Under the pieces are notes generated by a model that worked only from the letters and a program-made list of their open reading frames with translations, searched no databases and had not been told where the DNA came from. A stretch of DNA of 39,451 bases from IMG/VR virus record IMGVR_UViG_3300047277_000010, positions 1 to 39,451 of that record. One strand, written 5' to 3'. The DNA is from a virus. Shown here piece by piece: positions 1 to 39,451 of the stretch; the stretch's first letter is position 1; each line of letters opens with the position of its first letter. The position numbers were made by a program, and so were the translations under genes.

Positions 1-484
1 ATGTAATACCATTTAAGGTTTCTTTATCTCTACAATATCCAAAATCCAACCAAGCTACCATACCATTATCAACATATCCATTGTTAATAGCATCATTGAC
101 AAAATGTGATTTCAATAGATTAACAAGAACATAATCTACTGACCAATATTCTGGATTTCTAATTTGATTGGGATTAATTTGTTTTAGATAATTTTCATCT
201 TTTTGTATCCGTTCAATCTTTTCACGGAATACTGGAAACATATCAGGAAAATGTTGAATGATAATTTTAGTTTTATCTTCTTTACCTTTGCGAAGTTTAG
301 CAACAGTTTTAACTTGGTCTTCTGATGTGTAAATTATCATCTGGTTATCTAATTCAGCAAGATAACCAAATCTTTCCATATAAGTATCAGTAGTTCGTTG
401 TAGATAACCTGGTAATCCTTTATCTGTTCCCCAATCACCACGACCAATATCAAAAAATGCTGTTACAATTGTTATATTACTCAT
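1..484 (-). CDS. YibB/HtrL-like protein (3' end missing)
   Basis: The gene starts with ATG at 484-482 and stays open to the window edge, so only about 161 N-terminal residues are visible. The N-terminus MSNITIVTAFFDIGRGDW closely resembles the start of the enterobacterial YibB/HtrL family, and a later WLDFGYCR segment also fits. The family is known from lipopolysaccharide-core gene neighbourhoods; its biochemical role is not established, but its folding pattern suggests a glycosyltransferase-like enzyme. The start codon overlaps the stop of the next gene upstream by one base (TAATG), so the two are translationally coupled. It is the last visible member of a row of three sugar-transfer-type genes. 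I infer a role in modifying a cell-surface or phage glycan. The family call rests on motif recognition and the function is open. Confidence 0.7.
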   Translation of the reverse strand, partial: MSNITIVTAFFDIGRGDWGTDKGLPGYLQRTTDTYMERFGYLAELDNQMIIYTSEDQVKTVAKLRKGKEDKTKIIIQHFPDMFPVFREKIERIQKDENYLKQINPNQIRNPEYWSVDYVLVNLLKSHFVNDAINNGYVDNGMVAWLDFGYCRDKETLNGIT

Positions 485-1353
485 TATGAAGTCCTTATGG
501 TAAAATATTCATCCGGATTTAGTTGGTCATATTTCTTCTCAACAAACTTCTTCCATTCAGGCACTCTATCATATTGATGAACAATACAAAATGGTTCACC
601 TAAACTTGTTTTGACAATACCATCTTCAAATATTGGTTCGAGTTCGGTTAAGAATGGCCTAAATCTTTCAATCTTACTTGGATCAACAGTAGTGCCTGCT
701 TGACACGCCCAACCATCTTTTTGGTCAGCAAATACAATAGAATCTTTATATGGTTGTGTTTGAATTAATACATTGAATACTGCTTGGTCTACTATTGCAA
801 TGGGTCTATTAATGGCATTAGTATAGATATTAAATACTAAATCTTTCATATGTTCAGATGTACCACCAAGAGTACCAACATTGTATATGATATTATCTTT
901 GAACAATTCATAAACATAAGGACCATAAGTTTCCATTAAGTTTTGGTTACCCCACGATTCATCTCTATAACGAATAGATTCAGAACCGGCAACTAATGTT
1001 TTACCACGGAATGTATTTACAACATTCTTTTTTAACCAATCTACAGGATTTGTTTGGAAATAAACATCTTTGACATCGGTGGTAATAACATATTCATATT
1101 CTTCCCAATGATCTTTTAGATAATCATATAATGTTAAGAATCTAGCTACATGTATTGGAGCATTGGTTCTTAACATATCAACAATAGTAAATCCTTGTTC
1201 TATTATCTTTTGTCTTGTTTCATTGGAAGCTTCACCCAAAACAAGAATCTTATCACCATCAAATCCACATCCATTGATAGATTCAATCCAAGGTTTTAAC
1301 TGATTGTAATTGTAACCAGTAGCAGCACCTATTATTAAACTTCTTTTACCCAC
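484..1353 (-). CDS. Putative glycosyltransferase, DxxD type
   Basis: A 289-residue protein beginning MGKRSLIIGAATGYNYNQLK. It has an alternating strand/helix N-terminus typical of nucleotide-sugar-binding folds and a TTDVKDVYF segment at residues 91-99. That segment looks like the metal-binding acidic motif of GT-A glycosyltransferases (D93 and D96). A later QAVFN segment and a conserved-looking HQYDR near the C-terminus fit the same type. I cannot assign a numbered GT family, the donor or the acceptor. Its start overlaps the end of the upstream GT2 gene by 19 nt, and its stop overlaps the YibB-like gene's start by one base. The three probably form one expression unit. Likely a cytoplasmic enzyme that decorates a phage or host glycan. 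Confidence 0.6.
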   Translation of the reverse strand: MGKRSLIIGAATGYNYNQLKPWIESINGCGFDGDKILVLGEASNETRQKIIEQGFTIVDMLRTNAPIHVARFLTLYDYLKDHWEEYEYVITTDVKDVYFQTNPVDWLKKNVVNTFRGKTLVAGSESIRYRDESWGNQNLMETYGPYVYELFKDNIIYNVGTLGGTSEHMKDLVFNIYTNAINRPIAIVDQAVFNVLIQTQPYKDSIVFADQKDGWACQAGTTVDPSKIERFRPFLTELEPIFEDGIVKTSLGEPFCIVHQYDRVPEWKKFVEKKYDQLNPDEYFTIRTS

Positions 1354-2048
1354 GGAAATACCTCATTATATTTTTCACTCATTATTTCATTACCGTTCTC
1401 AAAGAACTCACTAGTAACAGAACCAGCATTACCATCAAGTCTATATCCTACAGTATATTCACCATTACAATCAAATTTTGTAAAATTTTGTGCTAATGTA
1501 GATAGAAAAACTCTATCTTGGCCCCATCCGCCATGCCAAACACTTGCTATATGTATCGCAATAGATGTTTTTATACAATAACAATTAGTATCTATATGAT
1601 GTGAACCTTGGAATGTTGGCCATTTACCAAGTGATTCACAATCATCATTACATAGATATTTTCCATTCTTATCATATATCATCCTCAAAGAATAACACCA
1701 ATCTAGATTGCTTTGTTCTATAGTATCTATACAAGATTTAACATGGTTCTTTTCAAACCAGTTATCTTGATCTAAGTACAATACATAATCGGTGTTGATT
1801 AGATGTGTAAAAGCTGCATAAATCCTGTGACCATAGAAACCATTGGCACCTACATTTTCAGAGAGATAACATACTTTTAGATTTTTATTACCAAGATATT
1901 CACTAACTATGGCACTAGTTCTACCTTTGTATTGTAGACCATCACAAACTACATAACATATAGTATCTATGGATTGTTTAAGAACTGATTCAATTGCTGT
2001 TCTTAGTTCTGGAACACCTGTAGTAGGTATTATTACTGTAACACTCAT
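1335..2048 (-). CDS. Family 2-like glycosyltransferase
   Basis: A 237-residue protein with the GT-A start MSVTVIIPTTGVPELRTAIESVL. A YLDQDNWF segment (D93-Q-D95) occupies the place of the DxD metal and nucleotide-sugar motif. A C-terminal HGGWGQDRVFL stretch resembles the acceptor-side ED/GQDR region of small GT2 enzymes. The length suits a single catalytic domain with no membrane segment. It is tightly linked to the next glycosyltransferase (19-nt overlap) and lies 10 nt after the stop of the 388-residue protein. Known family members move a sugar from a nucleotide donor. The acceptor here is unknown: host lipopolysaccharide, virion proteins and modified phage DNA are all possible. Confidence 0.75.
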   Translation of the reverse strand: MSVTVIIPTTGVPELRTAIESVLKQSIDTICYVVCDGLQYKGRTSAIVSEYLGNKNLKVCYLSENVGANGFYGHRIYAAFTHLINTDYVLYLDQDNWFEKNHVKSCIDTIEQSNLDWCYSLRMIYDKNGKYLCNDDCESLGKWPTFQGSHHIDTNCYCIKTSIAIHIASVWHGGWGQDRVFLSTLAQNFTKFDCNGEYTVGYRLDGNAGSVTSEFFENGNEIMSEKYNEVFPWVKEV

Positions 2049-2058
2049 AATTTATCCA

Positions 2059-3225
2059 TTAATATAGTTTACCAAATGGTCCAAAATCTTCGCCACGTTT
2101 TTCAGCTAGGAAGAAAATATTAGTGATAAATTGGTCTAATGATTTATCAGACAATTTAACAAGTTCATTTAAAAATGTTATTTGCATTAATTTGGTATTA
2201 CCAATAACAGGGTCAATACTAAATATTTTTATCATATTTTTATTGAATTCTGTCGGATTTGTTATTCCGGTTTCTACTTTATTTTTTATATTATTAAACA
2301 TGTCGGTATATTTTTGCATATCTGTATTATATTCCGATGAAGTTTTTGGATAATTGGAATTAGACTTATCATATGATAGTTTAAATGTATTCATTTCAGA
2401 AATCAATTTCTCAACAGGAACACGACCAATTTGAGCGGCTGCTGATTTTTCGACAAAAGATAATGATAGGTTATTAAACCTAGATGTACTTATACTTCTA
2501 ATGGATATATTATATGTTCGTTTACCTGCTGGAGAACTACCAATAAAATCTATTGACGTTCCTGTAGCTTTAAATGAACCATCTGTTCTTAAATTTAAGT
2601 CACATTTTAATGAAGACACATTAAATGTAGGATGAGCACTGTTTTCAAATAGTACACCCCTTTTAGTATTTACTTCTTCATAATGTGCGGCATTTCCAGT
2701 TACCATCTTTAATGAAACACCAACGATAATACGATCTTTGAAATATGTCCTCAATAAAGCATTTAATTGAGATAAAGTTTCTAAACCATGGTTTTTTAAT
2801 ACTCCTTGTATTTCATGCATGACACGTTTTTCATCTTGTATACACCAAATATCAGCAGGATCCCAAGTGTCTTTTTTAGATATTTTAAATTCCTTTTTCA
2901 CTAAATCGGAAATATATTTCATAAATCCACCATCCCTAGTAAACTCGGTGAATTTTACATGTGAAAATTCCTTAAAGAACTTTGATTGTTGTAAATAAAA
3001 GGTTTTCATCCAACTCTTTGTATCTAGCACTTCAGGATATATTCCGTTACCTGTAGATTTGCCAGTTTTTAAATCTACACCTAAGACTTCTAATATAAAT
3101 TTAGGATCATCTAAAATTTCAGATTCACTCTTATATAATACATTGTCATTTAAAGCCCGTCTAAAAATCCAAGCAGAAGTTTGTTCCTGCCTTTTAGTTG
3201 ATTCTGCAGAACTTAATTTAGCCAC
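2059..3225 (-). CDS. Conserved phage protein of unknown function, SLK motif
   Basis: A 388-residue protein starting with GTG (3225-3223), with an AAGG ribosome site about 12 nt upstream. I recall similar uncharacterised proteins in T4-like phages of marine bacteria but know of no function. Visible marks are SKKDTWDPADIW (residues 116-127), then IIVGVSLKMVTGN (167-179) and HYEEVNTKRG (181-190). An acidic ADIW-type strand followed by an xSLK strand is the arrangement seen in some PD-(D/E)xK restriction-like nucleases. Here the two are about 45 residues apart and no clear catalytic glutamate precedes the lysine, so this is only a hypothesis. No signal peptide or membrane segment is seen. It lies between the DUF4338-like gene and the glycosyltransferases. 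Confidence 0.6.
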   Translation of the reverse strand: MAKLSSAESTKRQEQTSAWIFRRALNDNVLYKSESEILDDPKFILEVLGVDLKTGKSTGNGIYPEVLDTKSWMKTFYLQQSKFFKEFSHVKFTEFTRDGGFMKYISDLVKKEFKISKKDTWDPADIWCIQDEKRVMHEIQGVLKNHGLETLSQLNALLRTYFKDRIIVGVSLKMVTGNAAHYEEVNTKRGVLFENSAHPTFNVSSLKCDLNLRTDGSFKATGTSIDFIGSSPAGKRTYNISIRSISTSRFNNLSLSFVEKSAAAQIGRVPVEKLISEMNTFKLSYDKSNSNYPKTSSEYNTDMQKYTDMFNNIKNKVETGITNPTEFNKNMIKIFSIDPVIGNTKLMQITFLNELVKLSDKSLDQFITNIFFLAEKRGEDFGPFGKLY

Positions 3226-3250
3226 TACTTAATACCTTAAATAAAAGTAT

Positions 3251-4366
3251 TTATCTAATAATATCTATGTGTTTTCCTGAAGTCCAAATCTCCAGTTCAG
3301 TTCTTAATCTACCTTCCGATTTTAAGGTCTCATATCTATTGGTTGCTTTCACTTTCCACCACTTGATGATATTATCAAATTCATGTTTATCATAGTTTTC
3401 ACCAGGAATTAATACATCTGTCTTACAGTTTACATAATCAACAGTATTCTTAAATCCATAATCGGACGTGTAATATCTTTTCTGTTCAGTTATACTTTTA
3501 GCATTTTCGATAATTTTGGCAAATTCTAAACCTTCAGGAGTATCCTTTAATGCGGATTTGGTTAATGCTATAATCTTTACAAATGTTCGCATCTTTCTAC
3601 TGGTAGTTGACGTACATGTTCCCAACACATCACCACCAATTTTATCTTCAACAAACTTCTTCAAATTAGAATATCGTTCACCATGCATCATTGGAACACT
3701 ATCCGATACCGACAATCCACGATATTTGATAAATGGTTTCATGCCATCATATTGAGACACCGTTTTACTACTACCATACAAACTGGTGGTTTCAAATAAG
3801 CAAAGGTTCATGTCATATTTCTTATTAACAATCTCCCTAACTTTATGTGAAGTGCATATGGCCGATAACAATTTACCACCGAGATAATTGAATCCAAATG
3901 GTTGTGATGGTACAATAACAAAACCCATTATAGTGGAATCATTAAATTTCTTTGCCCATTCCACTTGTTGAAGCCATACCTGACCCAACATATCATTTCT
4001 AGGTTTCATATACAATAACGGTGAACCTAATCTGATAAATCCAAGAACCTTTTGTGTATTCTTTTCTCTAACAGCTAGTTGAATATTTCTACCAACGGGT
4101 GCCTTATTAATATGCGATGATGTAATTTTCATCAATGTTTCCCAAGTTCCATTCGGCATATTCTCGACCAACTCAATGTCCATGTCATTTGGGTGCATTG
4201 TAAAATCGGAAAATAAATCATCTTCGGGGGGAAATAAAGAAGATGGTATTTCATTAACAGATTTCAACTTTTCATCACGCATATATTCTTCAATACTGCC
4301 CATGTTTTCGAAATATTCTTTAAATACACCAGCGCAATGGATGGCATCTTCTTTACTTATCCTCAT
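3251..4366 (-). CDS. DUF4338 (DruA-type) family protein, copy A
   Basis: A 371-residue protein sharing ordered motifs with the gene at 15161-16432: VGRNI (residues 91-95), VLGFIRLGSPLLYM (107-120), GFNYLGGKLL (158-167), TTSLYG (193-198) and QYDGM (205-209). This pattern matches what I know of the DUF4338/DruA family. Its named member is DruA of the Druantia anti-phage system, and relatives also occur in phages and mobile elements without a defined activity. The C-terminal third is not shared clearly with copy B. The start codon overlaps the gp41 stop as ATGA, which implies coupled translation with the replicative helicase. The family call is moderately sure and the role is unknown. A DNA-processing job is an inference from neighbours only. 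Confidence 0.6.
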   Translation of the reverse strand: MRISKEDAIHCAGVFKEYFENMGSIEEYMRDEKLKSVNEIPSSLFPPEDDLFSDFTMHPNDMDIELVENMPNGTWETLMKITSSHINKAPVGRNIQLAVREKNTQKVLGFIRLGSPLLYMKPRNDMLGQVWLQQVEWAKKFNDSTIMGFVIVPSQPFGFNYLGGKLLSAICTSHKVREIVNKKYDMNLCLFETTSLYGSSKTVSQYDGMKPFIKYRGLSVSDSVPMMHGERYSNLKKFVEDKIGGDVLGTCTSTTSRKMRTFVKIIALTKSALKDTPEGLEFAKIIENAKSITEQKRYYTSDYGFKNTVDYVNCKTDVLIPGENYDKHEFDNIIKWWKVKATNRYETLKSEGRLRTELEIWTSGKHIDIIR

Positions 4367-5736
4367 ACTTTAAATCCTTCAAAGTTTTTCTTTTGTTTTG
4401 TTGGAGAAAACTCATGGCCATGGCCAGCATCCACAATGCCCGCTTGTGCTGATTGTTCAATATCATATAGTTTCATCTTTGCACGATCAATACCAATGGT
4501 AAATCTCTTATGGTGTGTTAAATCGGAATATCTATTCTTCAATTGTTTTACCATAATTTGATTCAATTGTTCAAGTTCTTCTGATGATATTAATGCAAAC
4601 ATCATATCTGCGGTTGCTGGTAAACCAAAACTTTCACTTACATCTTCCATACCAGGATCAGATGAATTAAAACCACTTCTTGTTGTTTGAGTTGCCGTTA
4701 CCAATGGTAAATCATATTCAACTGCTAATCCCCTCAATTCTTCTGCTATGGCTTTAACATAGGTGTATGAGTTTACATTAGAACCAACTTTCAATCTTGA
4801 GCTGCAACAAATGTTAAGATAATCAACAAAGATAATATCGGGTACAAAGTTGCGTTTAAGATTCAACTCATTCAATAAAGTTCTAAAATGAGTTGCTGAA
4901 GCTGATGCTGTTGGATATTCTTTGATTAACAATTTACCAATAGTCTTTGAACGAACTCTGTTGACTTTCTTAACATAAGAATCTTCACTAAGTTCCATCA
5001 ATTCATCCATAGACACATTCAACAAATTAGCATCTATACGTTCAGCAATTCGTTCTTCGGCCATTTCCATGGTAATATACAATACATTTTTACCTTGAGC
5101 CATACATGATGCGGCAACATGACACATAAACAAACTTTTACCAACACCAGTTCCGGCAAGAATCACATTAAGTGTTTTTGTTGATAAACCACCTTTTGTA
5201 ATCTTGTTAAAATAGTCTAGGTCAAATGGTATCTTGCTTTCTTTTCTATGATAATATTCATAACGGGCAGCTGCATCTTCAAGATAATCATGTCCTACCG
5301 AATTATCAAAGGACACCGATAAGGCGTCCGATAATATCTTTGGTATTGCACCTTTATCATTAGTTTTATCAGCACCATCCAATATTGAGATAGAACCCAA
5401 TACCGCATTGTAGATAGACTTCTCTTGGCAAAACTCTTCCGTTTTATCAATGATCCACTCTAACTTCGTTGCATCAGACTTATTGGCTTCTATTTCTCTA
5501 ATGTAAGACTGAATGTTGTCAACTTCATCTTGAGTAATATTCAGTTCACCAACAGCAATCTTTAACGACTCTACTGTTGGTGAATTATTATACTTTTGAG
5601 TAAAGTCAATAACTTCATTGAATATAACCTTTTCAGTTTTATTTGAAAAGTATTCAGATTTTAAGAATGGTAATACCTTACGCAAATATTCTTCATTATA
5701 AATTAAATTCTTCAGTATCACTAATTCTAGATTCAT
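4363..5736 (-). CDS. 41: Replicative DNA helicase gp41 (DnaB/RecA fold)
   Basis: A 457-residue homologue of T4 gp41, the hexameric 5'-3' helicase that unwinds the fork and works with primase. The N-terminal domain (MNLELVILKNLIYNEEYL) is followed by the KITKGG linker and Walker A GTGVGKS (195-201). The TMEMAEERIAERIDANLL segment and Walker B DIIFVDYLNICCSS follow. A TATQTTRSGF segment carries the sensor glutamine, and ESFGLPATADMMFAL is a hallmark of gp41. Length is close to T4 (475). The start lies 41 nt inside the preceding small gene; I keep it because the N-terminus aligns with T4. No gp61 primase is visible in the window. Confidence 0.95.
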   Translation of the reverse strand: MNLELVILKNLIYNEEYLRKVLPFLKSEYFSNKTEKVIFNEVIDFTQKYNNSPTVESLKIAVGELNITQDEVDNIQSYIREIEANKSDATKLEWIIDKTEEFCQEKSIYNAVLGSISILDGADKTNDKGAIPKILSDALSVSFDNSVGHDYLEDAAARYEYYHRKESKIPFDLDYFNKITKGGLSTKTLNVILAGTGVGKSLFMCHVAASCMAQGKNVLYITMEMAEERIAERIDANLLNVSMDELMELSEDSYVKKVNRVRSKTIGKLLIKEYPTASASATHFRTLLNELNLKRNFVPDIIFVDYLNICCSSRLKVGSNVNSYTYVKAIAEELRGLAVEYDLPLVTATQTTRSGFNSSDPGMEDVSESFGLPATADMMFALISSEELEQLNQIMVKQLKNRYSDLTHHKRFTIGIDRAKMKLYDIEQSAQAGIVDAGHGHEFSPTKQKKNFEGFKV

Positions 5737-6010
5737 CTACTATTTCCTGGTCCATATTTTTCGACATTATTTCCACTAACAAACCACCGATATAATTCTT
5801 AAATTGTAAGTCGGACTCTAGATTTGTAAACATACCATATTGTATCACATCATATGAGAATTGTAAATACATTTCTCCATTTTCTTCTTCAAATTTTACT
5901 TTATCGAATTTGAAAACAACACCAACGTAAGGACCAGTTAATAATTCTATATGAATGTGTTCCGGATCATTTTCAGGAAACAAATATTTGTAATCTATTT
6001 CCTCAAGCAT
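5696..6010 (-). CDS. Small acidic protein between uvsX and gene 41
   Basis: A 104-residue protein. I choose ATG 6010-6008 (MLEEIDYKYLFPENDPEH) because a GGAG ribosome site sits 7 nt upstream. The longer frame up to 6106 merely runs through uvsX coding sequence. The body is rich in acidic and aromatic residues (GPYVGVVFKFDKVKF) and ends in an acidic tail, and looks like a small all-beta domain. It overlaps the uvsX stop by 8 nt and the gp41 start by 41 nt. In T4 the gene in this position is 40, a head-assembly factor. I do not recognise sequence similarity to gp40, so only the position matches. Function unknown. Confidence 0.7.
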   Translation of the reverse strand: MLEEIDYKYLFPENDPEHIHIELLTGPYVGVVFKFDKVKFEEENGEMYLQFSYDVIQYGMFTNLESDLQFKNYIGGLLVEIMSKNMDQEIVDESRISDTEEFNL

Positions 6011-7175
6011 TTTTGTCTCCGGCGAACAAATCTTCAAAACCATCTTGCATAATTTCATCAGAGGCGACTTTATACTTATCTTGAACAAACGTTTTAAATG
6101 CTTCATTGTTTAATATATCCGACCAAAATTCCTTAGTTTCAGTATCTTTAAATCTGTACTTCTTATCTGACATTTCACCAGTTTCGGTATCAATCTTAGA
6201 ATACCAACCATTTGATGGTTTAACAACATGTCCTGATAACAAAGCAACATCTAATAATCCAGACCAACGACTAATACCACCATTAAACGAAACACTGATT
6301 GGTATCTTAGACTTTTCTCGGACATATCTAGATTTCTCTACATTGATGATAAAGTTGTATCCTACCACTTCCGTACCTTCTTTCTCCTGTTGTCTGCCAA
6401 GTATAAAGATGTTATCTGCGGAATAGTAACTTCCAGTACCACCACCAACCACATCTTTAGGAAACATACCAATCTCTTTATAAGTGTGGTTTACAACAAC
6501 CATTGGAATATCTTTCAAGTTCAAATGTGGTGTAACCATACGAAACAACGATTTGACTTGTTTGGCACGGGACATATCAGCCACAGATTTACCATCCAGC
6601 GCATCATCAACTTCTTTCTTAGATGCTAGATTACCAATGGAATCAATAAGAATGATTAAATGGTCTCCACGTTCTACACCTTGTAATTGTTTCATGATAT
6701 CAAACTTCAACTGTTCGATATCGGTTAGTGGTGTATGTACAACTCTATCGGTATCAATACCAAATGATTGGAAGTATGATTGTGGTGAACCAAATTCGGA
6801 ATCATAGAATAGTAATGCAGCATCAGGATATTTGTCCAGATAAGACTTTGCCATCAATAATGAAAATGCTGTCTTGAAATGCTTACTTGGACCAGCCCAC
6901 ATTGTAAGACCAGGAGTTAAACCACCATCTAATTTACCAGATAATGCAACATTGATAATAGGCACAGCTGTTGAAATCATATCCTTATCTGTAAAGAATT
7001 TGGATTGTGAAAGAACCGCTGATTCTTTGATGGTGCTATTTTTCTTGATTTTGTCAAGTATACTCATAATTTTATTTTCCTTATATTTCTCGTATTTAGT
7101 GGGTGTTTCATCATAATTCAAATTTTCGTAAATTGGACCACAATCTGTTTCCGTTAAAGAGTTTAATATACTCAT
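6003..7175 (-). CDS. uvsX: UvsX RecA-like recombinase
   Basis: Homologue of T4 UvsX, the strand-exchange protein that drives recombination-dependent replication. Clear marks are Walker A GPSKHFKT, then LLFYDSEFGSPQSY, Walker B LIILIDSIGNLASKKE, VVNHTYKE and VVGGGTGSYYSADNIF (the L2/ATP-coupling region). Two in-frame starts are plausible. ATG 7175 has an AGGAC site and leaves only 14 nt after the polymerase gene, giving 390 residues. ATG 7067 has an AAGGA site and gives 354 residues beginning MSILDKIKKNSTIKES, which is where T4 UvsX begins. Both products start MSIL. I give the long form because it fills the gap, but the conserved protein starts at 7067. Loading is likely helped by UvsY encoded at 21864-22298. 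Confidence 0.95.
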   Translation of the reverse strand: MSILNSLTETDCGPIYENLNYDETPTKYEKYKENKIMSILDKIKKNSTIKESAVLSQSKFFTDKDMISTAVPIINVALSGKLDGGLTPGLTMWAGPSKHFKTAFSLLMAKSYLDKYPDAALLFYDSEFGSPQSYFQSFGIDTDRVVHTPLTDIEQLKFDIMKQLQGVERGDHLIILIDSIGNLASKKEVDDALDGKSVADMSRAKQVKSLFRMVTPHLNLKDIPMVVVNHTYKEIGMFPKDVVGGGTGSYYSADNIFILGRQQEKEGTEVVGYNFIINVEKSRYVREKSKIPISVSFNGGISRWSGLLDVALLSGHVVKPSNGWYSKIDTETGEMSDKKYRFKDTETKEFWSDILNNEAFKTFVQDKYKVASDEIMQDGFEDLFAGDKNA

Positions 7176-7189
7176 TGTATAGTCCTATA

Positions 7190-9754
7190 TTAATTAAAGA
7201 AATCATCTAACGTACTTACTTTTTCGGTCTTCCAACCCATACAATCCAATATGACTTTAATCGGGTCAATAAAAGTCTTTTGATATTGCATGTTATAATC
7301 TACATAATTGTCTAATCCAAACTCTGTGGGTAATCTACCAGGATAAGATATAACAGTATCTTTTATCGGATTTGGCATCTTTAAATATGTAAACTTTAAT
7401 TTTTCACCTTCTTGGATATATGGATATTTCTTATCCAAACCAAGTTGTTTTAAATATAAATTGTATAAGATGGCACCTTTAACGTGTATTGGTGTACCCG
7501 ATTTATATATCGATAATGCGTGAGTATATTTTGCTAAACCATTAACACCTCTGGGAAAAGATATTTCTTCAGGAGGCAACTTAAAGAATCGTTCTTTAAA
7601 ATCACTAATGAACTTTTGCACATCTTCTTCGGTACCACTTAACATGATATCAATAGACTTCTTCATTGTTTCACGAATAGCTGATGGTGTAGATGATTTC
7701 ACCATTTCTAATCCTGTAACTTTGACTTTAGGTTCTTTGTACTGAACACCCTCATTGTTATACACTTTAAGAATATATCGCTTCTTTGCAGTCCAGATGC
7801 CTTTGTTACACAATGCTTCACGTTTCATCACCATCTTTTGACTATATGCGTTCATGTAATCAGCCAACTCTTGATACGATTTATCAATAAATGGTTGTAT
7901 CTTATCTTCACAAACCCTATCCATAAAAGCAATAACTTTGTTTGTATCTATAGACACAACACCATCAACACCATAAACTTTATCAACCAATTCGGATAAT
8001 CTTAAATACACTGAATCTGTATCCATATAGATTACATAATCAACATCGGTAGACTTCAACAATGTATTCATATATTCATTGATCTTATTTGCAATCCAAC
8101 GAATAGATAATTGTCCAGCTGAAGTAACGGCTGACGCTAATCTTAGATCAAAGAACCTAAAGTATTCAGAACCCGTAGCACCATAAGCTGATACCAACGA
8201 TTCTTTCTTGGCGCGTTGTAGATTGTTATATCGTGCGATCTTCTTTTCCAACTCAAATCGTTTGGTTGGATCAGTTTCAAGTTGATATTCACTTTCGGTT
8301 GCCAACATGATGTTCTTATAATTGCTGCGATGAACATACATATCTTCCACCATTTTTGGCAAGAAACCCTGCACATCCGTTCTAAAGAATTGACCATTTG
8401 GTGCGAATGTAACACCTTTCAATTTAGATGTATCAATCTCTTTATATAACAACCTTTCAATATGACATAAAGAAACAATATCTCGCATTTCTTGTGTGTA
8501 ATCAGCAACTTCAACCAATGTTTCTGGTGAAATATTGTATTGTATCATGATGTGTGGATATAGGGAGTTTAAATCGAATGAAGCTACCCAATCATGTTTG
8601 CCGATCTGCGGATCTTTAACATATGCACCTTCGAAATCACCTTTCTCTTTATGTACATTTGGTGGTACAATGATATCTTGATTTAATAGATATGAATATG
8701 TCATTGAATCCCACATACGAGTCTGTTTAAAAACATCTTCGAAGTTTGATTTTGTATCAAAGGCAAGTGTTATAGCCAACTCCAATAACTTCAATTTTTC
8801 TTCCATCATCAAGATCAACTTAACGTCTTGTATGTTATATTCAATAAACTTTTGATAGTTTAATCGATATAATTGATGTAGATTGTCGAATTCTTCATAT
8901 GACAATTTACTTTCACCGATAACAACATTTGCGATATTATCTAATCGATAAGATTCTTGTGATTTGCCGCCAGGTGCATACCATCTAAACAATTCCATAT
9001 AATCTAATGAAGCAACACCCATAATGTCATATGCAATCTGGGTTCTACCCATAGCTTGGACAGTTCTTTCTTGTATACTATTCCACGGAGATAGTTTCTT
9101 GGTTAATGGTTCACCAAGAATCTTATTGAATCTATTAACAATGTATGGTATATCGAAGAATTTGGTATTCCAACCAGTAAGAATATCTGGACATTTGATC
9201 ATCCAAACTTCAAGAAACTTCTTACATAATGTATATTCATCTTGGCATTTGATGTAGATTTCTTCACCTTGAGTGACATAATCTCCACAACCAAATACAT
9301 ATGTACCATCATTGACGAATGTTATAGTTATAGATGTAATGGGTTCATTTGCTTTATATGGATCGGGAAATCCATTTTCAGAACCAACTTCGATATCGAT
9401 TACACCAATAACAACTTTATCTTGGTCCCAATCAGACATATTTCTGTGGTGTTCACCAATAAAAGCATACTCAAAACGAGTATTACCGTATATTGGTGAA
9501 GCATTAGAAACACCCTCAAATTGTTTAACATAATCTTTGGCTTCACGCATGCCATCAAAAGTCTTTTTTTCGAGGGATTCACCCTTTAACGTTTTAAATT
9601 GTGTTGGTTTGTTGGACAGTATATACAATGATGGTTCATAATCTATCTTCATTTTGATACGTTTACCGTCTTTTACTCCACGGTAAAGTATATGATTGCC
9701 CCATGATCGGACATTTGTATAGAAATCTTTGGACACTTCGACAGAATTACTCAC
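7190..9754 (-). CDS. 43: Family B DNA polymerase gp43
   Basis: An 854-residue replicative polymerase with 3'-5' proofreading, uninterrupted by introns. Exonuclease motifs are VIDIEVGSENG (D120, E122), GWNTKFFDIPYIVNR (N196, D201) and EYNIQDVKLI (D310). Polymerase motif A is SFDLNSLYPHI (D394), motif B is KKESLVSAYGATGSEYF (about 516-532) and motif C is YMDTDSVY (578-580). The extreme C-terminus STLDDFFN resembles the short clamp-binding tail of T4 gp43, so it should bind the gp45 clamp encoded here. A near-perfect sigma70-type promoter lies just upstream (9785-9813). It fits an early gene leading the gp43-uvsX-gp41 run. Confidence 0.98.
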   Translation of the reverse strand: MSNSVEVSKDFYTNVRSWGNHILYRGVKDGKRIKMKIDYEPSLYILSNKPTQFKTLKGESLEKKTFDGMREAKDYVKQFEGVSNASPIYGNTRFEYAFIGEHHRNMSDWDQDKVVIGVIDIEVGSENGFPDPYKANEPITSITITFVNDGTYVFGCGDYVTQGEEIYIKCQDEYTLCKKFLEVWMIKCPDILTGWNTKFFDIPYIVNRFNKILGEPLTKKLSPWNSIQERTVQAMGRTQIAYDIMGVASLDYMELFRWYAPGGKSQESYRLDNIANVVIGESKLSYEEFDNLHQLYRLNYQKFIEYNIQDVKLILMMEEKLKLLELAITLAFDTKSNFEDVFKQTRMWDSMTYSYLLNQDIIVPPNVHKEKGDFEGAYVKDPQIGKHDWVASFDLNSLYPHIMIQYNISPETLVEVADYTQEMRDIVSLCHIERLLYKEIDTSKLKGVTFAPNGQFFRTDVQGFLPKMVEDMYVHRSNYKNIMLATESEYQLETDPTKRFELEKKIARYNNLQRAKKESLVSAYGATGSEYFRFFDLRLASAVTSAGQLSIRWIANKINEYMNTLLKSTDVDYVIYMDTDSVYLRLSELVDKVYGVDGVVSIDTNKVIAFMDRVCEDKIQPFIDKSYQELADYMNAYSQKMVMKREALCNKGIWTAKKRYILKVYNNEGVQYKEPKVKVTGLEMVKSSTPSAIRETMKKSIDIMLSGTEEDVQKFISDFKERFFKLPPEEISFPRGVNGLAKYTHALSIYKSGTPIHVKGAILYNLYLKQLGLDKKYPYIQEGEKLKFTYLKMPNPIKDTVISYPGRLPTEFGLDNYVDYNMQYQKTFIDPIKVILDCMGWKTEKVSTLDDFFN

Positions 9755-9784
9755 TTAATTTCCTAGTTTTGATTGTAAGATTAC

Positions 9785-9813
9785 ATTATAACACAATAAC
9801 AAACTCCTGTCAA
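9785..9813 (-). promoter_or_regulatory. Sigma70-type promoter for gene 43
   Basis: Read on the minus strand: TTGACA (9813-9808), a 17-nt spacer and TATAAT (9790-9785), a full match to the bacterial housekeeping consensus. It lies 31 nt before the polymerase start codon and its -35 box abuts the stop codon of the upstream Sm-like gene. Confidence 0.9.
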
Positions 9814-10122
9814 TTACTTTAACACAATTTTATTTTCGGGAACAATGATACCAGCACCAAATATTTGATTATAATTGTTGATGAAATCTGCGGCAGGTAG
9901 ATATGAATATACGATATGTGAATATTCGAAACCAACTTCTAAATCTATTTGTGGTTCAGAATGAATTGGGAATGGTGAGAAACCGATACTAGTACCACCA
10001 TCTTTACCACGAACGACAGCGATACCTACAGGATTTTTCAATCTCATACCACTAGTATCATTAACGACAATTTCACCGAGAACATCTTCACCAGTAACTA
10101 ATTTTATTGCGACAATTTGCAT
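9814..10122 (-). CDS. Small Sm-like-fold candidate protein, copy 1
   Basis: A 102-residue protein beginning MQIVAIKLVTGEDVLGEIVVN, with a central LKNPVGIAVVRG and a C-terminal helix (YLPAADFINNYNQIFG). The pattern KL-x-x-G-x-D-x-x-GE...NP is shared with the 119-residue protein at 20019-20378. It resembles small beta-barrel (Sm/LSm-like) proteins common in T4-like phages of environmental bacteria. The fold assignment is an inference and no RNA-binding activity is known to me. An AAGGA ribosome site precedes the ATG. It lies between the tRNA and the DNA polymerase gene, whose promoter begins immediately after its stop codon. Confidence 0.75.
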   Translation of the reverse strand: MQIVAIKLVTGEDVLGEIVVNDTSGMRLKNPVGIAVVRGKDGGTSIGFSPFPIHSEPQIDLEVGFEYSHIVYSYLPAADFINNYNQIFGAGIIVPENKIVLK

Positions 10123-10144
10123 AATTTTTCCTTAAGGAGATTGT

Positions 10145-10216
10145 TGGAGCGGACATCAGGAATCGAACCTAATACTTTAGTTTGGAACTAACGTGTAACC
10201 ATTACACTATATCCGC
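10145..10216 (-). tRNA. tRNA, probably Trp (CCA); Gly (TCC) not excluded
   Basis: The minus strand reads as a 72-nt tRNA with encoded CCA. The acceptor arm is GCGGATA pairing with TGTCCGC (one G-T pair), the D stem GTGT/ACAC and the T arm TTAGG-TTCGATT-CCTGA. Discriminator T then CCA follow. The anticodon arm is unusual. TTAG/CTAA closes a 7-nt loop TTCCAAA, giving anticodon CCA (Trp), with the fifth pair a G-A mismatch and only a 3-nt variable loop. A 5-bp stem TTAGT/ACTAA would leave a 5-nt loop. The GCGG acceptor and T discriminator look like the T4 glycine tRNA, hence the doubt about identity. Confidence 0.75.
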
Positions 10217-10224
10217 AATAAGAC

Positions 10225-10253
10225 ATTATAACATATGATATTAAATAAGGCAA
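10225..10253 (-). promoter_or_regulatory. Sigma70-type promoter for the tRNA
   Basis: Minus-strand TTGCCT (10253-10248), 17-nt spacer, TATAAT (10230-10225), ending 9 nt before the first base of the tRNA. The position suggests that it drives the tRNA and possibly the Sm-like gene downstream. It lies just after the terminator at 10269-10294. Confidence 0.75.
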
Positions 10254-10268
10254 GTTATTTAATAAAGA

Positions 10269-10294
10269 GGTGCCCCAAAGATTTTGGGGGCACC
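10269..10294 (-). terminator. Rho-independent terminator after the 65-residue gene
   Basis: A strong GC-rich hairpin (GGTGCCCC ... GGGGCACC with one bulged base) starting 11 nt after the stop codon at 10306. On the minus strand it is followed by TCTTTATT, an imperfect T-tract. It separates the small gene from the tRNA promoter. Confidence 0.7.
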
Positions 10295-10305
10295 ATATTT
10301 AAAAT

Positions 10306-10503
10306 TTATTCGGCAGGTGCCTGTTGCATTTGAGGAAATGCTTGACGTTGCAATTCATCAATAATACCACGACTTAGTTTGTGTGGGATTTCATCCAAAG
10401 CTGAAAGAATGATATTTGCTTGTGAAAGTCTCAACACAAATGTTAATTCTTTTTCGGGTATTTGTTCTTGTACTGCTTCTTGTTCTACTTTAGCTTTAGC
10501 CAT
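10306..10503 (-). CDS. Small conserved-looking phage protein, unknown function
   Basis: A 65-residue protein starting MAKAKVEQEAVQEQ. It has a Glu/Gln-rich, probably disordered N-terminus, then a helical core (VLRLSQANIILSALDEIPH, then KLSRGIIDELQRQAF) and a Gln/Pro-rich tail. No catalytic motif, membrane segment or metal site is visible. The hydrophobic pattern suggests two amphipathic helices that could dimerise or bind a partner. An AGGAAAAAAG ribosome site precedes the ATG and a strong terminator follows, so it ends a transcription unit headed by upstream replication genes. Function unknown. Its size and compact flanks make it a real gene. Confidence 0.75.
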   Translation of the reverse strand: MAKAKVEQEAVQEQIPEKELTFVLRLSQANIILSALDEIPHKLSRGIIDELQRQAFPQMQQAPAE

Positions 10504-10565
10504 TTTCTTTTTTCCTATATTAATTAAATAAATTTATTAAAAACACACCAGTTAATACTAAAATT

Positions 10566-11024
10566 TCATACTTTTGTCACCTCAACATTACAAGTTTCGA
10601 GAAATTTAACACCATCTTCATTTCTATATATATGTTTATAATATACAGATTTTACACCAGATTGATATATCAGTTTAGCACATTCTATACACGGTGCATG
10701 TGTTACATATAACGTGGAACCTAACGCGGAATTTGTTGTTTTAGCAACTTTCATCAAACAATTAGCCTCAGAATGTAAGACTTCGGGTTTCGTTTTTAAA
10801 GATACACTTGATTTATATAATGTGTGTCTATTTCCCGATTCAACCAATACATTATCCTCACAATTATTGTCCCAACCTGCGGGCATTCCATTCCAACCAT
10901 AACTAATAATTGAATCATCTTGTACTAGAACACTACCAACCTGTAATCTTCTAGCATAGGACATTTTGGATATTCGTTCAGCAATATCCATATACATGTT
11001 TATGTATCTTTCACTTTTTGTCAT
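10566..11024 (-). CDS. cd: Deoxycytidylate (dCMP) deaminase
   Basis: A 152-residue zinc enzyme that converts dCMP to dUMP and supplies precursors for thymidylate. The zinc and catalytic motifs are HSEANCLMK (His and Glu) and APCIECAKLIYQSGV (two Cys). SYARRLQVGSVLVQ and SYGWNGMPAG (substrate loop) are typical of the T4 Cd family. I set the start at ATG 11024-11022 (MTKSERYINMYMDIAE). An upstream in-frame TTG would add only four residues. It is shorter than T4 Cd (193) but retains the core. It lies 15 nt after regA's stop, consistent with one transcript of DNA-metabolism genes. Confidence 0.92.
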   Translation of the reverse strand: MTKSERYINMYMDIAERISKMSYARRLQVGSVLVQDDSIISYGWNGMPAGWDNNCEDNVLVESGNRHTLYKSSVSLKTKPEVLHSEANCLMKVAKTTNSALGSTLYVTHAPCIECAKLIYQSGVKSVYYKHIYRNEDGVKFLETCNVEVTKV

Positions 11025-11039
11025 AATATATCTCAAATT

Positions 11040-11450
11040 TTAAACTTTTTTAGAACCTATGTTGTATTTGGGCACTAATTCCCATTCCAACTTTTCTTTA
11101 TGTGTTAGAATTTTAATCTGTGAAATAAATATCGGAGGCGGTATTGTAGTTGAAGTTTTGTCTACCAACACCATCAATCCCCAATCACTCAAAAGATTTG
11201 ATATAGCATTACGTCTGGACAAATCATTTTCAGATATATCAGCAGGTTTACCATCTAGAGCAAACAATTCTTTAAAATGTACAATAGCATATCGTCCTTG
11301 TTTATGTAGAATATGACAAGACTGATATAAAATTTTATCTTTCTTTGAAGCAAAACCTATACGGGTTAATGTTTCTCTTATTTTTAAAAAGTCATCACTT
11401 TCCTTCAATAACACTTCAACACCGTACCCTAAAAAAATATCTGGGGCCAT
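11040..11450 (-). CDS. regA: RegA translational repressor
   Basis: Homologue of T4 RegA, which binds ribosome sites of early mRNAs and blocks their translation. Matching segments include DDFLKIRETLTRIGFASKKD, LYQSCHILHKQGRYAIVHFK, LLSDWGLMVLVD and a C-terminus KEKLEWELVPKYNIGSKK, all recognisable from T4 RegA. At 136 residues it is slightly longer than T4 (122), owing to about 10 extra N-terminal residues and a loop. The ATG is preceded by AGGAT. It sits right after gene 62, as in T4 (45-44-62-regA order). Targets are not visible but are probably neighbouring replication genes. Confidence 0.95.
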   Translation of the reverse strand: MAPDIFLGYGVEVLLKESDDFLKIRETLTRIGFASKKDKILYQSCHILHKQGRYAIVHFKELFALDGKPADISENDLSRRNAISNLLSDWGLMVLVDKTSTTIPPPIFISQIKILTHKEKLEWELVPKYNIGSKKV

Positions 11451-11490
11451 ATTCTATCCTTTTCCATGAAATTTATAAATTATATTGTTT

Positions 11491-11498
11491 TATTTATA
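11491..11498 (-). promoter_or_regulatory. Possible late-type promoter TATAAATA before regA
   Basis: A perfect minus-strand TATAAATA in the 59-nt gap between genes 62 and regA, 40 nt before the regA start. A TATAAT-like sequence lies just downstream without a good -35. In an AT-rich gap this could be chance, because regA is not normally a late gene. Confidence 0.35.
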
Positions 11499-11509
11499 AT
11501 AATAAAATT

Positions 11510-11896
11510 TCACTTATTTACACCACCCTTGTGTGTTTTTAGTCGTATTTCGATAAGTTGATCTTCTGATAATATCCGCAAAGCATCTTTAGCTTTGTTG
11601 TTGGAATATCCAAAATATTCTTTAATACAATCCAAATCATCTATAACTTTAGATTTCTGCCAAGGTTGAAATTTGCGCTTCATAGGTCTGACAGAATTTA
11701 AAAGATATTGATACTGCATATCCTTATCTAATCCAGAGTTTAAATTCATCTCATTAGCATAAAGAATACAATCCATATGATAGGACAAAGCACGATTTAC
11801 GACAAATGGTACATAATCTTTTTGATCTATGTCATCATTTATAACACATTTCTTGGTTTGTAATATTGATGGAATAATATCTTTAAACAAATCCAT
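11510..11896 (-). CDS. 62: Clamp loader small subunit gp62
   Basis: A 128-residue homologue of T4 gp62, the non-ATPase subunit that forms the sliding-clamp loader with gp44. Typical segments are YVPFVVNRALSYHMDCILYA, EMNLNSGLDKDMQYQYLLNS and VRPMKRKFQPWQK. It is shorter than T4 gp62 (187), as in many environmental T4-like phages. The start codon shares one base with the stop of gene 44 (coordinate 11896), so coupled translation can set the gp44:gp62 ratio. Confidence 0.93.
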   Translation of the reverse strand: MDLFKDIIPSILQTKKCVINDDIDQKDYVPFVVNRALSYHMDCILYANEMNLNSGLDKDMQYQYLLNSVRPMKRKFQPWQKSKVIDDLDCIKEYFGYSNNKAKDALRILSEDQLIEIRLKTHKGGVNK

Positions 11897-12831
11897 TACT
11901 TGAACTCACAATCTATCATGGTTTCTGTTAAACATGCTGTAATGTTAATTTCCAGATCACTAACAAATGCTGATTGATATTGATATCTGGCTAATATTAA
12001 AACAAGTTGTGGTACAGAAGATGGTGTTAATAAATCATACAAACTGTCATATAAAGAACGAAAGATTTGTGCGGCATCATTATCAAGGTTTTGTGTAACC
12101 CATTTTCTACATGATCCAAAGTCTTTTTCTCTTAAGGCTTTAATCAATTCTTTAATTTGAAGATCGCCAGTATTACCTAATAATCCTTTATCTATAACAC
12201 CAGAAACCGAGTATCTTTGAAGTTCATTTAAAATTCTACGATTGTCGGGAAAATGTTTGGTGACAACTGAAGCAACAACTTCTTTACTATATTCAATATT
12301 CTCTTGTTGTAAAATCCATTCCACACGTTTAAAGAATTTAGCTGCCATTGCGGCTTTATTGCCATTGAGTTTAAAATCCACAACAGAACATCGGGAATGT
12401 ATAGGATCAATAATACGGTTCTTATAATTACATGTAAAAATAAATGAACAATTAGATGAAAATTCTTCAATTGCACCACGCATAGCTGGTTGTGTTGAAT
12501 TTGGATTTAAATAATCCGCTTCATCGATGATAATAACTTTTCGGCCACCCGTAAGCGAAACAGATGATGCATAATTTTTAATTTTTGTACGAAATGTGTC
12601 GATACCAGATTCATCAGAACCATTGATAACGAGGTAATCACAACCAACTTCTCCACATAATGCTTTAGCTATAGTTGTTTTACCGACACCAGCAGTACCT
12701 GATAATAGAAGATTTGGTATTTGTTTTTTGTTTACATACTCTTGGAATGTAGACTTAATTGATTCTGGTAAAATACAATCTTCAATAGTTTTAGGTCTAT
12801 ATTTCTCAACCCATAACATTTGTTCACTCAT
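11896..12831 (-). CDS. 44: Clamp loader ATPase gp44
   Basis: A 311-residue AAA+ ATPase that with gp62 loads the gp45 clamp at primer ends. It begins MSEQMLWVEKYRPKTIEDCI, the typical clamp-loader start. It has Walker A GTAGVGKTT (45-53), Walker B VIIIDEADYLN, sensor 1 FIFTCNYKNRI and the arginine-finger HSRCSVVDF motif. Length is close to T4 (319). The gap to the upstream DsbA-like gene contains a terminator-like hairpin, so readthrough may limit its expression relative to the clamp. Confidence 0.97.
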   Translation of the reverse strand: MSEQMLWVEKYRPKTIEDCILPESIKSTFQEYVNKKQIPNLLLSGTAGVGKTTIAKALCGEVGCDYLVINGSDESGIDTFRTKIKNYASSVSLTGGRKVIIIDEADYLNPNSTQPAMRGAIEEFSSNCSFIFTCNYKNRIIDPIHSRCSVVDFKLNGNKAAMAAKFFKRVEWILQQENIEYSKEVVASVVTKHFPDNRRILNELQRYSVSGVIDKGLLGNTGDLQIKELIKALREKDFGSCRKWVTQNLDNDAAQIFRSLYDSLYDLLTPSSVPQLVLILARYQYQSAFVSDLEINITACLTETMIDCEFK

Positions 12832-12854
12832 AATAACTCCATAATATATTAAAA

Positions 12855-12878
12855 ATCCACCAACTTGTGTTGGTGGAT
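12855..12878 (-). terminator. Rho-independent terminator upstream of gene 44
   Basis: A perfect 10-bp stem (ATCCACCAAC/GTTGGTGGAT) with a 4-nt loop, followed on the minus strand by TTTTTAATATATT. It lies 15 nt after the stop of the DsbA-like gene and before gp44. It would separate abundant gp45/DsbA-like message from the loader genes. Confidence 0.85.
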
Positions 12879-12892
12879 ATCAATTAGAACAT

Positions 12893-13168
12893 TTAAATCA
12901 TATTTGTAATACCTTCAAACAAGGATTCAAATTCACTTTGTTCTGCCACATCTTCTTGAAAGGATTGTTTATATTGTACTTTTGCCATTTTACGAAGAAT
13001 CTTTTTAGGAATCTTCAAGGTATCAAAAGTAGCATCAAGAATATCTTTCATGTGCAATCGATGTGCATCTTGTCTTTCCATAACAACAATAATTTCATCA
13101 ATAGCACTTTTAAGTGCATGTAGTTCTTCATCGTTGAATGTTCCAAATAATGTTGTAATACTAGCCAT
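12893..13168 (-). CDS. DsbA-like dsDNA-binding regulator candidate
   Basis: A 91-residue, mostly helical protein. The segment LKIPKKILRKMAKVQYKQSF, followed by an acidic EQSEFESLFEGI tail, resembles T4 DsbA, a small double-stranded-DNA-binding protein linked to late transcription. Basic residues cluster in the middle helix, as expected for DNA contact. It begins two bases after the stop of gene 45 and ends at a strong terminator, so it is co-transcribed with the clamp, which in T4 activates late transcription. The homology is weak and the call is by pattern and context. Confidence 0.55.
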   Translation of the reverse strand: MASITTLFGTFNDEELHALKSAIDEIIVVMERQDAHRLHMKDILDATFDTLKIPKKILRKMAKVQYKQSFQEDVAEQSEFESLFEGITNMI

Positions 13169-13170
13169 AA

Positions 13171-13839
13171 TTATACCTTAGATTCCTTTGATTCATATGC
13201 AATCCAATATTGGACGTCTTCTACTGTGTTTTTGAAATGACCTATACCTTTGAACGAGATATTAACATCATACGTTCCAGGAATCATTTTAATATTTTCA
13301 ACTTTAAATACTACGGTATAAACATTACCATCAGCTGCACCAACTTCGATGTAATTGGTGTGTGAAGAATCATCATTAGCATCAAAAGTAATGATTTCAA
13401 TCTTTTCACCATCTGATTTAATACCAATATGTGGAGAAGATAACACCGAACAGGTTTTCATAACCCACTCATAATCTTCGGAAGTTAATGTAAATGAACA
13501 ATCAACTGACGGTAATGTAATCTCTTTATCTGGAGGAAGAATAATCATTTCGGGTGCAGTCATTCGATATTTAATCTTTGAACGGCCAGATTTGAAGATG
13601 ATATTGGATTCATCAAATTCCAACTCAACCGAGTCTTTGAACAATGAATGTACTGAAAGAAATTGATTTAAGTCATACACACAAAAATCTACAGGAAATT
13701 CATCATGTAATACTGCATTAGCTAATACAGTTTTTCCAGACGACACGGTTGCTAATTTACTACCTTTCTTGAACTGAAGACCCTTGTTGATTGTACTAAA
13801 GTTCTTTAAGATCGATAAGGTTTGATTTGATAATTTCAT
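13171..13839 (-). CDS. 45: Sliding clamp gp45
   Basis: A 222-residue homologue of T4 gp45, the trimeric processivity clamp that also activates late promoters together with gp55. The start is ATG 13839-13837 (MKLSNQTLSILKNFSTINKG), matching the T4 N-terminus and preceded by GGAG; longer frames only read the leader. AVLHDEFPVDFCVYDLNQFL and SGRSKIKYRMTAPEMI are typical. Length equals the family norm (T4 228). A consensus sigma70-type promoter lies 26-53 nt upstream, and no terminator separates it from the DsbA-like gene. Confidence 0.96.
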   Translation of the reverse strand: MKLSNQTLSILKNFSTINKGLQFKKGSKLATVSSGKTVLANAVLHDEFPVDFCVYDLNQFLSVHSLFKDSVELEFDESNIIFKSGRSKIKYRMTAPEMIILPPDKEITLPSVDCSFTLTSEDYEWVMKTCSVLSSPHIGIKSDGEKIEIITFDANDDSSHTNYIEVGAADGNVYTVVFKVENIKMIPGTYDVNISFKGIGHFKNTVEDVQYWIAYESKESKV

Positions 13840-13864
13840 TTGTTTCTCCATTATGTAAAAATAT

Positions 13865-13892
13865 ATTATATCACGTTTTTCTATTCTGTCAA
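13865..13892 (-). promoter_or_regulatory. Sigma70-type promoter for gene 45
   Basis: Minus-strand TTGACA (13892-13887), 16-nt spacer, TATAAT (13870-13865). Its -35 box lies inside the last codons of the DUF5664-like gene, and transcription would start about 20 nt before the gp45 start codon. Confidence 0.85.
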
Positions 13893-14300
13893 CAATTCTT
13901 TCTCTAAAAGAAACATTAAATTGCATATAGCATGAGCTAAATGACTTTTATTAGTTTCTTCATCATACTTTTCACCACATTTTGAATCCCACATATGACG
14001 CATTGCAGCATCAAAATATCTTCGTTTTGCGTCAGGAACATGTTTCCAGTTATCACGTTCATATTTCCGAGCACCAATTGTTAATATTTCTGCTACTGCT
14101 CTCAAAGCTAATGGCGGCAATAAACCATATTCTAATTTATTACCATCAAATTTCCGACCACCCGTAGTTGCTGTTTGTGAGTTTTTAATATCATTGGCTG
14201 TTATTAAATGGTCAATAATACTAGTTGCACTATAAAACTTTGGATTTTGTCGAACAACATTAGTATCTTCCGGATCGATTGGTGCACCATAACTATTCAT
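13881..14300 (-). CDS. DUF5664-like dATP/dGTP pyrophosphohydrolase-type protein
   Basis: A 139-residue protein starting at ATG 14300 (MNSYGAPIDPEDTNVV), with a GGGG ribosome site. The longer open frame adds an unlikely hydrophobic leader that overlaps the preceding gene. Recognisable segments are GGRKFDGNKLEYGLLPPLAL, AEILTIGARKYERDNW, YFDAAMRHMWDSKCGEKYDE and KSHLAHAICNLMFLLE. These match the pattern of the all-alpha MazG-related domain annotated dATP/dGTP diphosphohydrolase (DUF5664). The acidic and histidine residues probably bind metal and a nucleotide triphosphate. It lies one base after the glycosyltransferase stop. A role in trimming the dNTP pool is inferred from the family name. Confidence 0.75.
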   Translation of the reverse strand: MNSYGAPIDPEDTNVVRQNPKFYSATSIIDHLITANDIKNSQTATTGGRKFDGNKLEYGLLPPLALRAVAEILTIGARKYERDNWKHVPDAKRRYFDAAMRHMWDSKCGEKYDEETNKSHLAHAICNLMFLLEKELLTE

Positions 14301-14301
14301 A

Positions 14302-15099
14302 TTACATTTCCCCGACATAGTTAGCAACAGCAGGCATATCTCCTTTAAAGTGATATGTACCGATATGACTAGTACGCATCCAAGGACACAACCAAATTTC
14401 ACCACCCATATTACGCCAATACTGACAGAACATATAATCTTCACTTAAATATCGTTCAGATTTTTCATCAATGATTGTATCGAAATAAGCATGAATATAT
14501 CGTGTACCATCAAAGTTCGCTTGACCAACATGATCAGGTTTATATCTTAATTTAGGATATGCTCTTTCGAATTTAGGAAAGACTTCTCTATTGATTAGCA
14601 TAAAACCAGTACCAATCTCTAATACTTCTAATGGTTCGGTAACAGAAAACTGATCGGTACCTTTTACAGGATTAAATACAAAATCACCAACTAAATTTTC
14701 CAACACTTCTACAGGAATATTAGGATTTTTATCCATGGCAGTTTTAACAGAACGCCATTTGATTGCTTTTTTAGGATAAGGAGCACCGATGATATCTTTA
14801 TCTAGTGCCAATAAGGTTATCACATCTTTAGGTTCAAAGTGTACATCAGAATCAATAAACAACATATGTGTACATTCTGATCGATGTAAGAATTCATCAA
14901 CCAGATAATTTCTAGCTCTGGTAATTAAACTTTCATTAAACAGGAATGAGAATTTAACCTCAATACCATACTGCATACATAAACCTTGTAAATCCAAACA
15001 AGATTTCATATAAAGTCCATGGTTCATACCACCATACATCGGGGTAGCTACAAACAAACTTTTCTTTTGCAATTCATCTTTCTTTATTGATATTTCCAC
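14302..15099 (-). CDS. Glycosyltransferase-like protein (GT-A fold)
   Basis: A 265-residue protein. FVATPMYGGMNHGLYMKSCL starts the fold, FLFNESLITRARNYLVDEFL follows, and HMLFIDSDVHFEP carries the D-S-D metal motif (83-85). LLALDKDIIGAPYPKK and IGTGFMLINREVF continue the family pattern, and SEDYMFCQYWRNMGGEIWLC is the acceptor-side segment. This type is frequent in T4-like phages of aquatic bacteria. The donor and acceptor are unknown. It has its own consensus sigma70-type promoter, so it is likely an early gene. That favours action on host glycans or phage DNA over late virion decoration, though this is inference. Confidence 0.75.
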   Translation of the reverse strand: MEISIKKDELQKKSLFVATPMYGGMNHGLYMKSCLDLQGLCMQYGIEVKFSFLFNESLITRARNYLVDEFLHRSECTHMLFIDSDVHFEPKDVITLLALDKDIIGAPYPKKAIKWRSVKTAMDKNPNIPVEVLENLVGDFVFNPVKGTDQFSVTEPLEVLEIGTGFMLINREVFPKFERAYPKLRYKPDHVGQANFDGTRYIHAYFDTIIDEKSERYLSEDYMFCQYWRNMGGEIWLCPWMRTSHIGTYHFKGDMPAVANYVGEM

Positions 15100-15128
15100 T
15101 TCAATTCCTCATTTATCATTAAGTTGTT

Positions 15129-15157
15129 ATTATACATCATTATGTATATATTGTCAA
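15129..15157 (-). promoter_or_regulatory. Sigma70-type promoter for the glycosyltransferase
   Basis: Minus-strand TTGACA (15157-15152), 17-nt spacer, TATAAT (15134-15129), a perfect consensus 30 nt before the start codon, in the 61-nt gap after the DUF4338-like gene. Confidence 0.9.
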
Positions 15158-15160
15158 GAG

Positions 15161-16432
15161 TTATCTTCCAATTTGTGGTAGATATTTCTCTTTAGCTTCT
15201 TCAAAGTCTTTCATAAAAATTAAATCATCGTAAAATAGATTTTCATATGATACAGTTTTCTTTTTCTTAAGCATCGAAATTCTACCCTTTGCATATTTTG
15301 TTTTCCAAATATTTGATAATGCTTCACAACTGGTGTCGAATGATTTTACCAACATATCTTCTTCAACATCCTTTCTTAAATAATCACAAGTATTATCATA
15401 TAAAGGTGAAAAGTATATACCTCGTTGATGATCAGCTTTGGTCAAGTCTTTTGCTATATTTAATTTAGAGTATAGAAAACTCAATGTTCTATTTTTATGA
15501 TCACGTTTCAATGGCAAACCTTGAGGGTTTTTAGCACACCACCATTCAAAATATTTCTGTGTGTAGTTCTCTTTGACCCATTCGTATGCCATATTTCTTG
15601 TTTTTCTATCGGGTTCAAATGCTACAGAACCAGACGAAAATCCCATCTTTTGCCAATGTTCCAGACCATCATATTGTGATAATCCATTGGTTTTGGTCTT
15701 ACCATATAATGATGTAGTTGTTACACCAACCAAAACATCACCATAACGTTCTTTCCAATCTCGTTGAACTGTATCAGATAAACACAATAACGCTAACAAT
15801 TTACCACCCATATAGTTGAATCCTAATGGTTGTAGTGGTACAATAGTTGAACCGATTGCTGTGTGATTGATCATACCTTGTTGTGTTTTTATATCTCTAG
15901 ACCAACCGATATATGTATCTCTTGGTGTTAAATCTAAAAAGTCTGATGATATACAAATAACACCAAGATATTTACCAGTAACTTCATCTTCTGCGGTGTA
16001 AAACAAATTTCTACCAATGTTGGAATTATTCTTCATGGTGGAAGAAAAAGTTCTTATGGCATTCCAAGTTTCAGCAAGTTCACCATTATGTAGTTTCAAT
16101 ACAGGTTTAAGTTTTTCATAATCATCAGGTTCAGTAGGCATCCAAAAATTAGACCTAACTTTATCGACCAATTTATTTTTCAAGGTGTCGACCATTTGAA
16201 GTTCACTACCCCATAAGGTACTAACTTCTTGTGTGGGATATCGTTCTTTAATTTCACACCATTTTTGATATAATGTATATTCACGAACATCCATAGCCGA
16301 AGCGTATGTTAAATCGGCTATCAATTGATCCTTTAATTCATCGGTATCTATATGATTAAATGTAGATGGATCATTTTCAGATTGCCATTGTTTCCACTGT
16401 TCTTCCACAAACCCATCGGGTAATTTCGCCAT
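15161..16432 (-). CDS. DUF4338 (DruA-type) family protein, copy B
   Basis: A 423-residue paralogue of the protein at 3251-4366. It has the same motif order: IGRNLFYTAEDE (139-150), YLGVICISSDFLDL, GFNYMGGKLLALL (204-216), TTTSLYG (238-244) and QYDGLEHW (253-260). It has an additional N-terminal helical region of about 45 residues and a Lys-rich C-terminus. The core matches the DUF4338 pattern, whose best-known member is DruA of the Druantia defence system. Biochemical activity is not established. It lies 12 nt after gene 46 and just before a promoter for the next unit. Linkage to the gp46/gp47 nuclease genes hints at DNA processing, which is inference. Confidence 0.6.
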   Translation of the reverse strand: MAKLPDGFVEEQWKQWQSENDPSTFNHIDTDELKDQLIADLTYASAMDVREYTLYQKWCEIKERYPTQEVSTLWGSELQMVDTLKNKLVDKVRSNFWMPTEPDDYEKLKPVLKLHNGELAETWNAIRTFSSTMKNNSNIGRNLFYTAEDEVTGKYLGVICISSDFLDLTPRDTYIGWSRDIKTQQGMINHTAIGSTIVPLQPLGFNYMGGKLLALLCLSDTVQRDWKERYGDVLVGVTTTSLYGKTKTNGLSQYDGLEHWQKMGFSSGSVAFEPDRKTRNMAYEWVKENYTQKYFEWWCAKNPQGLPLKRDHKNRTLSFLYSKLNIAKDLTKADHQRGIYFSPLYDNTCDYLRKDVEEDMLVKSFDTSCEALSNIWKTKYAKGRISMLKKKKTVSYENLFYDDLIFMKDFEEAKEKYLPQIGR

Positions 16433-16444
16433 TATATAATCCTA

Positions 16445-18163
16445 TTAATTTTTAGCAATTCTTGAAAAATTACCATGTTTTTCAAATTTAATTATCGATC
16501 TAAATCTATCAAATAATTGGTCACCTCTATGACTTATAACAAATAAATTGGTTTCACCATCAAATTCATTAAAAATGGTGAATAGATTTTCCATCGAACT
16601 TTCATCCAAACTACTATCAAATATTTCATCCAATATCAGTAAATTGGTATTGGTCGAATTTTTCAATTTAGCTACTTGTCGCCAAGTCAAAAGCAATGCC
16701 AAATCTATTTTCTGTTTTTCGCCTTCCGAGAAATTGGAATACTTAAAGTCATCCCGATGTCTGGATTTTATGGTTTCATCAAAATTTTCATCTATGTTAA
16801 AATTTACAAAGAAATCCATCGATGACAAATACTTATTAATGAGTTTGTTCATCACCGGTAAATATTGTTTGATAATTCTAGTTTTGATACCAGTATCTTT
16901 CAATAAATTCGAAGCATATTCATAATATTGTTTCTCATTGGACAATCTTTCTTGTTCATCCATTATAGTTTTCAACTGTTCAACCATCAATATAAGATTT
17001 TCATTCTCATGTTCAATGGTATCTTTTCTTGTTGATAAAGCAGTAATTTCTTTGTTTATTTTGCTGATGTATTGATTAACAGCTGATATGGTGGAATTGT
17101 TCTTTATAAGTTCGTTGTTATGTCCAGTAATATTTTTACTGATATTATGTATTTCAGTTAACCTAGCATTTAACCTTGATATTTCACCAGAAACTTCAGT
17201 TATACCATTATGTATTTGTGTACGTTTAGTTAATTTATCGGAAACTTGGTTGGACTTAAAATCTAAATCTAGTATTTGACGACATGTTGGACAATCATCG
17301 TTCTGTTCATAAAAAGCAACATCTTTATCTATCTTCTTGATACTTGCTTCTAATTTAGACTCCAACTGGATCATTTTTTTAGATTTGCTTTCAACACTAA
17401 GTTTATCCGAAATCTTTTGTTGAAGTATATCTATGTGCTTCTGGATGATAACAACATCAGCAGATAGATGTTCATTCTGTAATTGAGAAGTTGCAATTTC
17501 ATCCAACTTTCGTTTAATTTCTTCATCATTATGTTTTTTATGTTCATCGATATTTTGTTTTTGTAGTTTAATTTTTTCACTAGTGATGTTTAATTCATAT
17601 TTGTTGTTGGTTGTAGCATCTTTAATACCCGATATTTTCTCCTTAACCAGATTGTTCATCGATGAAAAGATTTGTATATCTAACAGGTCTTCAATAATAG
17701 ATCGTCTATCGGCAGCAGATAATTGCATAAAGGGTACAAAAGAAGCTGAACCAAGTATAACGACCTGTGTGAATGATTTAAAGTTTAATTTCAGAATTAC
17801 TTTTTCCAAATATTCTTGATAATCTTTTGCTTTAGCGTCCTGATTAAGCAATAAATCATTACAATAAATTTCAAAAATATTAGGTTTGATACCACGAATG
17901 ATGCGATAATTCTTGGTCCCTATGGAGAATTCAACTTCGACCAAACCATCGGAAAGATTTATACTATTTAACAGATTGGGTTTATTGATTTTTCTGAATG
18001 GTTTACCAAACAGAGCGAAACACAACGCATCCAACATTGTCGATTTGCCCGCACCGTTATTACCAACAATTAAGGTATTATTGGAAGAATTCAGTTTTAT
18101 TTCAGTAAATGTATTACCGGTACTTAATATGTTTTTATATCTCAATACACTAAAATTAATCAT
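16445..18163 (-). CDS. 46: Recombination endonuclease subunit gp46 (Rad50-like)
   Basis: A 572-residue SMC-type ATPase. With gp47 it forms the complex that resects DNA ends and degrades host DNA. It shows Walker A GNNGAGKST (34-42), a long coiled coil broken by the zinc hook CPTCRQ near the middle, the ABC signature FSEGEKQKIDLALL, Walker B LLILDEIFDSSLD and the FVISHRGD switch histidine. Length matches T4 gp46 (560). The start overlaps the gp47 stop by four bases, giving translational coupling of the two subunits. Confidence 0.97.
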   Translation of the reverse strand: MINFSVLRYKNILSTGNTFTEIKLNSSNNTLIVGNNGAGKSTMLDALCFALFGKPFRKINKPNLLNSINLSDGLVEVEFSIGTKNYRIIRGIKPNIFEIYCNDLLLNQDAKAKDYQEYLEKVILKLNFKSFTQVVILGSASFVPFMQLSAADRRSIIEDLLDIQIFSSMNNLVKEKISGIKDATTNNKYELNITSEKIKLQKQNIDEHKKHNDEEIKRKLDEIATSQLQNEHLSADVVIIQKHIDILQQKISDKLSVESKSKKMIQLESKLEASIKKIDKDVAFYEQNDDCPTCRQILDLDFKSNQVSDKLTKRTQIHNGITEVSGEISRLNARLTEIHNISKNITGHNNELIKNNSTISAVNQYISKINKEITALSTRKDTIEHENENLILMVEQLKTIMDEQERLSNEKQYYEYASNLLKDTGIKTRIIKQYLPVMNKLINKYLSSMDFFVNFNIDENFDETIKSRHRDDFKYSNFSEGEKQKIDLALLLTWRQVAKLKNSTNTNLLILDEIFDSSLDESSMENLFTIFNEFDGETNLFVISHRGDQLFDRFRSIIKFEKHGNFSRIAKN

Positions 18164-19218
18164 ACTCTTTCACTATTCAACGCTTCAACATATATTTCAT
18201 GTAATATACCCTTTAATCGGTTGTTATCGATATTATCTTCTTGTACAGCATCAACAAATTTATTAAGAATTGTTAATGTGTCTTCCGATTGAGTAATTAT
18301 ATCATCATTACCGGTTTCTGTCAAGTCAATTATATCTTCAACAATGGTAACGTCAGCTGGATTATAACTGTAAAGATATTCCATAAATTTATCAAAGGCG
18401 TACGGATTAGTTTTATGTAATACGATTACCTTAACATATCTGTTGGTATACTTTAAAAAGTCATAAGGTTCAGAATCCTGAACACTATCATCATATATGA
18501 CCTTAAAGAACATATCATTGGGATTAGGAACAAATGTTAGTTCAAAATTTTGAACATCATATAAGTGAAATCCTCGGACATCTTCATAATCAGACCATGT
18601 TAATTGGTATGGGTTGCCAAGATAGAATATACCATCCGCACTCGATTTATGGTGATAATGTCCAGAAAATGTATTAATGAATTTTCTAAAGATTGAACGT
18701 TCCAGTCCCTCAGATGACATACCTCTATACATTGCAAATCCAGCAATCTCAAAATGTCCCATACAGATTGTTGCTGGTGTGTTTTTGATTTCATATAGAC
18801 AATCTTTATGATTATCCGCACATATCCACGGTATCATACAAATAGGTTGGTCCTCAACAATGATGGTTTGAGGTATATCTATTACATGGACATTGGAGTA
18901 TTGTTTGAGCAGTAAGTCAACAGAATTTACAACATCACTATTCTTAAAGTATGTGTCATGGTTGCCAGCTAACATATGCACTTGTATACCAAGTTCTTCC
19001 AGTCGATCAAAGAACATTTCCTTGGACCGTCTTAGTGTTAGGAAGTTTACATATTTCCTACGATCAAATGTATCACCAAGCATTAATACTGTTGTTATAT
19101 TGTTTTCTATTAATGTTGGAAAGAACGTATCATCATAGAATTTTTGATAGTAGTCTAGGAATGAAACACTATCATTCCTAGCTCCAAAGTGGTTGTCGGT
19201 TATAATTGCAATTGTCAT
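18160..19218 (-). CDS. 47: Recombination endonuclease subunit gp47 (Mre11-like)
   Basis: A 352-residue metallophosphoesterase nuclease, partner of gp46. All phosphoesterase motifs are present in order: ITDNHFGARND, LGDTFDRRKYVN, MLAGNHDTYFKN, CMGHFEIAG and SGHYHHKS. Length is close to T4 (339). It begins with ATG 19218, preceded by a GGAG site. A sigma70-type promoter (TTGCCA, 17 nt, TATAAT) lies immediately upstream in the gap after gp55. It probably leads the 47-46-DUF4338 transcript. Confidence 0.97.
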   Translation of the reverse strand: MTIAIITDNHFGARNDSVSFLDYYQKFYDDTFFPTLIENNITTVLMLGDTFDRRKYVNFLTLRRSKEMFFDRLEELGIQVHMLAGNHDTYFKNSDVVNSVDLLLKQYSNVHVIDIPQTIIVEDQPICMIPWICADNHKDCLYEIKNTPATICMGHFEIAGFAMYRGMSSEGLERSIFRKFINTFSGHYHHKSSADGIFYLGNPYQLTWSDYEDVRGFHLYDVQNFELTFVPNPNDMFFKVIYDDSVQDSEPYDFLKYTNRYVKVIVLHKTNPYAFDKFMEYLYSYNPADVTIVEDIIDLTETGNDDIITQSEDTLTILNKFVDAVQEDNIDNNRLKGILHEIYVEALNSERV

Positions 19219-19245
19219 ATGTACTCCATAATATAATATGGACTA

Positions 19246-19274
19246 ATTATATCACACAATATCTAAATTGGCAA
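19246..19274 (-). promoter_or_regulatory. Sigma70-type promoter for genes 47-46
   Basis: Minus-strand TTGCCA (19274-19269), 17-nt spacer, TATAAT (19251-19246). The -35 box lies in the last codons of gp55, and the -10 ends 28 nt before the gp47 start. Confidence 0.8.
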
Positions 19275-19830
19275 GCGTAATTTCTTCTTCGGTGTCTATA
19301 AATTTATCCAGGCCTTTTTGTTTCTTGACAATAACCTTTTTATTTTCCAACACCTTCTCAAAGGTTTCTATAAACTTGGATAGATTATCATATATCTCGA
19401 ATTGTACACCATTATCACCGAACTCCAACATTTCTTGTTCAGCATCAAACCCGAACTTGGTTGCAGATTTATATTTGATATATTGGTGCGTTTTTTCTTT
19501 GTGTATTCTTCTTAGAAATGCATAATAAATTATCTGTGTGAAGTATGCGAATGGATTTTTGGATTTATCGGGATTAAAATTTCGGTAATACATCAAACAG
19601 TTTTCAATACCATCAGAGATCATTTCGTCACGGTAGGTGTAGTTCATGAAATTTGGTTTATGTGATAAACCTTCTGCGATTTTCATAAAACATTCGGCAA
19701 TATAGCTAGGTAACATCGGTTCTGGCAAATCTTTTTGCTTAGTTTCATGACAATTTTTGGTGTGTTCAATAAGGGCTTCAAGGAAGTCTACGTTATTAAC
19801 ATAATCTTTTCTGACCTTTTTTTCTTTCAT
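19252..19830 (-). CDS. 55: Late-transcription sigma factor gp55
   Basis: A 192-residue homologue of T4 gp55, the divergent sigma factor that directs host RNA polymerase to TATAAATA late promoters when linked to the gp45 clamp. SYIAECFMKIAEGLSHKPNF, TYRDEMISDGIENCLMYYRN and KNPFAYFTQIIYYAFLRRIH correspond to the sigma region 2 core that melts the -10 element. Length matches T4 (185). Many copies of its expected target are found upstream of structural genes in this window. The intergenic repeat R1 lies directly upstream, beginning 25 nt before the start codon. Confidence 0.95.
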   Translation of the reverse strand: MKEKKVRKDYVNNVDFLEALIEHTKNCHETKQKDLPEPMLPSYIAECFMKIAEGLSHKPNFMNYTYRDEMISDGIENCLMYYRNFNPDKSKNPFAYFTQIIYYAFLRRIHKEKTHQYIKYKSATKFGFDAEQEMLEFGDNGVQFEIYDNLSKFIETFEKVLENKKVIVKKQKGLDKFIDTEEEITLANLDIV

Positions 19831-19861
19831 AATATATTCTCGATTTATTTTCGTTTAGGGC

Positions 19862-19891
19862 TTGCCAAGGTTATGGTATTAGTGTTATAAT
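19862..19891 (+). promoter_or_regulatory. Plus-strand sigma70-type promoter in R1
   Basis: TTGCCA (19862-19867), 18-nt spacer, TATAAT (19886-19891), directed opposite to all the genes. The same boxes and spacing occur in repeat R2. TTGCCA is also used by the gp47 promoter of this phage, which supports function. Confidence 0.7.
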
Positions 19892-19896
19892 GCTAT

Positions 19897-20013
19897 TACA
19901 CCAAACCTGCTTTGGAACTTATCTAGTTAAACATTATATAAAACATGGTGTTCTGGAGTGAAACGACAGCACGAAGTGTAATATAATTGCTCCGCAATGT
20001 CGCTTCGCTCCAA
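19897..20013 (+). ncRNA. Candidate structured small RNA from R1
   Basis: Downstream of the plus-strand promoter, CACCA (19899-19903) can pair with TGGTG, and GGAGTGAAACGACA (from 19955) can pair with TGTCGCTTCGCTCC (19998-20011). The long stem encloses two small hairpins: CAC-GAA-GTG and ATTGC-TCC-GCAAT. The same architecture is kept in R2 despite sequence changes. No T-tract follows, so the 3' end is unclear. Transcript existence is inferred. Confidence 0.5.
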
Positions 20014-20018
20014 ACAAA

Positions 20019-20378
20019 CTAGTGTAATTTCTTCTTTCCTAATTTAGCTGTATCAAATGCGGCTATTACTTCTTCTATGCTAGTTTGTTCTGTATCATAA
20101 TTCTTTGTATCCATAATTAAAGATTCTATGTTGTTTTGGTAGAACTCCGCAAGAGTTTCACTAGGATCAAATATACATAACACATTCGCATCGGATATGG
20201 TGGTTTCATTTTGTTTTACTATATCAATTGGTATCCAGTGTTGCATAACCAGTTCAGGTTCATCCTCCTCATAATCTAAAAATACCACCATCGGATTCTT
20301 TACAACATTAATTCCCGACATATGCGTGTGTTCACATATAATATCCAAACCATCTTGTAATCTAATAATCTTAATCAT
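20019..20378 (-). CDS. Small Sm-like-fold candidate protein, copy 2
   Basis: A 119-residue protein beginning MIKIIRLQDGLDIICEHTHM, with VVKNPMVVFLDYEED, an HWIPIDIV strand and a C-terminal FDPSETLAEFYQNNIE helix. The order of an L-x-x-G-x-D strand, an NP turn, an x-x-P strand and a C-terminal helix parallels the 102-residue protein at 9814-10122. I take the two as diverged paralogues with a small beta-barrel. Function is unknown and RNA binding would be speculative. Its start overlaps the uvsW stop by four bases. Its 3' end lies six bases from repeat R1, whose plus-strand transcript would run antisense to it. Confidence 0.75.
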   Translation of the reverse strand: MIKIIRLQDGLDIICEHTHMSGINVVKNPMVVFLDYEEDEPELVMQHWIPIDIVKQNETTISDANVLCIFDPSETLAEFYQNNIESLIMDTKNYDTEQTSIEEVIAAFDTAKLGKKKLH

Positions 20379-21874
20379 TTCAGTCCTATTTTATATAATT
20401 TAAATTTAAACTTTTCTTCGGTGTAGATTTTAGTTCTTTCCATAAAATGTTTCAAGGTGAAATTAACATGCTTATTATGGCGAATATCATCTGCTATATC
20501 ATATAAGGTTGCTTTAGTTTTGCCTTCGGATTGTCTTAATCCTCTACCAATACTTTGTAAATTCCTTACACGACTTTTACTAGGTGATGCAAAAATAATA
20601 TTATGTAAATTTCGTATATTAACACCGGTGGAATACACACCAAATGAAGCGACAATAATAGCATTAGATTCTTCTTCAACAATCTTTCTAATATTTTCTC
20701 GATCATCGGTTGCTGTTCCTCCATGAACAAAGAACACTTTTCTATCACCTATCTGTTTCGAGTTCTTAATAAGATTATACAGGATTTTACCATGTTTGTC
20801 AACCAGTTGGAATAAAACTAGTGTATTATTATTCATACTAACCGCTAAATTTTTTATAAAGTTATTACGGAGTTCATTAGTAATAATATATTCAATCTCC
20901 TCTTGATAGGTACAGCTCTTCATAAGATTACACACTTCATCACTATGCTTTAATACAAGACATTTGATATTGAAGTCTACAAGTTCCTTTTTATCAATCA
21001 GTTCCTTGGTCGATATAACCTTCTTGACAGTTCCAAATAAACCTTCCAGCACCAATTTATGTGTTTTCATACCGGATAAGGTACCTGTCAATCCTATTCG
21101 GTATTTTGTTTCTGATAATTTTTCCATAATATCTCTTATGGAATTGGCTTGAGCTAAATGCACTTCATCACAAATAACATAGTCGAATTGATCAAAATAT
21201 TCTTTATCTTGTTTGAATATTGATTGCCAAGTGGATATTGTTAAGTTCTTATTAGTCTCCTTAGATTGACCTTGATAAATCTTATGCACATTATCATCAA
21301 CAACAAATCCATTTTCACTAGAGTAGTCTTCAAAATCTGAAAATAATTGTGATACCAGATTCACGGTGGGTACAATAATAAGACCTCGTAGTTCTTGGTA
21401 TTCCAATAATTGACGGAATATAAGGTAGATTATAAGACTTTTACCTGATGCCGTAGGAGATAATAACAGAGCTCTGCGTTTCTGCATAGCGTGTACAAAT
21501 GCTTCTATTTGGTGTTCTCGCACATCAATGGGATTGCCACGGGAATGTAGTTTAAGTTCGGTGAAGAATTCCTTAGCTAATTTTACGGAGAACGCATCTT
21601 CTAGGTCTGGTCGGGTATGGTCATATTCAAAGGTATAATCTCTTGATTGACAAAATTCTTCTATGTATGGTATTAGACCAAGATACAATAGATTTGTTTG
21701 TAGGTTCAATAATCTAATTTTTCCATCCCAGATTTTATTTCGGTATGCGGGAACAAAGGTATATCCTGGAACAAAAAAGGTTAGAAAATCCGATAGTTCT
21801 TGTGCTATAGCTCTATCACAGTGCACCTTGGCATAGACTTCATTCTTTTTAGAGATAATTACATTAGTTTCCAC
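20375..21874 (-). CDS. uvsW: UvsW superfamily 2 helicase
   Basis: A 499-residue homologue of T4 UvsW, the ATPase that remodels branched DNA and R-loops and shuts down origin replication in favour of recombination. After a 100-residue N-terminal domain come REHQIEAFVHAMQKRRALL, Walker A PTASGKS (140-146) and VICDEVHLAQA (DEVH box). GLTGTLSGMKTHKLVLEGLF, STGVNIRNLHNIIFASPSKS and SIGRGLRQSEGK (motif VI) follow. Length equals T4 UvsW (about 503). It overlaps uvsY by 11 nt and the small Sm-like gene by 4, forming a three-gene module. Confidence 0.96.
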   Translation of the reverse strand: METNVIISKKNEVYAKVHCDRAIAQELSDFLTFFVPGYTFVPAYRNKIWDGKIRLLNLQTNLLYLGLIPYIEEFCQSRDYTFEYDHTRPDLEDAFSVKLAKEFFTELKLHSRGNPIDVREHQIEAFVHAMQKRRALLLSPTASGKSLIIYLIFRQLLEYQELRGLIIVPTVNLVSQLFSDFEDYSSENGFVVDDNVHKIYQGQSKETNKNLTISTWQSIFKQDKEYFDQFDYVICDEVHLAQANSIRDIMEKLSETKYRIGLTGTLSGMKTHKLVLEGLFGTVKKVISTKELIDKKELVDFNIKCLVLKHSDEVCNLMKSCTYQEEIEYIITNELRNNFIKNLAVSMNNNTLVLFQLVDKHGKILYNLIKNSKQIGDRKVFFVHGGTATDDRENIRKIVEEESNAIIVASFGVYSTGVNIRNLHNIIFASPSKSRVRNLQSIGRGLRQSEGKTKATLYDIADDIRHNKHVNFTLKHFMERTKIYTEEKFKFKLYKIGLK

Positions 21875-22298
21875 TGATAAACCTTTCCCAGTCTATAAAT
21901 GACCTCAATTGCCAAGACCTTTGTTTTAGTTCACCCATGATAGATTCCACTACAGAAACGATTTCATCATGATATACCTTGCGTTCTAGTAATTTTATAA
22001 GGTGGCCATCTGCTTCCAAATAGGTATTAACATCCGATTTAAGTTTCAAATTAAATGGTTCCCAACCATGGAGTTCATAATCCTCCTGTGTAAACTTGCC
22101 TGTATAGTATTCCCACTTGATTTTGCGCATACGAGTGTAGTCGAAATGTGCTTTCTTGGATGCTAATTTATGTTTGACTAGGATGGAAAGGTATTTGTTG
22201 TGTAACTTAGGAATGTTGATTAATTCTTTACCGGGTTCCGTTTGATCCATTTCAGCATCAATTTCCCATAGGTCAAGAATTTGTTCTAGATTTTTCAT
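21864..22298 (-). CDS. uvsY: UvsY recombination mediator
   Basis: A 144-residue, helix-rich protein: NLEQILDLWEIDAEMDQTEP, KLHNKYLSILVKHKLASKKA, KIKWEYYTGKFTQEDYELHG and a C-terminal RSWQLRSFIDWERFISGN. The pattern and length match T4 UvsY (137). UvsY loads UvsX onto gp32-coated single strands. It leads the uvsY-uvsW-Sm-like module. Repeat R2 lies directly upstream, beginning 23 nt before the start, so any minus-strand leader of uvsY contains the complement of R2. No minus-strand sigma70 promoter is visible in that gap. Confidence 0.88.
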   Translation of the reverse strand: MKNLEQILDLWEIDAEMDQTEPGKELINIPKLHNKYLSILVKHKLASKKAHFDYTRMRKIKWEYYTGKFTQEDYELHGWEPFNLKLKSDVNTYLEADGHLIKLLERKVYHDEIVSVVESIMGELKQRSWQLRSFIDWERFISGN

Positions 22299-22327
22299 AA
22301 TATATCCTTCTTATTTTCAATTAGGGC

Positions 22328-22357
22328 TTGCCAAGAATATGGTTGTTGTGTTATAAT
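22328..22357 (+). promoter_or_regulatory. Plus-strand sigma70-type promoter in R2
   Basis: TTGCCA (22328-22333), 18-nt spacer, TATAAT (22352-22357), the same geometry as in R1 although the spacer sequence differs. It points away from uvsY towards the 3' end of the tube-like gene. Confidence 0.7.
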
Positions 22358-22362
22358 GCTTA

Positions 22363-22469
22363 TTCACCAAACCTGCTTTAGAAGAAAACAAGTGGTGTTA
22401 TGGAGCAAACGAAGTGAAGCGACAACACGAAGTGTAAATTAATTGCTTCGCAATGTCGCTTCGCTCCAA
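22363..22469 (+). ncRNA. Candidate structured small RNA from R2
   Basis: CACCA/TGGTG can form a first stem. GAAGTGAAGCGACA pairs with TGTCGCTTCGCTCC (22454-22467, one wobble and one or two mismatches at the base). The loop contains ACAC-GAA-GTGT and ATTGC-TTC-GCAAT hairpins. Relative to R1, the first inner hairpin changes a G-T to an A-T pair and the second differs only in the loop. Transcription is inferred from the promoter. Confidence 0.5.
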
Positions 22470-22489
22470 GATATCAATAGTATATAGGA

Positions 22490-23020
22490 TTATATATCCA
22501 GTATATCAAAGTATTCATAGGTGAATGATGTGGATGCTGTTAAGATATCATCAGCTGATGCACTGGTATCAAATTCTATATCCGATAATGAGGTAGGAAA
22601 AGCATTAATGAATTGGATTCTAACTACTGGATTATTTAGTGCATTTAATACAGTTAAAGTTATATCTGAATAATTTAATAAAGTTTTACCTATTTTTTTA
22701 CCATCCCTTCCGGTCATATAGTTGCGTTCTTCAAAACTGGTTGGTGCTGCTATAGCTCTAAACCAATCATGTATTTCTCGCCATCCTTTTAAATCCTCAT
22801 CCACCAGAAATTTCATATCAAATGGTGAATAAGACATTTTAGTTCCAGGTACATGCATATCTAGAAATGGTGTATTATATTCTGCAGTACCAATAGTCAC
22901 ACCTGGAATATTAGCTGTTTGACAGAAATATTTAACGGTTGGAATCCTATCAATAGTTACTAGATATTTGGTAGGTTGTAATAGATTGGTATTAACTGGA
23001 CTTCTATCTAGTGCTGACAT
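22490..23020 (-). CDS. Tail-tube-fold structural protein (second copy)
   Basis: A 176-residue protein with LLQPTKYLVTIDRIPTVKYF, NIPGVTIGTAEYNTPFLDMH, GTKMSYSPFDMKFLVDEDLK and GWREIHDWFRAIAAP. C-terminal strands (SASADDILTASTSFTYEYFD) complete the domain. This is the layout of gp19-type tail-tube domains and of baseplate proteins with the same fold. It is distinct from the canonical gp19 at 31101-31646. I infer a tube-baseplate or tube-terminating role, uncertain. Its ATG shares one base with the HAD gene stop. It is the last late gene before repeat R2. Confidence 0.75.
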   Translation of the reverse strand: MSALDRSPVNTNLLQPTKYLVTIDRIPTVKYFCQTANIPGVTIGTAEYNTPFLDMHVPGTKMSYSPFDMKFLVDEDLKGWREIHDWFRAIAAPTSFEERNYMTGRDGKKIGKTLLNYSDITLTVLNALNNPVVRIQFINAFPTSLSDIEFDTSASADDILTASTSFTYEYFDILDI

Positions 23021-23637
23021 TATTGACCTTTATATTTTTTAACAGAACCATCGTGTTGCACATGCCAAGCGTGAAACTCTGTTCCTGGATGTTTATGTTT
23101 TAAAGCTAATGTGTGGTCTAAATTTTCAGTAGAATCATCATATACATGTACCTTCTTATAACCATGTGCAGTAACATTTCTTGATATTACAGCGGCTTTC
23201 TTTTCAGCAACACTACCAGTACCTGGTGTATTTCCTGCTCTATTTACATGGATATCGTGAATAGGTATACCATGATGTTTAAATTTGTGTAAATATGTAT
23301 CTTTATTATCCATATCAGAACGTGCTGTATTGATGATAATTCTGTGATGTGGTGAACCTTTTATATTTCTATGTATTGCTTTTACTTTATTAAGCATTTT
23401 GTGAATAGGTTCGGATTCATCATGGAATTTATTAGCATCTTTAAATTCACTATAATCATAATGATGTTCTGGTTTTAACTTATGGGTATTATATTCAGCA
23501 TTGGATAAAGACTGTACTTTTTTACCCTTGTGCATCACATGTACTTTCGCATGTGTTTTGAATAAGGTTTCGTCTACATCAAATGAATGTAATGTTCCTT
23601 TTGCTTCTTCTGTTATATATTCTAAAAAACCTTTCAT
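23020..23637 (-). CDS. HAD-family phosphatase with capsid-targeting-like N-terminus
   Basis: A 205-residue protein. SFDVDETLFK (D20-V-D22) is HAD motif I, HRIIINTARSD motif II and KKVHVYDDSTENLDH motif IV. The domain resembles the phosphatase part of polynucleotide kinase-phosphatase and other small HAD enzymes, and the substrate is unknown. It is rich in His and Lys. The N-terminus MKGFLEYITEEA resembles T4 internal-protein capsid-targeting peptides and contains an I-x-E site of the kind cut by the gp21 protease. A late promoter TATAAATA lies 24 nt upstream. It is therefore expressed late beside the capsid genes and might be packaged, which is inference. Confidence 0.8.
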   Translation of the reverse strand: MKGFLEYITEEAKGTLHSFDVDETLFKTHAKVHVMHKGKKVQSLSNAEYNTHKLKPEHHYDYSEFKDANKFHDESEPIHKMLNKVKAIHRNIKGSPHHRIIINTARSDMDNKDTYLHKFKHHGIPIHDIHVNRAGNTPGTGSVAEKKAAVISRNVTAHGYKKVHVYDDSTENLDHTLALKHKHPGTEFHAWHVQHDGSVKKYKGQ

Positions 23638-23660
23638 ACTAACTCCTATGTTTTATCCAT

Positions 23661-23668
23661 TATTTATA
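23661..23668 (-). promoter_or_regulatory. T4-type late promoter before the HAD gene
   Basis: Minus-strand TATAAATA, 24 nt before the HAD start codon. The TAA inside the motif is the stop codon of the endonuclease gene (23666-23664). Confidence 0.75.
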
Positions 23669-24251
23669 TAACAACTTTCTTACACTTCCACCCTTTATAT
23701 GAACCTCTGGATAGATTGCCTTGGTCTAATTTGTTATCTCTACAAAATTGATTTAGGTTGGTTATAACTTGTTTTTGACCAGTGGGACTTGTAATGGTCC
23801 ATTCTTTAGACAGGGCTTTAGCTACTGATATTTTTTGTGAATCGGGTTGTTTAAATCCTATACGACTTAATCTTAACTTTTCATAATCATATACACCATT
23901 ACTATGTCTATCTTTTGCTTTTTGCCTATTGTTTTCCAATTGTTCTTCTGTCCACCAACCTTTTTCCATACCACCATCAAGACCATTTTCCAATTTTAAG
24001 TTTGCCCATTCATCAGACTCTACTATGTTATTTTCACAAGAGAATTCCTTTGCATATTTCACTAATGAATCTACACTTGTGAATAGTTCATACCAAATAG
24101 TTTCAACAAATTCTTCACCGTGTTTTTTTATGTGTCTCTTCCAATACTTACCGGATCCTAGATATTGTACAGGATCATCTTTTGTTGTTTTACCAAAATA
24201 TTTTAGGCCTGTTACTGAGTGTTGTTTGATATAAAGATATGTATTTTTCAT
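23664..24251 (-). CDS. GIY-YIG homing-type endonuclease
   Basis: A 195-residue protein whose N-terminus (YLYIKQHSVTGLKYFGKTTK, then YLGSGKYWKRHIKKHG) carries the GIY-YIG nuclease pattern in a variant common in phage-encoded free-standing homing enzymes. A conserved Glu candidate lies in the following segment. The middle is a charged linker (TEEQLENNRQKAKDRH), and the C-terminus (NLNQFCRDNKLDQGNL to YKGWKC) resembles a NUMOD-type DNA-binding module. It is inserted between the major capsid gene and the HAD gene, with a T4-type late promoter of its own. No intron is visible in the neighbours, so it is free-standing. Its likely role is spread into phages lacking the gene. Confidence 0.8.
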   Translation of the reverse strand: MKNTYLYIKQHSVTGLKYFGKTTKDDPVQYLGSGKYWKRHIKKHGEEFVETIWYELFTSVDSLVKYAKEFSCENNIVESDEWANLKLENGLDGGMEKGWWTEEQLENNRQKAKDRHSNGVYDYEKLRLSRIGFKQPDSQKISVAKALSKEWTITSPTGQKQVITNLNQFCRDNKLDQGNLSRGSYKGWKCKKVVI

Positions 24252-24280
24252 AATATTGTGTGTTGGTTAAGAACTATATG

Positions 24281-24288
24281 TATTTATA
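24281..24288 (-). promoter_or_regulatory. T4-type late promoter before the endonuclease gene
   Basis: Minus-strand TATAAATA, 30 nt before the endonuclease start and 11 nt past the gp23 terminator hairpin. Expression of the inserted gene therefore does not depend on readthrough from gp23. Confidence 0.7.
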
Positions 24289-24299
24289 AGTAATAAAAA

Positions 24300-24319
24300 G
24301 GTGTATCCGAAGATACACC
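24300..24319 (-). terminator. Rho-independent terminator after gene 23
   Basis: Minus-strand GGTGTATC-TTCG-GATACACC, a perfect 8-bp stem with a stable UUCG tetraloop, followed by TTTTTATTACTT. It lies 51 nt after the major capsid stop codon, as expected for the end of a highly expressed transcript. Confidence 0.92.
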
Positions 24320-24369
24320 CTAAATTATGTGATATGATTTAATATATTTCTATATAAATCAACAAGTTA

Positions 24370-25683
24370 TCACATCAAATTTTTCACTCCGAACAAACGA
24401 TAGTAAACGTTTGAACGTTCAGTCAGAGCGCCATTGCCTTTAGTTAAACCTTGAGCAAATGGGTTAGCAACCATACCGTAACGAGTTTTGAAACCAATTT
24501 TTGGTTGGAAAGTTTGTTGGTCAACAGCACGAACCATTTGTAAAGGAACATATGGGCAGTAGAATAAACCAGCATCATAAGGTGAAGTACCTTTATAACC
24601 GATAGTTACCAATTCTTGGTTAGAAGTATAACCACCGAAGTAAGGATCGATATAAACTTTGATACGACCGTGTAACATACCAGCAAAAGTGTTACCAGTA
24701 TCATCTACTTGAAGATCAGCTTGGAGAGCAGGAGTATATTGTAATACACCAGCCATTGCCATAGCAGAAGCAACATCAGAAGAAACGATCATAACGTTAC
24801 CTTTTCCTCTACGAGTTTGTTTTGCAATTACGTTAGCATCACGTTCGATTTGGAAAATAAGACCTTTGAATCTTTCAACAGACCAACGACCATTAGAGTC
24901 AGTGTCTAAGTCGAAGTAACCAGGAGTAGTAGTACCGTATTGAGCACCAGCTACAGCAGTTGTGTAGATAGTACGAATTACTTCACGGTTGATTTCAGCA
25001 AGAATTTCAGTAGAAAGAATGTTAGACAATTCAGTTTCAGCATCCAAACCGTGGATTGCTTTCAAATCTTGCGCTAATTCTAATGAATATTCAGCTTTCA
25101 ATGCACGGCTTTGAGCAGTAACAGTAACTTTTTCGATAGAGAAAGCCATTTCATGGAAAGTACCAGCTGTAACACCTAATTGTTCTGCAGTAGCAGTAGG
25201 CATTGCAATACCAGTAGTAGTTGCTTTAGATGTTGGATCTTGGAAAGTATTTAAGATATCAGTTGCAGTAGTTCCTTGGAAACCGTATGGGTTAGCGGCA
25301 GAATTAGCACCAGAAAATACTGTGTTTGCTTCGTTAAAGAAGGCTTCGTCACCGTCATTAGCAGCATAACGAGCTCTCATTGCGAAGATCAAACCTGTTG
25401 GACCAGTCATTGGTTGAACACCAGCAACATCATATGCAATCAGGTTAGGAAGTGCTCTACGAACTAATGAAATCAATACAGGATCAAAGTTTTGAACAGC
25501 AGAACCAGTAACGTTAGTTGGACCAGTTTCATTCAATGCTTGAGCATCTTGAGTCATAGCTTGTTGTTGGTTTTCCAAAACAAGTGCTGTAACTGCTTTC
25601 TTATAAGGGTCTTTAATAGAAGCTAGTTCAGGATGTTCCAGAACTGGTTGCCATTTTTGTTGTAATTCTTCAGTTAAATACAT
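24370..25683 (-). CDS. 23: Major capsid protein gp23
   Basis: A 437-residue homologue of T4 gp23 (521), the hexamer-forming capsid protein. VQNFDPVLISLVRRALPNLI, AYDVAGVQPMTGPTGLIFAM and RARYAANDGDEAFFNEAN are typical of the gp23 family of environmental T4-like phages. A C-terminal RTRYGMVANPFAQG is also diagnostic. Residues 50-52 (LNE, then TGPTN) form a likely gp21 cleavage site that would remove about 52 N-terminal residues on maturation. CGGAG precedes the ATG and codon use is noticeably uniform. The only late-promoter-like motif upstream is AATAAATA at 25709-25702, a one-base variant. A strong terminator follows. Confidence 0.97.
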   Translation of the reverse strand: MYLTEELQQKWQPVLEHPELASIKDPYKKAVTALVLENQQQAMTQDAQALNETGPTNVTGSAVQNFDPVLISLVRRALPNLIAYDVAGVQPMTGPTGLIFAMRARYAANDGDEAFFNEANTVFSGANSAANPYGFQGTTATDILNTFQDPTSKATTTGIAMPTATAEQLGVTAGTFHEMAFSIEKVTVTAQSRALKAEYSLELAQDLKAIHGLDAETELSNILSTEILAEINREVIRTIYTTAVAGAQYGTTTPGYFDLDTDSNGRWSVERFKGLIFQIERDANVIAKQTRRGKGNVMIVSSDVASAMAMAGVLQYTPALQADLQVDDTGNTFAGMLHGRIKVYIDPYFGGYTSNQELVTIGYKGTSPYDAGLFYCPYVPLQMVRAVDQQTFQPKIGFKTRYGMVANPFAQGLTKGNGALTERSNVYYRLFGVKNLM

Positions 25684-25700
25684 TTTTTTAATACTCCGTT

Positions 25701-26849
25701 TTATTTATTTAAATTTTGTGAAATTGTTTTAGCATATTGTTCCATCATAGGATCAGAAGATTTTACATATTTCTTTTCTTCTTCTATTAATTGAACTTCA
25801 TCATCTAATGCCAAAATATCAGCAACTTTAACATCTGATTTGAAATAAGATTCTTTCAGTGTTTCTAGTTTTGATGTAAACTCAGTTTCTGAAGTAAATT
25901 CAACACCTTCTGCAAGTGCTTTCATCTTTTCAACTTGAGCTTGTGATAAGCCTTCACACGCTGTGTAGATAGCTTCGTACTTTAATTGTTCATTCAACTC
26001 TTTCTTAAGTTCAATACCACGTAAAATTTGTTCGTTTAGAGTTTCTTCCAGTTCTTCAACTTTCAGAGTCAATTCTTCAACGATATCAACTTTTTCTTCT
26101 GGGATATCAATCCAGTGTTCAACGAATAAATCTTTTAAACCGGAAATGAAGTCTTCAGCAATTTCTGATTTTAAACCTCTTTCGATAGCAATTTCGTTTT
26201 CAGTCATCCATTCTTCAACCATATAGTTTAGATAATCATCAACTTTGGCAGCTAAGTCTTCCTTAATTTCTTCGATAACTTCTTGCATTTCTTCAATCAA
26301 TTCAGCTTGAACTTGTTCTGCAATATAATCAACTCTAGCAGAAACAGCAGCTTCAAAAATTGTAGTAGCTTTTTGTTTAAATTCTTCAGAAAGATTTTCA
26401 CCTTCCATAAGAGCATCAACGTCATCAGCAACATCAAATTCTTCACCATAAGATGCAAAAGTTGCACCTGGATTTTTAGACATTGTTTGTTTTGCTAATT
26501 TAGCAGGCTTACGGTCACGAATTGCATTTTCTTCCGATTCTTCACCTTGTTCAATTGAATTTAGATCAGAACGACCAGCACTTTGTCCTGGTTGTGCAGA
26601 TAATTTTTTCATTGATTCAGCGCCAACTGGAGGAGTTGCTCCTGGTGGTTTAGCGGATGGTACGCCTTTAGTATAATCTGGATTAGTATCATCCATATCA
26701 TCAGGTGAATCACCTATTTTACCAGCATCTTTAGTACCATATGCGACAGCAGCAGATAATTTTTTAGGACCATCTTGTGCACCTTGTTTTGATGACACGT
26801 TTGCCATCAGAATATCTTTAGCGGCTTCCGATAGATTGAATTTTGACAT
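25701..26849 (-). CDS. 22: Prohead scaffold protein gp22
   Basis: A 382-residue, strongly acidic protein. The Pro/Gly/Ser-rich N-terminal third (MSKFNLSEAAKDILMANVSS, then a KPPGATPPVG-type linker) is followed by a long Glu-rich coiled coil (VQAELIEEMQEVIEEIKEDL onward) and a charged tail ending in QYAKTISQNLNK. Composition, coiled coil and position between protease and capsid genes match T4 gp22, the main core scaffold that gp21 degrades during maturation. It is longer than T4 gp22 (269). A perfect late promoter lies 30-37 nt upstream. Confidence 0.88.
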   Translation of the reverse strand: MSKFNLSEAAKDILMANVSSKQGAQDGPKKLSAAVAYGTKDAGKIGDSPDDMDDTNPDYTKGVPSAKPPGATPPVGAESMKKLSAQPGQSAGRSDLNSIEQGEESEENAIRDRKPAKLAKQTMSKNPGATFASYGEEFDVADDVDALMEGENLSEEFKQKATTIFEAAVSARVDYIAEQVQAELIEEMQEVIEEIKEDLAAKVDDYLNYMVEEWMTENEIAIERGLKSEIAEDFISGLKDLFVEHWIDIPEEKVDIVEELTLKVEELEETLNEQILRGIELKKELNEQLKYEAIYTACEGLSQAQVEKMKALAEGVEFTSETEFTSKLETLKESYFKSDVKVADILALDDEVQLIEEEKKYVKSSDPMMEQYAKTISQNLNK

Positions 26850-26878
26850 TTTTTGTAATCTCCTTGATTTGTATATAT

Positions 26879-26886
26879 TATTTATA
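26879..26886 (-). promoter_or_regulatory. T4-type late promoter before gene 22
   Basis: Minus-strand TATAAATA in the gap between gp21 and gp22, 30 nt before the gp22 start. It would drive 22 and probably 23. Confidence 0.8.
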
Positions 26887-26898
26887 ATTTAAAGATTT

Positions 26899-27543
26899 TT
26901 AAAGTTTTTTAAGAAAGTTTTCAAATATTTGCAATGAAACTCGTTCTATATCCTTTTGTGATGCCTTTTTTATCAGTTTTTTGGAATAATCATAATCTGA
27001 TTCTGTCCAAATACCATCAACTAAAGACCATTCCTTACCCTCCATAATACCCTGAACAAATGCTCCTGGTGCAGAGGGGTCTGCTACGATATCTGCCGCT
27101 GTGGCCAAATAAAAATCTGCTTGAACAATATTAACACCATTAACTTCTTTTAATGAACCCATGCCTCTAGAAGATACTCCTAATTGAGCACCACCTTCTA
27201 TCAAACTTCTGGCAATATTACCCATTGGTGTGTCTAATATTTTAGCTTTACCGATCCATTGGTTTCCTTCTTCCCTTAATCCAACAATAAGATGTGATAC
27301 TCTATCTAAGTTAATAGATGGTGAGTCTGGATGTCCCAATTCACCAAAAGCACGTTGTTTGTTGACATATGCTTCGGTGTATCTGGCAACTTCTTTTTTC
27401 ATTGTTGCGTGTTCATATAATCTATTATTACGATTAGTTACGCCAGCAACAAGAAATGGACCTTCAATGAATAAACTTTTCTTGCCATCAGCTTCTTCTG
27501 TAATGTAATTGACCGATTCTGTAATTTCTTTTATTAATTTCAC
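26899..27543 (-). CDS. 21: Prohead maturation protease gp21
   Basis: A 214-residue serine protease that cleaves scaffold, internal proteins and the capsid N-terminus. SLFIEGPFLVAGVTNRNNRL, AFGELGHPDSPSINLDRVSH (catalytic His near 71) and GGAQLGVSSRGMGSL (catalytic Ser at 124/125) match T4 gp21 (212). The N-terminus MKLIKEITESVNYITEEA has two I-x-E sites, suggesting self-cleavage and core targeting. It lies just after a small structural protein and before scaffold and capsid genes, as in T4. Confidence 0.95.
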   Translation of the reverse strand: MKLIKEITESVNYITEEADGKKSLFIEGPFLVAGVTNRNNRLYEHATMKKEVARYTEAYVNKQRAFGELGHPDSPSINLDRVSHLIVGLREEGNQWIGKAKILDTPMGNIARSLIEGGAQLGVSSRGMGSLKEVNGVNIVQADFYLATAADIVADPSAPGAFVQGIMEGKEWSLVDGIWTESDYDYSKKLIKKASQKDIERVSLQIFENFLKKL

Positions 27544-27552
27544 ACTAATATC

Positions 27553-28080
27553 CTATGGTTTTAGACTATAAATGCCATAGTTAAAGGCACTTGGATCAGC
27601 GTGTTGACCACGGGAATAATCAGCATTATCTTTTCTTAATGAAATAATAATGTCATATGATGTGTTTGCAGCAGGTGCACCCAAAGATTTAACGCCGATA
27701 TCACCTTTACATCCAGCTTGATCCTTAGCATTATTAGGTATTGATACCCAATTACCTTCACCGTTGTATGATCCTGTACCAAATGTTGAAATATTTAAAA
27801 TTGTATTTGAACTTGCTGTAGATGACCAATACAATTCTACAGCTGCACTAGAATTATACCAAATTCTATCTACTGACAATCCATAGTATGAATTGGCCCC
27901 AGTGTTTGCCACAGCCGATAATAGGTTTGCTTTAGAAGAATCTAATGCGAAACTTAATGTGTTTGCTTGAATTCTAGTATTGTTTGTTTCTAATGTAGTA
28001 CCATCAAATACACCAGTAAGTTTAATTACTGCGTGTTGATTGGTATCAGTTAATACTTGATATGTATATTTGTTTGCCAT
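27553..28080 (-). CDS. Putative virion structural protein, beta-rich
   Basis: A 175-residue protein starting MANKYTYQVLTDTNQHAVIK. It is rich in Ser, Thr, Asn and Ala, with alternating hydrophobic strands (AVIKLTGVFDGT, ILNISTFGTGSY, YDIIISLRKD). There are no long helices, membrane segments or catalytic motifs. The predicted all-beta nature and its place among prohead genes suggest a head decoration or other virion protein. I recall similar proteins in T4-like phages of aquatic bacteria, uncharacterised. A TAGGA ribosome site precedes the ATG. It lacks the MKTFKEF-type N-terminus of its neighbours. Confidence 0.6.
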   Translation of the reverse strand: MANKYTYQVLTDTNQHAVIKLTGVFDGTTLETNNTRIQANTLSFALDSSKANLLSAVANTGANSYYGLSVDRIWYNSSAAVELYWSSTASSNTILNISTFGTGSYNGEGNWVSIPNNAKDQAGCKGDIGVKSLGAPAANTSYDIIISLRKDNADYSRGQHADPSAFNYGIYSLKP

Positions 28081-28096
28081 TTTCTATCCTATTGAG

Positions 28097-28339
28097 TTAC
28101 TGGTCTAAGTCTAATGATTCGTTTGCTGGTGTGGGAATACTTCCTGCGGCAGACCAACTTGAACCAGTATAAGGTATTGATATGTATTTATTTAATTTAT
28201 CAATGAAATAAAGAGCTACCCGTTCATTATTGGGAAAGTTTCTAATAGATTTCCGTTTCATAATCAACACAGCTGGTGGGTCTAAAGGTGCATTTTTAGT
28301 TTGTTTAGCTTCGATATAAAACTCTTTAAATGTTTTCAT
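28097..28339 (-). CDS. Small protein with capsid-targeting-like N-terminus (80 aa)
   Basis: An 80-residue protein starting MKTFKEFYIEAKQTK. That start is very close to the capsid-targeting peptide of T4 internal proteins (MKTYQEF type). The rest includes a basic stretch (LIMKRKSIRNFPNNERVA) and a YFIDKLNKYISIPYTGSSW segment. The gene sits between portal and protease genes, where T4 has 67 and 68, small core proteins. An internal head protein or core component is likely; the precise identity is unknown. Confidence 0.6.
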   Translation of the reverse strand: MKTFKEFYIEAKQTKNAPLDPPAVLIMKRKSIRNFPNNERVALYFIDKLNKYISIPYTGSSWSAAGSIPTPANESLDLDQ

Positions 28340-28378
28340 GTATATCCGGATTGTTTAGAAAATTTACTTTTAATAGAA

Positions 28379-28648
28379 TTATTCTTTTGGTTTGCTAACA
28401 TGCCCAGTAAATTTTGTTTTTCCGGAATGTGGAAAATATGAATTTGAGTCTGGAGTTTCTGTTGGTCCATCTTTTTCTGCCCAATGCCAAGCGCCTTCAG
28501 GTGTTTGTTTAACTGTCGATGCCCATTTAGGAGCGTGTTTCATATTAGGTTCTCCATGAGTAACTTTCACACCTAATTTTCGACCTAAATAATCACCAAT
28601 ATGTTCTGATAATCGTAATACTTCTTGAAATTCTTTAAACGTCTTCAT
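28379..28648 (-). CDS. Small protein with capsid-targeting-like N-terminus (89 aa)
   Basis: An 89-residue protein beginning MKTFKEFQEVLRLSEHIGDY, sharing MKTFKEF exactly with the 80-residue neighbour. The L-S-E at residues 13-15 fits the L-x-E cleavage preference of the gp21 protease. The remaining part (LGRKLGVKVTHGEPN, HAPKWAST, GAWHWAEKDGPTE) is basic and rich in His/Trp with little predicted structure, compatible with a DNA-contacting internal protein. It overlaps the upstream gene by four bases (ATGA). Function inferred from the N-terminus and position only. Confidence 0.6.
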   Translation of the reverse strand: MKTFKEFQEVLRLSEHIGDYLGRKLGVKVTHGEPNMKHAPKWASTVKQTPEGAWHWAEKDGPTETPDSNSYFPHSGKTKFTGHVSKPKE

Positions 28649-29385
28649 TTTGATAATCTTTTGTGTATTTGTAATGCAGCCTTTCTATGTAAATCGTCAT
28701 TGTGGTCATAATTTTTACCTAGAAATTCTTTAACTCTATTACCTACAGCAATAGCAGTTTCTTTATCGGAACCTATGTGATTTTGTAATTCTTTAAGTTT
28801 ATTACTTTCTATTCCAGCAGATGCTCTTTTTATACCAGCACTTGCTTGTGCTTGTTTAGGATTTCCTTTGAACAACCTTTCCATGTTGTGTGGTCCTGTC
28901 GCAGAACTTGTGTATTTTTGATATGTTTTAGTTGATAATTCATCTAATGCTTCAACTTCTTCTGGTAATCTTCTAGGTCTAGCTTTTTCTTTTTCGATGA
29001 AGTCTTTTATTGAACCTTGGTTAGCATTATCTGATTGATATTTTTTATAATTCTTTGCGAAATGTGGATGTTTAGGATCCCAAGTTTCATATGCGCCAGC
29101 GTCTTCATCAAGTTCAAATTCTTCTTTGTTTAATTTCTTTCTAGCCATCTTTTCTTCATGAGATTCTTCCGATGGAGCAGCCTTTTCATCTTTAGCTTGA
29201 CGACTTCTATAATGTTCTTCGTCTTCTCTATCTTCTTTGGCTTCATTTTGTCCCATCAAACCAGAAGCAATTTCTTGTTTCTTTGCTTCGATATGTGCAG
29301 CAACTTTATCATGAATGGCTGCGTACAATTCTGCTCTAAAGTCTGTTCCATTATCTTGGTATGCGTAATCTATTAAATTTTTCAT
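28645..29385 (-). CDS. Prohead core-like protein (T4 67/68 position)
   Basis: A 246-residue, highly charged protein. The start, MKNLIDYAYQDNGTDFRAEL then YAAIHDKVAAHIEAKKQEIA, is an amphipathic helix seen in core proteins of T4-like phages. An acidic, disordered centre (EDREDEEHYRSRQAKDEK) and DELSTKTYQKYTS follow; the latter is a motif I recall from phage core-type proteins. A basic helical C-terminus (HRKAALQIHKRLSK) ends it. It follows the portal gene and leads the small-protein run, under a perfect late promoter. A prohead core component is likely, and assignment to 67 or 68 is not possible. Confidence 0.65.
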   Translation of the reverse strand: MKNLIDYAYQDNGTDFRAELYAAIHDKVAAHIEAKKQEIASGLMGQNEAKEDREDEEHYRSRQAKDEKAAPSEESHEEKMARKKLNKEEFELDEDAGAYETWDPKHPHFAKNYKKYQSDNANQGSIKDFIEKEKARPRRLPEEVEALDELSTKTYQKYTSSATGPHNMERLFKGNPKQAQASAGIKRASAGIESNKLKELQNHIGSDKETAIAVGNRVKEFLGKNYDHNDDLHRKAALQIHKRLSK

Positions 29386-29407
29386 TCATTTCTCCGGTAT
29401 ATTATTC

Positions 29408-29415
29408 TATTTATA
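29408..29415 (-). promoter_or_regulatory. T4-type late promoter after the portal gene
   Basis: Minus-strand TATAAATA whose TAA is the portal gene's stop codon (29413-29411). It lies 23 nt before the next start. Confidence 0.75.
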
Positions 29416-31033
29416 ATGCCCGTTTAATACGGTCAAGGTTATATTCTTCTTTTTTAACTGGTTGGTCTGGTGGTTGTTGTGCTGGGTCTACCTGAGACAT
29501 CATTTGTGCCTGTGTAACTTGGTTTGTTACCTCTACAGGAATACCTAATCCATCTTTCTTTTCTTGATCTATTTCTTTTTGCATAGTCGTAATGTCTATA
29601 TCATTAAGACATAATACATTTCTTTGAATCCATGCTTGAGAATAATATCTTCCAGTATAGGGATCAACTTGTTGAAGTAATGATAATCTTTCTTTCATTA
29701 ATTCAGCATCTTTCATCTCTGCGAAATTGTTATCCATAATGAAATCATAGTGAATATTCTCTTTGAATTCATCCCATTCTTCAATGGTGCAGATACCTTT
29801 AAGTACACACTGAGCTCTTAATGATTGGTTGAATATATCGGAGAATTTATTTCTCATTCTATCGATAAACTTAGCAAACTTCAATTCATCCCTTGTTACT
29901 TCGGATATACGACCTAATGAAAATCCTTGACTAGGTTCTAGTCTTGAAACGGGAACATTTAATGCTTTATAAAGTTTCTTTTCGAAATATTTAACATCTT
30001 CAAGTTCACCCAAGTTTTGTCCACCTGGTAGTGTGGTAATTTCCGTACCTTTACCACCTTCTCTGCGGGGTAACCAGAAATCTTCCATCATAGACATGAA
30101 TTTACGATCATCTCTGATTTCACCGGTATTAGCATCATATACAAGTTTGTTTTTGTATTTTGCCATAATATCACGAAGATATTGTTCCGCTTTCAGTTTT
30201 GGCAAGTTACCAACATCGATATAGAATATTCTGCGTTCTGGTGCTCTTGATATACGATAGATAACTGTTGCGTCTTCTATCATACGTAATTGGTTGAGTG
30301 GTTTAATTGCTTTATGCAAATAAGACAACACTACTGCTCGTCTAGAATCCATTAGACCTGATACAACATTGATGATGGAATCTGTTGTGATTCTTACACC
30401 AACTGGTCCATAATTTGATGCTGTGCCTGAAACGACTTTATCATTAAAGATATAGTATTCGTTTACCACATTCATAACATCTACACCGGTTCTTTCGTCC
30501 TTTCTTTTCTTAATTTCCCTTACTTTTTTAAGTTTCCTTGGGTCGATGTATCTTAGTTCCTTAATACCTTCCGTTGGTTTATCTTTATCTACTATAATAT
30601 GATAGTACATTTTACCATCGATATAGTATCTTCTAAAGATGTCTTGAGCCATATTTTTATAGTTCAATAACCGTAATATGGTTTCAAATTCATCCCGAAT
30701 TGCTTTTTTAATTTTTTCTGGTTGTTTTAATGAATCTAAAACAATTTCAGTAATTCTGCCATCATCATCTTGACTAATAGCTTCATTAACGATATCATCA
30801 AGTGCTGATTCTATTTCTGGTTGCATAGCCATTTCTCTGTAACGAGAAATTAACTCAACTTCATTTTTGGCAGTACCGTCCATATCGACATACGTGCCAT
30901 AATAAGCGGCAGACGTAATTGTGAGTGCCCCATCATCATTATTTGGTGGTGAGAAAGATTGCTGTGAATTATCATCCTCATCTTTATTCTTAGAAAATGA
31001 AAATCCAAAAAGTGAAAATTTATTAGCTGCCAT
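29411..31033 (-). CDS. 20: Portal vertex protein gp20
   Basis: A 540-residue homologue of T4 gp20 (524), the dodecameric portal for DNA entry and the initiator of head assembly. YYGTYVDMDGTAKNEVELIS, REMAMQPEIESALDDIVNEA, RISRAPERRIFYIDVGNLPK, MMEDFWLPRREGGKGTEITT and NVPVSRLEPSQGFSLGRISE are diagnostic. A Gln-rich C-terminus (QVDPAQQPPDQPVK) is unstructured. It lies after the tail tube gene and ahead of core, protease, scaffold and capsid genes, exactly as in T4. Confidence 0.97.
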   Translation of the reverse strand: MAANKFSLFGFSFSKNKDEDDNSQQSFSPPNNDDGALTITSAAYYGTYVDMDGTAKNEVELISRYREMAMQPEIESALDDIVNEAISQDDDGRITEIVLDSLKQPEKIKKAIRDEFETILRLLNYKNMAQDIFRRYYIDGKMYYHIIVDKDKPTEGIKELRYIDPRKLKKVREIKKRKDERTGVDVMNVVNEYYIFNDKVVSGTASNYGPVGVRITTDSIINVVSGLMDSRRAVVLSYLHKAIKPLNQLRMIEDATVIYRISRAPERRIFYIDVGNLPKLKAEQYLRDIMAKYKNKLVYDANTGEIRDDRKFMSMMEDFWLPRREGGKGTEITTLPGGQNLGELEDVKYFEKKLYKALNVPVSRLEPSQGFSLGRISEVTRDELKFAKFIDRMRNKFSDIFNQSLRAQCVLKGICTIEEWDEFKENIHYDFIMDNNFAEMKDAELMKERLSLLQQVDPYTGRYYSQAWIQRNVLCLNDIDITTMQKEIDQEKKDGLGIPVEVTNQVTQAQMMSQVDPAQQPPDQPVKKEEYNLDRIKRAL

Positions 31034-31065
31034 ATATTTTTTTAATCCAAAATATTAATCAAAAT

Positions 31066-31085
31066 GGGGAGAAATTAATCTCCCC
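31066..31085 (-). terminator. Probable terminator between genes 19 and 20
   Basis: A perfect 7-bp GC-rich stem GGGGAGA/TCTCCCC with a 6-nt loop, 15 nt after the gp19 stop. On the minus strand it is followed by ATTTTGATTAATATTTT, an imperfect T-tract. It may attenuate rather than stop transcription into the portal gene. Confidence 0.65.
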
Positions 31086-31100
31086 GTAAAATAATAAAAA

Positions 31101-31646
31101 TCAAGTAGTTGTATCTGATTCCCAATATTGAAATGCGAATGTAGTTTGGAATTCTTCTATAGAATCATTAGAACCCCAATCTAAATCAATAGGTGCAATA
31201 TCAACAGGAAACAAACCAACGAATTTATATTTCTTTAGTGTTTTTCCATCTTTACCAAATTGTGTAACGATTGCATCAACTGTATATGCTGATGGACTAG
31301 TGCTTCCACCAGCTTCACGAACATTACCTACATGTGAAGCTATACCATTTGACCAAGATTCTAAAGCATTTCTGATAGTAAAATCTTCATCATTGATTAT
31401 TTGTAATGACCAGTCAGCAAAAGTTCTATTACCAGCAAATTTCAGTTCACGACCAAAGTAGTACATTGGTACTACTCCAGTAGAAGAACCTGGTAATTGT
31501 GCTGATTTTGCCATAAAGGTAGTTTTCTGACCAGCTATTGTAGCATTATTTACAAATGTTGGAAATACTAAAGTTACTGAAAATAGATTGGGACGGGCAC
31601 CATCACCAACTAAGTTTGATCTAAATTCTGATACATTAAAACTCAC
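31101..31646 (-). CDS. 19: Tail tube protein gp19
   Basis: A 181-residue homologue of T4 gp19 (163), which stacks into the inner tail tube. MSFNVSEFRSNLVGDGARPN, FMAKSAQLPGSSTGVVPMYY, FGRELKFAGNRTFADWSLQI and a C-terminal FQTTFAFQYWES are typical. The start is GTG at 31646, with AGGAG upstream. It follows the sheath gene, as in T4. AATAAATA variants of the late promoter overlap the sheath stop codon, but no exact TATAAATA is present. Confidence 0.95.
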   Translation of the reverse strand: MSFNVSEFRSNLVGDGARPNLFSVTLVFPTFVNNATIAGQKTTFMAKSAQLPGSSTGVVPMYYFGRELKFAGNRTFADWSLQIINDEDFTIRNALESWSNGIASHVGNVREAGGSTSPSAYTVDAIVTQFGKDGKTLKKYKFVGLFPVDIAPIDLDWGSNDSIEEFQTTFAFQYWESDTTT

Positions 31647-31676
31647 TGAGTTTCTCCTATTCGATGTATTTATTTA

Positions 31677-33371
31677 TTAAGCGCTACCAACTATTTCAGT
31701 AAAATCGACACCAGTTCCTACTGCGACAAAATTTAACTGAATATAATTAATTGAACGTGTTGGTTTAATATATATATCACCCACGAATTGGTTGGTGTCA
31801 ATAATATTTCCAGTATTGTTTGTATCATCACATACAACCTTAAAGTCATATATTCCTCTACGACCTTGTATATCTCTCAAGAATGGTGTTACTAAAGCAA
31901 TAAACTGAGCTCTGGTGAATTCATCATTAAACTCAAACAATGAATATTTTGATGCTTTTGCTATAGTTTTCTCTAGTATGATAAACAACCTTCTAACATT
32001 AATACGATCAAATGCTGATGGTTTTGCTTGAAGTGTTTTATCTCCATACAGAACTGTTCCTTGACCTGGGAATGTAGCTACTGGATTAATACCAATTCTA
32101 TATAATTCATCACGTTGTGTTTTATTTGGATTCCATGCCAATTTAACAACATTTCTTATATTTCCTCTATTAAATCCTGCTGGTGAATACCAAGCATCCC
32201 GAATAGAATCTGTATAAACACAAAGTCCTGCAATATCACCACATAATGGTATCCAACGATAGACGTTGTTATATTTATCGAACATGTATTTCCATCCAGA
32301 ATCAGCTACAACATAAGAAGAACTTATGTTTAAGTTTGTATTCCATGTTTGTATATTCGACAATTCACTACCAGGAACATTAATAACCGCACTAGATGGT
32401 GGAGAAACAAATACTACACAATCTTTTCTAGAATCAGCAATGTTTGCAACATATTTCTGTACAGTGTAATTAGCATCACCTGTGATCATAAGCGACACAT
32501 CGACTTCATCAGCATTTGAGAATAAATCCCAAGCTGTTTGTAAATTACCATCTGTTCCTAAATCATCAATACCACCAGATAGTGTTGAATTTGCTGGCGA
32601 ATCTATTGTTGTGAAGTTAGTTGAACCTGTTAGTCCCCATGTACTCGATGTTGTTGCATATGCTACAGGATCAATTGCGTAGATGTATTTAGAACTATTT
32701 AATATAGCTGTTTTGTAATAGTTTGATCTACCATAAGCATCTACAGAATCTATTGATTTTGATAAGTATGGGAAAACTTCTAATACTGTATTAGCTGAAC
32801 CTGAGAATTTACCTGTAGCATCCATAACCACAATGTGAATTTCATCATTTGCGCCATTCTTAGCTTTAACTGAAGCTGAAGTTCCTGCTGCTCCTGGAAA
32901 ATATGAAGCTACATTTTGACCATTAACTTGCCAACCAGCAAAATTACAACCAGCATCCGTTACGGAAATTATTAATCCGTTACCTAATGATCCTGGATAT
33001 CTAGCAGCAAAAGCGCCTTGTACATTTGTTGTACCGTTGTAATATGTGTTTGAATATACATCGGTATTATCAATTTTAACAACGGTTGACACACAAGCAT
33101 TTGTAGCTGTGGTACCAACAGATCGAACAACATTTAAGTTGTTTCCGTATGCCAAGAATGAACTTGCTGTGTAATAATCTATGAATGTGTTAGCGTCAGG
33201 TTTTCCAAAAGTTGATTTTAGAGTATCTTCACTATCGATTAAAATTCGTTTATTTGCTGGTCCCCAAACGAAAGAACCTGCAAATGCACCTGATGTAGTA
33301 AGTATCGATGGAACTACTGTTGTTTTATCCACCTCGGATACATTTACGCCTGGAGAGACCTGAAATGTCAT
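31677..33371 (-). CDS. 18: Tail sheath protein gp18
   Basis: A 564-residue contractile sheath subunit. The N-terminus MTFQVSPGVNVSEVDKTTVV and SGAFAGSFVWGPANKRILID, and the C-terminal INVRRLFIILEKTIAKASKY, YSLFEFNDEFTRAQFIALV and FLRDIQGRRGIYDFKVVCDD, match the T4 gp18 core that mediates subunit interlocking. The central domain is shorter than in T4 (659), consistent with surface-domain loss seen in related phages. An AGGAG site and a perfect late promoter are upstream. Confidence 0.97.
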   Translation of the reverse strand: MTFQVSPGVNVSEVDKTTVVPSILTTSGAFAGSFVWGPANKRILIDSEDTLKSTFGKPDANTFIDYYTASSFLAYGNNLNVVRSVGTTATNACVSTVVKIDNTDVYSNTYYNGTTNVQGAFAARYPGSLGNGLIISVTDAGCNFAGWQVNGQNVASYFPGAAGTSASVKAKNGANDEIHIVVMDATGKFSGSANTVLEVFPYLSKSIDSVDAYGRSNYYKTAILNSSKYIYAIDPVAYATTSSTWGLTGSTNFTTIDSPANSTLSGGIDDLGTDGNLQTAWDLFSNADEVDVSLMITGDANYTVQKYVANIADSRKDCVVFVSPPSSAVINVPGSELSNIQTWNTNLNISSSYVVADSGWKYMFDKYNNVYRWIPLCGDIAGLCVYTDSIRDAWYSPAGFNRGNIRNVVKLAWNPNKTQRDELYRIGINPVATFPGQGTVLYGDKTLQAKPSAFDRINVRRLFIILEKTIAKASKYSLFEFNDEFTRAQFIALVTPFLRDIQGRRGIYDFKVVCDDTNNTGNIIDTNQFVGDIYIKPTRSINYIQLNFVAVGTGVDFTEIVGSA

Positions 33372-33430
33372 TTTTTTTCTCCTAAATTAAATTATGTTGT
33401 TATTGGTAGAATATATAATTACCATATTCT

Positions 33431-33438
33431 TATTTATA
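33431..33438 (-). promoter_or_regulatory. T4-type late promoter before gene 18
   Basis: Minus-strand TATAAATA in the gap after gp17, 60 nt before the sheath start codon, giving a leader of about 55 nt. It drives 18 and probably 19. Confidence 0.8.
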
Positions 33439-33449
33439 CAAAACATGTT

Positions 33450-35126
33450 TTACATACTTCGCATCAATTCTTTGAAAAATCCACTATATACCTCACCACT
33501 ATTTGTGGTTTCCCATACATCTCCGTCAATTACTTCAAAAGTATGACCTCTACCATCTTCTATTATGGGTGCTGGGAGATTTTCATCATCCAGTTGGTTC
33601 ATATTTTCTAACTGTATCTGTTTTCTTATGTCGTGTGATACAATATCTTTAAAATATTTCTGTGTTGATAACCATCCAAAGATTACCAATGTCATTGCCA
33701 AATCATCATTAGAATCTGATTCGGCTGCAAATGATGTTTTATTTGCTACAAATGTGGTTAATTCTGATATTGTATTGAAATCGTTAACAATTAACTTATC
33801 ACCTTCAATCAACGTTTTTAAATTAGAACAACCAATTCGTTTAACTGCTGGAGACATTTTAAGTCCCATTTGAACACCACGACCAAATCCAGCAGAAAGT
33901 TGTTGTGGTTTTTTATTACCCGTAAAGATTTTAAATAAGTTTTCATATTCTAAATCTTGGTGGATAACATCTGCAACCTGAGGATTATTATTTATCTCAA
34001 CCAATATATAGGCATCATTATACATTCTAGCTGCATTATGTATTATGGTTGGAAATAATATAGGAGATATATTTGCATTTTGGTATGTAGCAACTTGTTT
34101 GTATGGTGTAGATGAAATATCAATAACCGAAAATGCTGAAGAATCCATATTTCGACCTTCCGACACATCTACAGATATACAGTATAGGTGGTCTTTGATG
34201 TCGTCATCATTACCTTTAATGGGATATTCATATATTACGGTTTTATCATGTTCTGCAATAGGTTCAGCAAACACCATTTGTTGCAACTTCTTACCAGATA
34301 TTAGTGTGTTTGAACTGCCCAAAAAGTAAGTGTTAAATTCCTGATCGAAATTGTGTTCACCAATATTCTTTTTGGTTTCTTTTTCCCAAGCCTCATCACG
34401 ACCAGGAACTTGAGACCAGTGTACTTCAAAATTCTTATAACTATTTCGTTCATTAATAGCATCCATCCAAATCTTATAAAACAGATTCATGCCATTTGGT
34501 GTCGATACAATAATAATTTTGGTCTTGGTGCCTGATGTGATTACAGGATAAACAGACTGCATAAACTCGTTTGCTATATTTGATGGAACAAATGCAAATT
34601 CGTCAAGAAATACGATGTTGTATGAACCAGACCGAGCAGCTGAAGATGATGTTGATGATGCTACAATTTTTGAACCATTTTCCAGTTCGATGAAACTTTT
34701 ATTCCATGTAATAATTCCTTGTTGCAACCAAATAGGTAAATTCTCATAAGCTAATTGCAATTTACCCAAGATGTCTCTTGCTGTTTGTCCTTTATTGGCA
34801 AGTATAGCGATGTTCTGTGAGTCTTGGAATAATATTGTCCATAATAGAAACGCAACGGAAACTGTAGTTTTACCAACCTGTCTAGGACATTTGGTGATAA
34901 CAAAACGATTATCATTAAACATTCTAATCATTTCTTTCTGAAATTCATACATTGAAAATGGTACTAAACCATGATCTAATGATATAATTTTCATGTGTCT
35001 TGCAAAATATACCGGGTCTTTAGAACATCTTACATATTCTTCTACTTGTTCTTGGGTATAATTTACACTTACACCTACTTTTTTTAAGAGCGGATTGTCC
35101 CTGTAAGCGGTTGATTTAATGGCCAT
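33450..35126 (-). CDS. 17: Terminase large subunit gp17
   Basis: A 558-residue packaging motor ATPase and nuclease. Walker A is CPRQVGKTT (80-88), Walker B IVFLDEFAFV (171-180), followed by the coupling segment IIIVSTPNGMNLFYKIW. The nuclease domain has ISVDVSEGRNMDSSAFSVID (metal-binding Asp) and a late SNDDLAMTLVIFGWL Asp pair. It is slightly shorter than T4 gp17 (610). The start shares one base with the gp16 stop. Confidence 0.97.
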   Translation of the reverse strand: MAIKSTAYRDNPLLKKVGVSVNYTQEQVEEYVRCSKDPVYFARHMKIISLDHGLVPFSMYEFQKEMIRMFNDNRFVITKCPRQVGKTTVSVAFLLWTILFQDSQNIAILANKGQTARDILGKLQLAYENLPIWLQQGIITWNKSFIELENGSKIVASSTSSSAARSGSYNIVFLDEFAFVPSNIANEFMQSVYPVITSGTKTKIIIVSTPNGMNLFYKIWMDAINERNSYKNFEVHWSQVPGRDEAWEKETKKNIGEHNFDQEFNTYFLGSSNTLISGKKLQQMVFAEPIAEHDKTVIYEYPIKGNDDDIKDHLYCISVDVSEGRNMDSSAFSVIDISSTPYKQVATYQNANISPILFPTIIHNAARMYNDAYILVEINNNPQVADVIHQDLEYENLFKIFTGNKKPQQLSAGFGRGVQMGLKMSPAVKRIGCSNLKTLIEGDKLIVNDFNTISELTTFVANKTSFAAESDSNDDLAMTLVIFGWLSTQKYFKDIVSHDIRKQIQLENMNQLDDENLPAPIIEDGRGHTFEVIDGDVWETTNSGEVYSGFFKELMRSM

Positions 35127-35536
35127 TATTCACCCTTCAACAACGATTGTAATTCTTTTGTGCTACCTACAAATATTGCTTTATCTATTACATTAGTATT
35201 TGATTCTTTTCTGATATTACTATCCATGTCACGCATTTGTTTTTGCATAGTAATTAATTCTTTGTTTGCTTCTACGACATTCTTTAGTAGTGTTCCAAAG
35301 ACTTCAAATGCTCTTGGTTGCTCGGATTCTTTAGCAATTCGTAAGATATCGTCCAAAGCATCCTTGCCTTGGTCGATAACATCTTGGAGATTGTCACGAG
35401 ATTGTTGATATGCATCAGTCAAATCTTGTTCTAGATTTGGTTGGTGTGAGTATTCTTTTACCACTAAAGGTTTTTCTTCTTTGGTGATAGGAACTACATC
35501 AAAAATGTTGGACATAGATTCTTCAAATTTAGACAT
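35126..35536 (-). CDS. 16: Terminase small subunit gp16
   Basis: A 136-residue, helix-rich acidic protein. NLEQDLTDAYQQSRDNLQDV then IDQGKDALDDILRIAKESEQ and PRAFEVFGTLLKNVVEANKE form the helix-turn-helix/coiled core that oligomerises in T4 gp16 (164). It regulates the gp17 nuclease and initiates packaging. The pairing with gp17 through a one-base overlap confirms the call. Confidence 0.9.
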   Translation of the reverse strand: MSKFEESMSNIFDVVPITKEEKPLVVKEYSHQPNLEQDLTDAYQQSRDNLQDVIDQGKDALDDILRIAKESEQPRAFEVFGTLLKNVVEANKELITMQKQMRDMDSNIRKESNTNVIDKAIFVGSTKELQSLLKGE

Positions 35537-35544
35537 AATTTAAA

Positions 35545-36276
35545 TTAATATTCTGTTATTGTAGATATAATGTTGTAGTTTGAATTAGCTGTTGAGTTAA
35601 ATGGATCGACAATAAACTCGGATTTCATCATTAATTCATCATTTTCTTTATTATATATGTTGGTGGTTGTGTGTTTAATTAATCCGGTCTCGGATGTATC
35701 TCGATATAAAAATGCTTTAGCTGTAAAATTCAACGTCCATATGATCATTCTGGTGTCAGAATCTCTATCACCTTCATAGTTAATTTCATATTCGGTGCTA
35801 TTTAGTATTATCGGAACCTCTTTAACCATGCCCATTTCAGGTATAAGATTAATCTTTATGGTGTAATCTGGTGTAAAATATGGTAATATGTGTTCTATGA
35901 TTTGTGTACCGTCTTCGATATTTCTAACATACAGATACAATGAAAAATCTAAATTGTATGGAACTGGCATATATTGTGATATTGCACCTGTCGGTGTTTG
36001 TGCGAAGTTCTTTATGTTTGTGTTTTGTTTTCTGGTCGCATCATAAGTCATACCATTCATTTCAAATGATAGTCTAGGTAAAGTCATTTGGATTATTTTA
36101 TCTAAATCTGGGTCAGCTTGGAGCCGCATAACATACAACTCTTTTGTTGCGTGTGCTATTGGAACAATGAATCGTTCTTGTTCGGTATCATCTGGATTAT
36201 ATCGTACTAATGTTATGTTGGAGAATAAATCACTAAATCCTGTGATAATTTTCCGTAGTATTTTATTATATACCAT
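35545..36276 (-). CDS. 15: Tail terminator / sheath stabiliser gp15
   Basis: A 243-residue homologue of T4 gp15 (272), the ring that caps the tail and connects it to the head. NITLVRYNPDDTEQERFIVP, IVPIAHATKELYVMRLQADP, LPRLSFEMNGMTYDATRKQN and YMPVPYNLDFSLYLYVRNIE are characteristic. A C-terminal region with WTLNFTAKAFLYRD completes the domain. The start shares one base with the gp14 stop, so the neck genes are translationally linked. Confidence 0.93.
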   Translation of the reverse strand: MVYNKILRKIITGFSDLFSNITLVRYNPDDTEQERFIVPIAHATKELYVMRLQADPDLDKIIQMTLPRLSFEMNGMTYDATRKQNTNIKNFAQTPTGAISQYMPVPYNLDFSLYLYVRNIEDGTQIIEHILPYFTPDYTIKINLIPEMGMVKEVPIILNSTEYEINYEGDRDSDTRMIIWTLNFTAKAFLYRDTSETGLIKHTTTNIYNKENDELMMKSEFIVDPFNSTANSNYNIISTITEY

Positions 36277-37160
36277 TAGATGCTCCCAAACGAATTAGTT
36301 TCGGACGTATCTAAAATCAAATCAGCGGTTTGTGAAATGTATTGGTTATCATACATCTCTTTCGTTGGAGATTCGTCCAAGATATCGAATGTTGTCAAGA
36401 CATAATGTGCGTTACTGGATTCACCTATAATTATATGTGTATCTATAAACTCACCAAAGATATTGGTAACCGATAATATACTTGATGTTGGTATCCATGA
36501 CTGTACCGTGCCATATGATATAGCGTTGGCTAGTGTATTGTCTGGTGATTGGAATACTATCTCTCTCAAGTTGTAATTCCCTGATCCTGATCCAGTATTC
36601 AAGTGTATAGTAAATCCAGAATCACTGACAACTTTATCAATACTATCAACCCCTGTGTTAATAACTTCTTGTGAATATTTGAATTTTTCTAATGTTAATT
36701 CATAGAAATATGGTACTTGTCTACCCAACATCATAAAATCTTTTGTTTGGTTCGTGAATGTTATTTCAAACAATTCACCAGTACCATTCATAAATGGTAT
36801 GAACACCAAATCTCCTTCTCTTGGTCTGGTGAATGTGTTTTGTGGTACTCTCTGTCCAAATGAACGTTTAGTGACAATAACTTTTGCTGTATTTTTAATC
36901 TCTAGTCCAAATTTGGAAAAGAATTCCTGGTCACCACCATATTCGGTAGCATTACTTAAATACATTTCTATAGGAAAAGCAGATTTAAATTTCTTTACTG
37001 GGTCTTCACCATATAAAATGTCTCTAGCATCTACATTATCATTGGGTAGATAAAACGTTTCAAATCCATGTATTTTAATACTTTCGCATATTAAATCTTC
37101 AATGACATGTTGCTCGGTCTTGTTATTGTAAAGATTGAAATAATTATTTAATAATGACAT
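36276..37160 (-). CDS. 14: Neck protein gp14
   Basis: A 294-residue protein. EDLICESIKIHGFETFYLPN, DARDILYGEDPVKKFKSAFP, IEMYLSNATEYGGDQEFFSK and TFTRPREGDLVFIPFMNGTG match the T4 gp14 family, part of the neck that closes filled heads and receives the tail. A C-terminal beta region is longer than in T4 (256). It lies one base after the gp13 stop, in the T4 order 13-14-15. Confidence 0.93.
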   Translation of the reverse strand: MSLLNNYFNLYNNKTEQHVIEDLICESIKIHGFETFYLPNDNVDARDILYGEDPVKKFKSAFPIEMYLSNATEYGGDQEFFSKFGLEIKNTAKVIVTKRSFGQRVPQNTFTRPREGDLVFIPFMNGTGELFEITFTNQTKDFMMLGRQVPYFYELTLEKFKYSQEVINTGVDSIDKVVSDSGFTIHLNTGSGSGNYNLREIVFQSPDNTLANAISYGTVQSWIPTSSILSVTNIFGEFIDTHIIIGESSNAHYVLTTFDILDESPTKEMYDNQYISQTADLILDTSETNSFGSI

Positions 37161-37161
37161 A

Positions 37162-37932
37162 TCAATTCATCATAAACTGAAGCGGGGCACCAAAATTAGT
37201 TTCCATTTCTTTTTCCAATTTCTCTATTTCGTCAACAGCTTCATTGAATATTTGTTGACCGTTCATGGTAACACCGCCTGGTAATTGTAATCCAGAAAAC
37301 TTCTTAAGGTTGTTACCCCAAGTTCTTTTGATTAGTGCTGTTGCATATTCTTTTAACCAACGGTCGGACCAAACTTTGGTATACACATCGGGATTAATAG
37401 AAGCATAACATTCTGCTATGATTACTGTTCCTAGTGGTGCTTCCGATGCACCCCAAGACCAATCAATGTAAAGTCTTTGCATATGTCGTTGAAATCTAAT
37501 GGGAACTTCACCAGCAAACATTATTTCCAACGATCTTAGGTGTTGCATGGTCATGGTATAATTAACATATGATGCCGATGTGAAATCATATAATTCATTT
37601 AATCTAAGTTGATATCTTAAATCAAACATGTTGATGGTTGCTTGCGAATCTGTTACTGGGAATATTCTAGTAACACCAATAATCTCCATTGGATTACCGT
37701 CCGCATCGGTTGATTCGGATAGGTCCAGATATTTTTGGTCAATTTCTTGTTGTCTTACAGCTTTGATGTAATATACTTTTTGCATACCATCAAAGTGGTA
37801 ATCCTGCCAATATTGTAATGCATCATCAATTCTGTCTTGAATCTGATCAACATCTAGATTTAATTCGATTACTGGAGCACCTAATCTACGTAGACAATAA
37901 TCCGTAAAATCTGTTCTGTTATTTATTGACAT
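37162..37932 (-). CDS. 13: Neck protein gp13
   Basis: A 256-residue homologue of T4 gp13 (309), the portal-proximal neck protein. NRTDFTDYCLRRLGAPVIEL, LDVDQIQDRIDDALQYWQDY, HFDGMQKVYYIKAVRQQEID and WLKEYATALIKRTWGNNLKK are family hallmarks. An AGGAG site precedes the ATG, and a perfect late promoter sits 24-31 nt upstream, so gp13 leads the 13-14-15-16-17 transcript. Confidence 0.95.
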   Translation of the reverse strand: MSINNRTDFTDYCLRRLGAPVIELNLDVDQIQDRIDDALQYWQDYHFDGMQKVYYIKAVRQQEIDQKYLDLSESTDADGNPMEIIGVTRIFPVTDSQATINMFDLRYQLRLNELYDFTSASYVNYTMTMQHLRSLEIMFAGEVPIRFQRHMQRLYIDWSWGASEAPLGTVIIAECYASINPDVYTKVWSDRWLKEYATALIKRTWGNNLKKFSGLQLPGGVTMNGQQIFNEAVDEIEKLEKEMETNFGAPLQFMMN

Positions 37933-37955
37933 GAAAAACTCCTATGATATTCATA

Positions 37956-37963
37956 TATTTATA
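37956..37963 (-). promoter_or_regulatory. T4-type late promoter before gene 13
   Basis: Minus-strand TATAAATA, 24 nt before the gp13 start and 11 nt after the stop of the repeat protein. Confidence 0.8.
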
Positions 37964-37973
37964 TAATCTTTTA

Positions 37974-39451
37974 TTAAGCCGAATGTGAATTAAACCCGGT
38001 TGGATCAATAGATTCTATATCAAACTTAATTTTATATCTAAATTCCCGATCAAATTTAACTCTATATGCGTCTTCAACATCATAGCTTAATAATAATTTA
38101 AATTCTCTGTCCCAATTTACTTTAGCTTTGGTTAAGGACGTAATGTATGGGTAAACATGATCAAGTAAACCGGTTAATTGTAAACTTAGTAAATCAACTT
38201 TTACTAAGTTTGTTACCCCACCATGTGTTGATGTGATGCTATGACCAACGAGGTTAACCGGGAATGTAGCAACTTCTGCACCAAAACTACTAGTAATACT
38301 AAAACCATCTAGTTGATATCTTGTTAATGCTGATGGTTGTCCAAAATCACTAGTGATATTATGACCAGTTAAAAATATTGTTTCATCTGGTGTGTCAACA
38401 CCAAAACTACCGGTAATATTGTTGCCGGTTAAGTTTATTGTTTGTGATTTGGCAAATGTTCCAAAATCACTAGTGATATTATGACCAGTTAAAAATATTG
38501 TTTCAGCTGGTTTATCGACACCAAAACTACTGGTAATATTGTTACCAGTTAAGTTTATTGTTTGTGATTTGGTAAATGTTCCAAAATCACTGGTAATATT
38601 ATGCCCAGTTAAAAATATTGTTTCATCTGGTGTGTCAACACCAAAACTACCGGTAATATTGTTACCAGTTAAGTTTATTGTTTGTGATTTGGTAAATACA
38701 CCAGAACCACTAGTGATATTATGACCAGTTAAAAATATTGTTTCAGCTGGGTTATCGACACCAAAACTACCGGTAATATTGTTGCCGGTTAAGTTTATTG
38801 TTTGTGATTTGGTAAATGTTCCAAAATCACTGGTAATATTGTGACCAGTTAAAAATGCACTTTGTGTTGCAAATAATGAATTGGTTGTGTTGGTAATGGT
38901 GTTGCCGGTTAATGTTATTACTTGTGTTTTTGTAAATTCACCAACACCAATGGATATAACATTGCCTGTTGGTATAATTTCTTGTAATTTGGTAAATACA
39001 CCAGAACCACTGGTAATATTATGACCAGTTAAAAATATTGTTTCAGCTGGGTTATCGACACCAAAACTACTGGTAATGGTATTACCTGTTAATGGTACAA
39101 CTTGTGTTGTTGTGAGTGTACCGAAACTGCCGGTTATAACATTGCCAGTAATAAATGCACTTTGTGTTGCAAATAATGAATTGGTTGTGTTGGTAATGGT
39201 GTTGCCGGTTAATGTTATTACTTGTGTTTTTGTAAATGAACCAAAACTACTGGATATAACATTGCCTGTTGGTATAATTTCTTGTAATTTGGTAAATACA
39301 CCAGAACCACTGGTAATATTATGACCAGTTAAAAATATTGTTTCAGCTGGGTTATCGACACCAAAACTACTGGTAATATTGTGGCCAGTTAATTGCTCAA
39401 CTTGTATTCTTGTGAGTGCACCAAATACGCTGGTAATTGTGTTGCCTGTAA
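37974..39451 (-). CDS. Repeat-rich fibre-like structural protein (5' end missing)
   Basis: An uninterrupted minus-strand frame ends at TAA 37976-37974 and runs off the right edge (at least 491 residues). No start is inside the window. Except for about the last 80 residues it is built from 20-residue repeats with the core LTGxNITxxFG, in alternating versions. The non-repetitive C-terminus (VKVDLLSLQLTGLLDHVYPY, then AKVNWDREFKLLLSYDVEDA) ends GFNSHSA. Position before gp13 corresponds to the T4 baseplate/fibre/whisker genes. Similar glycine- and threonine-rich repeats occur in structural proteins of aquatic T4-like phages. A long beta-solenoid or fibrous shaft is inferred, and the exact part is unknown. 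Confidence 0.8.
   Translation of the reverse strand, partial: TGNTITSVFGALTRIQVEQLTGHNITSSFGVDNPAETIFLTGHNITSGSGVFTKLQEIIPTGNVISSSFGSFTKTQVITLTGNTITNTTNSLFATQSAFITGNVITGSFGTLTTTQVVPLTGNTITSSFGVDNPAETIFLTGHNITSGSGVFTKLQEIIPTGNVISIGVGEFTKTQVITLTGNTITNTTNSLFATQSAFLTGHNITSDFGTFTKSQTINLTGNNITGSFGVDNPAETIFLTGHNITSGSGVFTKSQTINLTGNNITGSFGVDTPDETIFLTGHNITSDFGTFTKSQTINLTGNNITSSFGVDKPAETIFLTGHNITSDFGTFAKSQTINLTGNNITGSFGVDTPDETIFLTGHNITSDFGQPSALTRYQLDGFSITSSFGAEVATFPVNLVGHSITSTHGGVTNLVKVDLLSLQLTGLLDHVYPYITSLTKAKVNWDREFKLLLSYDVEDAYRVKFDREFRYKIKFDIESIDPTGFNSHSA
38221..39451 (-). repeat. Nested 60-bp/120-bp coding repeats in the fibre gene
   Basis: About 20.5 in-frame 60-bp units, all exactly 60 bp long. 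From about 38341 to 38860 two unit types alternate (LTGNNITGSFG and LTGHNITSDFG versions), giving a 120-bp period. The segment 38851-39060 recurs almost identically at 39151-39360, a 300-bp higher-order duplication. The first units (38221-38340) are the most diverged. Confidence 0.9.

Follow-up and report, generated by a model that had tools for sequence, protein, structure and literature searches.

How should one understand promoters that point against every gene around them? The question is raised by a 39.4-kb IMG/VR record, analysed over its whole length (hereafter, the window), which holds part of the genome of a T4-like phage, Kyanoviridae in type. Its gp23 gene has 77% DNA identity to that of Methylophilales phage Melnitz, and PHROGs identifies gp46, gp47, gp55, UvsW, UvsY, the tail tube protein gp19 and gp23 in it. 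The minus strand carries all real open reading frames of the window as well as a tRNA-Trp gene. In two places, upstream of gp55 (R1) and upstream of uvsY (R2), the plus strand displays a promoter, followed by a leader of about 50 nt and then by a cluster of hairpins. The initial annotation proposed that this pair encodes a phage small RNA, maintained by selection on its plus-strand structure. Our preferred explanation, to which we give an even chance of being right, sees in R1 and R2 two copies of a cassette for early antisense transcription, acting in cis at gp55 and at uvsY-uvsW.

Two cassettes facing the genes

The region reads as follows, with positions counted from the first nucleotide of the window.

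19252..19830, minus strand: gp55, the late sigma factor (phrog_234, 5.6e-56), directly downstream of R1 on the gene strand
19862..19891, plus strand: R1 promoter, with -35 TTGCCA (19862-19867), 18 nt, and extended -10 TGTTATAAT (hexamer 19886-19891)
19898..19953, plus strand: R1 leader, from the predicted 5' end of the transcript (ACACCAAACCTG...), placed by the -10 spacing; its 5' block is conserved
19954..20012, no strand assigned: R1 hairpin cluster, with arms 19955-19967 and 19999-20011 around inner hairpins 19969-19979 (loop GAA on plus) and 19986-19998 (loop TCC on plus, GGA on minus)
20019..20378, minus strand: hyp119, a small conserved protein, the first gene that an R1 transcript would oppose
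20375..21874, minus strand: uvsW, helicase (phrog_16)
21864..22298, minus strand: uvsY, recombination mediator (phrog_231), directly downstream of R2 on the gene strand
22328..22357, plus strand: R2 promoter, with -35 TTGCCA (22328-22333), 18 nt, and extended -10 TGTTATAAT (hexamer 22352-22357)
22364..22401, plus strand: R2 leader, the 5' part of the transcript from its predicted start
22402..22467, no strand assigned: R2 hairpin cluster, with arms 22402-22406 plus 22416-22423 (a 9-nt insert between them) and 22455-22467, around inner hairpins 22425-22435 (GAA on plus) and 22442-22454 (TTC on plus, GAA on minus)
22490..23020, minus strand: gp19, tail tube, the last late gene before R2 and the first that an R2 transcript would oppose

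The R1 promoter is antisense to gp55 and hyp119, that of R2 to uvsY and gp19. Both are of the sigma70 type, with 11 of 12 consensus positions and an extended TGn. Their coordinates, their make-up (TTGCCA, 18 nt, TATAAT on the plus strand) and their orientation against protein genes that all lie on the minus strand had been described correctly, and R1 and R2 are indeed the sole repeated intergenic DNA of such length, the other long repeats of the window being coding. The two align over a 73-nt block (85%) and a 57-nt block (91%), and an nhmmer profile built on the promoter and start region detects two copies in the window, no more, and never more than two in any longer related contig. R1 falls between the uvsW unit and gp55. 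T4-type late promoters (TATAAATA) number seven on the gene strand of the window and none on its plus strand, six of the seven falling within 23.7-38 kb, which places R2 at the late/early border, where the late block ends and uvsY-uvsW starts. As for hyp119, it is syntenic with a cyanophage gene labelled T4-GC 139.

More conventional accounts of these gaps fared poorly. There is no good sense sigma70 promoter between R1 and gp55 or between R2 and uvsY; a minus-strand TATAAT at 19938, considered as such a promoter within the cassette, was rejected because it is not conserved. Neither R1 nor R2 contains an intrinsic terminator, and no T-run (U-tract) follows the hairpins. No protein-coding explanation was found for the cassette gap, and the three copies checked by eye have no plus-strand open reading frame in common that could make a small peptide. 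A bacterial origin of the hairpins, suggested by REPIN-like GGAG/CTCC ends, was also discarded: the 18-nt arm has 10 scattered single genomic matches, close to chance, and so belongs to no host repeat family. The Rfam search that had been recommended gave no relevant match, at the gathering score or otherwise, be it for the window, for the cassette region at a relaxed threshold or for nine related loci.

Other features of the neighbourhood are worth recording. A perfect TTGACA-17-TATAAT lies inside uvsW on the minus (gene) strand (20802-20774); it is kept in several relatives and decays to TAGACA or TGGACA in others, and it may be an internal promoter for hyp119 and gp55, or reflect codon usage only. 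In relatives, the uvsW region holds insertions of homing-endonuclease-like or unknown open reading frames: uvsW matches are split around an inserted frame in L127:3103-5436, and a 343-aa opposite-strand frame interrupts the gene in L005:183-1214. The gp19-gp23 junction is likewise an insertion hotspot, with a homing-endonuclease-like gene at 23664-24251 of the window and large opposite-strand frames in relatives (L008:2107-3873, L127:7872-9371, L129:4556-6055), of 588 aa with a DUF7487 match or of 499 aa with a sub-threshold Mom-like match only. At 38245-39392, on the minus strand and running off the end of the window, 60-bp tandem repeats encode units of about 20 residues, e.g. LTGNNITGSFGVDTPDETIF; the units of this array (38.2-39.4 kb) alternate between two types, and the product is probably a tail-fibre or surface protein. 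Finally, GC skew changes along the window, from about -0.15 left of 19 kb to about -0.05 beyond it, and a comparable shift is seen at the uvsY element of a related contig, G006.

The cassette in relatives and the gp55 promoter across the family

Scans of 2.9 million viral contigs, by exact pattern and with protein anchors, retrieved homologues of the cassette in about 18 contigs, at the same two junctions (hyp-gp55 and gp19-uvsY) wherever the contig extends that far; an R2 DNA search of annotated phages at a distance found no cassette. Among 15 aligned copies, the -35 (TTGNCA), the -10 plus GC (TATAATGC) and a start motif, ACxAxAxC, vary little or not at all, whereas the copies differ in spacer, leader and hairpins, the pattern expected of selection on a promoter reading in the plus direction. 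Distant copies even carry the consensus -35, TTGACA. The promoters, initially put forward as plausible, are thereby found to be real by comparison, being kept in every homologous cassette while spacers change. The promoter pattern has 27 matches, in 19 of 19 records searched, most of them picked for holding the cassette, and the reversed control has none.

The hairpins follow a different track. Copies within a genome are closer to one another in their hairpins than same-site copies are across genomes (the L003 pair; G001 and G002; G004 and G006, the members of each of the last two pairs coming from the same samples and being counted as one genome), which means that recombination homogenises the copies. 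In the lineage of the window, what comes after the promoter is a leader plus a hairpin cluster, both homogenised between the copies of one genome. One relative (L091/G007) has lost the gp55 copy together with its antisense promoter. Two others hold a single copy each in a variable early region, where it is not antisense. In G002, the cassette is placed codirectionally ahead of small early genes, about 20 nt before a Shine-Dalgarno-like stretch; in G004, it occupies a long codirectional gap, with a terminator-like hairpin and its T-run on one side and the promoter-like site of the next gene on the other. These placements suggest that the cassette is a portable early promoter with a structured leader, which is antisense at gp55 and uvsY.

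A different perspective opens at gp55, where the antisense promoter extends well beyond the cassette. It is present upstream of the gene in 18 of 22 Kyanoviridae isolates (S-PM2, P-SSM2, S-SSM7, HTVC008M and Pelagibacter phage Mosig among them), where it departs from TTGACA/TATAAT by one mismatch or none and the spacing is nearly always 17 nt. Shuffled gaps contain such a promoter in 0.45% of cases, and none of 174 control stretches does. In the same scan, T4, Melnitz and S-N03 have no good antisense promoter there. Over a fixed 160 nt upstream of gp55, an antisense TTG[AC]CA-16..18-TAnnnT occurs in 57 of 70 non-redundant loci (1.2% of shuffles), a scan that leaves HTVC008M and phiM19 unscored for their longer gaps, both having the full promoter in the isolate scan. 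A sense promoter is found at gp55 too (17 of the 22 isolates), making the gap a divergent pair in many phages. A freshwater group that has no cassette often shows a weak antisense -10 (TAAAGT), with TAnnnT retained, and a box, ATGTnCC, recurs about 4 nt after it (33 of the 70 loci for the looser HTGT version). In some 30 distinct freshwater contigs (e.g. L014, L056, L077), the entire hyp-gp55 gap is a compact conserved element, where gene-strand TTGTCAA direct repeats and a GGnACAT box stand beside the antisense promoter.

The uvsY site differs: none of the 22 isolates has an antisense promoter there, 14 have a sense one, and the antisense promoter is confined to the cassette lineage. Being family-wide at gp55 and restricted to one lineage at uvsY, the arrangement would be ancestral at the former and derived at the latter, and the copies at uvsY and in early regions would seem to have arisen later, by duplication. 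In contigs L013-L066, which have no cassette upstream of uvsY, a sense TTGACA-TATAAT has an inverted repeat as its spacer (AACATnnnnnATGTT), likely an operator. What comparison of sequences tells us is conserved, then, is the position and orientation of a host-type sigma70 promoter pointing away from gp55 and uvsY.

The sigma factor gp55 brings about the switch of T4-like phages to late transcription. Having counterparts in most related phages, the antisense promoter beside its gene is probably not noise but a control point that has been overlooked. We found no report of it in searchable open-access papers, the subscription and PeSL literature lying mostly outside that scope, and we provisionally regard it as undescribed so far. 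The cyanophages of this family rank with the most abundant marine viruses and, if a conserved opposing promoter at gp55 is true, they would possess a simple means of timing that has escaped notice. The gp55 part is general, and the strand-specific RNA-seq already available for infections such as those by S-PM2, P-SSM2 or their relatives makes it open to an immediate check.

A proposed antisense control and its rivals

We infer the transcription, RNA length, timing and effect of the two promoters as follows. Early in infection, host RNA polymerase would start at R1 and R2, yielding a short structured RNA, part of which may run on. The RNA from R1 would oppose transcripts arriving from hyp119 and uvsW, that from R2 the late gp23-gp19 block. 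Acting in cis, through polymerase collision and antisense pairing, they would shield the gp55 and uvsY-uvsW units from premature or read-through expression, a block that would lift as sigma70 promoters wane and late transcription passes to the gp55 polymerase. The hairpins may stabilise or end the RNA, or mark a boundary. In T4, a late promoter drives the expression of UvsW, which ends R-loop replication and switches the replication mode (PMC3016281). To be sure, several facts count against this cis-antisense reading: the lack of a terminator that would set the length of the RNA, the loss in L091/G007, the G002 and G004 copies that are not antisense, the lack of the promoter in Melnitz, T4 and S-N03, the absence of an antisense promoter at uvsY outside the cassette lineage, and the often weak -10 (TAAAGT) of the group without cassette. 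A more ambitious proposal, which we hold tentatively and with some doubt, is that antisense RNA control is family-wide in Kyanoviridae, an early antisense transcript, made upstream of gp55 by host sigma70 polymerase, setting the time of the early-to-late switch as well as that of UvsW onset, and that one lineage made of it a duplicated structured-RNA gene.

A discrete trans-acting small RNA of about 105-200 nt, with two or three gene copies, is the reading closest to the initial annotation, and we consider it unlikely. The stems on which it was built are real and kept. They form mostly C(GNA)G hairpins with 3-nt loops (GAA, GTA, GGA), which in the contigs of relatives are nearly confined to cassettes. 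The anticipated covariation among homologues was found: 6 pairs have double-sided changes, as compared with 2.1 in shuffles, an upper estimate inasmuch as the set holds 8 sequences and its poorly aligned first inner hairpin inflates the count; 90.8% of cells are paired, as against 26-51% when slid. Other structural details stood in part. The two 3-nt-loop hairpins appear in the alignment fold (three-way) and in the DNA fold of R1, but the single-sequence RNA minimum-free-energy fold is a rod; the CACCA/TGGTG stem is intact by eye in 5 of 8 close copies, but absent from L009/L010 and from more distant copies; and a covariance-model search does find plus-strand copies, but in the close clade only, since distant copies exchanged their hairpins.

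What found no support, in the form proposed, is the claim of selection on a plus-strand RNA. The G-N-A loops can be read on either strand, 12 G-T wobbles on the plus strand are balanced by 13 A-C cells (G-U on the minus strand), there is no terminator, and minus-strand RNA folds at least as well as plus (z of -4.7 and -6.0 for R1 and R2 relative to shuffles, as against -3.4 and -4.4). With wobbles evenly split, and with minus-strand and DNA folding as well, the stems tell neither the strand nor RNA from DNA. A small-RNA gene would fit a homologous unit that spans promoter to hairpin end and stops there, and the terminator-like and promoter-like flanks of the G004 copy; it fits less well with stems devoid of strand preference, with the missing U-tract, with distant copies whose leader and hairpins are replaced wholesale and with older gp55-site promoters that precede unrelated sequence. 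The promoters proposed for a plus-strand small RNA stand, and the discrete RNA itself is a candidate. That the gp55 promoter keeps its place and orientation while the RNA downstream differs favours cis antisense over a trans-acting RNA as the core role.

Another way to see R1 and R2 is as mobile PeSL-like units, early promoters with a stem-loop that spread by recombination and are sometimes antisense by their landing, with no dedicated antisense role. Concerted evolution within a genome (the L003, G001/G002 and G004/G006 pairs) is just what such units would display, the G002 copy stands immediately ahead of early genes, and cassettes of this sort are known in T4-like phages (Arbiol et al. 2010; Comeau et al. 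2014, as cited in PMC4503421). Yet nearly all relatives have their copies at the same pair of core-gene junctions, outside hyperplastic regions and with constant orientation at both, the gp55 antisense promoter is older than the cassette, and the stem-loops have no terminator U-tract; we find this account improbable.

If these were replication origins of the R-loop type, like T4 ori(uvsY), the promoter transcript would serve as primer for DNA synthesis, and the C(GNA)G mini-hairpins would work on DNA in its single-stranded form. In T4, the origin transcript at uvsY is read sense with uvsY, while here it would be antisense. Still, oriF at the T4 uvsY gene does use a promoter transcript (PMC3016281), the structure lacks strand bias and also folds as DNA, and a shift in GC skew lies near R2 in the window, as it does in G006. 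The skew shift, however, coincides with the early/late gene border too, and sites such as cyanophage gp55 have no hairpin cluster, which leaves this possibility at a low level. Finally, we give very little credence to the antisense hexamers being by-products of a gene-strand regulatory site, such as one for a gp55 activator made of TTGTCAA repeats and a GGnACAT box, for while the direct repeats of the freshwater group are about one helical turn apart on the gene strand and the ATGTnCC/GGnACAT box recurs, the exact 17-nt antisense spacing to TAnnnT in 49 of the 70 loci (0.2% of shuffles) and the full extended -10 of the cassettes speak against it.

Comparison with known systems

Antisense transcription in general has been reported for Kyanoviridae (PMC10976474). 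In T4, antisense transcription of gene 32 (Belin et al. 1987) and RNAs C and D (PMC3014915) are likewise antisense or small non-coding RNAs; they have no relation in sequence or locus to the cassettes, and T4 is devoid of the gp55 antisense promoter. The same review notes that no small trans-acting regulatory RNA from T4 had been functionally characterised, and suggests T4-related genomes as a place to look (PMC3014915). T4 ori(uvsY)/oriF resembles R2 in being a promoter at the uvsY locus with a transcript that has a non-coding role (PMC3016281), but R2 has the opposite orientation, a host-type rather than a MotA middle promoter, and a hairpin cluster. CfrI of cyanophage S-PM2 (Millard et al. 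2010, as cited in PMC5931967), which concerns psbA together with a homing endonuclease gene, is again a cis-antisense RNA of a T4-like phage, and of the family of the window phage. Here, the cassettes are at gp55 and uvsY, with the gp55 promoter family-wide.

A close parallel is with the promoter-early stem-loops (PeSLs) that T4-type phages carry (work of Arbiol et al. 2010 and of Comeau et al. 2014, both as cited in PMC4503421). Both associate a strong sigma70-like promoter (early in its predicted timing, for the cassettes) with a stem-loop, and the cassettes are repeated and homogenised in a T4-like genome, with early-region copies in relatives. PeSLs are dispersed copies in hyperplastic regions that mediate module shuffling. 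The main copies of the R1/R2 type are antisense at conserved core-gene junctions, and G002 and G004 have one copy each in a variable early region; the cassette stem-loops lie downstream of the promoter, with C(GNA)G triloops and no U-tract, and no terminator-like site was found in R1 or R2. The cassette, which for want of a stem-loop terminator is not filed as a PeSL, would nevertheless work like a promoter and stem-loop of the PeSL type put to conserved antisense transcription.
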